DNA of 49,421 nucleotides from an uncultured Bacilli bacterium. Its GTDB lineage: Bacteria; Bacillota_I; Bacilli_A; RFN20; CAG-631. The position numbers were made by a program, and so were the translations under genes. The notes under the pieces are model-generated. The model saw nothing but the letters and a program-made list of their open reading frames with translations, was not told the DNA's origin and made no database searches. Of this stretch, positions 1 through 49,421 are shown in pieces. Positions within the stretch are counted from its first letter, which is position 1. Every line of letters starts with the position of its first letter. The stretch is taken from the NCBI GenBank assembly GCA_947626825.1, contig CANQTM010000009.1, positions 1 through 49,421 on the forward strand, written 5' to 3'.

Positions 1-51
1 AGGATTATTTTCCTATAACAACATTATACAAAGAGGACGTTTTGAACATGG

Positions 52-71
52 GGTAAAATGAGGTAAAATGA
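52..71. repeat. 10-bp tandem duplication
   Basis: The unit GGTAAAATGA occurs twice head to tail, at 52-61 and 62-71. The second copy runs into the palindrome at 66-85. Function unknown; it could be part of an operator. Confidence 0.6.
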
Positions 72-85
72 GATATATCTCATTT
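66..85. repeat. 20-bp perfect palindrome
   Basis: AAATGAGATATATCTCATTT equals its own reverse complement. This symmetry suits a dimeric regulator. No gene start lies close by inside the window, so what it might control is unknown. Confidence 0.6.
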
Positions 86-324
86 GCAACAATATTCAAT
101 CACAAAAAAATATCACAAAAAGTTGTAAAAGAAAAAGTCAAATATTTTATAAAATGTCCTAAAAATAGGATTTTTAAAACATTTATTTGTTAGTTATAAA
201 TTAAATAAACTTCCAAACAATTTGTGGTATTTTTTAATTGCATTTATATTTAAAGGAATAATTAATTGCTTATTGCCAAATTGCGTTTGATATTAAAGAT
301 GTTACAATTATCAAATGATTTTAA

Positions 325-684
325 TCAGTCTTTACCATAAATTCTAGTATTATCATCCATGATAACTTCTCTAAATTTAACTCCATCAATGTACCAATTA
401 TCTAAAGCATCATCTAAATTTTCATATATTTTTAATCTTGTTAAAACATATGAAGGGAAACCATTTTCTTTTACAATTACTGGATCTTCGCCAGTTTCAT
501 CTAGTTCTATTTGCCAAGTGAAATAACGAACTCTTTTTTCATCATCGTCATAGTCACGACTTAGACGAAACATTTTATGGTTATAGATGAATTCAATACC
601 TGTATAATGTTCGTTAAAGATATCCCTTTCATAATTATATTCATCATAAAATTTTTCAAAACTTTCATATTCATTGATTCTCAT
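325..684 (-). CDS. Hypothetical protein, 119 aa
   Basis: I do not recognise the family. The start is the ATG at 684: AGGAGGA at 694-700 sits ten bases upstream, whereas the longer reading from 717 would place this ribosome binding site inside the gene. The protein is soluble, acidic and rich in aromatic residues (Tyr, Phe), with no signal peptide or membrane segment. The strong ribosome binding site supports a real gene. It stands alone at the end of a minus-strand group, about 260 bp beyond the DUF523 gene, with a strong hairpin (816-854) upstream that may separate the two transcripts or sit in its leader. No function can be assigned. Confidence 0.75.
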   Translation of the reverse strand: MRINEYESFEKFYDEYNYERDIFNEHYTGIEFIYNHKMFRLSRDYDDDEKRVRYFTWQIELDETGEDPVIVKENGFPSYVLTRLKIYENLDDALDNWYIDGVKFREVIMDDNTRIYGKD

Positions 685-815
685 AAAATAAATTCCTCCT
701 AAATTTTTGATAACCATTTTGTAACTATGTTACAAAATTTGCATTAAATTTATTTTCAATGATGTATTTAAATAATAATTTAAAATGTTTTAAATTAAAC
801 GATAAATGACATTTC

Positions 816-854
816 AGGGTAGTGTTTTTTAATTTTTTTCTAAAACACTACCCT
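816..854. repeat. 13-bp perfect hairpin without T-run
   Basis: The arms 816-828 and 842-854 (AGGGTAGTGTTTT and its complement) pair perfectly around a 13-base T-rich loop. Neither strand has a U-tract directly after the stem, so it is not a textbook terminator. It lies between the DUF523 gene and the start of the 119-aa gene on the minus strand. It could be an RNA element, an operator or a tiny mobile-element remnant. Confidence 0.6.
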
Positions 855-934
855 TAAAAGGCAATTTTCAATTGTATAATTGTTAAACCAATTTCTTGTT
901 GCAATATTCAATTAATAACAATAATAAATTGTAC

Positions 935-959
935 AAAAAAAGATATTAAATATCTTTTT
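935..959 (-). terminator. Terminator of the DUF523 group
   Basis: On the minus strand AAAAAGATA, a five-base loop and TATCTTTTTTT form an A/U-flanked hairpin ending in a T-run. The TAA stop (946-948) lies in the loop, so the terminator overlaps the coding end. Confidence 0.6.
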
Positions 960-1359
960 CTGTTATTATTTTATAATTATTTTTTAAAGCTAAATCAGTA
1001 AAAACACCATTACCAGTAATTAATTTATTGGAAAAAGTACCATCATAAATTTTTTGATATCCGCAACTTGGACTATTGCTTTTTACAATAATCAAATCAA
1101 TATCATATTTTTTTAACATATCTAAAGTTTTATTAGCACCTAAAATGAAATTATTAGTAACATCTTCATTATTTTGATTAATAATTTTATCATTTAGTTT
1201 TTCGCTTGGTAATCTAGGGATGCTAAGTCCACCTAAAACTTCAGGACAAATAAGAATGTATTCTTTGTTTTTTAAAAAGTTTAGGACCTTTTCATTATAA
1301 TTATTACTGCCATCATATTTTGTGTTTTTTCCAACTAAACAAGCACTTACTGCAATCAT
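946..1359 (-). CDS. DUF523 (TudS-like) protein
   Basis: This 137-aa protein carries the DUF523 signature: SACLVG (residues 5-10), CPE with a following GGL (38-44), PR at 48-49 and SPSCG (96-100). The three conserved cysteines C7, C38 and C99 match those that hold a [4Fe-4S] cluster in the 2-thiouracil desulfurase TudS, a characterised DUF523 protein. Desulfuration of thiolated uracil is therefore a reasonable guess, but the family is broad and the substrate is not readable here. Its start overlaps the stop of the CotH gene by four bases (ATGA), so it is the last gene of a minus-strand group acetyltransferase > CotH > DUF523. A terminator overlaps its own stop codon. Confidence 0.88.
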   Translation of the reverse strand: MIAVSACLVGKNTKYDGSNNYNEKVLNFLKNKEYILICPEVLGGLSIPRLPSEKLNDKIINQNNEDVTNNFILGANKTLDMLKKYDIDLIIVKSNSPSCGYQKIYDGTFSNKLITGNGVFTDLALKNNYKIITEKDI

Positions 1360-2942
1360 TTTATTAAATAATATTCATCTAGTAAATCTAATCTTTCATG
1401 AAGATAGTTTTCAAGATATTCATAGTGAGAATTGATAGAATCAAGTTCTAGATAACTTTGTGATAAAGCGTATTGCTCTACCCAAGTTTTTCTTTCAGTA
1501 GTAAATGGCCATTTTTGAGTATTTCTATTTTGAGCTTTGTTTAATTTATCTTTTAATATATCTATTTCATTAAAAACAGATAAGAAAACATCTTCTCTAA
1601 CTTCACTATATCTTTGACGTACTTTTTGTTCAAATTCTGGAATATTAAATAATGCATTATACAATGTATCTCTTTGTCTTACAAATAATGGAGTATAAAC
1701 ATATTGAGCATAAGTATCAATTCCTGGTGAATCATAAGAAACAGTACCAGATGCAATATCAAAATCCCAAACAGGACCAGCTTTTAATTTAACAACACTA
1801 TCGTTTTGATCAATAAAATAATATTGACTAGTTGAACAAACATCAACATTTTTAAAAAATTCTTCAACTAAATAATAATCAATAAATGAATCTACATCGA
1901 TGAAATCGCTATATGTTTCACTACTATAAACAGAAGAATTTACACTCATTAAAAAACTTTCTAGCCATTGATTATTTTTATCAAAAGCAGACATTGTTTC
2001 ATTTGCACTATTTATATCTTCAACACTAGAATTTTCATCTTCTAAGATATTAAATGCATCTACATAATCATCAGCATCTGGATATTTTAAAGCAAAATCA
2101 TCTCGTCCAATTGAAACATAACATTTTCCTGCAAAACCATCATATTCTTCTTTTGCTCTTTCATCTATTTCAAGGAAAAATGAAGAAATTCCATCTTTAG
2201 AAACATGATCTTCAATATCAACTCTTCCTTTTTTAGCTTCCATTTGTTCACATAATAGGAAAACACCATAATATTCATTATTAAAATATACATCTACAAA
2301 AATAGAAGAAGGTTGGAAATCAAGATTATTTAATTTATTTGCTGTTAAATAAGCAAGATAATTTCTAATATTACTTTTATCATAATAGTTAGCAAGTAAA
2401 ACCCATTCTTTGGCCTTAGTTAAACCAAATAAAGATTGTTTTTCATCAAATTTAATTTTAAAAGGTTTTTTATCAGCTGACATAGTTGAATTGCCTCTTA
2501 ATTTGATTCTCATTGTTTGATTTTCTAATAATACTTTAGATGTTTGTTGTTCAGTAATATTTAAATTTCCTTTAATATAATTTTCTTTATCAGCAGGGAA
2601 TTCATTATTATTAGTTTGAATATTAATTCTATATACATCATTATCTGAACCAAGATAATTTAAAATGTTTTTATCTTTAGTTGTTTCTTGTTCTTCTCCT
2701 GTAGAACTATTACTATTTGTAGAAGAAGATGTACTGCTAGGAGTGCTACTATTAGAAGGTGTACTACTAGGTATACTGCTATTAGAAGGAGTTGAACTAG
2801 GTGTACTACTATCAGAAGGTAATGTTGTATCACTATTTGATGATGAATCAATTTGATCACTAGAAGAATTAGATGTCGTTACAACTTGATTACAAGATGC
2901 TAATAACAAAATATTTAATAACAAAATAAAATTTTTTTTCAT
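1356..2942 (-). CDS. CotH-kinase-family lipoprotein
   Basis: A 528-aa exported protein. The start at 2942 follows GAGGGAAC and gives a clean lipoprotein signal ending LLLASC (Cys17). Residues about 20-83 form a Ser/Thr/Pro linker of repeated STPSS/TPSNS units, typical of a surface tether. The CotH domain follows: RGNS at 149-152, a KPFKIKF stretch near 159, a VDVYFN-YYGVF-CEQ core (216-233), and VWDFD at 391-395, which supplies the metal-binding Asp of this atypical kinase fold. CotH of Bacillus phosphorylates spore coat proteins. Lipoprotein CotH proteins in other Bacteria act at the cell surface on unknown targets, and that fits better here than a coat protein. It lies 23 bp after the acetyltransferase gene and overlaps DUF523. 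Confidence 0.88.
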   Translation of the reverse strand: MKKNFILLLNILLLASCNQVVTTSNSSSDQIDSSSNSDTTLPSDSSTPSSTPSNSSIPSSTPSNSSTPSSTSSSTNSNSSTGEEQETTKDKNILNYLGSDNDVYRINIQTNNNEFPADKENYIKGNLNITEQQTSKVLLENQTMRIKLRGNSTMSADKKPFKIKFDEKQSLFGLTKAKEWVLLANYYDKSNIRNYLAYLTANKLNNLDFQPSSIFVDVYFNNEYYGVFLLCEQMEAKKGRVDIEDHVSKDGISSFFLEIDERAKEEYDGFAGKCYVSIGRDDFALKYPDADDYVDAFNILEDENSSVEDINSANETMSAFDKNNQWLESFLMSVNSSVYSSETYSDFIDVDSFIDYYLVEEFFKNVDVCSTSQYYFIDQNDSVVKLKAGPVWDFDIASGTVSYDSPGIDTYAQYVYTPLFVRQRDTLYNALFNIPEFEQKVRQRYSEVREDVFLSVFNEIDILKDKLNKAQNRNTQKWPFTTERKTWVEQYALSQSYLELDSINSHYEYLENYLHERLDLLDEYYLIK

Positions 2943-2965
2943 AGATAAAGTTCCCTCATTTATAT

Positions 2966-4138
2966 TTAAAATTCCTGCCAAAGCATTGTTGTTCTTTTAG
3001 TAAATGTTTTGGTTAATAAATCATTTTTATTACTATTATTTACTTTTATTAGTTCAAGGCTTAAAGCTTCACTAGCACTAAGGTGTCCTAAAATAAGTTG
3101 TGATAATCTTTGAATTGTAATTTCATAATCAAATTTTTTAGTTATTTTTTCATTTACTAATAAATGATGATTTTGACATGAAATTTGGAAAATTTTATCA
3201 TTCCAAGGAGCATATTTATCATTTATTTTTAAAGTATAACTCCCTTTAAAATTATCTTTTATATTTAATAATTCTAATGCTTCTTTGACCATTACAACTC
3301 TACCCATTTTATTTGGCCATTGCCAATAATTTATTCTAGGTGAAGGCAAAAGATTTCTAAATTCATCTAAAGTTGTTAATACAAGTTCTACTTTATTTAT
3401 TTGTGAACGATGACGATATAAGAAATTTAATAAATATTGACGACTTGTTTCATTTAGAAAATACATTTCACTTACTTTAATTTCTTTGCCTTCCATACGA
3501 TACACCATATATGATACTAATACATCATTTTCATCATAAGCACCATATACATAATAATTGTTGTCATAATATTCTTGCCATTTATTATTGATAACATTAT
3601 CATCCCTAATTAAAGGACCATTCATATTTTTAGTAACTTTGTTTCTAAATTCTTCAACAATATTAGCTTCATCTTTATTAAATCTGTGATATTTTTTGGC
3701 ACTTATACAATTTTTTAAATCCTCAATATCAAAAGAAACAAGTTGCCAACTATAACACCATTCATAACCAAATTTACGATAAAATGGAAATGCAAATGGA
3801 CCAAGTCCTGATAATATGACATTATTTTCTTTCATATAATTTAATGCAAAAGTAAATAAATTGCCTATATTACCTTCTCCGCGTCGTTCTGGTAATGATG
3901 AGACACCAGCAATACCACCAAAATTTACAGCATGACCTTCAAAATTAACAACATATGGAATTATAGAAAATAAACTAATTATATTATCATTATCGTCAGT
4001 AGCTAAAACGAATCTTTCACTATTTAAATTCCCATGTTCAATATTATTTTGAATGGAATGCTGACTATTATTAAAACAATATCCCATTGTTTGATAAATT
4101 TGTTTTTTATCGCTGTCTTTAGCAAAACGAATTTTCAT
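2966..4138 (-). CDS. Eis-like GNAT acetyltransferase
   Basis: A 390-aa protein of the Eis type (COG4552): an N-terminal GNAT domain, a second GNAT-like domain and a C-terminal sterol-carrier-like part. The acetyl-CoA loop is visible as RRGEGNIG (85-92), after the GGIAGVSSLPE strand typical of the family. The protein ends LWQEF; in Eis the free C-terminal carboxylate is catalytic. Mycobacterial Eis acetylates aminoglycosides and other amines; the substrate here is unknown. The ATG at 4138 follows AGGAGGA. It is the first gene of the minus-strand group with CotH and DUF523. Confidence 0.88.
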   Translation of the reverse strand: MKIRFAKDSDKKQIYQTMGYCFNNSQHSIQNNIEHGNLNSERFVLATDDNDNIISLFSIIPYVVNFEGHAVNFGGIAGVSSLPERRGEGNIGNLFTFALNYMKENNVILSGLGPFAFPFYRKFGYEWCYSWQLVSFDIEDLKNCISAKKYHRFNKDEANIVEEFRNKVTKNMNGPLIRDDNVINNKWQEYYDNNYYVYGAYDENDVLVSYMVYRMEGKEIKVSEMYFLNETSRQYLLNFLYRHRSQINKVELVLTTLDEFRNLLPSPRINYWQWPNKMGRVVMVKEALELLNIKDNFKGSYTLKINDKYAPWNDKIFQISCQNHHLLVNEKITKKFDYEITIQRLSQLILGHLSASEALSLELIKVNNSNKNDLLTKTFTKRTTMLWQEF

Positions 4139-4290
4139 TAATAGATGTCCTCCTATGAGTGATTCTTTAAAAACAATATATCATATTATTAATTAATATG
4201 CAATTAATGTTAATTGGAATTTTATGTTAAATATTTATATAAAAAATCAATAAAAGGGATTTGATAAATAAATGTTTTTAAAATTTGTTA

Positions 4291-4313
4291 TTTAAAATAT
4301 GACATATTTTAAA
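4291..4313. repeat. 11-bp inverted repeat upstream of M60 gene
   Basis: TTTAAAATATG and its exact complement flank a single A (4302). It lies about 50 bp upstream of the probable -10 element of the M60 gene, a place suited to an operator or activator site. AT-richness raises the chance of coincidence. Confidence 0.45.
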
Positions 4314-4361
4314 AAAATGAATAATATATATAAAGTTATTGATGAAAATAAAAAAAGAAAT

Positions 4362-4370
4362 TGTTATAAT
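4362..4370 (+). promoter_or_regulatory. Extended -10 promoter of the M60 gene
   Basis: TGTTATAAT is a perfect TATAAT with a TGn extension, 31 bases before the start codon. A possible -35 (TTGATG, 4339-4344) is 20 bases away, longer than usual, so the extended -10 probably carries recognition. Confidence 0.6.
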
Positions 4371-4400
4371 CTATTTGAAAGATAAAGGAATGAAAAGTTT

Positions 4401-7400
4401 ATGAAAGGGAAAAAATGTATAAGTGTATTATTGATTTCAATTTTAATTGTTTTAGCTTCATGTGGGAAAGAAAATATTTTAAATAATCCTTATGATAATG
4501 AAAGTCACATTAATCAAATTATGAAAGTAATTGGCAATACTAAACGGGTTTTGCCAGAAGAAAGTAATGAAGGATTAAGTAGATATCCTTCATATGATGT
4601 TGAACTACCAAATATAACAGATAAAGAAAAAGATGATATATTAAATGAAGATGCTTTAATTCGTAGTTCAAGTACTACTTATACAAGCATGGATCAAGAT
4701 GGTAATTTATATTTAGATGGCATCAAAACAGGAAAGAAATTGTATAAGCATACTGCAGCAGCCGGAATGTATTATGGTGATGTTTCTGATAATGAAAAAG
4801 CAGTTATCAAAGAAATAACCATCAATCCACGTCCATATGGTAATTATATTACAGGATTATATGCACCGGCAGGCGAAGTTATTAAAATAGAAATGAGTCA
4901 AGCTGATTTAGATAAAACTGGCGGCTTAACTATTGCTATTGGACAAGTTTCTCAAAATAACCAATTAAATAATATTTGGAAAGAGAGAAATGATTTTAAA
5001 CGTATGCCAAATATAGCAAACATAATGACAATTAATGAAACAACAGGTTATGTTGGGTATCATTTAGGTGGTCCAATTTATGTAACACCAAATAAAGTTA
5101 ATGGGCCTTTTAAAGTTACAATTTCTGGAGCTGTTGAATATCCATATTTTATTTATGGTTATACAACAAAAGAAGATCTTGAAAAAATGAAAAATTTAAG
5201 CGCCCCTTATTTTGATTTTGAAGTATGGGATAATTCTATAAGACATACAGGGCCTAAAAAATATGTGAGTTTAGATTACGATAATTTGATGAAAGTAGGA
5301 AGACTTTGGTCTAATATTACCAAAATATCTAAACAATTTTATTCTACTTCTAATTCTTTAATGGGTATAACTATGATATATGATCCTTTTATTGCCGCAG
5401 GAGGTGCTGTTGCTTTTGTTGGAAGAAATTGGTGTAATTTGCCGCCAAGTTGGATGGGAAGTTCTTTAAATTATCAAGAATTTACAACTAATGGTGCTTG
5501 GGGAACAATTCATGAATACAATCATCATTTTCAAAAATATGGTTTTGCCCAAACAGATGAAGTAACTAATAATGCCATTAATATTTTAACTTATATTAGT
5601 TATACAAATATCTCTAGCAATCGTACTTTAAATGATAATTCATTACCTGATTGGAATAGATTTACAGATCCATCACGCAGTTTAAGAGATACTAAAACAG
5701 AATCTCTTAAAGGAACAGCTCAATCTAGTTTAAATGCTTATGTTGATATAATTCACGCTTTTGGTGTAGATAATTTTATTAAAGCAGCCATTTATTCAAA
5801 AGGTCAAGTAGGTGTTGATAAATGGTATGAAGCTTTATCTGAAACATTACATTATGACTTTAGTTACTATTTTCAAACTTTATTGCATCAAAATGTTTCA
5901 AGCGAATTAATAAGTCGTTATAAAAATAATAATTGGCCTACATTTGTTCCTATTGCTACAACTTATCAAGTTGGACGAAATTATTATTATGATGATAAAG
6001 AATATTTTAGTGAAACAGTAAAACCATTTATCATTGAAATAAATAAAGATTACGAAGTTGATTTTAATAAATATCTTATTGTCCCTGATGATTTTAGTTT
6101 TCAAATTAAAAATATTGATAATAAATCAAAAAGTGAATTTATTAAAAAAGAAGATAACGTTTATGTATTAAAACCAAATAATCAAGAAGAAATTAGCCAA
6201 GTTAATGTCACAGTTTCTTTAATAAACAAAAATATAACAACAAAAGATGTAACATTAGTATTGAAATTTAAGCAAGATTATTTAGGTTTAGAAGCTACAA
6301 AATACACATATGAACAAATGCCATATAAGACAATACAAGATGCAATAGATCATAATTTTGAAGGCTATAGTGAAAAATATGAATACACTACAAAATCAAC
6401 TTTTGTTAATCAAATAAATCCAAAAAATATTGTTGAAATCAAAGGAAAAATCTATATTCCAGAAGATGGAACATATCGCTTATGTTTTAGAAGCGATAGA
6501 GGTAATAATGTTTTATTTAGTGCAATAAATGATGCAAATGTGACAAAAACATTAGATTTAACTGGTTCACATTTAGCATTTACTGATAATGGTGAACATG
6601 TTGTAGAATATAATTTAAAAAAAGATGATTTCATTTATTTTAAAGAATATACAATGTCATATGGTTCTTATGATGCTTATATGGAAATAGGCTTTGCTAA
6701 AGTAGTTGATGGTATAGCCAACATTAATAGTGGATTATCTAGTGCTTATTTATTTAATATGAATGATGATTATCATGGATATGATTTTGAATATGAAGAT
6801 GTTTATCACAAAACATATAATATTGAAGGAATAATGGCAGATAAGTCAATTCAAAAAATAGAAAAATGTGAAAATTATGGTCCATGGAGTGATGATTATA
6901 AAATAGAAAATATCATTGATAATAATCAAGATACTGCTTTTCATTCACAACAAGGTAAAAATATTAAAACAGAACCATTTAAAGTAACAATTGATTTAGG
7001 TAAAGAAACTCAATGTGATACTTTATATATAACAGGATATAATAGAAATCAAATGCATATGCCAACAGATTTTAAACTTTATGGTGGTTTATCATTAGAT
7101 GATATGGAGCTATTATTAGAAACAAATGACCATCCTTTTGAAGGTAGAAATTTAGTAGCAAGTTTTAAAAAAACAACGATTAAAAATTATCGTTTAGAAG
7201 TTACAGATACAGATACATCTTCATATGTAGCAATTAGTGAAATAAATGTTGGTTTAGCATTGAATGCTAAAGAATTATCATTAGATAAAGCAGTATATAA
7301 TGGAAAATTTAATATTTTAAGGGATGATACTTTATCAACATTTGGGCACACAATTAAAGGGAAAGGCACAATTACATTATCTTTTAGTGGCAGTAAATTT

Positions 7401-7598
7401 GGCATTAAAGCATTATTAGATAGTGAATGTAAATTTAAAATAGAAATTGATGGCCATAAATATGATAAAGTTAATTTAAATAAAACATCAGAATTAGAAT
7501 TGGTCTTTTATGTTGATAATTTGGAAAATAAAATGCACAATGTTAAAATCACTGTGCAATCTAAATCTATAAATATAGAAAGTTTTCTTATTGGGTAA
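4401..7598 (+). CDS. M60-family (enhancin-like) metallopeptidase lipoprotein
   Basis: A 1065-aa surface lipoprotein with signal peptide ending VLASC (Cys21). The peptidase M60 zinc site is visible as HEYNH (371-375) followed by Glu387 in a DEVTNNAIN context, matching HExxHx(8-24)E. Upstream lies an M60 N-terminal region with a GLYAPAGE motif. After the peptidase come a PA14-like beta domain (about 666-770, with IPEDGTYR-FRSDRG), an F5/8-type discoidin domain (about 816-948, with a DLG core) and a further beta-sandwich (about 950-1065). This build is known from mucin- and glycoprotein-degrading enzymes of gut bacteria, so host glycoprotein cleavage is the likely role. It has its own extended -10 promoter. 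Its 3' end overlaps the convergent membrane-protein gene by 11 bp. Confidence 0.9.
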   Translation: MKGKKCISVLLISILIVLASCGKENILNNPYDNESHINQIMKVIGNTKRVLPEESNEGLSRYPSYDVELPNITDKEKDDILNEDALIRSSSTTYTSMDQDGNLYLDGIKTGKKLYKHTAAAGMYYGDVSDNEKAVIKEITINPRPYGNYITGLYAPAGEVIKIEMSQADLDKTGGLTIAIGQVSQNNQLNNIWKERNDFKRMPNIANIMTINETTGYVGYHLGGPIYVTPNKVNGPFKVTISGAVEYPYFIYGYTTKEDLEKMKNLSAPYFDFEVWDNSIRHTGPKKYVSLDYDNLMKVGRLWSNITKISKQFYSTSNSLMGITMIYDPFIAAGGAVAFVGRNWCNLPPSWMGSSLNYQEFTTNGAWGTIHEYNHHFQKYGFAQTDEVTNNAINILTYISYTNISSNRTLNDNSLPDWNRFTDPSRSLRDTKTESLKGTAQSSLNAYVDIIHAFGVDNFIKAAIYSKGQVGVDKWYEALSETLHYDFSYYFQTLLHQNVSSELISRYKNNNWPTFVPIATTYQVGRNYYYDDKEYFSETVKPFIIEINKDYEVDFNKYLIVPDDFSFQIKNIDNKSKSEFIKKEDNVYVLKPNNQEEISQVNVTVSLINKNITTKDVTLVLKFKQDYLGLEATKYTYEQMPYKTIQDAIDHNFEGYSEKYEYTTKSTFVNQINPKNIVEIKGKIYIPEDGTYRLCFRSDRGNNVLFSAINDANVTKTLDLTGSHLAFTDNGEHVVEYNLKKDDFIYFKEYTMSYGSYDAYMEIGFAKVVDGIANINSGLSSAYLFNMNDDYHGYDFEYEDVYHKTYNIEGIMADKSIQKIEKCENYGPWSDDYKIENIIDNNQDTAFHSQQGKNIKTEPFKVTIDLGKETQCDTLYITGYNRNQMHMPTDFKLYGGLSLDDMELLLETNDHPFEGRNLVASFKKTTIKNYRLEVTDTDTSSYVAISEINVGLALNAKELSLDKAVYNGKFNILRDDTLSTFGHTIKGKGTITLSFSGSKFGIKALLDSECKFKIEIDGHKYDKVNLNKTSELELVFYVDNLENKMHNVKITVQSKSINIESFLIG

Positions 7599-8712
7599 GT
7601 TTATCAATAATTTCTTTTGATTCTTTAACAAATTCATTTAATTGTGGACCGTTATTAATAATTTGTTTAGCATTATATAAAGCTAAATCAAATAAATGAC
7701 GGCTATAATAATAATGCATTTTTATAATTTGGTTATTTAAAATTATAAATTTTGGGCCTTTATTTGGAAAAATAAATTCAATATTATTTATAATTTTATC
7801 GCTATTATAAATATCATTAACATATAAATGAATTTGTTTTTCTTTTTTAGTAAGTTTGTTATTTTTATTATTTATTAGTTCAAGTGCTTTTTGATAATCA
7901 TTCTTTTGATTATAATATATTATTTCCATCAAATTATAAAATTTAATATAGCTCTTAGTTAAAGGCTTCCCTAAAGATTCAAATAAACTTTGAGCTTTTT
8001 CTTTATCAATAGTATATAAATAATTGCATTTTAATAAATTTAAGTAAAGTTTTGTATCTAGATGTAAATTGTTTTGTAAATATGAATTAATTTGTTCATC
8101 AAATTTTTCAAAATTACATGTATTGTGAAAATCTTTAATTAATTTATTAATAGGATTTGATAATATAAAAAATGATGTAACTAAAGCAAAAGCAATAATA
8201 AATAAAATGATACATGTTATAAAAACATTAATATTCAAAAATGTCGCAAATAATTCATAAAAAATTACTAATATAAAAATTAAACATATAAAAAAGAATA
8301 TAGTAATATTTAATTGTTTTTCATTAAAATATCCAACAGGTAAAAGACTTTTTCTTTCCTTTTTCTTATGATTAAAAATAAAATTAATAATTGTTGCAAC
8401 TAAAAATACTAAACTTGAAAAAATTAAAGAAGCATCAAATATTAAATTATTGTTATGCCAAGGTAAAACAGCAATAGTCATAATTAACATTACAATTAAT
8501 TTTATAAATGGTATTTTATGAAAACATTCAAGAAAAGATAAAATAAAAACAAAAGATAATAAAATTATAGCTACTATTTCAAGACTTTTATTTAATAATA
8601 ATCCATCATCATTAAATTCACCAAAAAAAGCAAAAATACAAACAATTAAACATAAGATAATTTCAATAATATTTAAAACATAAAAATTAAATATTTTTTT
8701 TATTTTTTCCAT
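7588..8712 (-). CDS. Membrane protein with TPR-like tail
   Basis: 374 aa, no recognised family. The start at 8712 is preceded by AAAAAGG; the longer reading to 8766 would run back into the upstream gene. Six hydrophobic segments fall near residues 10-30, 44-62, 67-84, 94-114, 135-156 and 162-185. The remaining 190 residues are soluble and built of repeated amphipathic helices (for example near 225-250, 255-280 and 340-360), resembling TPR repeats. It is the third gene of the DUF4127-phosphodiesterase operon, 13 bp after the second, and may act with them at the membrane. Confidence 0.75.
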   Translation of the reverse strand: MEKIKKIFNFYVLNIIEIILCLIVCIFAFFGEFNDDGLLLNKSLEIVAIILLSFVFILSFLECFHKIPFIKLIVMLIMTIAVLPWHNNNLIFDASLIFSSLVFLVATIINFIFNHKKKERKSLLPVGYFNEKQLNITIFFFICLIFILVIFYELFATFLNINVFITCIILFIIAFALVTSFFILSNPINKLIKDFHNTCNFEKFDEQINSYLQNNLHLDTKLYLNLLKCNYLYTIDKEKAQSLFESLGKPLTKSYIKFYNLMEIIYYNQKNDYQKALELINNKNNKLTKKEKQIHLYVNDIYNSDKIINNIEFIFPNKGPKFIILNNQIIKMHYYYSRHLFDLALYNAKQIINNGPQLNEFVKESKEIIDKLTQ

Positions 8713-8725
8713 AATATTTACCTTT

Positions 8726-9841
8726 TTAATTATTAAAAACAATGATTGGTATTGTGTATTCATCAACTAATCCGCCAGCATGATGTCCTTTGAAATTATG
8801 ACCATCAGGACTTTGAACAAAATAATATTTATCTTTAGCTATAGCTACGTAATCACCGATTAAATCTTTAAATAAAGGATTTTCCAAACCATAGCCAAAA
8901 ATGTGATTATTAATAATTTCATCTTTAGTATAAAGATCATAAAAATCACTAAAATATTGATTAAATAAAGAAACAAATTCTTCTTTTTTATTATCTTTTA
9001 CAAAGAAAAAAGCTGTTCTTGAATCGCAAGTAAAAGGAGCATACAAACAATTTAAAATGTCATAATAAGTATAAAGGGCAATAGGAACAACATCAACTTG
9101 TCCATGATCCGCACTAACAATACCAATTGTATTTTTAGTCTTTTTTTCGATATGTTTTAATATTTTGCCAATATCATTAATTATTTTTTTAATATGATTT
9201 GTTGATGTTCCTTCTTGATGCATACTTTTATCTGGTTCATCCCAATAAGCATAAATATATTTTTTGCCTTCTTGATTGCATAATTTAATTATCTTACGAG
9301 CAAAATCTCTTAAGGAACGGCAACCATTTTCTTTAAATGGTGGCCAAAAGCTATAATATTTGACTTCTTTATTAGTTGCTTCTTCAATAATTTTGCCTAA
9401 TTCTTTTGTTGGCATTTTGCGATTAGCAATATTATCACCAATAATTTTTTCTTTAGTAAGCGCATCACAATTTGGATAATTATCAACAGCCATATTTAAA
9501 TCTTTATAATATGAAGACCAACCAAGCCAACCTGTTGTTATTGGATTTTCTCCAGTAATGAAAGCTGTTGTACAATTAGCAGTTGTTGGTGGAAATGTTG
9601 AATGCATTGTTCCAATTTGATGTTTTTGTAAATAATGATTTGTTGATGTATTTTTTTTAATAATAGTATCACCTAAAGCATCAAAAACAAAAATAATTAC
9701 ATTTTGGTATTCTTTTTCTTGAAGCTTTTGGTCGATTAATGTATTTGTTTTGAAATTTGGTTTTAATCCATAATATTTTTGAATAGAACTAGTTAAATTG
9801 GTTATACAATTATCATAATCAACATATTTAATTTTTTTCAT
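8726..9841 (-). CDS. Type I phosphodiesterase / alkaline phosphatase superfamily protein
   Basis: A 371-aa protein of the phosphodiesterase/nucleotide pyrophosphatase family. Metal and active-site residues appear in the expected order: FDALGD (Asp54), PPTT (nucleophile Thr86 or 87) with a downstream TTGW, DEPDKSMH, SADHGQ and a C-terminal GHHAGG. No signal peptide is visible, so it probably acts in the cytoplasm on a phosphodiester or phosphonate whose identity cannot be read. It lies 8 bp after the DUF4127 gene and 13 bp before the membrane-protein gene, so the three are probably one transcript. Confidence 0.87.
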   Translation of the reverse strand: MKKIKYVDYDNCITNLTSSIQKYYGLKPNFKTNTLIDQKLQEKEYQNVIIFVFDALGDTIIKKNTSTNHYLQKHQIGTMHSTFPPTTANCTTAFITGENPITTGWLGWSSYYKDLNMAVDNYPNCDALTKEKIIGDNIANRKMPTKELGKIIEEATNKEVKYYSFWPPFKENGCRSLRDFARKIIKLCNQEGKKYIYAYWDEPDKSMHQEGTSTNHIKKIINDIGKILKHIEKKTKNTIGIVSADHGQVDVVPIALYTYYDILNCLYAPFTCDSRTAFFFVKDNKKEEFVSLFNQYFSDFYDLYTKDEIINNHIFGYGLENPLFKDLIGDYVAIAKDKYYFVQSPDGHNFKGHHAGGLVDEYTIPIIVFNN

Positions 9842-9849
9842 AATATTGA

Positions 9850-11376
9850 CTACTTTTCTATATATTTGATTTTTAAACCAATATCATATGTTCTACTCCA
9901 TGGAAAATACATATCTATTATTTGATAACGTCCAGTCAAGTTTGGACATAATTCATTTAATGCATCCGTCATTACTTTTGTTGTTAATGAAACCCAATAT
10001 GGATCTCTTTGACCATGAACATCATAAATGGTGTAGGCATCTTTTCCTGTTGAACAATATTTTTCTCTTAATATTTTTCTTGCTAAAGATGAATAACCAA
10101 TATCTTCAACATAACGATGCATTAGAAAATCATTAAAAAGTTCTTTATTATGTGGATAAAGGTATCTAAGTCCCATAGGTAAAGCAGTGCCCAAAGAATT
10201 ACATGGAATATTCCAACTTGCATAGCCAGCAAGATTCATATATAAATTTTTTTGATCAATTAATTTAATAAATGCAGGATCTGAGCCATTACAATATCCA
10301 ATATCACAAATAGTTACAGCTTTCTTTTTTACATTAACTAAATAATCAATTCTTTCAACAAAATCAACAAGATTTCTACCAACAACATAACCAAAATAAT
10401 CTGAATATTCACGGAATTGTGAAGCTATCATATTTTTAGTTGGAGCATTTATTGCTAATATTAAATCAGCATTTTCGATATCATCTGTCATTAATGCACC
10501 ACTTGCAATAATTTGATATCTTACAGAAATATCCAAAGGTCTATCTTCAGCACAAGGTATAACCATTTTGCATTCTTCACTAGGATAAATAACATAAACT
10601 AAAGGTTTTTTATGATAATATTCATTAAGCATTCTTGCAAATAAAGTATTTGATACTTCATCTGCACCAGGATAAGTTAAAACCTTCAATTGCAAATTAA
10701 ATTTTTCAACTTCTTGACGTACTTTCATTTGATCTTTTGCTGTATATCCATAAGGAGCACTATCATCTTGAGGAACAATTAAAAAATCAATTAATCCATC
10801 ATTTACTAAATCAACAACTTGACAAATTATTTGTGTATTAACTTGTCGTCTATTTGCATAATCATCCTCATATTCTTTTGGAATTTCAATTGTTTTATAA
10901 TAATTGATTTCTTCTTTAGTTGCTACATTAACTTCCATTTTGTGTTCAATGGCCTTTTTTTCATGTAGTCTAAGTCCATAATATTGATAATAAAATGGTT
11001 CTTCATCATCATCATCATAATGAGGACAACGCATAACTAAATTGTATGCATATATTTTTAATTTCGGATTAATTTTTTTAATTTCTTTGATAACTTCAAG
11101 ACGTTTTGATACTTCGTCAACAGAAAAATAATGCAATCTTGAAGGAACAATACCTCCATAAACTAAAGTATCAATAGATATAATAGCTGCATAAGCATCT
11201 TTAGCCTCATTTAAGAAAAATTCTTGAATTTTCTTAATGTTTCCTGGCCTTTTTTTAAGTCCCATATATTCGAAAGGAACTCTAACAATATTAAATTCTT
11301 CTCCTTGAAAAATGTTTTTTGGAAAATCATAATTACAAGGTCTTTCATCTAATGGTATATGAACAATTTTTAGCAT
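9850..11376 (-). CDS. DUF4127 family protein
   Basis: A 508-aa protein matching DUF4127, recognised from its opening KIVHIPLDERPCNYDFP, the later VPQDDSAPYG motif and its length of about 500 residues. The start at 11376 follows AAGGAGTG; the upstream extension to 11484 would translate the promoter. No signal peptide. The biochemical role of DUF4127 is not established to my knowledge. It is first gene of an operon with a phosphodiesterase and a membrane protein, transcribed from an extended -10 promoter and divergent from the GH13 glucosidase, so a link to carbohydrate metabolism is possible but unproved. Confidence 0.88.
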   Translation of the reverse strand: MLKIVHIPLDERPCNYDFPKNIFQGEEFNIVRVPFEYMGLKKRPGNIKKIQEFFLNEAKDAYAAIISIDTLVYGGIVPSRLHYFSVDEVSKRLEVIKEIKKINPKLKIYAYNLVMRCPHYDDDDEEPFYYQYYGLRLHEKKAIEHKMEVNVATKEEINYYKTIEIPKEYEDDYANRRQVNTQIICQVVDLVNDGLIDFLIVPQDDSAPYGYTAKDQMKVRQEVEKFNLQLKVLTYPGADEVSNTLFARMLNEYYHKKPLVYVIYPSEECKMVIPCAEDRPLDISVRYQIIASGALMTDDIENADLILAINAPTKNMIASQFREYSDYFGYVVGRNLVDFVERIDYLVNVKKKAVTICDIGYCNGSDPAFIKLIDQKNLYMNLAGYASWNIPCNSLGTALPMGLRYLYPHNKELFNDFLMHRYVEDIGYSSLARKILREKYCSTGKDAYTIYDVHGQRDPYWVSLTTKVMTDALNELCPNLTGRYQIIDMYFPWSRTYDIGLKIKYIEK

Positions 11377-11400
11377 AAAATATTTCCACTCCTTAAAAAA

Positions 11401-11409
11401 ATTATAGCA
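11401..11409 (-). promoter_or_regulatory. Extended -10 promoter of the DUF4127 operon
   Basis: On the minus strand TGCTATAAT gives a perfect -10 with TGn extension, 25 bases from the DUF4127 start. A weak -35 (TTAAAA) lies 17 bases upstream. Confidence 0.6.
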
Positions 11410-11444
11410 CAAAGAGAAAGTGATTTTAATTATAAAATATTTTA

Positions 11445-11473
11445 TTTTCAAAAAAATAATCATATTGTATAAT
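11445..11473 (+). promoter_or_regulatory. Promoter of the GH13 gene
   Basis: TTTTCA (11445-11450), a 17-base spacer and TATAAT (11468-11473) lie 32 bases before the start codon. This promoter is divergent from the DUF4127 promoter, with about 35 bp between the two. Confidence 0.55.
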
Positions 11474-11505
11474 GTTGTTAGCATTTATTGGAGGTTATAT
11501 TATTT

Positions 11506-13137
11506 ATGGAAAATAATAAATGGTGGAAAAACGCGATAATTTATCAAATATATCCACGCAGTTTTAAAGATGATAATAATGATGGAATTGGTGATCTAAA
11601 AGGAATAATTAGTAAATTAGATTATTTACAATTTTTAGGAATTGATGCCATATGGTTATCTCCTATTTATGAATCGCCTATGGAAGATAATGGTTATGAT
11701 GTTTCTGATTATTTTAAAATTGCACCAGTTTTTGGAACTATGGAAGACATGGACACATTAATTGCTGAAGGCAAAAAAAGAAATATTAAAATTATTATGG
11801 ACTTAGTTGCTAATCATACTTCCAAAGAACATAAATGGTTTAAAGAAGCTTGTAAGTCAATAGATAATCCATACCATGATTATTTTTATTGGTCTAAAGA
11901 AATAGATAATAAGGAATCAAGTTTTTGTGGTTCATCATGGGAATATGTACCAAATTTAGATATGTATTATTATCATTATTTTGCTAAAGGTCAAGTTGAT
12001 TTAAATTGGACAAATCCAAAAGTTAGACAAGAAATAGCTCATATTATTAACTGGTGGCTTGATAAAGGCGTTGCCGGATTTAGAATGGATGCTATTGAAT
12101 TAATTGGAAAAGAATTAGATAAAAATATTTTTGCCAATGGTCCTAAAATTCATGATTATTTAAAAGAATTAAATAAGAATTCTTTTGGAAAAAGAGAAGA
12201 TTCAATTACTGTTGGTGAAGGATGGCCAACAACTAAAATCGCTATTGACTATACAAATCCTAAAAATCATGAAATAGATATGATGTTTAATTTTGATTTG
12301 ATTTCTCATATTTGGACAAATAATGAACTTGCTAAATTTGAACCAAATATACCAAACTTAATTGAAATGAAAAAAATATTTAAAAGATGGCAACTTGATT
12401 TAAAAGATCAAGGTTGGAATACTTTATTTTGGGAAAACCACGATTTAGCAAGATGCATTTCAAATTTTGGTAACGATCGTTTTTATCGAGTAGAATCTGC
12501 TAAGGCTTTAGCATATATGCTTTATTTCCAACAAGGAACACCATATATATATCAAGGCCAAGAAATTGGTATGATAAATGCTTATTATAGTAAATATTCT
12601 GATTATCAAGATATTGATTCTATTGGCAATTATGAAGATAAAGTTATTAATAAAAAATTAGTATCTCATACTAGAATGTTAAGAGGATTGCAAAGAGGTT
12701 CACGTGATAATAGTAGAACTCCTATGCAATGGGATGATAGTATTAATGCTGGTTTTAATAAAGGAACTAAACCATGGTTAAAAGTTATTCCTAATTATCA
12801 TGAAGTTAATGTTAAAAATGCTATAGAAGATAAAGATTCAATTCTATATACATATAAAGATATTTTTAAATTTAGAAAAGACTCAGAATATAGCGAAACA
12901 ATTTTAAATGGTAGTTATGATACATATCTTGAAGATGATCCATATATATTTGTATATGGTAGAACTTATAAAAATAAATCATTTATTGTTGTTGTAAACT
13001 ATGATGATGATTGCCATGAATTAAATTTAAATGTTAATGTTAAAGATATTATTATGTCTAATTATAAAGATTCAAAATGTAGTGTTAAAAATGTTACATT
13101 AAGACCATTTGAAGCAATTGTATTTAAAATTAAATAA
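11506..13137 (+). CDS. GH13 alpha-glucosidase (oligo-1,6-glucosidase type)
   Basis: 543 aa, close to the usual 550-560 for this subfamily. The ATG at 11506 follows GGAGG. The (beta/alpha)8 GH13 landmarks are present: WWKNAIIYQIYPRSF at the start, DLVANH, the nucleophile Asp195 in GFRMDAIE, the acid/base Glu238 in VGEGW and the stabiliser Asp313 in ENHD. The arrangement fits hydrolysis of alpha-1,6 or alpha-1,4 ends of malto- and isomalto-oligosaccharides. No signal peptide, so it acts in the cytoplasm on imported sugar. It is a single-gene unit with its own promoter and a strong terminator. Trehalose-6-phosphate hydrolase is a related alternative. Confidence 0.93.
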   Translation: MENNKWWKNAIIYQIYPRSFKDDNNDGIGDLKGIISKLDYLQFLGIDAIWLSPIYESPMEDNGYDVSDYFKIAPVFGTMEDMDTLIAEGKKRNIKIIMDLVANHTSKEHKWFKEACKSIDNPYHDYFYWSKEIDNKESSFCGSSWEYVPNLDMYYYHYFAKGQVDLNWTNPKVRQEIAHIINWWLDKGVAGFRMDAIELIGKELDKNIFANGPKIHDYLKELNKNSFGKREDSITVGEGWPTTKIAIDYTNPKNHEIDMMFNFDLISHIWTNNELAKFEPNIPNLIEMKKIFKRWQLDLKDQGWNTLFWENHDLARCISNFGNDRFYRVESAKALAYMLYFQQGTPYIYQGQEIGMINAYYSKYSDYQDIDSIGNYEDKVINKKLVSHTRMLRGLQRGSRDNSRTPMQWDDSINAGFNKGTKPWLKVIPNYHEVNVKNAIEDKDSILYTYKDIFKFRKDSEYSETILNGSYDTYLEDDPYIFVYGRTYKNKSFIVVVNYDDDCHELNLNVNVKDIIMSNYKDSKCSVKNVTLRPFEAIVFKIK

Positions 13138-13150
13138 TAATAAAAATATT

Positions 13151-13189
13151 AAGAACTTTTATTATTTAAAGTAATAGAAGTTCTTTTTT
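13151..13189 (+). terminator. Rho-independent terminator of the GH13 gene
   Basis: A 14-bp stem (13151-13164 with 13172-13185, one G-U pair), a seven-base loop and a T-run. The rest of the gap to the next gene is AT-rich and holds only the promoter at 13365. Confidence 0.85.
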
Positions 13190-13364
13190 ATAATAAATAC
13201 CACATTTTCCCTTTTGAATTGATTATTATTTATTAAGACAAAACATTTAATTATACCCTAAATTATGGCATTTATTAGCCTTTTGATTTATTTGATTTAA
13301 TTGTCAAACTTCTAAAGAATTAAATTATAACCATAAATTTCTTAATGTTTTTTTATTTTTAGTG

Positions 13365-13373
13365 TGCTAGAAT
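13365..13373 (+). promoter_or_regulatory. Extended -10 promoter of the ywaF-like gene
   Basis: TGCTAGAAT is a TGn extension joined to a 5/6 match of TATAAT, about 42 bases before the start codon. It probably also serves ung. Confidence 0.5.
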
Positions 13374-13414
13374 ATTTTTAGAAGAAAAATTAAAAATTGG
13401 GGAATAATATAAAT

Positions 13415-14170
13415 ATGAATATTTTATTAGTTAATTTTAATGGGACGTATGGGCTAGGGCATATTATTTATTTAATAAGTGCTTTAGTATTATTTTTTGT
13501 TAGTTGGTTTTTAGTTTTAAAATTTGCTAAAACAGAAAAAAGCAAAAAATTAGTTGTTAAAATAACAGGACTAGTTTTATTTGTTTTAATTTTATGGAAT
13601 AGAATTAGCATTACAATTTATAATTTTATGAATAATGATGAAGGCATTAGAAATTTATTGCAATTAATTCCACTTAGTTTTTGTGGTACTGCTTCTTTAT
13701 TAAATGCAATAGCCACTTTATTTTTGAAAAAAGATAATAAAATTTTACATTGTGTATCATATTATGGTTTAATTGGTGGAATTATTACCATGTTTTATCC
13801 TACATTTTTAAATGAACAAGATTTTTTTGATGCAAGAACTGTTTCGGGATTATTGCATCATACAGTTATGGTTTGGCTTATAATCACAAATATGATAACT
13901 GGTAATTTTAGGCCAAGGGCTAATCAATGGTATGTATATCCTATTGGATTATGTATTATGATGACTGTGGGATTATTTTTTCATGAAGCTTTTGACTTAA
14001 ATGCAATGCAAATAAATGAACCATTATTATCTAGTGCTCCAGTTATTACATTTTGGTATGTTCTTGGTCCTTCAACACTTATTATTCATTTTGCTATTAT
14101 TTATTTATTTGAAAAATTTGTTTATAAAAAGAAATCAAATGAAATTTTTTGTAAAGACAATTGGTTTTAA
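13415..14170 (+). CDS. YwaF/TIGR02206-family membrane protein
   Basis: A 251-aa integral membrane protein with six or seven hydrophobic segments. It resembles the TIGR02206 (B. subtilis YwaF) family, including the polar PLSFCG motif inside a membrane segment, the GLIGG turn with a FYP element and a later HH pair. I place the start at the ATG 13415, which follows GGGGAA at a good distance; a TTG at 13397 would be upstream of that site. The family has no established function. It lies 18 bp ahead of ung and is probably co-transcribed with it. Confidence 0.82.
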   Translation: MNILLVNFNGTYGLGHIIYLISALVLFFVSWFLVLKFAKTEKSKKLVVKITGLVLFVLILWNRISITIYNFMNNDEGIRNLLQLIPLSFCGTASLLNAIATLFLKKDNKILHCVSYYGLIGGIITMFYPTFLNEQDFFDARTVSGLLHHTVMVWLIITNMITGNFRPRANQWYVYPIGLCIMMTVGLFFHEAFDLNAMQINEPLLSSAPVITFWYVLGPSTLIIHFAIIYLFEKFVYKKKSNEIFCKDNWF

Positions 14171-14188
14171 TAATATTATAGGTATTAT

Positions 14189-14851
14189 ATGATTACAACA
14201 TTTAAAGAATTTATAGAAGAAGAATCACAAAAACAATATTATATTGACTTAAAAAAATTTGTACTTGGTGAATATCAAAAATATCGTTGCTTTCCACCAT
14301 ACAAAAATATTTTCCATGCTTTAAGTATAACTCCTCTTGATAGCGTGAAAGTTGTTATTTTAGGTCAAGATCCATATCATGAAGTTAATCAAGCACATGG
14401 TTTAGCTTTTAGTGTTTTGTGTGACAAATTACCACCATCTCTTGTTAACATTTATAAAGAAATGGAAGATGATTTGCACGTTAAAGTTAATCAAAATGGC
14501 AATTTAGAATATTTAGCTAAACAAGGAGTGTTATTGTTAAACACTTCATTGACAGTTAGAGAACATATGGCAAATTCTCATGCTAATAAAGGTTGGAAAA
14601 TATTTACTGATAATTGTATTAAATTATTAAATGAACAAAATCGTCCAATAGTTTTTATTTTGTGGGGACGTAATGCTATTTCTAAAACAAAATATTTAAA
14701 TAATCCATTACATTTAGTCTTAACATCAGCACACCCTTCTCCCTTATCAGCATATAATGGCTTTTTTGGATCCAAACCATTTTCTAAAACTAATGATTTT
14801 CTTACTAAAAACAATTTAAGTCCAATAAAATGGGTAAAAAATATGCAATAA
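14189..14851 (+). CDS. ung: Uracil-DNA glycosylase (family 1)
   Basis: 220 aa, the normal length. It removes uracil from DNA as the first step of base excision repair. The water-activating loop GQDPYH is at 59-64 (Asp61), the uracil-binding LLLNTSLTV at 115-123, and the minor-groove loop HPSPLSAYNGFFG begins at His182. Everything needed for activity is visible. It follows the ywaF-like gene closely and ends in a shared hairpin opposite spoIVA. No inhibitor gene is nearby. Confidence 0.97.
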   Translation: MITTFKEFIEEESQKQYYIDLKKFVLGEYQKYRCFPPYKNIFHALSITPLDSVKVVILGQDPYHEVNQAHGLAFSVLCDKLPPSLVNIYKEMEDDLHVKVNQNGNLEYLAKQGVLLLNTSLTVREHMANSHANKGWKIFTDNCIKLLNEQNRPIVFILWGRNAISKTKYLNNPLHLVLTSAHPSPLSAYNGFFGSKPFSKTNDFLTKNNLSPIKWVKNMQ

Positions 14852-14854
14852 AAA

Positions 14855-14880
14855 AGCAAGAGTTTTAATCTTGCTAATTT
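14855..14880. terminator. Bidirectional terminator between ung and spoIVA
   Basis: A 7-bp stem (AGCAAGA 14855-14861 with TCTTGCT 14869-14875). The minus-strand side continues into six T, so it ends spoIVA best; the plus side has a weaker T-run behind ung. Confidence 0.7.
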
Positions 14881-14888
14881 TATATATT

Positions 14889-16355
14889 TTAGAATACAAA
14901 AATAATAATATTACTTTTTTGTTTTGCTGAAGCAACTTGGAGTGCTTTTTGTAATTTTGTTTTGCAATTTTCAGGTAATCCTTGAAGTTTACTATTAATA
15001 CCATCGCTTAACATTTCAATTAATGGTCGTCCAAACATATTCATATTCATTAAGTTTTCTGGATCTTTATTTAAATATTCAATCATTGCTTCAGCTTGTT
15101 GTTTTGAACCTAAAACTGGTTCAAATGCATCTTCTACATTAACTCTAAACATATGAATTGCAGGTGCTGTGGCTTTGATTTGAATACCATAACGATTGCC
15201 TTGTTTAATTAATTCTGGGTTTGATAATCTAATGTCTTCATTAGTTGGATAAACAACTCCATAGCCATTTTCTTTGGCATCATTTATTGCAGGTAATAAA
15301 TTAGATAAATTATCAGAATATAAGCGATATTCTTGTAAAATTTTAATTAAATCAGCTTTATCATTAATAGGTGTTTTTAATATTTGATTCAATACTTGTT
15401 CATATAAACCATCTTTAGCTTCAAGAGTGATTGTTACTAAACCTGTACCGGTATCAACATTACTAATTTGTGCACTTTGAATGTTATCATTTTCTTGAAT
15501 TAATTCTGCCATTTTCTTAACATCTTTGATTTTTTTACATTCACTAATGGCATTTTGAATTGATTCTTTAAATGAAACTTTTAATGGATTATTATCATCT
15601 AAAACTGTAATCCATGTTGGTGTAATAACTTCAACATCAGTTACTGGAAATTCATATAAAGCTGTTTGTAAAACATTAGTTGCATCTTCTTGACTCATGT
15701 TTTCTACAGACATTACAATGGTACTAACACCATATTTATCTTCAATTTCTTGTTTTGTTGATAATGCTTTTTCACTTGTTGGATCTTTTGAATTAATAAC
15801 TATAATAAATGGCTTATTAATATTTTTTAATTCATTAATAACATCTTCTTCTGCTTGTAAATATGCTTCTCTTGGTATATCTACAATACTACCATCGGTA
15901 GTTACTACAATACCAATTGTTGAATGATCGTTGATGACTTTGTTAGTTCCAACTTTAGCAGCTTCATCAAAAGCAATGGCATCATCAAACCAAGGTGTTT
16001 TAACCATTCTTATTGTTTCGCCATCTTTATAGCCTAACGCTTCATCAAAAACATAACCTACACAATCAACTAATCTAATGTTGACATATAATTCTTCATC
16101 AACTTTAACACTGACGGCATTATTTGGTACAAATTTTGGCTCACATGTCATTATTTGTTTACCAAGTCCTGCTTGTGGAAGTTCATCGATGGTTCTTCTT
16201 TTTTCGCTTTCATCTGTAATATTATCTAAAACAACAAGTTCCATAAATTTTCTAATGAAAGTTGATTTACCAACTCTAACCGGACCTACAACACCAACAT
16301 ATATGTCACTATTGGTTCTTGTTCCGATATTTTTTAATAATTCTAGTGTGTTCAC
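14889..16355 (-). CDS. spoIVA: Stage IV sporulation protein A
   Basis: 488 aa, against 492 in B. subtilis. SpoIVA is the ATPase that polymerises on the forespore surface as the base of the spore coat. The N-terminal Walker A is GPVRVGKST (24-32), followed by the family-specific ELPQAGLG and LVDCVGY motifs; the protein ends in a short hydrophobic tail. It starts with GTG at 16355 after AAAGGAG. In known spore formers it is transcribed by the mother-cell sigma factor SigE; I did not confirm such a promoter. With spmA and spmB 1-2 kb away on the same strand it is strong evidence that the organism sporulates or recently did. Confidence 0.96.
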   Translation of the reverse strand: MNTLELLKNIGTRTNSDIYVGVVGPVRVGKSTFIRKFMELVVLDNITDESEKRRTIDELPQAGLGKQIMTCEPKFVPNNAVSVKVDEELYVNIRLVDCVGYVFDEALGYKDGETIRMVKTPWFDDAIAFDEAAKVGTNKVINDHSTIGIVVTTDGSIVDIPREAYLQAEEDVINELKNINKPFIIVINSKDPTSEKALSTKQEIEDKYGVSTIVMSVENMSQEDATNVLQTALYEFPVTDVEVITPTWITVLDDNNPLKVSFKESIQNAISECKKIKDVKKMAELIQENDNIQSAQISNVDTGTGLVTITLEAKDGLYEQVLNQILKTPINDKADLIKILQEYRLYSDNLSNLLPAINDAKENGYGVVYPTNEDIRLSNPELIKQGNRYGIQIKATAPAIHMFRVNVEDAFEPVLGSKQQAEAMIEYLNKDPENLMNMNMFGRPLIEMLSDGINSKLQGLPENCKTKLQKALQVASAKQKSNIIIFVF

Positions 16356-16390
16356 GCAAATTTCTCCTTTATATCAATAAAGGTTATGCA

Positions 16391-16422
16391 ATAAAAAACG
16401 AGATTAGAACAATAATCTCGTT
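16391..16422 (-). terminator. Terminator of the CPBP gene
   Basis: A perfect 10-bp stem (16397-16406 with 16413-16422) and, on the minus strand, a following T-run. The stop codon at 16404-16406 is part of the stem. Confidence 0.85.
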
Positions 16423-17417
16423 AGAAAAGTAAATCCAATTTTAATAACTTCTTCTACAGGTAGTAAAAATGAAGTTATTAAAATTAAAAGAAATGATATT
16501 CCATTATAAATCATATGAGTCATCATACTAGCAGCTAAAGTTTTAGATTTATAATATACAAATGTTAATGCAAAAGCTCCAATAATATAAATAGGGAATG
16601 TCAAAAAATCATTTTTAAGTAATGCCCAATCAGGCTCACCAGCAGCAAGAGTTGGCACAAATTCTTCAAAAGTAGCTAGCATATGCATACCAGCAAATAC
16701 AAGTGTTGTTACAACAAAGCCGATAATTTCCATTTTTTTATCTTTAAATGAAAAAGTTCTAAATATACCAAATCTAAAAATAATTTCTTCAAATAAAGGA
16801 GCTGCAATTACTACAAAAATAAATCCTAAAAATGGTGTTGAAAAAATAATAGAATTTACTGCTTCTTGATTTGAACTTGAACTATCACTTAAAAGCCCTA
16901 AAGCATTCAAAATTATGTTATAAATCATTGGCCCACCATATGCAATGGCAAAACCTATACCTATCCATTTCCAAGTTTGCCGATTAGCTAAAGTGTTAAA
17001 AAACTTTTTTAAATGTTTTCTAAAAATAATTGCTAGAATACCAACAACTGCTAATTCTAAAACAACTTGAGTAATTGCACTAGCTGTATTAGCTAAATTC
17101 AATAATTTTTCTTCATCTAGTCCGGAATTTATTTTTATAATAATCGAAATTATTATAGATGCAATTATGTCCATGCCAAGATATCCACCAATTGCAATGA
17201 TTAAATGATGCCACCACTTAGTACCAATATTTAAATATCCTAATTGGTTTCTTAATTGTAATAATTTTTCTTCTTCAATATTATCTAAATTATTATTAGA
17301 ATAATTTATTGAAATATTTTTTTGATTTAAATTAGTTTTAATTAAAGTATGTCCACAATAAGGACAATTTTCTAATGTTTCATCATCTATTTTATTTCCA
17401 CAATATCCACAAAACAT
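16404..17417 (-). CDS. CPBP intramembrane protease with zinc ribbon
   Basis: 337 aa. The N-terminus is a zinc ribbon with Cys3, Cys6, Cys18 and Cys21. After a linker come about eight membrane segments with the CPBP (Abi/CAAX protease) motifs: EExxxR at 210-215, His245 in AGMH and HxxxN at 301-305. These form the di-metal or glutamate-type active site of intramembrane prenyl-protein proteases. Roles in the family range from peptide processing to bacteriocin self-immunity and cannot be told apart here. It lies between spoIVA and spmB on the same strand, with its own terminator. Confidence 0.9.
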   Translation of the reverse strand: MFCGYCGNKIDDETLENCPYCGHTLIKTNLNQKNISINYSNNNLDNIEEEKLLQLRNQLGYLNIGTKWWHHLIIAIGGYLGMDIIASIIISIIIKINSGLDEEKLLNLANTASAITQVVLELAVVGILAIIFRKHLKKFFNTLANRQTWKWIGIGFAIAYGGPMIYNIILNALGLLSDSSSSNQEAVNSIIFSTPFLGFIFVVIAAPLFEEIIFRFGIFRTFSFKDKKMEIIGFVVTTLVFAGMHMLATFEEFVPTLAAGEPDWALLKNDFLTFPIYIIGAFALTFVYYKSKTLAASMMTHMIYNGISFLLILITSFLLPVEEVIKIGFTFLTRLLF

Positions 17418-17476
17418 TTAATACACCTCTCTTTCTTATAATATTTTAACACAATTTTGTTTAAAAAAACTATAAA

Positions 17477-17992
17477 TTAGTTAAATATAACTAAAGCAAA
17501 AATAATAGCTAAGGCAATTCCAATAAAATCAGCAAATAAAGCAGCTTTTAAAGTGTGTCGCCATTTAGTAATTTTTATGGAAGAAAAATATAAAGCAATA
17601 ACATAAAATGTTGTATCTGTACTTCCTTGAATTAATGATGCAGTAATACATTCAAGAGAATCAGGACCAGTTTTGCATACAGAATTTAAAATTGCTAAGG
17701 AAGCATTTCCACTTATTGGCCTAAAAAAAGCCATAGGAACAATATTTGTTATAAAATCACTATTAGTAAAAGCTTTGCCAATTACTTTACCAATATCTTC
17801 GATAAGACCACTACTTTTTAAAATAACAACAGCACAAATCATTGCAATAACAGAAGGAATAATTTCTTTACATAATTTTAATCCTTCAAGAGAGCCACTA
17901 CAAAAAGCACTAAAAGCATCTTTTTTCTTAATAATTGCTAATATTAAAGCAATGATTAATAAAATTGGAATAATCAAAATAGAAACAATCAT
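17477..17992 (-). CDS. spmB: Spore maturation protein B
   Basis: 171 aa, four to five membrane segments, with the nucleoside-transporter gate-like core seen in SpmB (FRPISGNASLA and a QGSTDTTFYV stretch). In Bacillus, SpmA and SpmB together promote spore core dehydration and so heat resistance. Its start overlaps the spmA stop by four bases (ATGA), giving tight translational coupling. Confidence 0.95.
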   Translation of the reverse strand: MIVSILIIPILLIIALILAIIKKKDAFSAFCSGSLEGLKLCKEIIPSVIAMICAVVILKSSGLIEDIGKVIGKAFTNSDFITNIVPMAFFRPISGNASLAILNSVCKTGPDSLECITASLIQGSTDTTFYVIALYFSSIKITKWRHTLKAALFADFIGIALAIIFALVIFN

Positions 17993-18573
17993 GATTTTTC
18001 ACGATAAGGTCTTCTTAGTAACTTATCGGCCAATAAACCAAAAACACAAGCAGCTAATGTGGAAATAATAGCATATAAAACAAAATCTGTTGGTGTTTTT
18101 GAACCATAACTTTTTCTTATACTAATTACAGTTGTTGGTAATAAAGTAACACCTGCAGTATTTAAAACTAAAAAAGTTATCATTTCATCACTAGCTACGC
18201 CTTCTGGCATCGTAGATATTTCTTTTAATCTTTTAATGCCTTTAAGACCTGATGGTGTTGCAGCAAATCCTAGGCCAAACATATTTGCAGTTATGTTCAT
18301 AGCTAAATAATTAATAGCCTCTTGATCTTTTAAATTAGGCATAATTAATTTAAAAATTGGCTTAATAGCTAAAGATATAAAATCAATAATTCCAACTTCT
18401 TTAAAAATATACATGAAGCCTGTCCAAAAAATAGTTGATGATAAAACTATAATTAAAAATGAAAAAGCTTCATTTGGTATTGATAATATGCCATCTAGTA
18501 ATTGTTCACTTCTTCCCATTATTAAGGCATAAGAGGAAGCAATAACTATTAAAAAAGCCCATATTTTTCCCAT
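17989..18573 (-). CDS. spmA: Spore maturation protein A
   Basis: 194 aa, membrane protein of the SpmA family with an N-terminal WAFLIVIASSYALI segment, a conserved LAMNITANMFGLGFAATP core and a TVISIRKSYG region. I chose the ATG at 18573: AAAGGA is ten bases upstream, while the GTG at 18582 would be almost on top of that site. It is first gene of the spmA-spmB pair. Function as for SpmB: dehydration of the spore core. Confidence 0.95.
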   Translation of the reverse strand: MGKIWAFLIVIASSYALIMGRSEQLLDGILSIPNEAFSFLIIVLSSTIFWTGFMYIFKEVGIIDFISLAIKPIFKLIMPNLKDQEAINYLAMNITANMFGLGFAATPSGLKGIKRLKEISTMPEGVASDEMITFLVLNTAGVTLLPTTVISIRKSYGSKTPTDFVLYAIISTLAACVFGLLADKLLRRPYREKS

Positions 18574-18694
18574 ATTACGCACATCCTTTATAATTATTAA
18601 ATTTTATGAATTTTATTTTTTATTTATCACAAAAAATCAAAAATAAATCTCTATTAAATATTTTTAAAAAAAATTAATATTTGTCATAAAAATA

Positions 18695-18703
18695 TGCTAT
18701 AAT
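18695..18703 (+). promoter_or_regulatory. Extended -10 promoter of the SNF2 gene
   Basis: TGCTATAAT is a consensus -10 with TGn extension, about 25 bases before the start codon; no good -35 is present at 16-18 bases. Confidence 0.6.
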
Positions 18704-18728
18704 TAGAACTGGTATTGGGGTGATTGAT

Positions 18729-21700
18729 TTGAATAAGTTAGATGCTAAAGAAATTGTCAGAAATGCCATTGATGGTTTGACATATTCTAAGGCTTATGAT
18801 CTTTTCTTGAATAAAAAGGTTTCTTGTTCATGTCATCGTAATGATAAGGAACAAGATGAGTACGAAGGAACTGTTACAGGTAAGTCTAATAAGTCATATC
18901 CTGTTTCAGCAGTTATTGATGAAGATGGGAAAGTTGTTAAGGCTACTTGTAAATGTGATTATTATTTAACTTATCCTGGATATTGCAAACATATTTTAGC
19001 TTTGCTTTTGCAAGTTAATGAAATAACTAACAAAAAAGAAACTAGTGTTTTAACATCATTATTGCAATATTACAAAAAAAGTGTATCCTTAAATATTACT
19101 TTATATCCAATTTTTTATTCATATAAATATGATACAGGAATTGAATTTAAAATAGGAAGAGATAATAAAAACTATTTTGTTAAAAATATTCCTGAAATGT
19201 ATGATAACATAGCTAATAATTTTTATTATAAATATGGTAAAGATTTAGAATTTATGCATTCTATGTCTGCTTTTGATGTACAAAGCAGAACAATCCTTGA
19301 AGATGTTCAAGATTATGTAACTTCACCAGTTGCAAGTGCTAAAAATTATTTTGATGGTAAAAGACGATGTTCAATTCCTAAAATTGTTTTTAAAAAAATA
19401 TTAGATATGTATCTTGATAAACAAATTGAGTTTGTTTTTGATGAGGCTCATTTTGATTTGCTTTATACAAGTGAAACTCCTAAAATCGAATTAGTTTATG
19501 AAAATAATACCTTATCTTTAAAAGATCGTAAAAATATGAAATTGTTTACTATTGGTAAAAATCATTTTATGATGCAAAATGGTAAATTATATTGTATTGA
19601 TGGTGTTATTGATGCAGATTTAATACCTTTATTAAGTACATTATATATTCGTTCTATTGAATTTAATACTAGATTATACAATGAATTTTTTACTTATATT
19701 TATCCTAAAATTAAAGATTTAATTCCAATTATAAACAAAGAAGAATTTGAAAAAGAAAACAATTGTTCAATTTTGCAAACAAATTGTTATTTGGATATTA
19801 TTGATTCACATTTAGTATTAAAATATGACTTCTTATATGAAGGAATGAGCCGTGATGAAGCAATTAATAAAGGAATATATCCAAATACGGCTATGGAAGA
19901 AAATTTCACTGAACAATTACAATATTTTAATTTTACAAAAACTCCTAATAGAAATGAATATATATTAGATTCTTTTGATGATTCTATTGAATTTATTTTA
20001 ACTAACATTGAATCTTTAAAAGAAATTGCTACAGTTTATATTAGCGATACTATTAAAAATTTAAAACCAATTAAAACTAGCGGTTCACCTGTTGGCGTTC
20101 GTTATAATAATAATTGGCTAGAATTGATTTTTAATGAAGCTTTTTGTAATATTAATGAACTTCAAGAAATTTTAGAAGCGTTGAAAGTGAAGAAAAAATA
20201 TCATTTACTTAAAGATGGTACTATTTTAAATTTACAAGAAAAGTTTTTCCAAGATAGTGAAGAAATCATTGATTCATTAGGTTTAAATAATCAAAAACTT
20301 TCTAAAACAATGCAGATTTCACCTTTTAGAATTTTACAATTAGAAAAATTTATAGATTCTAAAGATATGCCAAGTGAAATTAGCAAATTTTTACATGATT
20401 TAAGGCATTATCAAACTATTAATTATCCAATAGATAAAGAATTATTAAAAGTTCTTCGTGATTATCAAAAAGAAGGAGATCGTTGGTTATTTAATTTAAC
20501 TTATTATCGTTTAAGTGGCATTTTAGCTGATGACATGGGACTTGGTAAAACATTAGAAGTAATTACTTTATTAAAATCTGTTAAAACAAAAAATCCTAAT
20601 TTAATTGTTGCTCCTGCATCGCTAACATTTAACTGGTATAATGAATTTTTAAAATGGACTCCAAATCTTAATATAGCATTGATTACAGGTAATGGATCAA
20701 CTAGAGAAAAATTACTAGAACATGTTGTTTCAGGTCAAACATTAATAACTTCTTATGATTATTTAAAACGTGATTTAGAAATTTATAAAAAAATGAATTT
20801 TCATTTTCTAATTATTGATGAAGCACAAGCTATAAAAAATTATCAAACTAAAAATGCTGAAGCAGTTAAAGAAATAAAATCAGTTAGTCGTTTTGCCATT
20901 ACAGGAACGCCAATTGAAAATTCTTTAGCTGATTTATGGTCAATTTTTGATTTTTGTTTACCTGGTTATTTAAAATCTTATGAAAGTTTTAAAAATGAAT
21001 TTGAAATAAATATTGTTAAAAATAAAGATCATGATGCTCTTGAAAAATTAAATCATTTTATTTCACCATTTATTTTAAGAAGAACTAAAAATGATGTATT
21101 ACATGAACTTCCTGAAAAATTTGAACAAGTCATTTATGCACCAATGTCAGAAGAACAAGAAAAAGTTTATAATGCAACATTAATGCAAGCACGTGATAAA
21201 ATTCTTGCTTCAAATGGAGAAAATAAAATGTATATTTTTTCAATGCTAACACGTTTAAGACAAATATGTTGTCACCCTAAGTTATATATGAACAATTACA
21301 TAGGCGATAGTGCTAAATTAAATTTAACAAAAAATATTATTTATGATTCTATTCATTCAAACCATAGATTATTAATATTTTCTCAATTTACTTCAATGCT
21401 TGAAATTCTTGATCAACAATTGAATGAAGATGATATCAAACATTTTAAATTAACTGGCACAACTCCAAGTAATGAAAGATATGATTTAGTTAAAGAATTT
21501 AATGAAAACGAAGAAATAAAAGTTTTCCTTATTTCTTTAAAAGCAGGTGGTACTGGACTTAATTTAATTGGAGCAGATACAGTTATACATTATGACCCTT
21601 GGTGGAATTTTTCTGCAGAAAATCAAGCTTCTGATAGAATTCATCGAATTGGTCAAAAACATAATGTACAAATTATTAAAATGATTACTAAAGACTCTAT

Positions 21701-21842
21701 TGAAGAAAAAATTTTAAATCTTCAAAACAAGAAAAAAGAATTATTTAATAAAGTTGTTAATGATGACGGCAATATTTTAGATAAATTAACAAATGAAGAA
21801 TTATTATCTTTATTTAATATTAATTTAAATGAAAAAAAATAA
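18729..21842 (+). CDS. SNF2-family helicase with SWIM zinc finger
   Basis: 1037 aa. An N-terminal SWIM zinc finger (CKC and, further on, CKH, about residues 75-93) is followed by the bacterial SNF2-associated region and a C-terminal SNF2 ATPase. Walker A (DDMGLGKT) is near 600, DEAQ near 697, and the helicase C lobe with QASDRIHRIGQ near 975. It is a DNA translocase of the RapA/SNF2 group that probably remodels protein-DNA or transcription complexes. The start is uncertain: GGGGTGAT (18717-18724) is an excellent ribosome binding site for the TTG at 18729; a GTG at 18720 lies inside that site and would add three residues. Single-gene unit with its own promoter. Confidence 0.9.
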   Translation: MNKLDAKEIVRNAIDGLTYSKAYDLFLNKKVSCSCHRNDKEQDEYEGTVTGKSNKSYPVSAVIDEDGKVVKATCKCDYYLTYPGYCKHILALLLQVNEITNKKETSVLTSLLQYYKKSVSLNITLYPIFYSYKYDTGIEFKIGRDNKNYFVKNIPEMYDNIANNFYYKYGKDLEFMHSMSAFDVQSRTILEDVQDYVTSPVASAKNYFDGKRRCSIPKIVFKKILDMYLDKQIEFVFDEAHFDLLYTSETPKIELVYENNTLSLKDRKNMKLFTIGKNHFMMQNGKLYCIDGVIDADLIPLLSTLYIRSIEFNTRLYNEFFTYIYPKIKDLIPIINKEEFEKENNCSILQTNCYLDIIDSHLVLKYDFLYEGMSRDEAINKGIYPNTAMEENFTEQLQYFNFTKTPNRNEYILDSFDDSIEFILTNIESLKEIATVYISDTIKNLKPIKTSGSPVGVRYNNNWLELIFNEAFCNINELQEILEALKVKKKYHLLKDGTILNLQEKFFQDSEEIIDSLGLNNQKLSKTMQISPFRILQLEKFIDSKDMPSEISKFLHDLRHYQTINYPIDKELLKVLRDYQKEGDRWLFNLTYYRLSGILADDMGLGKTLEVITLLKSVKTKNPNLIVAPASLTFNWYNEFLKWTPNLNIALITGNGSTREKLLEHVVSGQTLITSYDYLKRDLEIYKKMNFHFLIIDEAQAIKNYQTKNAEAVKEIKSVSRFAITGTPIENSLADLWSIFDFCLPGYLKSYESFKNEFEINIVKNKDHDALEKLNHFISPFILRRTKNDVLHELPEKFEQVIYAPMSEEQEKVYNATLMQARDKILASNGENKMYIFSMLTRLRQICCHPKLYMNNYIGDSAKLNLTKNIIYDSIHSNHRLLIFSQFTSMLEILDQQLNEDDIKHFKLTGTTPSNERYDLVKEFNENEEIKVFLISLKAGGTGLNLIGADTVIHYDPWWNFSAENQASDRIHRIGQKHNVQIIKMITKDSIEEKILNLQNKKKELFNKVVNDDGNILDKLTNEELLSLFNINLNEKK

Positions 21843-21875
21843 AAATTTTGATATGATAATCCAAAATAGAAAAAG

Positions 21876-21910
21876 GGCTGTGAAAAACTCTGATTTAGGT
21901 TTTCACAGCC
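21876..21910. terminator. Bidirectional terminator
   Basis: A perfect 11-bp stem (GGCTGTGAAAA 21876-21886 with 21900-21910) between the convergent SNF2 and GH31 genes. The minus side runs into TTTTT; the plus side has a weaker TATTTT. Confidence 0.8.
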
Positions 21911-22026
21911 TATTTTGACTTTATATTAATTTTGTTATTGTTTATTTGTTTTTTTTAACTTTTCAACAAAAAAATTATGAAATGACCTTACTTTTTAAAA
22001 ATTAGGTTTTTTCATAGTCTTTATTA

Positions 22027-23568
22027 TTATTTTATGTTTATAAAATAAGGCAATCTTTCTAAAGGTACTTCTATTTCTATTGTGTTTGGACCTTGATATG
22101 TATTTCCTAAATCATCAAGCCATTGACCTTTAGGCAAAATAACTTTACGTTTAAATGTTTGCTTAGTTACAATAGGCGCAATTAAGTATTTGTCACCTAA
22201 CATAAATTCATCTTGAATTTCTTCATAACCATCATTTGGAAAATTAAAGGCTAAACTGCAAATAATTGGTGAAGCATCATTAGATGATTTTATAACCAAT
22301 TCTTTTATATAATTACTAATTTTTTCATGAATTTGGCAACATTTTTTAACTATTTCTAAATTTTCTTTACTTAATACTTTCCAAGGAGACAAAGAAAATT
22401 GCATCATAGGGAAAAATGTGGCAACTTGAGCATATCTAACAAACAATTCTTCATCAATATCTCGATAATTGTTAGCAATAAAATCGCCAACTAAACCGCC
22501 ACCTATCATATCAGGGCAACAATAAATATATCCAAGTAAAGACATAGCAATACCATTTGGAATTAAATAATTTAATCCTCGATTATCCCATGAATGTTTT
22601 TTATCAGTTAAACGTTGTGCCAAACATTGACCTTGCATATTAAAGGTTGCTCGCATTTCATTTAAAGAATATTGTGTTGCAAATTTAGAAAAAAGTTGTG
22701 ATTGATGAACTCGCGGGATATCAATGTAAAATTTACCACTTTCAGGATAAAAATCATCATCGGCTCCATCAAATTTAAATCCATCAATGCCATATTTTTC
22801 TTGTAAATTATCGCATTGTTCTTTAAGCCATTTTATTGTTTCATCACTTGTAAAATCTAAAACGGCACTATAACCATCCCACCAATGCATTATTTGTATT
22901 TCATTACTTTCTTTATTTCTATAAAAAATATTTTTGTATTCAAGATTTCTAAAAATCAAACTATCTGGTGAAACACATGGAATTAACCAAACCATAACTT
23001 TAAATCCTAAATCATGTAATTTATCCATCATTTCTTTTGGATTTGGAAATAAGCGATGATTAAAATCCCAAACGCCATAGTCTTCTTGCCATCCATCATC
23101 AAGCATTAAAATTCCTGGTTTAAAACCATTATCAATAATATCTTGAGCATATTTTAAAATTTTATCTTGAGTTGGATACCAATTCATCTCAATCCAAGTG
23201 TTATATTGTGGAATAGTAAACATTTCCATCAATGGATGTTTATGATCAATTGAAAAATATTTTTTTGCACAATCAAAATAAGCCTCTCTTAAATTAGTAC
23301 AATTTGTTTCTAATTTAATTGGTTTTAAACTATCAATATATAAAATCTTATTTTTTATTTCATAAGCAATTGGTTCGTTACTATAAAAATAACGGCCTTT
23401 TGAAGAAATAAAAAATGAAGTAACTTGATTTGAGTAATGAGATTGATTCAAATCGGCCTTTGGATAATCTTTAATATATGGCATGTGGATGCCTTCATCA
23501 ATAGCACCACCCCACCAATATTCATTATCTAAAAATTTAATGGCTGTATGATATTGGTATTCTAACAT
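22027..23568 (-). CDS. GH31 family glycosidase
   Basis: 513 aa. The GH31 barrel is recognised by MLDDGW (155-160), the nucleophile Asp267 in GFKFDGAD and the acid/base Asp328 in HSWD. It is shorter than classical alpha-glucosidases of 700 or more residues, with a reduced N-terminal beta-sandwich and a short C-terminal sheet, as in compact GH31 enzymes. Substrate is probably an alpha-linked glucoside, xyloside or galactoside. No signal peptide, so cytoplasmic. It starts six bases after pduL with no clear ribosome binding site, suggesting coupling. Last gene of the dagK-like > pduL > GH31 transcript. Confidence 0.9.
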   Translation of the reverse strand: MLEYQYHTAIKFLDNEYWWGGAIDEGIHMPYIKDYPKADLNQSHYSNQVTSFFISSKGRYFYSNEPIAYEIKNKILYIDSLKPIKLETNCTNLREAYFDCAKKYFSIDHKHPLMEMFTIPQYNTWIEMNWYPTQDKILKYAQDIIDNGFKPGILMLDDGWQEDYGVWDFNHRLFPNPKEMMDKLHDLGFKVMVWLIPCVSPDSLIFRNLEYKNIFYRNKESNEIQIMHWWDGYSAVLDFTSDETIKWLKEQCDNLQEKYGIDGFKFDGADDDFYPESGKFYIDIPRVHQSQLFSKFATQYSLNEMRATFNMQGQCLAQRLTDKKHSWDNRGLNYLIPNGIAMSLLGYIYCCPDMIGGGLVGDFIANNYRDIDEELFVRYAQVATFFPMMQFSLSPWKVLSKENLEIVKKCCQIHEKISNYIKELVIKSSNDASPIICSLAFNFPNDGYEEIQDEFMLGDKYLIAPIVTKQTFKRKVILPKGQWLDDLGNTYQGPNTIEIEVPLERLPYFINIK

Positions 23569-23574
23569 GATAAC

Positions 23575-24144
23575 TTATTTTACGATTTCTCCATATTGTT
23601 CTTTACCGCACATTGCTGCATTTGATTCATCAGTATCAATATGCATAGCTAAACTATATGTATCAGAAACACGAACAACAACATCATCAAATATCAAAGA
23701 ACGTCCATTTGTATCTAATTTTACTTTAACTATATCACCATTTTTAACATTTAATTCTTGAGCATCTTTTGTTGTGGCATGAATATGTCTTTTAGCTACA
23801 ATAACGCCTTCATTAATAGTTACTTGTCCTTTAGGACCAATTAAAGTACATCCTGGAGTATTATTTAAATCACCAGATTCTCTAACCACACCATCTATTC
23901 CAAGTGATCTAGCATCTGTCATAGATAATTCAACTTGATTAGCTTTTCTAAAAGGTCCTAAAATAGATACATTAGCCAATTCTTTCTTTGGACCTACTAC
24001 AGTAATTCTTTCTTCACAAGCATATTGTCCTGGTTGTGATAACATTTTTTTAACATGTAATGTAGCATCATCACCAAATAAAACTTTAAAAGTTTCTTCA
24101 TTTACATGCACATGTCTTGCAGAAGTTTCAACAATAAATTTCAT
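23575..24144 (-). CDS. pduL: PduL-type phosphate acyltransferase
   Basis: 189 aa, two PduL domains. It moves an acyl group between CoA and phosphate (acetyl or propionyl). Zinc ligands are visible: SARHVHV (His11, His13), AKRHIH (His120, His122) and HIDTDESNA (His168), plus the conserved Arg88 in VRES. No microcompartment shell or diol-dehydratase genes are nearby and there is no N-terminal encapsulation helix, so it probably serves as the housekeeping phosphotransacetylase feeding acetate kinase. Flanked by the dagK-like gene (16 bp) and GH31 (6 bp) on the same strand. Confidence 0.95.
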   Translation of the reverse strand: MKFIVETSARHVHVNEETFKVLFGDDATLHVKKMLSQPGQYACEERITVVGPKKELANVSILGPFRKANQVELSMTDARSLGIDGVVRESGDLNNTPGCTLIGPKGQVTINEGVIVAKRHIHATTKDAQELNVKNGDIVKVKLDTNGRSLIFDDVVVRVSDTYSLAMHIDTDESNAAMCGKEQYGEIVK

Positions 24145-24160
24145 AATTTCCTCCTAGTAT

Positions 24161-25042
24161 CTAACGATACACTTTTAATCCTTCTTTTATAATTTCACAA
24201 ATGTATTCATTACAATCATTTGTGATATTACCATCAATTTGTAATGTTAGTTTTTCTTTTTGTTTAAAGATTGCTTTTTGACAATAAATGTGTTCAGTTT
24301 CTTTAAAACTAAAAACTTTACCATTTAATAATTTAATCAAATAATTAATTATTTTAACTTTTTTTATTTGCCCAACAAAAACAAATTCTAATTTGTGGTC
24401 AAATAGAGATGCATTTGGACAAATTGGAATGCCTCCGCCAATGAAACTACCATTGCATAAAGTAATTAAAAATCCCTTTTTATGAATAAATGGACCATCA
24501 TCAATGGAAACATCAAATTCATGCCAATGTATATGTAATAAAGCTTGCAAAAGAGAAATCAAATAGCGAAATTTTCCTTTTAATTTTTGGTGTTTTTCAA
24601 AATTTTGCAAAACTTCAACATCAATACCTGTACCAAGCACATTTAAGCAGCGTTGATTGTTAACTTGAATATAATCAACTTTTTCCACATGACCATTTAA
24701 AATCTTTTTCAAACAATAAAGATAATCTTTAGAAATTAGATTTAGAGCTTTTGCATAATCATTTCCTGATCCTGAAGGGATAATACCAATATTCCATTTA
24801 TCTAAATCTTTAATCCCATTAACTACTTCATTTATGGTACCATCACCACCGATAATGATAATGTTTCCAGATTCGTTTGATGTAGTAATTTTTTTAGCAA
24901 TTTCTTGTGGATGTTTATAATATTTTGTTTCATAAACTAAGTAAGGTATTTTGTTTTCGTCTAAATATTGGAAAATTTTAGCAATTTTTTTGAGCTTTTT
25001 TCTTTTTCTTCCAGAAAAATAATTACAAATAATATAATACAT
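24161..25042 (-). CDS. Diacylglycerol/lipid kinase (DagK/YegS family)
   Basis: 293 aa. The nucleotide-binding GGDGT is at 65-69 with NEVVNG after it, and PSGSGND follows near 95, both signatures of the DAGK catalytic domain. It probably phosphorylates diacylglycerol or a similar lipid at the membrane surface, recycling it into phospholipid synthesis; DgkB of Bacillus is the nearest described type. First gene of a three-gene minus-strand transcript with pduL and GH31. Confidence 0.92.
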   Translation of the reverse strand: MYYIICNYFSGRKRKKLKKIAKIFQYLDENKIPYLVYETKYYKHPQEIAKKITTSNESGNIIIIGGDGTINEVVNGIKDLDKWNIGIIPSGSGNDYAKALNLISKDYLYCLKKILNGHVEKVDYIQVNNQRCLNVLGTGIDVEVLQNFEKHQKLKGKFRYLISLLQALLHIHWHEFDVSIDDGPFIHKKGFLITLCNGSFIGGGIPICPNASLFDHKLEFVFVGQIKKVKIINYLIKLLNGKVFSFKETEHIYCQKAIFKQKEKLTLQIDGNITNDCNEYICEIIKEGLKVYR

Positions 25043-25106
25043 TTTTCCACTTCCCTTTGCTCAAAATAATTATAAAGATAATTATTTTAAAAGTCTAGTA
25101 AAATAA

Positions 25107-25135
25107 AAACATGAATAAATTTGTTATTCATGTTT
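25107..25135 (-). terminator. Terminator of the 471-aa membrane protein gene
   Basis: A perfect 12-bp stem (25107-25118 with 25124-25135) and a five-base loop, followed on the minus strand by TTATTTTA. The stop codon 25124-25126 is inside the stem. Confidence 0.8.
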
Positions 25136-26539
25136 ATCATCATCTTTATGATCTTTAAAATAGCGATTATATCGACCATTTGCTTCTACAAAAGCAATGA
25201 TTAAATATAATATAATCATTATTGCAACAAACAAAGATAAATAACGCATTAAATAAATAATTAAATAATTTTGATACATTGGTTCAAATTTTAAGTTGTC
25301 CTTATTATACAAATAAAATCTTTTATTTTTATATAATATAACGCTATAGCGATTACCATAAATTAAACCGTTTTTAACACCAAGTGGTAAAAAATTGTCA
25401 TATGTATCATTAAAATATTTAAGAGATCCAATATAATATAGACCATTATCAGTTTGAGCAATACATGTTTCTCCACCACAACAATAAATATCATTAATTT
25501 TATTTTCACAAGGAATCTCTATAATTTTGATATCTAAAATATCTGGCTTTTTAGGGCTTTCAGTATAAATTGGTTCAATTTTACTAACTTTATTATCATA
25601 TAAAGAATATAAGCCATTAACATTTCTAACAATTTTATTTGTATTGAAAAAGTTTTCAAATTCCTTAGAACTACTGTCACTGCTAGAACTATGAAGATAA
25701 ATTGGATATGTTAAATTTTCATCTTCTAAAATAATATTTTCTTTACTAAATGTTTTTTCAATTTTTTTGCATTTTCCATTATTGACAACAAGAAATTCCA
25801 TATTAAAAGTACCATTTATTAAATTATGATATAGGTAATGAAAATCGTTTAATGTTTCATTAGATGAAATGCTTATTGAATTCACTAATTTGTCATTAAA
25901 AGGTTTAATTTTATGAATAGATGTTTGATTTTGCCCGTCTTTTTGAAGATAAAACAAATATAAATATCCATCAAAATCTAACATAACAACAATATTTTGA
26001 TTTGTAAATGGATTATTAACTAATTTTATTTGTGCCACATCTTTTAATATTAATTCTACTTTTTCACTTCGATTAGATATTAGATACAAATATCCGTTAT
26101 TTAATAAAATATAGGTTTCGCCATCACTTCCACCGATATTATCATTGAATCCTTGAACATCAACAATTTTTGGCGAATAATGATTATCTATTTTAGAAAA
26201 ATCTTTATCAATTTTAACAAAATTATAATTTGGTAATTCTAATTCTCCATAAGCAGAATCATAATTTTTAAATTTCATGAAATCATTTAAAGTGCTTTTA
26301 ACTTCTTTATTTTGACTATAGAATAAATATTTATCATTATATGCATATGTAACACCATTAATATTACTTGTAACATTAGTTATATCATATGTTTTAAAAT
26401 TACTTAAAACGCCTTTATTTATTTTTATGTTTGGCACAAAAGATAAAGAAAACAAAATGGAACTTAATAAGAAAAAAACTAAAGCAATAATTGTGCTTTT
26501 TTGTTTGATATACATTTTAAAATTTCTTTGAAAATTCAT
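25124..26539 (-). CDS. Membrane-tethered protein, possible RCC1-like propeller
   Basis: 471 aa, family not recognised. I use the ATG at 26539: CAGGTGG lies eight bases upstream, and the GTG at 26551 is inside that site. One membrane segment is near residues 16-35 and one near the C-terminus (about 425-450), leaving about 390 residues outside the cell. That part contains repeated strand pairs of the type GETCIAQTDNGLYYIG and GETYILLNNGYLYLIS, which resemble RCC1-type propeller blades. This is inference from pattern only. A Ser-rich loop (SSSDSSS) is near 295. It is a single-gene unit with a strong terminator. Confidence 0.7.
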   Translation of the reverse strand: MNFQRNFKMYIKQKSTIIALVFFLLSSILFSLSFVPNIKINKGVLSNFKTYDITNVTSNINGVTYAYNDKYLFYSQNKEVKSTLNDFMKFKNYDSAYGELELPNYNFVKIDKDFSKIDNHYSPKIVDVQGFNDNIGGSDGETYILLNNGYLYLISNRSEKVELILKDVAQIKLVNNPFTNQNIVVMLDFDGYLYLFYLQKDGQNQTSIHKIKPFNDKLVNSISISSNETLNDFHYLYHNLINGTFNMEFLVVNNGKCKKIEKTFSKENIILEDENLTYPIYLHSSSSDSSSKEFENFFNTNKIVRNVNGLYSLYDNKVSKIEPIYTESPKKPDILDIKIIEIPCENKINDIYCCGGETCIAQTDNGLYYIGSLKYFNDTYDNFLPLGVKNGLIYGNRYSVILYKNKRFYLYNKDNLKFEPMYQNYLIIYLMRYLSLFVAIMIILYLIIAFVEANGRYNRYFKDHKDDDKHE

Positions 26540-26715
26540 ATAATAATCCACCTGTTTTTTTAAAAATATATTTTAATTCTATTATTTTTAAATTAAATAA
26601 TCAATTAAAATGTTTATATGACAGTTTCAAATGGCAATAATGTTAGTAAACCTTTTAAAATAAATAATTTGAATTATTTGATTTTAAGGGCTTTTTAAAA
26701 AGAACAATTTAAAAG

Positions 26716-26738
26716 TTAATTATACTTTGTATAATTAA
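26716..26738. repeat. 10-bp inverted repeat upstream of HU
   Basis: TTAATTATAC and its perfect complement are separated by TTT. On the plus strand it is followed by a run of A, so it is not a terminator in that direction. It lies 22 bases before the HU -35 and could be an operator. Confidence 0.45.
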
Positions 26739-26760
26739 AAAAAAATGTGAAAAACTTTGC

Positions 26761-26789
26761 TTTACTATTGACAAAAAAAGTTATATAAT
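26761..26789 (+). promoter_or_regulatory. Promoter of the HU gene
   Basis: TTTACT (26761-26766), 17 bases, TATAAT (26784-26789). A perfect TTGACA at 26768-26773 is only ten bases from the same -10, too close to serve as its -35. Confidence 0.65.
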
Positions 26790-26830
26790 GCAAGCGAAAG
26801 TTAAAATTTATAAAAAAAGGAGAAGAAAAA

Positions 26831-27103
26831 ATGAACAAGAAAGAATTAGTCGAAAAAATTGCTGCTGAACAAAACGTTACAAAAGTAAAAGCAGAAGAAA
26901 TGGTTAATGCTATTTTCTCTACAATTGTTGACGAATTAAAATCAGGAGAAGATGTAAAAATTCCAGGATTTGGTAGCTTTGTAGTTAAGACTCGTAAACA
27001 AAGAACAGCTGTTATTCCAAATTCAAACAAAACTGTTATTATTCCATCTTATAGAGTAGCAGGTTTTCGTCCAGCAAAGAGCTTTAAAGATCAAGTTAAA
27101 TAA
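26831..27103 (+). CDS. HU-family DNA-binding protein
   Basis: 90 aa, the normal size. HU is the small histone-like dimer that bends and compacts DNA. The sequence follows the family throughout: MNKKELVEKIA start, GFGSF hinge (47-51) and a beta arm with the RVAGFRPAKSFK end. In this family the arm usually has Arg-Asn-Pro at its tip; here Ile-Pro-Asn-Ser occurs near that position, a mild deviation. A strong AAGGAG site, a good promoter and a strong terminator suggest high expression as a single-gene unit. Confidence 0.96.
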   Translation: MNKKELVEKIAAEQNVTKVKAEEMVNAIFSTIVDELKSGEDVKIPGFGSFVVKTRKQRTAVIPNSNKTVIIPSYRVAGFRPAKSFKDQVK

Positions 27104-27123
27104 TAATATTTTTTGGTCATTTA

Positions 27124-27158
27124 ATATGTAATCTAAAGCAGATTACATATTTTTTTTA
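27124..27158 (+). terminator. Rho-independent terminator of the HU gene
   Basis: A perfect 11-bp stem (27124-27134 with 27140-27150), a five-base loop and eight T. Confidence 0.9.
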
Positions 27159-27187
27159 TTTTTTTCATATTTTATATTGGTGATTTT

Positions 27188-27814
27188 ATGATTATTGCAT
27201 TATGTGGCTATCAAGGTAAAACTGGTAAAGAAGTTTATCAAACACTAATTGAAAATGATTATCAAGTAATTGGTATAGATCTTAACGGCTTGCCTTTAAG
27301 TCATTATATTAAAGATGTTGATTTAGTAATAGATTTTACTAACAAAAATAGTGCATTAAAACATATTGGTTTATGTTTAAAATATTGTAAACCTTTCATT
27401 GTGGGTACAACAGGATTTTTATCTGATGAATTGGCTAGTATAAAAGAACAATGTCATTTAAAAAATGTTAAAGGTATTATTTGTTATAATTTTGCATTAC
27501 CTATTAATTTTTTGTTAAAACATTTTAAATTTTTTAATTCATATTTTACAAATTTTACTTATTTAGATATTCATCATATATCTAAGGTAGATAAAGTTTC
27601 AGGCACAACATATTTGTTTTTACTTCAAAATCAAAAAATACAAATAAAAACTTATAAAACAAATAAAAATATTATAACTTATCTTATACAAATGAAGACC
27701 AAATATGATAAAATGGTTATATCTTATCAAATTAATGATAAGAAAGTTTTTGCTTTAGGACTTTTAAATTATTTAAAAACAAAGGACGAAAAACAAATAA
27801 ATAATCTAATTTAA
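27188..27814 (+). CDS. dapB: 4-hydroxy-tetrahydrodipicolinate reductase, short form
   Basis: 208 aa, against about 240-270 usually. DapB reduces the lysine/diaminopimelate precursor with NAD(P)H. The dinucleotide loop GYQGKTG (7-13), GTTGF (73-77) and the catalytic HHxxKxDxxSGT (129-140) are all there, so the active site looks complete. The C-terminal domain is trimmed. The product feeds peptidoglycan and, through dipicolinate, spores, matching the other genes here. It is first in dapB-cca-dnaD-nth, an order also found with extra genes in B. subtilis. Confidence 0.9.
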   Translation: MIIALCGYQGKTGKEVYQTLIENDYQVIGIDLNGLPLSHYIKDVDLVIDFTNKNSALKHIGLCLKYCKPFIVGTTGFLSDELASIKEQCHLKNVKGIICYNFALPINFLLKHFKFFNSYFTNFTYLDIHHISKVDKVSGTTYLFLLQNQKIQIKTYKTNKNIITYLIQMKTKYDKMVISYQINDKKVFALGLLNYLKTKDEKQINNLI

Positions 27815-27816
27815 AT

Positions 27817-28509
27817 ATGGATATCAAAAAAATAACAGAAGTACTTCAAATTATTAAAAAAAATCATTTTCAAGCATATGTTGTTGGTGGAACTGCACGC
27901 GATATTATTTTAAAGCGTGATTTTAGTGATGTAGATATTGCAACTAATGCCCCTATTGATTTTATTAAAAAAAGTTTTAAAATAGAAAATGATGATGGCC
28001 TTGCATTTGGCTCTATTAAAATAGTTTATAAAAATATCATTATGGAAATAACAAGATTTCGTCAAGAAAAATATAATGATAATTCTAATTTCCCAGTTAT
28101 TGAAAAATATTTAAATAAGCCAATAGAAGAAGCAAGTAGAAGAGATTTTACTATTAATTGCCTTTATCTTGATTTAACTAATAATGAAATTGTGGATCCA
28201 TATAATGGCTTAAATGATTTATTACAAGCAAGGCTTAATTTCATAGGAGATCCTTATATTAGAATTAAAGAAGATCCCTCAAGGATAATTAGAGGATTAA
28301 GATTAGCTTATAAACTTAATTTTATTATTGATGAAACAACAAAAAAGGCTTTTATAGAATGCCATGATGAAATAAAAAAAATATCAAACACAAAATTAAA
28401 AAGAGAATTAGGAAAAATGGTTAGTGATTTAGGATTAGATAAAACCATCAATATATTAAAAACATATCAAATAGATAGTAGAGGAGTGCTTAATAATGAA
28501 AATCAATAA
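27817..28509 (+). CDS. cca: CCA tRNA nucleotidyltransferase, truncated form
   Basis: 230 aa; the Bacillus enzyme is about 400. It adds or repairs the 3' CCA end of tRNA. The catalytic head and neck are present: VVGGTARD (22-29), the metal pair DVD (38-40), RRDFTIN, and EDPSRIIRGLRL (motif D). The body and tail domains that hold the tRNA elbow are missing. The reading frame ends just before dnaD, which overlaps it by 14 bp, so nothing further is encoded directly downstream. It may be a minimal enzyme, or its tRNA grip may come from another protein. Starts two bases after dapB without a clear ribosome binding site. Confidence 0.88.
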   Translation: MDIKKITEVLQIIKKNHFQAYVVGGTARDIILKRDFSDVDIATNAPIDFIKKSFKIENDDGLAFGSIKIVYKNIIMEITRFRQEKYNDNSNFPVIEKYLNKPIEEASRRDFTINCLYLDLTNNEIVDPYNGLNDLLQARLNFIGDPYIRIKEDPSRIIRGLRLAYKLNFIIDETTKKAFIECHDEIKKISNTKLKRELGKMVSDLGLDKTINILKTYQIDSRGVLNNENQ

Positions 28510-29116
28510 ATATATTAATTTTGAAAAACTATTAACTTTAAATTATAAAAAAATAGGATTAAGTGATGATGAGTTTTTATTATTATTGATTACATATGAA
28601 TTAGTAGAAACTGGAACAAAATTTGTAAATCCTGCAGACTTAGCTTTATTGTGTGGCTTTTCTACTACCAAAATAGATGTTGTTTATTCAGGCTTAATTT
28701 CAAAAAAATTAATTGATAATGTCTTTGACAATGACAAAACAATGTATACATCATTTGATGGTATTTGTCAAAAATTATTAGAATGTCTTGATGATGAAAT
28801 AGACCTTGAAAAACAAGAAGAAGTTAAAAATAAAATAGTTGTTGAAGATGTTTTTAAATATATGCAAACATTTTTTAATCGTCCATTATCACCTCTTGAA
28901 TATGATGTCATTCAAAGTTGGAAAAATAAAAAATATGAATTTAATTTAATTAAGGCTGCTTGCGAACTTGCATCTCAAAGTGGCAACAAATCAATAAGAT
29001 ATATTGATACAATTATTTATGAAGAAAGTCGAAAACAGCAACTTGGTGAAGAAGAATATCAAAAAAGAGAACAAGAAACTATAGAATTATCAAAAATTGA
29101 TTGGCTAAATAAATAA
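28496..29116 (+). CDS. dnaD: DnaD-like replication initiation protein
   Basis: 206 aa (B. subtilis DnaD has 232). DnaD helps load the replicative helicase at origins and restart sites. The N-terminal winged helix (about 15-80) and the C-terminal DDBH2 domain with FFNRPLSPLEYDVIQSW (about 121-137) and the YIDTIIYE helix (about 165-172) are recognisable. The placement between cca and nth agrees with Bacillus, where dnaD precedes nth. A good GAGGAG site lies inside the end of cca. Confidence 0.88.
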   Translation: MKINKYINFEKLLTLNYKKIGLSDDEFLLLLITYELVETGTKFVNPADLALLCGFSTTKIDVVYSGLISKKLIDNVFDNDKTMYTSFDGICQKLLECLDDEIDLEKQEEVKNKIVVEDVFKYMQTFFNRPLSPLEYDVIQSWKNKKYEFNLIKAACELASQSGNKSIRYIDTIIYEESRKQQLGEEEYQKREQETIELSKIDWLNK

Positions 29117-29117
29117 C

Positions 29118-29732
29118 ATGGATGAAAAATTAAATTACATATATCACATGTATCCCGATGCTAAATGTGAATTAAAATATAATAATATTTTTCAATTATT
29201 AATTGCAGTGACTTTATCGGCTCAAACAACAGATTTGCGTGTTAATATGTGTACACCTATATTATTTAACAAATATCCCAATGTAATTGATTTAGCAAAT
29301 GCTAATTTAATAGATGTAATAAATATTATTAAACCTATAGGAATGTGTCAAACAAAAGGAAAACATATTATAGAAATTGCTAAAATAATTCATGAAAAAT
29401 ATCATGATGAAGTACCAAATAATCCAGATGAATTGTCGATTTTACCTGGTGTTGGACGCAAAACCATTAATGTTGTTTTAGCTGAAGGCTTTCATATTCC
29501 TGCTTTACCTGTTGATACACATATTAATAGAATAGCTAAAAGGTTAAAAATAGCTAAAATAGATGATGATGTGATCAAAGTTGAAGAAAAATTAAAAAAG
29601 AAAATCGAAAAAGAACATTGGATTCAAATGCATCATTCTTTAATTTTCTTTGGAAGGTATTTTTGTAAGGCTCAAAAGCCAAGATGCCAAGAATGCAAAT
29701 TATTTGGTCAATGTCGAATTAATTATAAGTAA
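29118..29732 (+). CDS. nth: Endonuclease III
   Basis: 204 aa, normal length. It is a glycosylase/AP lyase for oxidised pyrimidines. The helix-hairpin-helix LPGVGRKT (109-116) carries the catalytic Lys115; Asp133 is in PVDTH; the [4Fe-4S] loop is Cys183-x6-Cys190-x2-Cys193-x5-Cys199. All active-site parts are present. It begins one base after dnaD and overlaps the convergent ponA gene by 14 bp. Confidence 0.97.
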   Translation: MDEKLNYIYHMYPDAKCELKYNNIFQLLIAVTLSAQTTDLRVNMCTPILFNKYPNVIDLANANLIDVINIIKPIGMCQTKGKHIIEIAKIIHEKYHDEVPNNPDELSILPGVGRKTINVVLAEGFHIPALPVDTHINRIAKRLKIAKIDDDVIKVEEKLKKKIEKEHWIQMHHSLIFFGRYFCKAQKPRCQECKLFGQCRINYK

Positions 29733-32067
29733 AATCAAGACTTTGTTTTGGGCCATTTAAAAAACCATTTTTATATTTATAATAAATATCAAAGTTATAG
29801 TAACTATTTTTATTTAAAGGAATAGTTACTATTTTTTCACATTCTATTGTTTCTTTATAAATATTATTTTCATAGATATCAAGATAAACTATTTTACCAT
29901 CTAATATTTTTTCATAATCAAATATTTTATTATATTCTTTTTCATGATTTTCATGATTAATAATAAAATTTATTTTGTCATCTAAAATAAAATAATCATA
30001 AATTACTACATCTTCAATAATTGGCTCACTAAAATATGTAGTTGGTTCATAACCTTCTTTATATAATGCTTTTATAATGTAATTATCTTTTACCATTGGA
30101 GTTGCAAGCAAATTGCTTCCTTTTACAATATTTACTTCTACTAAACCATTTGGTCTATTAAATGTTTGGTTGTCTTTGCTAATACGATCATAAATATTTT
30201 TAGTAAATGTTTTAACAACATTTGCATCATTATTTCCTGAAGAAAAATAAGTTCTTTGACCTTTTATATATTGATCAAAACCAGTCCAGGCAGCAATTGT
30301 ATAATCATTAGTAAAAGATGCTAACCAACGATCTTTTGAAGCGTTATTTGGAAAATTATATTCACTTAACATTTTATCATCAAATGATGTAGTACCTGTT
30401 TTGGCATATACTTGAACATTTTTGGGTTTACAATCACTAATGGACCAATAATTAGTATCCATTACTTGCTTTAAAACATCAATTAATAAATAACAAGTAG
30501 TTTCTGATAAAACTTTTTTTGTTGAAGGATTAAATTCTATAACTTTATTACTGCCATCTAATAGTTTAATTTTTTTAATTGCTAAAGGTTCAATGTATAA
30601 ACCATTTCTCGTAATCATAGAATAAGCTGCTGCTAGATTAGTTACGCTCACTCCATAAGTATAACCTCCAAGCCCATAAGCATATGTAAATTGTGCATTA
30701 TCCATTAAATTTATATCATTTAAATAATCAATTACTTTATTTAATGAGATTTTGTTAACAACTTTTTCTAATGTAGAAATAGCAGTAGTATTTCTTGAAT
30801 AACCTATGGCATCAGCAATAGTTAATTCACCAAGATAGTTATGATCTACATTATTAATATTAATATTAGAATTTGGATAGTTAGTTGGAACATCTTCTAA
30901 TATTTCCATATTACTATAATTTAAATATTCAAATGCTAATGCATATTCTAAAACAACTTTAATTGTGCTCGCTGGTTGAATTAATTTATCATAAGCATGA
31001 TTAAATAAACGTTGTCCGTTATAATTTCTACCTCCAAAACAACCGACAATACTTCCATTTTTATTATCAATTATTGTAGCTGCAAATTGTTGATAATCAT
31101 TTTTAAATTTAAAATTATCATATTTATTTTTTTGCATTTGATCTATTTGAGATTGTAAAGCCGAATCCATATATGTATAAATTTCCATAGGAGTAACATA
31201 TGGATCATAGCCAGTTTTATCTATAATTTGTTGATATACAATGTCTGTATATGCCTGATAAGGATAAGTATTATTATCGATATTATCTTGTTTTTTATTT
31301 AACATGTCTAAGACATTTACACTGCTTGCCTTTTCTTGTTCGCTTTTTGAAATATAACCATGTTTATTCATTAAATGTAAAACAACATTTTTTCTTTCAT
31401 TAGCATTTTGTGGATTTATTAATGGTGAATAATATGATGGAGCATTGACTACTCCTACTAACAAAGCTGCTTCGGGTAAAGTTAAGTTACTAACGGATTT
31501 ATTAAAAAATTTATATGAAGCGCTTTGTACACCATGACTAACTCCATCAAAACAGACATAATTACAATAAAATTCTAATATATCTTTTTTGTTATATAAT
31601 TTTTCAATATTATGTGCTAAATAAACTTCTTGAATTTTTCTTTCAAGAGATTTTGTATTAGTTAATAGCATGTTTTTTATTAATTGTTGTGTTAATGTTG
31701 ATGCTCCTTCTTTTAAAGACATAGAAAAAATATCACTTTTTAAAGCACTAAGAACTCTTGGCAAATCAATACCTTCATGCATAAAATAGCGAACATCTTC
31801 ACAACTTATAAGCGCATTAATAAAAACATCAGGTAAATCTTCATAAGTTATATTTTCATAATCTTCCATAGTTAATTGTTTCACTAAATTATTATTTTTA
31901 TCATATATTTTGGATGATTTTCGTTTAACTATGGTTTCTACACTTAATGTTGGTGTACTATAAATGATTTTTATAAAATAAATAGTGCCTATGATCATTG
32001 ATATAAGCACTATTGAAAATACTAAATTGGTGAAAGTAGATAAAATATTTTTAGTTTTATCTTTCAA
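29719..32067 (-). CDS. ponA: Class A penicillin-binding protein (PBP1)
   Basis: 782 aa, a bifunctional peptidoglycan synthase. One N-terminal membrane anchor (about 12-36) leads to the GT51 transglycosylase, with Glu90 in SCEDVRYFMHEG and GASTLTQQLIKN at 121-132. The transpeptidase has SxxK at Ser367-Lys370, a SRN triad near 425 and KTGTT near 555. A beta-rich C-terminal extension of about 100 residues follows. The start is TTG at 32067, eight bases after AAGGA. It overlaps recU by 11 bp; the recU-ponA order is the same as in B. subtilis. Confidence 0.96.
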   Translation of the reverse strand: MKDKTKNILSTFTNLVFSIVLISMIIGTIYFIKIIYSTPTLSVETIVKRKSSKIYDKNNNLVKQLTMEDYENITYEDLPDVFINALISCEDVRYFMHEGIDLPRVLSALKSDIFSMSLKEGASTLTQQLIKNMLLTNTKSLERKIQEVYLAHNIEKLYNKKDILEFYCNYVCFDGVSHGVQSASYKFFNKSVSNLTLPEAALLVGVVNAPSYYSPLINPQNANERKNVVLHLMNKHGYISKSEQEKASSVNVLDMLNKKQDNIDNNTYPYQAYTDIVYQQIIDKTGYDPYVTPMEIYTYMDSALQSQIDQMQKNKYDNFKFKNDYQQFAATIIDNKNGSIVGCFGGRNYNGQRLFNHAYDKLIQPASTIKVVLEYALAFEYLNYSNMEILEDVPTNYPNSNININNVDHNYLGELTIADAIGYSRNTTAISTLEKVVNKISLNKVIDYLNDINLMDNAQFTYAYGLGGYTYGVSVTNLAAAYSMITRNGLYIEPLAIKKIKLLDGSNKVIEFNPSTKKVLSETTCYLLIDVLKQVMDTNYWSISDCKPKNVQVYAKTGTTSFDDKMLSEYNFPNNASKDRWLASFTNDYTIAAWTGFDQYIKGQRTYFSSGNNDANVVKTFTKNIYDRISKDNQTFNRPNGLVEVNIVKGSNLLATPMVKDNYIIKALYKEGYEPTTYFSEPIIEDVVIYDYFILDDKINFIINHENHEKEYNKIFDYEKILDGKIVYLDIYENNIYKETIECEKIVTIPLNKNSYYNFDIYYKYKNGFLNGPKQSLDFTYN

Positions 32068-32620
32068 AATATTTTTCCTTGACTACTTTAATATAATCGA
32101 CTGGAGTAAAATATCCTTCTTTGATCAATGTTCCAAATTGTTTTATATCTTCATATGGGATAATCGTTTTATTATTATTATATTCTTCAATTAAAACTTG
32201 ACCATCTAAAAGATAAATTTCATTGAACGCTCTTAGAAAGATAATAGCAAAAGTTATACCTTTTTGCTTTATTATAGCTTTCATAGCATTTATTTGATGA
32301 AGTGCAATGTTATTCTTTGGAAAGCCCTTCTTAGATGCCGTTTCTTTAGCTTCAAAATCTAAGTAGTGTCCATCACAAATACCCACATAGTCAAGAGTAG
32401 ATGGCGCTAAGAAAACGGCTTCGGATATTTTATATTTATCACTAGTTTTAATTACTTTAATACTAGTTGGTCGTTTATTTATAAAAGCAATATCATGCTG
32501 CAAGTAATATTCGTTCGTTTTATTAATCATATCTTCAAGTGCCATGCCTTGATTCGCTGTATCTCTATTTCTACTTTTAGAATATTCAGTTACTTTTTTC
32601 ATTGTGGGATATTTAATCAT
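32057..32620 (-). CDS. recU: Holliday junction resolvase RecU
   Basis: 187 aa (206 in B. subtilis). It cuts four-way junctions during recombination and repair. Recognisable parts are the N-terminal SRNRDTANQGMALED (QGxxLE) and the nuclease core STLDYVG with the FEAKET that holds the metal-binding Asp and Glu and the catalytic Lys. ATG at 32620 follows AGGTG. Co-transcribed with ponA downstream, the widespread Bacilli arrangement. Confidence 0.95.
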   Translation of the reverse strand: MIKYPTMKKVTEYSKSRNRDTANQGMALEDMINKTNEYYLQHDIAFINKRPTSIKVIKTSDKYKISEAVFLAPSTLDYVGICDGHYLDFEAKETASKKGFPKNNIALHQINAMKAIIKQKGITFAIIFLRAFNEIYLLDGQVLIEEYNNNKTIIPYEDIKQFGTLIKEGYFTPVDYIKVVKEKYFER

Positions 32621-32667
32621 GTTTTCACCTACTTACCACCACTTCTATTTTTTACTATTTTTTCTAT

Positions 32668-32673
32668 ATTATA
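32668..32673 (-). promoter_or_regulatory. Likely -10 of the recU-ponA operon
   Basis: A TATAAT on the minus strand, 48 bases before the recU start; the -35 position holds only a T-rich sequence. Confidence 0.4.
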
Positions 32674-32743
32674 CACTATTTTTTTTTACTAAAAAATGGT
32701 AAAATAAAACTGTAGGAAAAATAATCGGAACGGGGGAAATATT

Positions 32744-33094
32744 ATGGCAGATAAAAAACTTTCTACAAAAGTTTTTCAAAGAAATTTTACAACTCAACCT
32801 TTAGGATTTTGTTGTCAAGAAGTTGATAATTTCTTAGATAATCTTAATTATGATATTTCTCAACTTGAAAGAAATGTCGAACAATTAACAATGCAAAATA
32901 AAAAATTATCTGAGGAAATCAAAGAAAAAGATCATACAATAAAAGATTTAAATCGTAAACTTGGAAAATCAAAAGCTTTAGATAATATTGCAACTACATC
33001 AAGTCCTAATTTTTCAAACATTGATATTTTAAATCGTCTTACTAATTTAGAAAACATGGTTCAAAAAATTTTAGATAATCTTGAAAACAAATAA
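32744..33094 (+). CDS. gpsB: Cell division regulator GpsB
   Basis: 116 aa. GpsB is a DivIVA-like adaptor that docks PBP1 and other division proteins at the septum and sidewall. The N-terminal DivIVA fold is seen in a KVFQRNF start and a GFCCQEVDNFLD element, then a coiled coil (about 38-75), a linker and a C-terminal helix that trimerises. It is divergent from recU-ponA, whose PBP1 is the classic GpsB client. Its stop codon touches the RNase P RNA gene, as in the B. subtilis gpsB-rnpB pair. Confidence 0.93.
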   Translation: MADKKLSTKVFQRNFTTQPLGFCCQEVDNFLDNLNYDISQLERNVEQLTMQNKKLSEEIKEKDHTIKDLNRKLGKSKALDNIATTSSPNFSNIDILNRLTNLENMVQKILDNLENK

Positions 33095-33430
33095 AACAAA
33101 TCTATTGATGGTCGCTTTTAAGTAATTAGAAGAGGAAAGTCCATGCTCACACAAACTGAGATGTTTGTAGTGTTTGTGCCACTTTAATAAATAAAGGTGG
33201 GCAGTGATCCTGACGGCAAATAATAATTCTAAGGGCAACTATGAATTATTAGATAAAGCACCACAGAGACGAGCTAATTGGAAACGATTAGATGAAACGA
33301 GGCAAGCCCCGCAAGTGAGAAACTCAAATTTGGTAGAGGAACCTAAATGAAAGAAATGAATTTCAAATGGGATGTTTAGACATAGATAAATGACCATCCT
33401 TGACAGAACATGGCTTATTTAGATTTGTTT
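33095..33430 (+). ncRNA. rnpB: RNase P RNA, Bacillus (B) type
   Basis: The catalytic RNA of RNase P, which matures tRNA 5' ends. Conserved blocks in order are GAGGAAAGTCCATGCTC near 33133, GAGATG with GTAGTGTTTGTGCC (B-type, near 33160-33181), GACGGCAA, CACAGAGACGAG, GAAACGAGG with GCAAGTGAGAAACTCAAA, and ACAGAACATGGCTTA near 33402. The ends pair as helix P1 (AACAAATCT with AGATTTGTT). It begins at the gpsB stop codon, so it is processed from that transcript or started by a promoter inside gpsB (GATAAT at 33074-33079 is a candidate). Ends are set from P1 and may be off by a few bases. Confidence 0.96.
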
Positions 33431-33432
33431 TT

Positions 33433-33459
33433 AAAATATGCTTTATGCATATTTTTTTT
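33433..33459 (+). terminator. Terminator after rnpB
   Basis: A nine-pair hairpin (33433-33441 with 33447-33455; AAAATATGC, five-base loop, GCATATTTT) running into eight T. Confidence 0.8.
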
Positions 33460-33471
33460 ATTAAAAAAGTA

Positions 33472-33480
33472 TGCTAAAAT
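33472..33480 (+). promoter_or_regulatory. Extended -10 promoter of pgsA-pncC
   Basis: TGCTAAAAT: TGn extension plus a 5/6 -10, about 20 bases before the pgsA start. It sits just after the rnpB terminator. Confidence 0.5.
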
Positions 33481-33500
33481 AAAAACGAGAGGTTATTATT

Positions 33501-34136
33501 ATGAAATTTAAAGAAATGAATCTTCCTAACAAATTAACAACAATTAGAATGTTTTGTGTCCCTTTGATGTTAATTTTATTTGTTTTGTATGGATTAAATA
33601 AATATACTCAATTAAATTGTGATTTGATTTTGTATAAAAATTTTACATTATTACAATTAATAATGATGATTATTTTTGTTTTTGCTTCAATAACAGATTA
33701 TATTGATGGACATTTGGCTAGAAAAAGAAATATTGTTTCTGATTATGGAAAATTAATGGATCCTCTTGCTGATAAATTGTTAGTTAATTCAACAATTATA
33801 TGTATGACATCTTTTGAATTCTTTTTACAACAAAAAGAGTCATGGCTTTATTTTGAAATACCTATTATGATTTTATGTGTTTTAGTCATTGCTAGAGATT
33901 TCTTTGTTGATGCTTTAAGAATGCAAGCATTAAAATCAAATGCGATTATTCCTGCAAGTTATATTGGCAAATTAAAAACTGCTACATTAATGCCTGGTTT
34001 AGTAATAATGTTTATTAGTGGTTTATGGCTTCCATTATATGTTATTGGAATGATATTAGTTACTTTAGGATGTGTTTTTGGTATAATTAGTGGTATTAAA
34101 TATTTTATTGATTTGAAAAAATATATAAAGGAATAA
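33501..34136 (+). CDS. pgsA: Phosphatidylglycerophosphate synthase
   Basis: 211 aa, integral membrane enzyme that joins CDP-diacylglycerol and glycerol 3-phosphate, the first committed step to phosphatidylglycerol. The CDP-alcohol phosphotransferase motif is complete: Asp66, Asp69-Gly70, Ala73-Arg74, Gly83, Asp87, Asp91. About six membrane segments. The order pgsA-cinA-recA matches B. subtilis, which supports this assignment over cardiolipin synthase. RBS GAGGTT. Confidence 0.95.
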   Translation: MKFKEMNLPNKLTTIRMFCVPLMLILFVLYGLNKYTQLNCDLILYKNFTLLQLIMMIIFVFASITDYIDGHLARKRNIVSDYGKLMDPLADKLLVNSTIICMTSFEFFLQQKESWLYFEIPIMILCVLVIARDFFVDALRMQALKSNAIIPASYIGKLKTATLMPGLVIMFISGLWLPLYVIGMILVTLGCVFGIISGIKYFIDLKKYIKE

Positions 34137-34140
34137 TTAT

Positions 34141-34590
34141 ATGAAAGAATTGGTCAAAGCATTAAAAGAAAAAAAATTAACTATTAGTTGTTGTGAATCA
34201 TTAACTGGCGGATTGTTTGCTTCATCAATTGTTAATATTAGTGGAGCAAGTGAAGTGTTTGTTGGTGGATATGTAACTTATATGGACCGATGTAAAGCAA
34301 AATTGCTTAATGGCCAAAATATTTTAGATAGTCATGGAGCTATTAGTGAAGAAATGGCTTATCAAATGGCTAGTAAAGTAAAAAAAGATTTGAATTCTAA
34401 TATTGCTATTTCTTTTACTGGTAATGCAGGACCAAATCCTAGTGAAAATAAAGAAGTTGGTTTAGTTTATAGTTGTTTAATTGTTGATGATAAAGTTTAT
34501 CATTTTAAAGATATTTATCATGGTAATCGCAGTGACATTCGAAATCAATGTATTTTAGATGCCGAAAAAAGAATTTTAGAAAAAATTTAA
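34141..34590 (+). CDS. pncC: Nicotinamide-nucleotide amidase (CinA C-terminal domain)
   Basis: 149 aa. It deamidates NMN to nicotinic acid mononucleotide in pyridine salvage. CinA-C landmarks are ESLTGGL (19-25), the SGASEVFVGGYVTY stretch and FTGNAGP (92-98). In Bacillus the orthologue (cinA) has an extra N-terminal MoaB-like domain of about 250 residues that is absent here; the start directly after pgsA leaves no room for it. It lies between pgsA and recA exactly where full cinA is expected. Confidence 0.92.
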   Translation: MKELVKALKEKKLTISCCESLTGGLFASSIVNISGASEVFVGGYVTYMDRCKAKLLNGQNILDSHGAISEEMAYQMASKVKKDLNSNIAISFTGNAGPNPSENKEVGLVYSCLIVDDKVYHFKDIYHGNRSDIRNQCILDAEKRILEKI

Positions 34591-34627
34591 AAAAACACTA
34601 TTATAAATATAGAGGAGGCCTTTAAAA

Positions 34628-35623
34628 ATGGGAAAAAATGATGAAAAAATGAGTCTAGATGATACATTAAAGTTGATTCAAAAGACATATGGCCAAGGAT
34701 CAATTATGAAACTTGGCGAAAAACAAAATGTAGATGTTGATGTTATTCCTTCTGGTTCAATTGCTTTAGATTATATTTTAGGTGTTGGTGGTTATCCAAA
34801 GGGTCGTGTTATTGAAATTTTTGGCCCAGAATCATCAGGAAAAACAACTTTTGCTTTGCATGCTATTGCTGAAGTACAAAAAAAAGAAGGAAAAGCCGCA
34901 TTTATTGATGCAGAACATGCTATAGATCCTTTATATGCTCAAAATTTAGGTGTTAATATTGATGAACTTATTTTATCACAACCAGATTCTGGCGAACAAG
35001 CTTTAGAAATTACAGAAATGTTAGCTAAAAGTGGAGCAATCGATTTGATTGTTGTTGACTCTGTTGCTGCATTAGTTCCACAAGCTGAATTAAATGGTGA
35101 AATGGGAGATGCTCAAGTTGGTTTACAAGCAAGATTAATGTCTAAAGCTTTAAGAAAATTAACTGCTACTTTAAATAAAAGTTCATGTACAATTATTTTT
35201 ATAAACCAACTAAGAGAAAAAGTAGGAATTATGTTTGGAAATCCTGAAACAACCACAGGAGGAAGGGCATTAAAGTTTTATGCTTCTGTTAGATTAGATG
35301 TTCGTCGTGGTGATGTTATTAAACAAGGCGATGATGTTTTAGGCAATGAAGTAAAAATTAAAGTAGTTAAAAATAAAGTTGCGCCACCTTTTAAAACTGC
35401 TACTGTAGAAATTACATATGGCAAAGGTATTAATAAAGAAGCTGAATTATTAGAGTTAGCAGTCAAATTTGATATTATTCATAAAACTGGCGCATGGTTT
35501 GAATATAATGGTGAAAAAATAGCCCAAGGCAAAGAAAAAGCTAAAGAATTTTTAGCTAATAATAAAGTTGAATTTGATAATGTAAAAGAAGCAGTTATCA
35601 AAGCAATTAAAGAAAATAAATAA
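34628..35623 (+). CDS. recA: Recombinase RecA
   Basis: 331 aa, slightly short because the acidic C-terminal tail is brief. RecA forms the ATP-dependent strand-exchange filament. Walker A GPESSGKT is at 66-73; the DNA-binding loops lie in the [20 protein letters not shown] and [10 protein letters not shown] regions. Strong GAGGAGG ribosome site. I found no B. subtilis-type LexA box (CGAAC-N4-GTTCG) in the 37 bp before it, so SOS control, if any, is not obvious. A terminator follows. Confidence 0.98.
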
Positions 35624-35630
35624 AATTAAG

Positions 35631-35658
35631 ATGAAATATTTTACTATATTTCATTTTT
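35631..35658 (+). terminator. Terminator after recA
   Basis: A perfect 9-bp stem (35631-35639 with 35646-35654), six-base loop, then TTTT. Confidence 0.75.
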
Positions 35659-35709
35659 AACTTAAAAGAAAGGAAATAAAATTATTAGATTTTATTAAAG
35701 GAAAAATAT

Positions 35710-36252
35710 ATGCTTATTTTAATAGGACCAAGTGCTTCTGGTAAAACAGAAGTTGCAAAATTACTTGCTAAAAAATACAATATAACTAAAATTGTTACTT
35801 ATACAACTAGAGAACCAAGAGTTCATGAAATTAATAATGTTGATTATAATTTTATTTCTTTAAATGAATTTGCAAAACTAAGTGATGAAAACTTTTTTGC
35901 TGAAACAACTTATTATAATAACAATTATTATGGAACTGCAAAAAAAGATATTCAAGATAATAAATGCATTATTCTCGATCCTAATGGTTTAAAATCTTTT
36001 TTGAAACTTCATGATAGTCATATTATTTCAATTTATTTAAATTGTGATGAAGAAGTTCGTTATAAAAGAATGATTTCAAGAAAAGATGCTATTGAAGATG
36101 CAAAAAGAAGAATTTTAAGTGATCGAATTACTTTTAATGATGTTAATTTACAAGGAATAACTTTTGTAATAGATAGCGATAATATTTCTTTAGAAGATTT
36201 ATGTGACAAAATAAATAATCTTTATAGTAATATGTTAAGGACTATAAAATAA
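35710..36252 (+). CDS. Guanylate kinase-like protein
   Basis: 180 aa; typical Gmk is about 200. P-loop GPSASGKT is at 6-13 (usual Gmk GPSGVGKGT), followed by the GMP-binding YTTREPR (32-38) and NNVDYNF (42-48) seen in guanylate kinases, and a lid with RKDAIEDAKRR. It likely phosphorylates GMP, although the altered P-loop and short length make a divergent paralogue possible; whether another gmk exists in the genome would decide. First of a tight group with trmR and the SF2 helicase (stop and start overlap as TAATG). Confidence 0.8.
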   Translation: MLILIGPSASGKTEVAKLLAKKYNITKIVTYTTREPRVHEINNVDYNFISLNEFAKLSDENFFAETTYYNNNYYGTAKKDIQDNKCIILDPNGLKSFLKLHDSHIISIYLNCDEEVRYKRMISRKDAIEDAKRRILSDRITFNDVNLQGITFVIDSDNISLEDLCDKINNLYSNMLRTIK

Positions 36253-36818
36253 TGAAAACTATAGAAGAAATGGAAATCTTTGCTAAAGAAAATTTTATTC
36301 CTATTGCCCGTAAAGATTTTATTACTTTTTTAAAAGATTTAATAATTAAAAGAAAGTATCACAATATTTTAGAAATTGGTAGCGCTATTGGATATACTGC
36401 TATTAGTTTAGCGTTGCTTGATGATGTTTATGTTACAACAATTGAACATGATTTACAAAGATATCAACAATGCATGGTAAATATTACTGATTTTTCATTA
36501 AATAGTAAAATAAATGCTATTTATGATGATGCTTTAAAAGTGTCTCTTTCATCAAAATATGATGTTATTTTTATTGATGCTGCTAAAGCAAAAAATATAC
36601 TATTTTTCGAAAAATTTCAAAACAATTTAGAAGATAATGGTGTCATTATTATCGATAATATGAATTTAAATGATTTTAAAAAGGTGGCTTCATTAAAAAA
36701 AATTGCATTTTATGAAAATAAAATTTTTGAATTAAAAGAATATCTTAATAATTTAAAAAAATTCAAAGTATCATATCTTGATATTGGTGATGGTATTGCT
36801 TTTATAGAAAAGGTTTAG
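36252..36818 (+). CDS. SAM-dependent O-methyltransferase (TrmR-like)
   Basis: 188 aa. The Rossmann SAM motif ILEIGSAIGYTA is at 39-50, FIDAAKAKN near 113 supplies the metal Asp, and IIIDN near 134 follows, as in class I COMT-like enzymes. Bacillus TrmR (YrrM), of this type, methylates 5-hydroxyuridine in the tRNA wobble position, and that is the best guess. Overlaps the guanylate kinase-like gene by one base and lies four bases before the helicase gene. Confidence 0.85.
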   Translation: MKTIEEMEIFAKENFIPIARKDFITFLKDLIIKRKYHNILEIGSAIGYTAISLALLDDVYVTTIEHDLQRYQQCMVNITDFSLNSKINAIYDDALKVSLSSKYDVIFIDAAKAKNILFFEKFQNNLEDNGVIIIDNMNLNDFKKVASLKKIAFYENKIFELKEYLNNLKKFKVSYLDIGDGIAFIEKV

Positions 36819-36822
36819 AATT

Positions 36823-39441
36823 ATGACTTTTGATGATACTGTCAAATTTTATGGAACTTATCGTCCATATCAACAAAGAGTTTTAGATAATCTTGAAACA
36901 TTTTTAGATAATGAAAAAATTCATGTCGTTGCTGCTCCTGGAAGTGGCAAAACAATTTTAGGTTTAGAACTTATAAAAAGACTTGATCAACCAAGCCTTA
37001 TTTTAAATCCAAGCATTGCTATTAGAGAACAATGGATTAGCCGATTTGTTAATAATTTTTTAGAAAATAAAGATGATGCTAATAAATGGATATCAAATAA
37101 TTTATATGACAAAAAACCAATAATTTCTATAACTTATCAAGCTTTATATTTTGCATATCAAAAAGAAAAAAATGTCGAAAGTGATGAGTTTTATAATGAA
37201 GAAGTCGATTATAGTAATTTTGATTTATTATCTATTTTAAAAGAATATAATATTAAAACCATTTGTTTAGATGAATGCCATCATTTGAAAGCCGAATGGT
37301 GGAAAATTATCGAAAATATTGTTAAGCAAATATCTGATTGTAAAATTATTGCTTTAACGGCAACGCCACCATATGAATCTTCAAATCAAGAATGGCAAAG
37401 ATATATTGATTTATGTGGTCCAATTGATGAAGAAATTTTTGTTCCAGAATTAATTAAAGACAAAAATCTATGTCCACATCAAGACTATATATATTTTTCT
37501 TTTCCTACTGAAAATGAAGAAAAAGAAATAATGAATATATATGCAAAAGCTTTAAAAATATATAATAAATATAAAAATGACAATGAATTATTAAATGTCA
37601 TTATAGAAAATAAAATATATCAAGATGTTAATAAATTTAAAAAATTATATTATGAAAATACAAAATATTATCAAGCATTGATTACATTTTTATTGGAAAA
37701 TAATATAGTTGTTCCTTTAAAAATAAAATTAATGATAAATAAAAAGAAATTTGATATAAATGATTTTGAAATTTTATTAGAAAATGTTTTGTTTAATGAT
37801 TCTCAATCATACCAACAAGTTAATAAATTAAATTCAATAAAAAAAGAATTAGTTGCTTTAAAATTGATTTATAATCACAAAGTACATTTAGTAAATAATG
37901 AAAGAATCGATAAAAAAGTTACTTTTTCTTTATCAAAATTAGAATCTATAAAAAATATTATTAATTTTGAATTTAAAAATTTAAATGCTGATTTAAGATG
38001 TTTAGTTTTGACTGATTATGTCAAATCAAAATATAAAAAGGAAATCGGAAATGATTTTAAAGATATTGATTCTTTTGGTTCAATACCTATTTTTGAATAT
38101 TTAAGAAGAAATAATTTATCTAATATTTCTATTGGTTGTATTTCTGGAATGATCACTATTTTACCAATTTCTTGTCTAGATTATTTAGATAATACTTTTT
38201 CATATGAAATTCTTAATGATCATAATTATGTTGAAGTAATTGTAAATTATTCGCAAAGAAAACAAATTATTGAATTAGTAACTAAAATGTTTGAAAAAGG
38301 GTTATTTAAAGTTTTGATTGCCACAAAATCATTACTAGGAGAAGGTTGGGATTCTCCATGTATTAATACTTTGATTATGGCAAGTTTTGTTGGAAGTTAT
38401 GTTTTGTCTAATCAAATGAGAGGACGAGCAATTCGTTTTTATAATCAAAATGTAAATAAAAAAGCTAATGTTTGGCATTTGGCTTGTTTAAATCCATATG
38501 ATTATCATTTATCATATGATTTTTATAATTTGGAAAAAAGATTTTCATCTTTTGTTGGTATTAACATTCAAAATCATACTATTGAAAATGGTTTAGAAAG
38601 ATTAGGAATAAATAATATTCCATATAGTCGTTTTGAGGTAAATGAACTTAATCAGAAAACAATGGCCCAAGCAAAAGATCGAGAACAAATGTCTAATGTT
38701 TGGAATCAATGTATTCAAAACGCTAAAGATGTTTCAATATTGACTAAAGTAACAACTATTTCCAAAAAACGTTTGAATTATGATTTGTCGTTTTTTAATA
38801 GCTTTTTTTCTTTTTTATTAAGCTTTGCCTTATTATTTGTTGATTATGATCTTTTTTTAACATTTAAGAATTTACATTTATCTTTAGTGTGGAATTTAAT
38901 TATAACAATTATCATTGCAATTTTTTGTTTAACATCATTTATTATTAATCTTATTAAAATAATTTTCCTGTCAACGCCAAAAAGAAAATTAAAATTTATA
39001 TCTAAAGCAACTTTAAAGGCTTTATATAAAACAAATAATTTTAATTCCTTAAATATTAAAATTGTTGTTAAAAAATTAGATAAAAATAATTTAAATATTT
39101 ATCTTGAAAATGCTAAAACATATGAACAAAATGTTTTTTCCAATTGTTTATGTCAAATTTTTGCTAAAGTTGACGAACCAAGATATTTGTTAGCTAAGCC
39201 TAAATTATTATTTGCTACTGAATTTTATATTGTACCTGATATATTTAAGAAAAATAGAAATATGGTTAAAATTTTTGCCAAAGAAATGTCAAAAATAATG
39301 GGTGGATTTGCTATTATTTTTGCTAAAAATAATGATGGTAAAAACATAGTTTTAAGAGCTAAAAAAATATATAATCTCAAATATTCAAATACAATTATTA
39401 AAACTAAAAATATTTTATTAGAAAAAAATGACAATAATTAA
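36823..39441 (+). CDS. SF2 helicase with internal membrane hairpin
   Basis: 872 aa. The N-terminal half is a superfamily 2 helicase: Q-like RPYQQRV (14-20), Walker A APGSGKT (38-44), DECH (149-152), TATPP (178-182). The second lobe has the LLGEGWDSP motif (about 507) and the arginine finger region QMRGRAIR (about 530). After a linker, two hydrophobic segments (about 657-675 and 690-715) form a hairpin, and about 155 further residues, mixed alpha/beta, make an unknown cytoplasmic domain. A helicase pinned to the membrane is unusual. No nuclease motif is evident. Last gene of the gmk-like > trmR-like > helicase group; its stop overlaps the convergent kinase gene by four bases. Confidence 0.85.
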   Translation: MTFDDTVKFYGTYRPYQQRVLDNLETFLDNEKIHVVAAPGSGKTILGLELIKRLDQPSLILNPSIAIREQWISRFVNNFLENKDDANKWISNNLYDKKPIISITYQALYFAYQKEKNVESDEFYNEEVDYSNFDLLSILKEYNIKTICLDECHHLKAEWWKIIENIVKQISDCKIIALTATPPYESSNQEWQRYIDLCGPIDEEIFVPELIKDKNLCPHQDYIYFSFPTENEEKEIMNIYAKALKIYNKYKNDNELLNVIIENKIYQDVNKFKKLYYENTKYYQALITFLLENNIVVPLKIKLMINKKKFDINDFEILLENVLFNDSQSYQQVNKLNSIKKELVALKLIYNHKVHLVNNERIDKKVTFSLSKLESIKNIINFEFKNLNADLRCLVLTDYVKSKYKKEIGNDFKDIDSFGSIPIFEYLRRNNLSNISIGCISGMITILPISCLDYLDNTFSYEILNDHNYVEVIVNYSQRKQIIELVTKMFEKGLFKVLIATKSLLGEGWDSPCINTLIMASFVGSYVLSNQMRGRAIRFYNQNVNKKANVWHLACLNPYDYHLSYDFYNLEKRFSSFVGINIQNHTIENGLERLGINNIPYSRFEVNELNQKTMAQAKDREQMSNVWNQCIQNAKDVSILTKVTTISKKRLNYDLSFFNSFFSFLLSFALLFVDYDLFLTFKNLHLSLVWNLIITIIIAIFCLTSFIINLIKIIFLSTPKRKLKFISKATLKALYKTNNFNSLNIKIVVKKLDKNNLNIYLENAKTYEQNVFSNCLCQIFAKVDEPRYLLAKPKLLFATEFYIVPDIFKKNRNMVKIFAKEMSKIMGGFAIIFAKNNDGKNIVLRAKKIYNLKYSNTIIKTKNILLEKNDNN

Positions 39442-39914
39442 ATTGTTTCATTATTGTCAATAATAATAATATCTTTAAAAGCTTCTTCTATAGTAGGGGC
39501 AATGATTTTTTTGCCATAACTTCCAATAACGGCAATTGGAAGATATCTTTCATTAACATCTTTATTTCTAATTCTAACTCTTTTAATACATAAACTTGTT
39601 TTAGTATTAAAATAATAAGCAACTTTATCATAAATAGTACAATTTCTATTTGCTAATTCTAAAAAGAATTTATTACGAACAGTAGGCGTAATATTAGTTG
39701 CATCATAAATTAAATCTTGATTGTTTAATAATGCTTTTGCACATAATGAAAATATTTCTGGCCATATTTGACTTTCATTCATTTCAGGATGTTGATTTCT
39801 GACTTCATCTGAAGCGACAACAACAGCATGTGGATATTTTTTTCTTAAAACATTTTTACAATAAGTTGATTTTCCTGATCCAGGAATACCAATTAACATA
39901 TGAATTGTTGCCAT
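39438..39914 (-). CDS. Polynucleotide-kinase-like P-loop protein
   Basis: 158 aa. A P-loop GIPGSGKST (9-17), SDEVR near 40 and a YDATN motif near 70 place it with the kinase half of T4 polynucleotide kinase and related AAA_33 ATPases. There is no phosphatase or ligase domain. Substrate unknown: nucleic acid 5' ends or a small molecule. RBS AAGGAG. It follows the S51-like peptidase gene by four bases, forming a two-gene minus-strand unit. Confidence 0.82.
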   Translation of the reverse strand: MATIHMLIGIPGSGKSTYCKNVLRKKYPHAVVVASDEVRNQHPEMNESQIWPEIFSLCAKALLNNQDLIYDATNITPTVRNKFFLELANRNCTIYDKVAYYFNTKTSLCIKRVRIRNKDVNERYLPIAVIGSYGKKIIAPTIEEAFKDIIIIDNNETI

Positions 39915-39918
39915 ATTT

Positions 39919-40605
39919 TTACTCCTTGTATAGTGGTATTTTTTCTTTTTTATTTTTATTTATTAAATAACCATTAGAATTTTCATTACTTCTAATAATT
40001 CCTTGAATTTGATTATCAATATATACTAAAGCACAATTATCATCTAATGCCAATCCTGATAAATCTTTTTCTTGCACAAAATTATCAAAAGTTTTTCTTT
40101 CTTTTTCATTATAATGTGGACAAAAGCAAAACGGAATAAAATCTAAACATTTTAGATAAGATAGAGGGTTTAAAGGATTAGTACTCCTATTAGCATCAGA
40201 ATAGCCACTTTGAAAATAAATCATTGCACCGGCAGATAATCCTGTTAAAATTATACCATTTTCATATGCATCAAAAAGATATTTATTAACATTATTTCTT
40301 TTAAAAATTCTCATCGTTTTTGATGTGTTGCCACCACCAATATAAATAATATCACTAGTAAATATTTTGCTTTTAATTAAATTGTCATTGGTTGTATTTG
40401 ACAAATATAAAACATCAACAAAACAATTTAAATTTGAATAATAGTCATTAAATTTAGCAATATAAGAAGGATTATCTCCACTAGCAATTGGAATAAATAA
40501 AACTTTTATATTTTTTTTATTAACTAAACTTATAATAAATTTATCAATTGCTAAAGTTGATTTTGTTTCAATATTGCCACCGCCAATAGGAATTATTACT
40601 TTCAT
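39919..40605 (-). CDS. Peptidase E-like (S51) protein
   Basis: 228 aa. The fold is recognised by GGGN near 8-11, IYIGGGNT (87-94) and the nucleophile elbow GLSAGA with Ser124; His164 follows in CPHYNE. This is the S51 peptidase / class I amidotransferase-like family. Peptidase E cuts Asp-X dipeptides and cyanophycinase cuts cyanophycin; the small size and lack of a signal peptide suit a cytoplasmic dipeptidase. First gene of a pair with the P-loop kinase. Confidence 0.88.
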   Translation of the reverse strand: MKVIIPIGGGNIETKSTLAIDKFIISLVNKKNIKVLFIPIASGDNPSYIAKFNDYYSNLNCFVDVLYLSNTTNDNLIKSKIFTSDIIYIGGGNTSKTMRIFKRNNVNKYLFDAYENGIILTGLSAGAMIYFQSGYSDANRSTNPLNPLSYLKCLDFIPFCFCPHYNEKERKTFDNFVQEKDLSGLALDDNCALVYIDNQIQGIIRSNENSNGYLINKNKKEKIPLYKE

Positions 40606-40700
40606 GTCTCTTCACCCTAAATACTTTATAATTTTAACATATTAGATAGTTAATTTATATTCTTTTTTATAAAAAATAACTTTATTCAAATATATTGTCA

Positions 40701-40709
40701 TGATATAAT
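40701..40709 (+). promoter_or_regulatory. Extended -10 promoter of the six-TM / cyclophilin-like pair
   Basis: TGATATAAT: TGn plus consensus -10, 31 bases before the start codon; no clear -35. Confidence 0.55.
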
Positions 40710-40740
40710 TTTTATCGTAAAAGATAGGAATAGTTATATT

Positions 40741-41631
40741 ATGATTAGACAGTCATTAAAAATGTTTTGGAAAAATTTTATTTATGTATTTGTAGCTATG
40801 GGAATTTTTTATTTGTTCCTACTTTTAATAATTTTTGGTTTATTTCATGTTATAAGTAATGCTTTAGCCCAAACTTTAGTTGATTTATCTAAATTAATAA
40901 ATTCTTCAATTGAAAATTCAGCAGCATCAATTAATGATTTTTTAGCTTATGCTTTAGGAAAAATAGATTGGGATGGCGATTTAATAGAAGCTCTTAAGCA
41001 AATTTTAAATAGTGATTGGCTTTTAGAAACATTAAGAGGATTTTTTGAAACATTAAATGCCTCAACAGTTGGCTTTGACGAAGAAATGAAAACTATTGTA
41101 TCAGATTTTTCTTTAGAACTTATTATTGGAATATCTTTTTCAAGTATTATTTTATTTTTTGGAACTTCATTAGCAAGCTTTGCTACAAAATTTTTAATTC
41201 GTAGAAATAATGCCAAAAGGAATCTTAAAAAATTTATTTTAGCTAACACTTTAGTTCCTATATTGCAAGCATTAATATTATATCTATTTTTATTTATTTT
41301 TTCTTGGTTGAAATTATATGGAATTATAGTTAATGTTGCTTTGATTATTTTAGTGGGTTATTTATCTTTGATGGCTTCATGGCTTATATATCATGATAAA
41401 ACTTTAAAACTAAAAGAAGTATTAAATTTTAAAAATGTTTTACAACATTTTGCCATTATTGGTATTATTGTTTTAATTAATATTTCTGTTGGTATTGTAT
41501 TATATTTTATTAATTTTGTATTAGATATTTTATTAATGATTCCTTTAATTATATATTCATTAAGTATTATTAATGTACATACTGATGCTTATGTATGTTC
41601 ATTATTAAAAAATAAAGAAGGTCTAGCATAA
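40741..41631 (+). CDS. Six-TM membrane protein
   Basis: 296 aa, family not recognised. Hydrophobic segments lie near residues 14-38, 130-150, 172-192, 196-216, 238-258 and 262-282. Between the first and second is a hydrophilic, Ser/Asp-rich region of about 90 residues that is probably outside. The layout recalls membrane proteins of the DUF975/YesL kind but no motif proves it. Its stop is followed at once by the ATG of the lipoprotein gene, so the two are one transcript and may work together. Confidence 0.75.
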   Translation: MIRQSLKMFWKNFIYVFVAMGIFYLFLLLIIFGLFHVISNALAQTLVDLSKLINSSIENSAASINDFLAYALGKIDWDGDLIEALKQILNSDWLLETLRGFFETLNASTVGFDEEMKTIVSDFSLELIIGISFSSIILFFGTSLASFATKFLIRRNNAKRNLKKFILANTLVPILQALILYLFLFIFSWLKLYGIIVNVALIILVGYLSLMASWLIYHDKTLKLKEVLNFKNVLQHFAIIGIIVLINISVGIVLYFINFVLDILLMIPLIIYSLSIINVHTDAYVCSLLKNKEGLA

Positions 41632-42072
41632 ATGAAGAAACATATTTTATGGCTATTTTTATCATTTACTATGCTTAGTTGTCAAAATAATAAATTAAGC
41701 ATTAACTCAATTACAAAGGAGAGTACAGAACAAATGAATGATAATATTAGTTTGATATTAAATTCACAAACATATCAAATTAAATTAGAAAATAATGACA
41801 CAGTAAATCAACTAATATCTATGTTGCCATTGACTATAGAAATGAACGAATTAAATGGCAATGAAAAATATTGTTATTTGGATACTACATTAACAGTTAA
41901 TCCAATTAAAATAAAAAACATTACTAAAGGTGATGTAATGATTTATGGAACAAATTGTTTAGTTATTTTTTATAAATCATTTGCAACGCAATATTCTTAT
42001 ACTAAAATAGGACATATAGATAATTTTGTTGAATTAGATAATAGCAATATAAAAGTAACATTTACAAAATAA
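41632..42072 (+). CDS. Cyclophilin-like-fold lipoprotein
   Basis: 146 aa. The N-terminus is a lipoprotein-type signal ending MLSC (Cys17), with a slightly atypical lipobox. The mature part matches the bacterial cyclophilin-like domain (Cyclophil_like): LPLTIEMNELNGNEKYCYL, then GDVMIYGTNCLVIFYKSF and the SYTKIGHID element. These proteins have the cyclophilin barrel but often lack the catalytic Arg, and activity is not established. It is coupled to the six-TM gene (no gap) and is the last gene before the CRISPR locus; its stop codon touches the tracrRNA terminator on the other strand. Confidence 0.85.
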   Translation: MKKHILWLFLSFTMLSCQNNKLSINSITKESTEQMNDNISLILNSQTYQIKLENNDTVNQLISMLPLTIEMNELNGNEKYCYLDTTLTVNPIKIKNITKGDVMIYGTNCLVIFYKSFATQYSYTKIGHIDNFVELDNSNIKVTFTK

Positions 42073-42091
42073 AAAAACATCTTTCGATGTT
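42070..42091 (-). terminator. Terminator of the tracrRNA
   Basis: On the minus strand AACATC, GAAA, GATGTT then seven T: a 6-bp stem with a stable GNRA-type loop and a strong T-run. On the plus strand it may weakly end the lipoprotein transcript. Confidence 0.88.
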
Positions 42092-42166
42092 TAGATGACA
42101 ACAAATTTGTCTGAGATTTAGAATAATCTTTATTTGAACTCGAATGTTAATTAGGTAGTAATTAAC
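42071..42166 (-). ncRNA. tracrRNA of the type II-A system
   Basis: About 96 nt, read on the minus strand. Its 5' part is the anti-repeat: UUAAUUACUACC, UAAUUAACAU and the lower-stem UUCAAAU, which pair with the CRISPR repeat as an upper stem (with one bulged U on the repeat side), an internal bulge and a six-pair lower stem against GUUUGA. Then come a nexus hairpin (AGATT, ATTCTA, AATCT; 42114-42129), a second hairpin (GACAA, ATTTG, TTGTC; 42097-42111) and the terminator hairpin. This is the expected II-A order. The 5' end is estimated from the promoter. The RNA lets Cas9 and RNase III mature and use crRNAs. Confidence 0.93.
42134..42162 (+). promoter_or_regulatory. Weak candidate promoter of the cas operon
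   Basis: TTGAAC, 17 bases, AGTAAT, each a 4/6 match, predicting a start near 42169. It lies inside the anti-repeat DNA and points away from the tracrRNA promoter. No better plus-strand promoter is visible before cas9. Confidence 0.3.
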
Positions 42167-42172
42167 AATAAC

Positions 42173-42202
42173 ATGATAAACCAAAGAAGGGGGAATTGTC
42201 AA
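42173..42202 (-). promoter_or_regulatory. tracrRNA promoter
   Basis: On the minus strand TTGACA (42197-42202), 18 bases, TATCAT (42173-42178): a perfect -35 and a 5/6 -10. The predicted start near 42166 falls at the first base of the anti-repeat. The -35 covers the gap between the cas9 ribosome site and its ATG. Confidence 0.82.
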
Positions 42203-42203
42203 G

Positions 42204-45200
42204 ATGGAAAAAAAGCAATTATTAGGTTTAGATGTGGGAACAGATTCGGTTGGATGGTGTTTAACAGATGAAAATTATAATGTAATAAAAAGAAGCGGAA
42301 AATCTCTTTGGGGTGTTCGTTTATTTGAAGAAGCGAAAGATTGCAAAGAAAGAAGAAGTTATCGTTGCGGGCGCAGAAGACTTCAAAGACGCAAAGAAAG
42401 AATAATTTTATTGCAATCACTTTTTATTGATGAAATAAATAAGGTTGATAAAAGTTTCTTTCAAAGGTTAGAATTAAGTAAATATCATTTTGAAGATCGT
42501 TCTTCATATTTTGATACGCCTCAAACACTATTTATTGATAAAGATTTTAATGATAAAAAATATTATCATGAATATCCAACAATTTATCATTTAAGAAAGC
42601 ATCTATTAGAAAGCACTCAAAAAGAAGATATTCGTTTAATTTATCTTGCATTACATCATGCTATAAAATATCGTGGTAATTTTTTACTTGCTGGACAAAA
42701 ATTTAATGTTTCTGATGTTAATGATTTAGAAGGATATTTTGCCAAATTAAATGAAATATTAAACGCATTAGCTAAACCTAATATTCCTTTTTCTATTTCT
42801 ATCTACAATGATGCCATTAAACCAATAATTGAAAAAAATTGTACCATCACTATTTTAAAAGAATGCTTAAAAACAAATTTGCCAACAACAGATAAATATA
42901 TAGAAAAAACATTATATAGTTTAATAGCAGGTTCTGAAGTTAATATTAAAGATCTTTATGAACTTGAAGATGGCGATGAAGAAGATTTACCAATTAAAAA
43001 ACTTTCTTTTAATAATCCAGAATTCGATGTTAATTTTGAAACTATCAAAGGAATTTTTCATGATAATAAAGAAGAATATTCAGAAATAATTTTATGCTGC
43101 AAAGGAATTTATAATTTTATTAAATTAGGAAGCATTCTTAAAGGCGAAAAATATATTTCATATGCAATGACAAATAGATATGATAATCATAAAAAACAAT
43201 TAAAAACATTTAAAAAATTTATTAAAGATAATTATGACCATGAAGTATATGATAATATTTTTAGAAAAGTAGGCGATGAAAATAATTATCCAAAATATGT
43301 AGGATTTAATAGAACAAATAATTGCGGTGAAAGATTTGCAAAATGTAATAAAGAAGAATTTTATAAATTTTTAAGAAATAAATTAAATTTAAAAAAAGGT
43401 CAAGAAACAGATAACCCCTATTTAAATGAAATTAATAAACTTATGGAATCAGGAGATTTCTTAGATAAACAAAATTCAACTGATAATGGTATTTTTCCAT
43501 ATCAAATGAATTTAATTGAAATAGAAAAAATCATTGATAATCAATCTTTATATTATCCATTTTTTAATGAAATAAAAGATTCTTTAAGTGTTAAAGACAA
43601 GATAATTGCTATTTTAAAATATCAAATACCTTATTATATTGGACCTTTAGGCAAAGATAGTAAATATGGTTGGGCAGTAAGAAAAGATAATGATTCAAAA
43701 ATATATCCATGGAATTTAGATAAAGTTATTGATTTTGAAAAAACTGCTGAAGTTTTTATTACCAAAAATTTAAATCGTTGTACATATTTAATGGATGAAT
43801 TTTGTTTACCAAAAAATTCTATTCAATATAGCGCTTTTAATTTATTAAATGAATTAAATAAACTTTTTATTAATGGCAGTAATATTACATATGATCAAAA
43901 AATAGATATAATTAATAATCTATTTATTAATTCAAGTAAAAAAGTAAATAAAAAATCTTTACAAGATTATCTTAAATGTAAATATGGTAATGATGCCACT
44001 ATCACCATTTCATTAGATAAAGAATTAGAAGAAGTTAAATCAAATTTAAATTCATATAATACTTTTGTTGGAATTTTTGGCAAAGAATATGTAAATTCAA
44101 ATATTCATTTGATTGATCAAATTATTAGAGATATAACAGTATTTACAGATAAAAAGATTTTGGAAACTAGATTAAAAAAACAATATGGAATTACCGATAA
44201 AGAAATATTGAGAAAAATTCAAACTTTAACTTATTCTGATTATGGTCGTTTATCTGAAAAATTATTAACAGGTTTAAAAACAAAAGTTATTGATTCTAAT
44301 ACAGGTGAAGTGTTTGAAAAAAGTATTTTGAAATTAATGCTTGAAACAAATAAAGTTTTTATGGAAGTAATTAATGATAAAAATTATGATTTTTTAAAGC
44401 AAATTGAAGATGCTTCATTAAAAGAAAATGATGATCAAACAATTGAAGAATATGTTGATAATTTATATGTAAATCCAACAATGAAAAGAGGTATTATTCA
44501 AAGTTATAAAATTATTGAAGAATTAAAGAAAATTACTAATAAACCTATTGATGAATACTATGTTGAAGTTACAAGAAGCAATCAAGCAAAGAAAGAAAGA
44601 AAACTAAGTAGAAGAGAACACTTAATTCAACTTTATAATGAGGTTTTAAGAACTTGCAAAGATGAAATAAATTCTGAATATAAAGATTTTATTAATTCAG
44701 GAATTGAAGATTTAAAGAAAAAATCTGATTCTGAATTAAGAAGTGACAAATTGTATTTATATTATATTCAATTTGGTCGTTGTATGTATTCTAATAAGCC
44801 AATTTCTTTAAAAGATTTATTTAATAGCCATGTATGTGATATTGATCATATTATTCCTCAATCAAAAGTCAAAGATGATAGCCTTGAAAATAGAGTTCTT
44901 GTTTTGCTTGAATATAATCGTCGTAAAACAGATGAATTTCCTATTCCACAAAACATTTTATTTGATGGGCATAAGGCCTTTTATGGTATGTTAAAAAAGA
45001 ATTCTTTTATTGGTGAAAAGAAATACCATAATTTATTAAGAAAAGATGATTTGTCTGATGCTGAATTAAGTCAATTTATTAATAGACAATTAGTTTCAAC
45101 AAATCAATCAGTTATAGGTTTAATTGATGTTATTAAACATTTTGAAAAAGTAGATGATACTAAAGTTATTTTTTCAAAAGCCGAAAATGTTAGTGATTAT

Positions 45201-46403
45201 CGAAAAAAATATGATATTTTAAAGTGTCGTGAAGTAAATGATTTACATCATGCTCAAGATGCCTATTTAAACATTGTTGTTGGAAGAACTGTTAATAGTT
45301 ATTTTGGTTACCGTGGAGATCCAGAAAAATATAAAGAATTGCATAAAGAAAAGAAAACAACAAATATTAAAAAAATTTATGAATATAATGTTTATCGAGG
45401 AAATTCCTTAATTTATGATTCTAATAAAACACTTATTCAAGTTAAAAAACAATTATCTTCAAGATATGATATGTTAGTAACAACTAGACAATATGTTGGT
45501 AATACTTTAATGGAAAAAATATCTATTAAACCTAAACAAGAAGGTTTATTTCCTTTAAAAACAGATAGCGTTTTTGCTAAAACCGAAAAATATGGTGGAT
45601 ATAATGATCTTGCAAATGGCTATTATTGTTTGGTCAAATCTATAAATAAAAAAGGTAAAGAAATTATTACTATTGAAGCAATGCAAAATGTTTATGTTCC
45701 TCCATATTGTTCAAAAGAAAAGAAAATTGAATATTTAATAAATGTTAAAAAATTAAACAATCCAGAAATTTTAAATGAATTATTAAGAATCAATACTGTA
45801 ATAAAAGATGGCTATAAAAAATATTGTATTACAGGAAAAACCAATGATTCATTTGTGATCAAAAACTTGAATCAAGTAATTTATAAATCAAATGAAGTTA
45901 CATTATTTAAAAAAGTGTCTAAACTTCAAAATGAATGTCTTCAAAAAAGAATAACTCTTGTTAGTAAAAACGGTGATGATAAAATATCTGAGGAATTTCC
46001 TATTATTAACAATGAATATATTTTAGTAAGTCCATCTTCAAATGAAAAAACTTCTGAAATAAAAATTGATAATGAAGAATTGCTTAAAATGTATGATATT
46101 ATCATAGAAAAATTAAATAAAGACATTTTAATTAATTATTCTATTTTAAAATCAATAAAAGAAAAATTAGAATCAAATGAAATAAGAAATCAATTTAAAT
46201 CGTTATCAATGTATGAAAAATCTTATACTATTTTAGAAATGCTTAAATTAACAAAATGTAATAGGGAATTATCAGATTTATCTTTAATTTCTTTAGGTAA
46301 GACATCAGGGACTTTAACAATTTCTAAAACCATTACATCATCAATGCAAATTGTCAATGAGTCTATAACAGGATTTTATAAAAAAGTCATAAAGGTAAAA
46401 TAG
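42204..46403 (+). CDS. cas9: CRISPR-associated nuclease Cas9 (type II-A)
   Basis: 1399 aa, in the size class of S. pyogenes Cas9 (1368). RuvC-I has Asp10 in GLDVGTDSVGW; the Arg-rich bridge helix spans about 50-75; RuvC-II has Glu788 in YYVEVTRSNQ; HNH has CDIDHIIPQS with catalytic His882; RuvC-III has HHAQDA with Asp1019. The rest is the recognition lobe (about 80-730) and a PAM-interacting C-terminus (about 1110-1399). All nuclease residues are present, so it should cut both strands. GGGGG lies ten bases before the ATG. cas1 follows with no gap. The PAM cannot be read from this window. Confidence 0.99.
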   Translation: MEKKQLLGLDVGTDSVGWCLTDENYNVIKRSGKSLWGVRLFEEAKDCKERRSYRCGRRRLQRRKERIILLQSLFIDEINKVDKSFFQRLELSKYHFEDRSSYFDTPQTLFIDKDFNDKKYYHEYPTIYHLRKHLLESTQKEDIRLIYLALHHAIKYRGNFLLAGQKFNVSDVNDLEGYFAKLNEILNALAKPNIPFSISIYNDAIKPIIEKNCTITILKECLKTNLPTTDKYIEKTLYSLIAGSEVNIKDLYELEDGDEEDLPIKKLSFNNPEFDVNFETIKGIFHDNKEEYSEIILCCKGIYNFIKLGSILKGEKYISYAMTNRYDNHKKQLKTFKKFIKDNYDHEVYDNIFRKVGDENNYPKYVGFNRTNNCGERFAKCNKEEFYKFLRNKLNLKKGQETDNPYLNEINKLMESGDFLDKQNSTDNGIFPYQMNLIEIEKIIDNQSLYYPFFNEIKDSLSVKDKIIAILKYQIPYYIGPLGKDSKYGWAVRKDNDSKIYPWNLDKVIDFEKTAEVFITKNLNRCTYLMDEFCLPKNSIQYSAFNLLNELNKLFINGSNITYDQKIDIINNLFINSSKKVNKKSLQDYLKCKYGNDATITISLDKELEEVKSNLNSYNTFVGIFGKEYVNSNIHLIDQIIRDITVFTDKKILETRLKKQYGITDKEILRKIQTLTYSDYGRLSEKLLTGLKTKVIDSNTGEVFEKSILKLMLETNKVFMEVINDKNYDFLKQIEDASLKENDDQTIEEYVDNLYVNPTMKRGIIQSYKIIEELKKITNKPIDEYYVEVTRSNQAKKERKLSRREHLIQLYNEVLRTCKDEINSEYKDFINSGIEDLKKKSDSELRSDKLYLYYIQFGRCMYSNKPISLKDLFNSHVCDIDHIIPQSKVKDDSLENRVLVLLEYNRRKTDEFPIPQNILFDGHKAFYGMLKKNSFIGEKKYHNLLRKDDLSDAELSQFINRQLVSTNQSVIGLIDVIKHFEKVDDTKVIFSKAENVSDYRKKYDILKCREVNDLHHAQDAYLNIVVGRTVNSYFGYRGDPEKYKELHKEKKTTNIKKIYEYNVYRGNSLIYDSNKTLIQVKKQLSSRYDMLVTTRQYVGNTLMEKISIKPKQEGLFPLKTDSVFAKTEKYGGYNDLANGYYCLVKSINKKGKEIITIEAMQNVYVPPYCSKEKKIEYLINVKKLNNPEILNELLRINTVIKDGYKKYCITGKTNDSFVIKNLNQVIYKSNEVTLFKKVSKLQNECLQKRITLVSKNGDDKISEEFPIINNEYILVSPSSNEKTSEIKIDNEELLKMYDIIIEKLNKDILINYSILKSIKEKLESNEIRNQFKSLSMYEKSYTILEMLKLTKCNRELSDLSLISLGKTSGTLTISKTITSSMQIVNESITGFYKKVIKVK

Positions 46404-47276
46404 ATGAGTTTTCGTACTATTGTCATAAAAAGTCGTTGTAAATTAGAATATTCTTTAAACCAGTTGATATATCGTGGTGAGGAAGATTTAAAAATTAATA
46501 TAAATGAAATAACAACTTTAATCATTCAAAGTACACAAGTTTCAATAACCAGTGCACTTCTTTCTAAATTAATAGAAAATAAAGTTAAAGTGATTTTTTG
46601 TGATGATGTTCATAACCCACAAAGTGAATTAGTTCCATATTATGGTAATTATAATGTAAGAGAAAAAATCTTAACTCAATTTAGTTTTGAAGAAGAAATT
46701 TGTAATATTATATGGAAAGAAATTGTGTTTCAAAAAATCTTGAATCAAAAACTAAATTTGGATTATATTAAAAAAGAAGATGCTTCTTTAAAATTAAATG
46801 ATTATTTAAAAGAAATACAATTAGGAGATATAACTAATAGAGAAGGGCATGCTGCTAAAGTTTATTTTAATGCTTTATTTGGAAATGACTTTTCTAGAGA
46901 TCAAGATAATTTGATTAATGCTTTTTTAAATTATGGGTATACAATTTTATTATCCACATTAAATAGAGAAATAAAAATATTAGGATATTTAACTGAAATT
47001 GGTATTCATCATATTGGAAATACAAATCCATTTAATTTATCTTGTGATTTTATAGAACCATTAAGACCACTGGTTGATTATTATGTTATTTCTGGAAAAT
47101 TAAATGAAGATAATTATAAAAAAGAATTGATTAATTTGTTAAATATTAATGTTGAAATTGATGAAAAAATCATGATTTTTGATAATGCTATTAAAATTTA
47201 TGTTCAATCAATTTTTCAAGCATTGATTAATAAAGACAAAAATTTAATAAAATTTATAAAATATGAACGAATATAG
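46404..47276 (+). CDS. cas1: CRISPR integrase Cas1
   Basis: 290 aa. With Cas2 it inserts new spacers at the leader end. Metal ligands are visible as Glu147 in NREGHAAK, His202/203 in GIHHIG and Glu218 in CDFIEPLRP. Length and sequence fit the II-A branch. Its ATG directly follows the cas9 TAG, and it overlaps cas2 by 14 bp, so translation is coupled through the operon. Confidence 0.98.
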   Translation: MSFRTIVIKSRCKLEYSLNQLIYRGEEDLKININEITTLIIQSTQVSITSALLSKLIENKVKVIFCDDVHNPQSELVPYYGNYNVREKILTQFSFEEEICNIIWKEIVFQKILNQKLNLDYIKKEDASLKLNDYLKEIQLGDITNREGHAAKVYFNALFGNDFSRDQDNLINAFLNYGYTILLSTLNREIKILGYLTEIGIHHIGNTNPFNLSCDFIEPLRPLVDYYVISGKLNEDNYKKELINLLNINVEIDEKIMIFDNAIKIYVQSIFQALINKDKNLIKFIKYERI

Positions 47277-47586
47277 ATATATGAGAACAATATTATTTTT
47301 CGATCTTCCTGTAGAGACAGTTAAGCAAAAAAAAGCTTATCGTGATTTTGTTAAACAATTAAAAATTAATGGTTTTTTTAGAATGCAAAAATCTGTGTTT
47401 TGTAAAATGAGCATTGATATGCAAAATGTTGATAGCACTATTAATCGATTAAAGAGCAAATTGCCCAATGAAGGTGTTGTTATGTCATTAACTGTTACAG
47501 AAAAACAATTTGAAAATATGGTTTACTTACTTGGTGATTATAAAAGTGAATTGTTAGAAACAGATGAAAGGTTAGTTGAATTATGA
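47263..47586 (+). CDS. cas2: CRISPR protein Cas2
   Basis: 107 aa. Structural partner of Cas1 in the integration complex. Ferredoxin-like fold with the first strand TILFFDLP (Asp14) and the FFRMQKSVF segment typical of the II-A type. A second ATG seven codons in (47281) is a possible alternative start; neither has a clear ribosome site, consistent with coupling to cas1. Its TGA overlaps the csn2 ATG. Confidence 0.97.
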   Translation: MNEYRYMRTILFFDLPVETVKQKKAYRDFVKQLKINGFFRMQKSVFCKMSIDMQNVDSTINRLKSKLPNEGVVMSLTVTEKQFENMVYLLGDYKSELLETDERLVEL

Positions 47587-48242
47587 AAGAACTTCGTTAC
47601 CAAAAAATTGATTATTCTTTTCAAATAAATAATAGTATATGCAATTATTTGGTTATAGAAAATCCCAAATTGTTTACTTCTTTTTTAAATGATCTGTATA
47701 CTTTAAATCAAGAAATGTTTTTTCTATTAGATAATGAAAAGATATTGGATATAAAGAAAAATATTTTTATTATTGAAAATATTTTAACTCTTGATATAAA
47801 TAGTAAAAAAAACATTTCTTTATTCTATGACGATTTAGTAAAAAGTAATCAAGATATTGAAATGCTAAAAAATATTGAATTAGTCAACATGCAACTTTCT
47901 AAAATTATATATGATATCAAATTAAATTCATCATTAGAAATAACTATGAAAGAAGTAATAAATCTTCAAGATATTCTTCAAATGTATGATGTGAAAATTG
48001 ACATAGAAAACACATCATTATTAGAAAAAATTGTTATTTATTTAAAATTAGTAAACATTATATTTAAACCAAGTGTAATTTTTATACCATTTTTAGATTC
48101 TTTTTTAGATGATATACAATTAAAAAGTTTATTAGATGAGGCAAAGATATTAGAAATTTGCTTATTTATAGTTAGTTCAAGCGATAAAAAGTTAAATAAT
48201 ATTCATAAAATTATAGTTGATAATGATTTGTGTGTAATATAA
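47583..48242 (+). CDS. csn2: CRISPR adaptation protein Csn2
   Basis: 219 aa, matching the short Csn2 form (S. pyogenes 220). Csn2 forms a tetrameric ring around free DNA ends and is needed for spacer capture; its presence defines subtype II-A. The sequence is divergent, but the size, the position after cas2, the internal long-helix region (about 95-145) and the IIFKPSVIFIPFLDSFLDD element (about 160-178) support it. Overlaps cas2 by four bases (ATGA). Last cas gene; the leader follows. Confidence 0.93.
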   Translation: MKELRYQKIDYSFQINNSICNYLVIENPKLFTSFLNDLYTLNQEMFFLLDNEKILDIKKNIFIIENILTLDINSKKNISLFYDDLVKSNQDIEMLKNIELVNMQLSKIIYDIKLNSSLEITMKEVINLQDILQMYDVKIDIENTSLLEKIVIYLKLVNIIFKPSVIFIPFLDSFLDDIQLKSLLDEAKILEICLFIVSSSDKKLNNIHKIIVDNDLCVI

Positions 48243-48329
48243 AATATAAATGGGTGCTACCTAATTAATAACTAGAAAAAGTATTGCATTCAAAAGCCTT
48301 GTTTCGAAATTTGATGTTTGAAGTTTGAG
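48243..48329 (+). promoter_or_regulatory. CRISPR leader
   Basis: 87 bp between csn2 and the first repeat. Its last seven bases before the repeat are AGTTTGAG-like, so GTTTGAG occurs twice in a row across the junction; this resembles the ATTTGAG leader-anchoring site known from other II-A loci. It also holds an anti-repeat-like element: CTACCTAATTAA at 48257-48268 (identical to the tracrRNA anti-repeat core) overlapping TTAATAACTA at 48265-48274 (complement of the repeat 3' half). No convincing promoter is visible. Confidence 0.8.
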
Positions 48330-49420
48330 GTTTGAGAGTGATGTTAATTTAGGTAGTTATTAAACAGTTTTTCAAAAAATATTATAATAGTTATAGTTTG
48401 AGAGTGATGTTAATTTAGGTAGTTATTAAACATGAAAAGATAATGGAACAACATTAGAAGTGTTTGAGAGTGATGTTAATTTAGGTAGTTATTAAACTGC
48501 TGTTAGTGTTAACTAGCTTATTAAAGCGTTTGAGAGTGATGTTAATTTAGGTAGTTATTAAACAAAATATATTATATCATGGAATAATTATCCGTTTGAG
48601 AGTGATGTTAATTTAGGTAGTTATTAAACTATCATTTATAACAATGTCTAAAGAATCAGTTTGAGAGTGATGTTAATTTAGGTAGTTATTAAACCTGATA
48701 GAGTTAGCATGGGAATGCAAGCAGGTTTGAGAGTGATGTTAATTTAGGTAGTTATTAAACTGCTGTTAGTGTTAACTAGCTTATTAAAATGTTTGAGAGT
48801 GATGTTAATTTAGGTAGTTATTAAACATATTTTATCAGTAAAACAATAAAAATAATGTTTGAGAGTGATGTTAATTTAGGTAGTTATTAAACTATTATGA
48901 CTCATTTTGTTACTCTGAACGTGTTTGAGAGTGATGTTAATTTAGGTAGTTATTAAACCAAGTAAATCATTTAAAGTTAAATTTTTCGGTTTGAGAGTGA
49001 TGTTAATTTAGGTAGTTATTAAACCAGCGCGATATTCGCGGGCGCTCACATAGCGTTTGAGAGTGATGTTAATTTAGGTAGTTATTAAACATTTTTAAGG
49101 CTTTAAAATTGTTGTTAATTGTTTGAGAGTGATGTTAATTTAGGTAGTTATTAAACCCGACTAATGCTCAATTTGTTTTTGGTTCTGTTTGAGAGTGATG
49201 TTAATTTAGGTAGTTATTAAACCTAATTCAGCCATTTTAAGTACTTTGTCATGTTTGAGAGTGATGTTAATTTAGGTAGTTATTAAACAACTAGAAGAGG
49301 AGAATGAACAATGAAAAAGTTTGAGAGTGATGTTAATTTAGGTAGTTATTAAACCATTTTTAACTTTTTTTGGCTTTTTAATAAGTTTGAGAGTGATGTT
49401 AATTTAGGTAGTTATTAAAC
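48330..49420 (+). CRISPR. Type II-A CRISPR array, 17 repeats, cut by window end
   Basis: Repeat length 36 bp, beginning GTTTGAGAGTGATG and ending GTTATTAAAC; all 17 copies are identical, with the first at 48330 and the last at 49385. Sixteen spacers: 15 of 30 bp and one (spacer 5, 48630-48658) of 29 bp. The final repeat is undegenerate and one more base follows at 49421, so the array probably continues. Leader and cas genes lie on the left, so new spacers enter there. The 5' GTTTGAGAG matches the tracrRNA lower stem, so crRNAs are read on the plus strand. Spacers 3 and 7 share 28 of 30 bases; spacer 11 is strikingly GC-rich. Confidence 0.99.
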
Positions 49421-49421
49421 T

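What the first reader, a model, noticed from the sequence alone, without database searches (positions are those of the whole stretch)
48257..48274. Anti-repeat mimic inside the CRISPR leader
The leader plus strand carries CTACCTAATTAA, identical to the core of the tracrRNA anti-repeat. It shares that RNA's one-base deletion relative to the exact complement of the repeat. The element runs on into TTAATAACTA, the exact complement of repeat bases TAGTTATTAA. The two pieces are in permuted order. If the leader is transcribed, this RNA could pair with the first repeat or compete with tracrRNA; alternatively it is the remnant of a second tracrRNA or an inverted repeat. The shared deletion argues for descent from the tracrRNA rather than from the repeat.
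Basis: partly seen in the sequence, partly recalled or inferred. Interest (0 to 1): 0.65.

Follow-up and report, generated by a model that had tools for sequence, protein, structure and literature searches.

The report
Leader RNA pairs with first repeat
The short element in front of this Cas9 CRISPR array is a built-in complement of the array's own repeat; it probably folds the start of the array's RNA onto the first repeat so that no useless guide is made there, a control already known from related systems, seen here in a new lineage and with an unusual rearranged pairing.

Summary
CTACCTAATTAATAACTA lies at 48257-48274, about 5 nt after a predicted leader start site, in a complete type II-A locus. 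Its 12-mer occurs only twice in the 1.84-Mb genome: here and in the tracrRNA. The best explanation is a leader-repeat pairing element, as described for II-A systems by Liao et al. 2022, and not a tracrRNA remnant. In the closest relative (L066, Cas9 61% identical) the homologous leader keeps 14-15 pairs to a different repeat; two pairs change on both sides and three on one side. That leader follows its repeat, not its tracrRNA. Across 29 dereplicated II-A systems, leaders pair with their own repeat much better than with swapped ones (-18.4 against -12.5 kcal/mol; 0 of 20,000 permutations). Likely function: a leader-R1 hairpin that disfavours tracrRNA binding to R1, blocking the extraneous crRNA. 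The permuted second piece (TTAATAACTA) sits in a block that L066 shares, but L066's repeat does not match it. In folding it lets the leader clamp both repeats around the newest spacer (A' to R2, B' to R1), whatever the spacer. This clamp rests on one genome and on approximate energies. It is a new member of a known kind. Transcription and function were not tested.

The parts
48257..48268 (+). A': distal leader anti-repeat CTACCTAATTAA, complementary to repeat positions 15-27 with one bulged repeat base (48256 G adds a G-U pair with position 28)
   Evidence: Sequence; unique with the tracrRNA copy in the genome; preserved by compensatory changes in L066
48265..48274 (+). B': TTAATAACTA, exact complement of repeat TAGTTATTAA (positions 25-34); overlaps A' by TTAA; part of the block TAATAACTAGAAAAAG shared with the L066 leader
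   Evidence: the match to the repeat is absent in L066
48286..48301 (+). Proximal leader arm (GCATTCAAAAGCCTTG), pairs with the leader end and the 5' half of R1 (GGTTTGAG...GATGT) to form the core leader-R1 hairpin
   Evidence: MFE and centroid structures; same element class in relatives
48217..48245 (+). Promoter-like TTGATA-17-TAAAAT; predicted transcription start about 48252, just 5' of the element
   Evidence: Consensus scan, 10 of 12; a consensus match only
48323..48329 (+). Leader end GTTTGAG, like the leader-anchoring motif ATTTGAG of type II-A (Group 1)
   Evidence: Sequence; motif in PMC5382924
48330..48365 (+). R1, first repeat (would give the extraneous crRNA)
48396..48431 (+). R2, second repeat, which matures the newest spacer's crRNA; predicted partner of A' in the two-repeat fold
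48330..49421 (+). CRISPR array, 17 repeats of 36 nt, running to the end of the contig
   Evidence: the window is contig C9 of the assembly
42068..42166 (-). tracrRNA (approximate ends): anti-repeat with CTACCTAATTAA at 42147-42158, ending in a hairpin followed by a T run
   Evidence: Best duplex to the repeat, -26.4 kcal/mol; promoter TTGACA-18-TATCAT at 42202-42173
42204..46403 (+). cas9
   Evidence: TIGR01865
46404..47276 (+). cas1
   Evidence: TIGR03639
47263..47586 (+). cas2
   Evidence: TIGR01573
47583..48242 (+). csn2, defines type II-A
   Evidence: TIGR01866, above cut-off

Best explanation
The element is the distal arm of a leader-repeat RNA structure. Transcription starts just upstream (predicted about 48252). 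In the pre-crRNA, leader 48286-48301 pairs with the leader end and the 5' half of R1. A' (48256-48268) pairs with repeat positions 15-28, forming one long hairpin with R1 and a leader-side bulge. This makes R1 costlier for tracrRNA to bind than R2. It should suppress the useless extraneous crRNA from R1 and favour the crRNA of the newest spacer. Once R2 is transcribed, A' may move to R2 while B' (48266-48274) holds R1. Shown here: complementarity, conservation by compensatory change, own-repeat specificity and predicted folds. Inferred: transcription, blocking of tracrRNA, and the effect on immunity.
For: Type II-A locus with csn2 and tracrRNA. In L066 the homologous, anchored leader pairs 15 of 15 columns with its own diverged repeat and the window 14 of 15; two columns change on both sides (positions 19, 27) and three on one side. 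Crossed duplexes drop from -15.5 and -22.0 to -9.0 and -7.3 kcal/mol. TAATAACTAGAAAAAG is exact in only 2 of 279 order genomes, both times in this leader. Own against swapped pairing over 29 dereplicated systems: -18.36 against -12.51, z -9.6, 0 of 20,000; distal leader alone z -8.1. Leader+R1+S1+R2 folds at z -3.5. With leader+R1, opening R1 costs 19.9 kcal/mol against 13.1 without 48257-48274 and 7.0 without a leader; L066 23.0 against 11.6. With R2 present, opening R1 costs 16.0 and R2 10.5. Pairing is stronger on the transcribed strand (Wilcoxon p 0.011, 21 of 29). A class-level clade shows the same two-part hairpin with a leader bulge and matched repeat changes: TTTGTTAAA with TTTAACAAA, TTTGCTAAT with ATTAGCAAA. 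Published precedent is described in PMC12080349 and PMC13187072.
Against: No expression data. Only one close relative carries the locus; the other three genomes of the family lack csn2. The window's own distal pairing alone is only p about 0.017. With both repeats present, the model pairs A' with R2 (0.96), not R1, and the element then raises the cost of opening R2 more than R1, which is not what pure R1 blocking predicts. Higher cost at R1 than R2 is also seen with swapped leaders (52 of 55), so that asymmetry is not specific. For the distal arm alone the strand preference is not significant (p 0.28).
Confidence: 0.82

Rival explanations
1. Permuted two-repeat clamp: the leader evolved two adjacent pieces so that B' pairs with the 3' part of R1 and A' with the middle of R2, enclosing the newest spacer in one nested structure that controls processing of both repeats.
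For: MFE and centroid. A'-R2 0.96 and B'-R1 0.69 over all 16 native spacers; 0.91-0.92 and 0.75-0.83 with random spacers. The permuted order is the one needed for nesting. A 10-nt chance match has p about 0.004. Published work mentions possible leader contact with the second repeat. Several other systems also put the distal arm on R2 in folding.
Against: L066 shares the B' block but its repeat does not match it. A'-R1 and A'-R2 differ by only about 2.6 kcal/mol, set largely by approximate multiloop energies. R1 is transcribed first. Pairing to the 3' part of R1 is rare among the 55 systems.
Confidence: 0.2
2. Remnant or copy of a second tracrRNA.
For: 12-base identity including the shared one-base deletion.
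Against: In L066 the leader element follows the repeat (score 15), not the tracrRNA (score 7). Leaders across the order match their own repeat. No tracrRNA-like sequence follows the 12-mer.
Confidence: 0.03
3. DNA element: an inverted repeat or protein site used in spacer acquisition or transcription, with no role as RNA.
For: TAATAACTAGAAAAAG is conserved in sequence between the window and L066, more than pairing alone needs.
Against: For adaptation in S. thermophilus the last 10 nt of the leader plus the repeat suffice (PMC5382924), and the element is over 50 bp upstream. Compensatory and wobble-compatible changes track the repeat. Pairing is stronger on the transcribed strand (whole leader).
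Confidence: 0.07
4. Chance complementarity in AT-rich DNA.
For: The 12-mer match alone is weak, and the distal pairing has p 0.017 in this leader alone.
Against: Conserved with compensation in L066; general over 29-55 systems.
Confidence: 0.03

Closest known systems
Leader-repeat RNA structure of type II-A CRISPR-Cas9 arrays (Liao et al. 2022, Nat Microbiol 7:530-541; read here only through PMC12080349 and PMC13187072)
   Same: Type II-A; leader complementary to the first repeat; predicted hairpin that competes with tracrRNA; possible contact with the second repeat
   Different: New lineage. The distal arm is a long anti-repeat separated from the proximal arm by a bulge, and in this genome a second, permuted piece fits the 3' part of R1. 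No functional data here
Leader-repeat hairpin of type VI (Cas13) arrays (PMC13187072)
   Same: Leader RNA pairs with the first repeat to block the extraneous crRNA
   Different: No tracrRNA; different effector; described there as convergent
tracrRNA anti-repeat
   Same: 12 identical bases; both complement the same repeat
   Different: No promoter-anti-repeat-terminator unit in the leader; the leader arm follows the repeat rather than the tracrRNA in L066
Type II-A leader-anchoring DNA motif ATTTGAG (PMC5382924)
   Same: Lies in the same leader
   Different: It is at the leader end (48323-48329), not at the element, and acts in spacer integration

Membership tests
Type II-A leader-repeat RNA structure | Array belongs to a type II-A system with tracrRNA | tested here: met
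   csn2, cas9, cas1, cas2; tracrRNA duplex -26.4 kcal/mol
Type II-A leader-repeat RNA structure | Leader upstream of the first repeat is predicted to form a helix with R1 | tested here: met
Type II-A leader-repeat RNA structure | Pairing maintained in relatives despite repeat change | tested here: met
Type II-A leader-repeat RNA structure | Leader is transcribed with the array | tested here: inconclusive
   Promoter-like site with start about 48252; no RNA data
Type II-A leader-repeat RNA structure | Structure hinders tracrRNA at R1 and favours the first crRNA | tested here: inconclusive
   Opening costs R1 16.0 and R2 10.5 kcal/mol, but swapped leaders show the same asymmetry; no experiment
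tracrRNA (second copy) | Anti-repeat followed by nexus and terminator hairpins | tested here: not met
   Leader continues as TAACTAGAAAAAG...; no terminator-like site in the leader
tracrRNA (second copy) | Closer to the tracrRNA than to the repeat complement in relatives | tested here: not met
   L066: 15 for the repeat complement, 7 for the tracrRNA
II-A leader-anchoring adaptation motif | Located in the last about 10 nt of the leader | tested here: not met
   The element ends 55 nt upstream of R1

The most novel reading that the evidence does not exclude
The permuted A'B' order is selected. The leader RNA clamps the two repeats around the newest spacer at once (B' on R1, A' on R2), so that processing of the first crRNA is gated by a single nested structure that works with any spacer.
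Probability: 0.2. Interest if true: 0.5.

Novelty: new member of a known kind. Interest (0 to 1): 0.38.

Why it matters
It extends the leader-RNA control of crRNA production to a lineage where I found no report of it. It also gives comparative support for pairing as the selected property, through compensatory changes and an own-against-swapped test on 29 dereplicated systems. The leader can be read straight from sequence as a second anti-repeat that tracks the repeat. If the two-repeat clamp is real, it would give a concrete structure for the proposed contact between leader and second repeat.

Tried and rejected
Second-tracrRNA remnant: rejected on L066 and on the absence of downstream tracrRNA features. 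DNA-only inverted repeat: disfavoured by strand asymmetry and compensatory changes, though for the distal arm alone the asymmetry is not significant. Rfam scan of the locus: no hits. Search for a nearer relative by leader DNA in the family: none; genome contigs gave only a 31% Cas9 relative. The original Liao et al. 2022 paper is not held. Asymmetric opening cost of R1 over R2 was tried as a specific signature and dropped, because swapped leaders show it too.

Full report
Observation. The window ends in a type II-A CRISPR-Cas locus: cas9, cas1, cas2, csn2, then an 87-nt leader and an array of 36-nt repeats, GTTTGAGAGTGATGTTAATTTAGGTAGTTATTAAAC, running to the contig end. The element CTACCTAATTAATAACTA is at 48257-48274 as stated. 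Its first 12 bases occur only twice in the 1.84-Mb assembly: here, and in the tracrRNA anti-repeat on the minus strand at 42147-42158. TTAATAACTA is the exact complement of TAGTTATTAA in every repeat. The shared one-base deletion and the permuted order are both real. A promoter-like pair at 48217-48245 would start the transcript about 5 nt before the element; this is a consensus match only.

Is it more than chance? The 12-mer by itself is not striking in such AT-rich DNA, and the distal leader's pairing with the repeat is matched by 1.7% of shuffled leaders. The case rests on comparison. I collected 55 type II-A leader-array junctions from the same order and class. Each leader was scored against every repeat. 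Leaders pair with their own repeat at -18.36 kcal/mol on average and with swapped repeats at -12.51 (29 systems whose repeats differ at 9 or more positions; 0 of 20,000 permutations as good; z -9.6). Leaving out the leader end and the first ten repeat bases still gives z -8.1.

Closest relative. L066 (Cas9 61%, Cas1 77% identical) has the leader GATATTTTATTTAATAACTAGAAAAAG, homologous to the window's GCTACCT-AATTAATAACTAGAAAAAG. The block TAATAACTAGAAAAAG is exact in only two of 279 genomes of the order, both times in this leader. With that block as anchor, 15 columns can be compared. All 15 pair in L066 and 14 in the window. Two columns change on both sides (repeat position 27, G-C to U-A; position 19, U-A to A-U), three change on one side and stay paired, and one is a bulge in the window. 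Crossing leaders and repeats weakens the duplex from -15.5 and -22.0 to -9.0 and -7.3 kcal/mol. This is the pattern expected if RNA pairing between leader and repeat is selected.

tracrRNA origin. In L066 the leader element resembles the complement of the repeat (alignment score 15) much more than the L066 tracrRNA anti-repeat (score 7). The shared deletion in the window is therefore better read as both RNAs adjusting to the same repeat; both are one base shorter than their L066 counterparts while the repeats are equally long. Nothing like the rest of a tracrRNA follows the element.

Structure. With leader and R1 only, the element pairs with R1 and continues the hairpin made by the proximal arm 48286-48301, leaving a leader-side bulge. 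The same two-part plan with a bulge appears in a class-level clade (L081, L082, L084, L097), where the distal arm changes with the repeat: TTTGTTAAA with TTTAACAAA, TTTGCTAAT with ATTAGCAAA. Opening R1 then costs 19.9 kcal/mol, against 13.1 without 48257-48274 and 7.0 without a leader. With R2 present, the model instead pairs A' with R2 (0.96) and B' with R1 (0.69), averaged over all native spacers, and similarly with random ones. The permuted order is exactly what nested pairing with two successive repeats requires. The preference of A' for R2 is about 2.6 kcal/mol by these probabilities, within the error of multiloop energies. B' is not matched by L066's repeat although the block is shared. 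So A' as an anti-repeat is well supported; the two-repeat clamp is an open, single-genome possibility.

Mechanism. Published work on type II-A systems (Liao et al. 2022, not held; described in PMC12080349 and PMC13187072) shows that the leader RNA forms a hairpin with the first repeat, interferes with tracrRNA hybridisation there, blocks the extraneous crRNA and speeds maturation of the newest spacer's crRNA, possibly through the second repeat. The present element fits this. The steps shown here are complementarity, its maintenance, and the predicted energies. Transcription, tracrRNA blocking and the effect on immunity are inferred. Higher opening cost at R1 than at R2 is seen in the window (16.0 against 10.5) but also with swapped leaders, so it is not counted as specific evidence.

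Verdict. The finding is real, with an interpretation better than the one first offered. It is a new member of a known kind, with one unusual feature (the permuted second piece) worth a direct test.

Noticed in passing
48498-48527 and 48761-48790: Spacers 3 and 7 are nearly identical (TGCTGTTAGTGTTAACTAGCTTATTAAAGC and ...AAAAT), differing only at the last bases, as if the same target site was acquired twice or a unit was duplicated.
   Followed up: no
49289-49318: Spacer 15 (AACTAGAAGAGGAGAATGAACAATGAAAAA) looks like a ribosome-binding site and start codon of a target gene.
   Followed up: no
48266-48281: The leader block TAATAACTAGAAAAAG, mostly in the bulge between the two pairing arms, is more conserved with L066 than pairing explains; it could be a separate site, or a bulge that keeps the hairpin from being a long RNase III substrate.
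   Followed up: partly
48300-48329: The leader end has tandem GTTTGA-like copies and an extra small hairpin (TTTCGAA...TTTGAAG region) of about 20 nt that L066 lacks.
   Followed up: no
L052 and L053 (leaders): Two genomes with identical repeats have otherwise diverged leaders that keep the anti-repeat AAATAACACT.
   Followed up: partly
L062 (G027:C2:4789-5646): Cas1 reading frame is reported with an in-frame TAA, possibly a decaying adaptation module.
   Followed up: no
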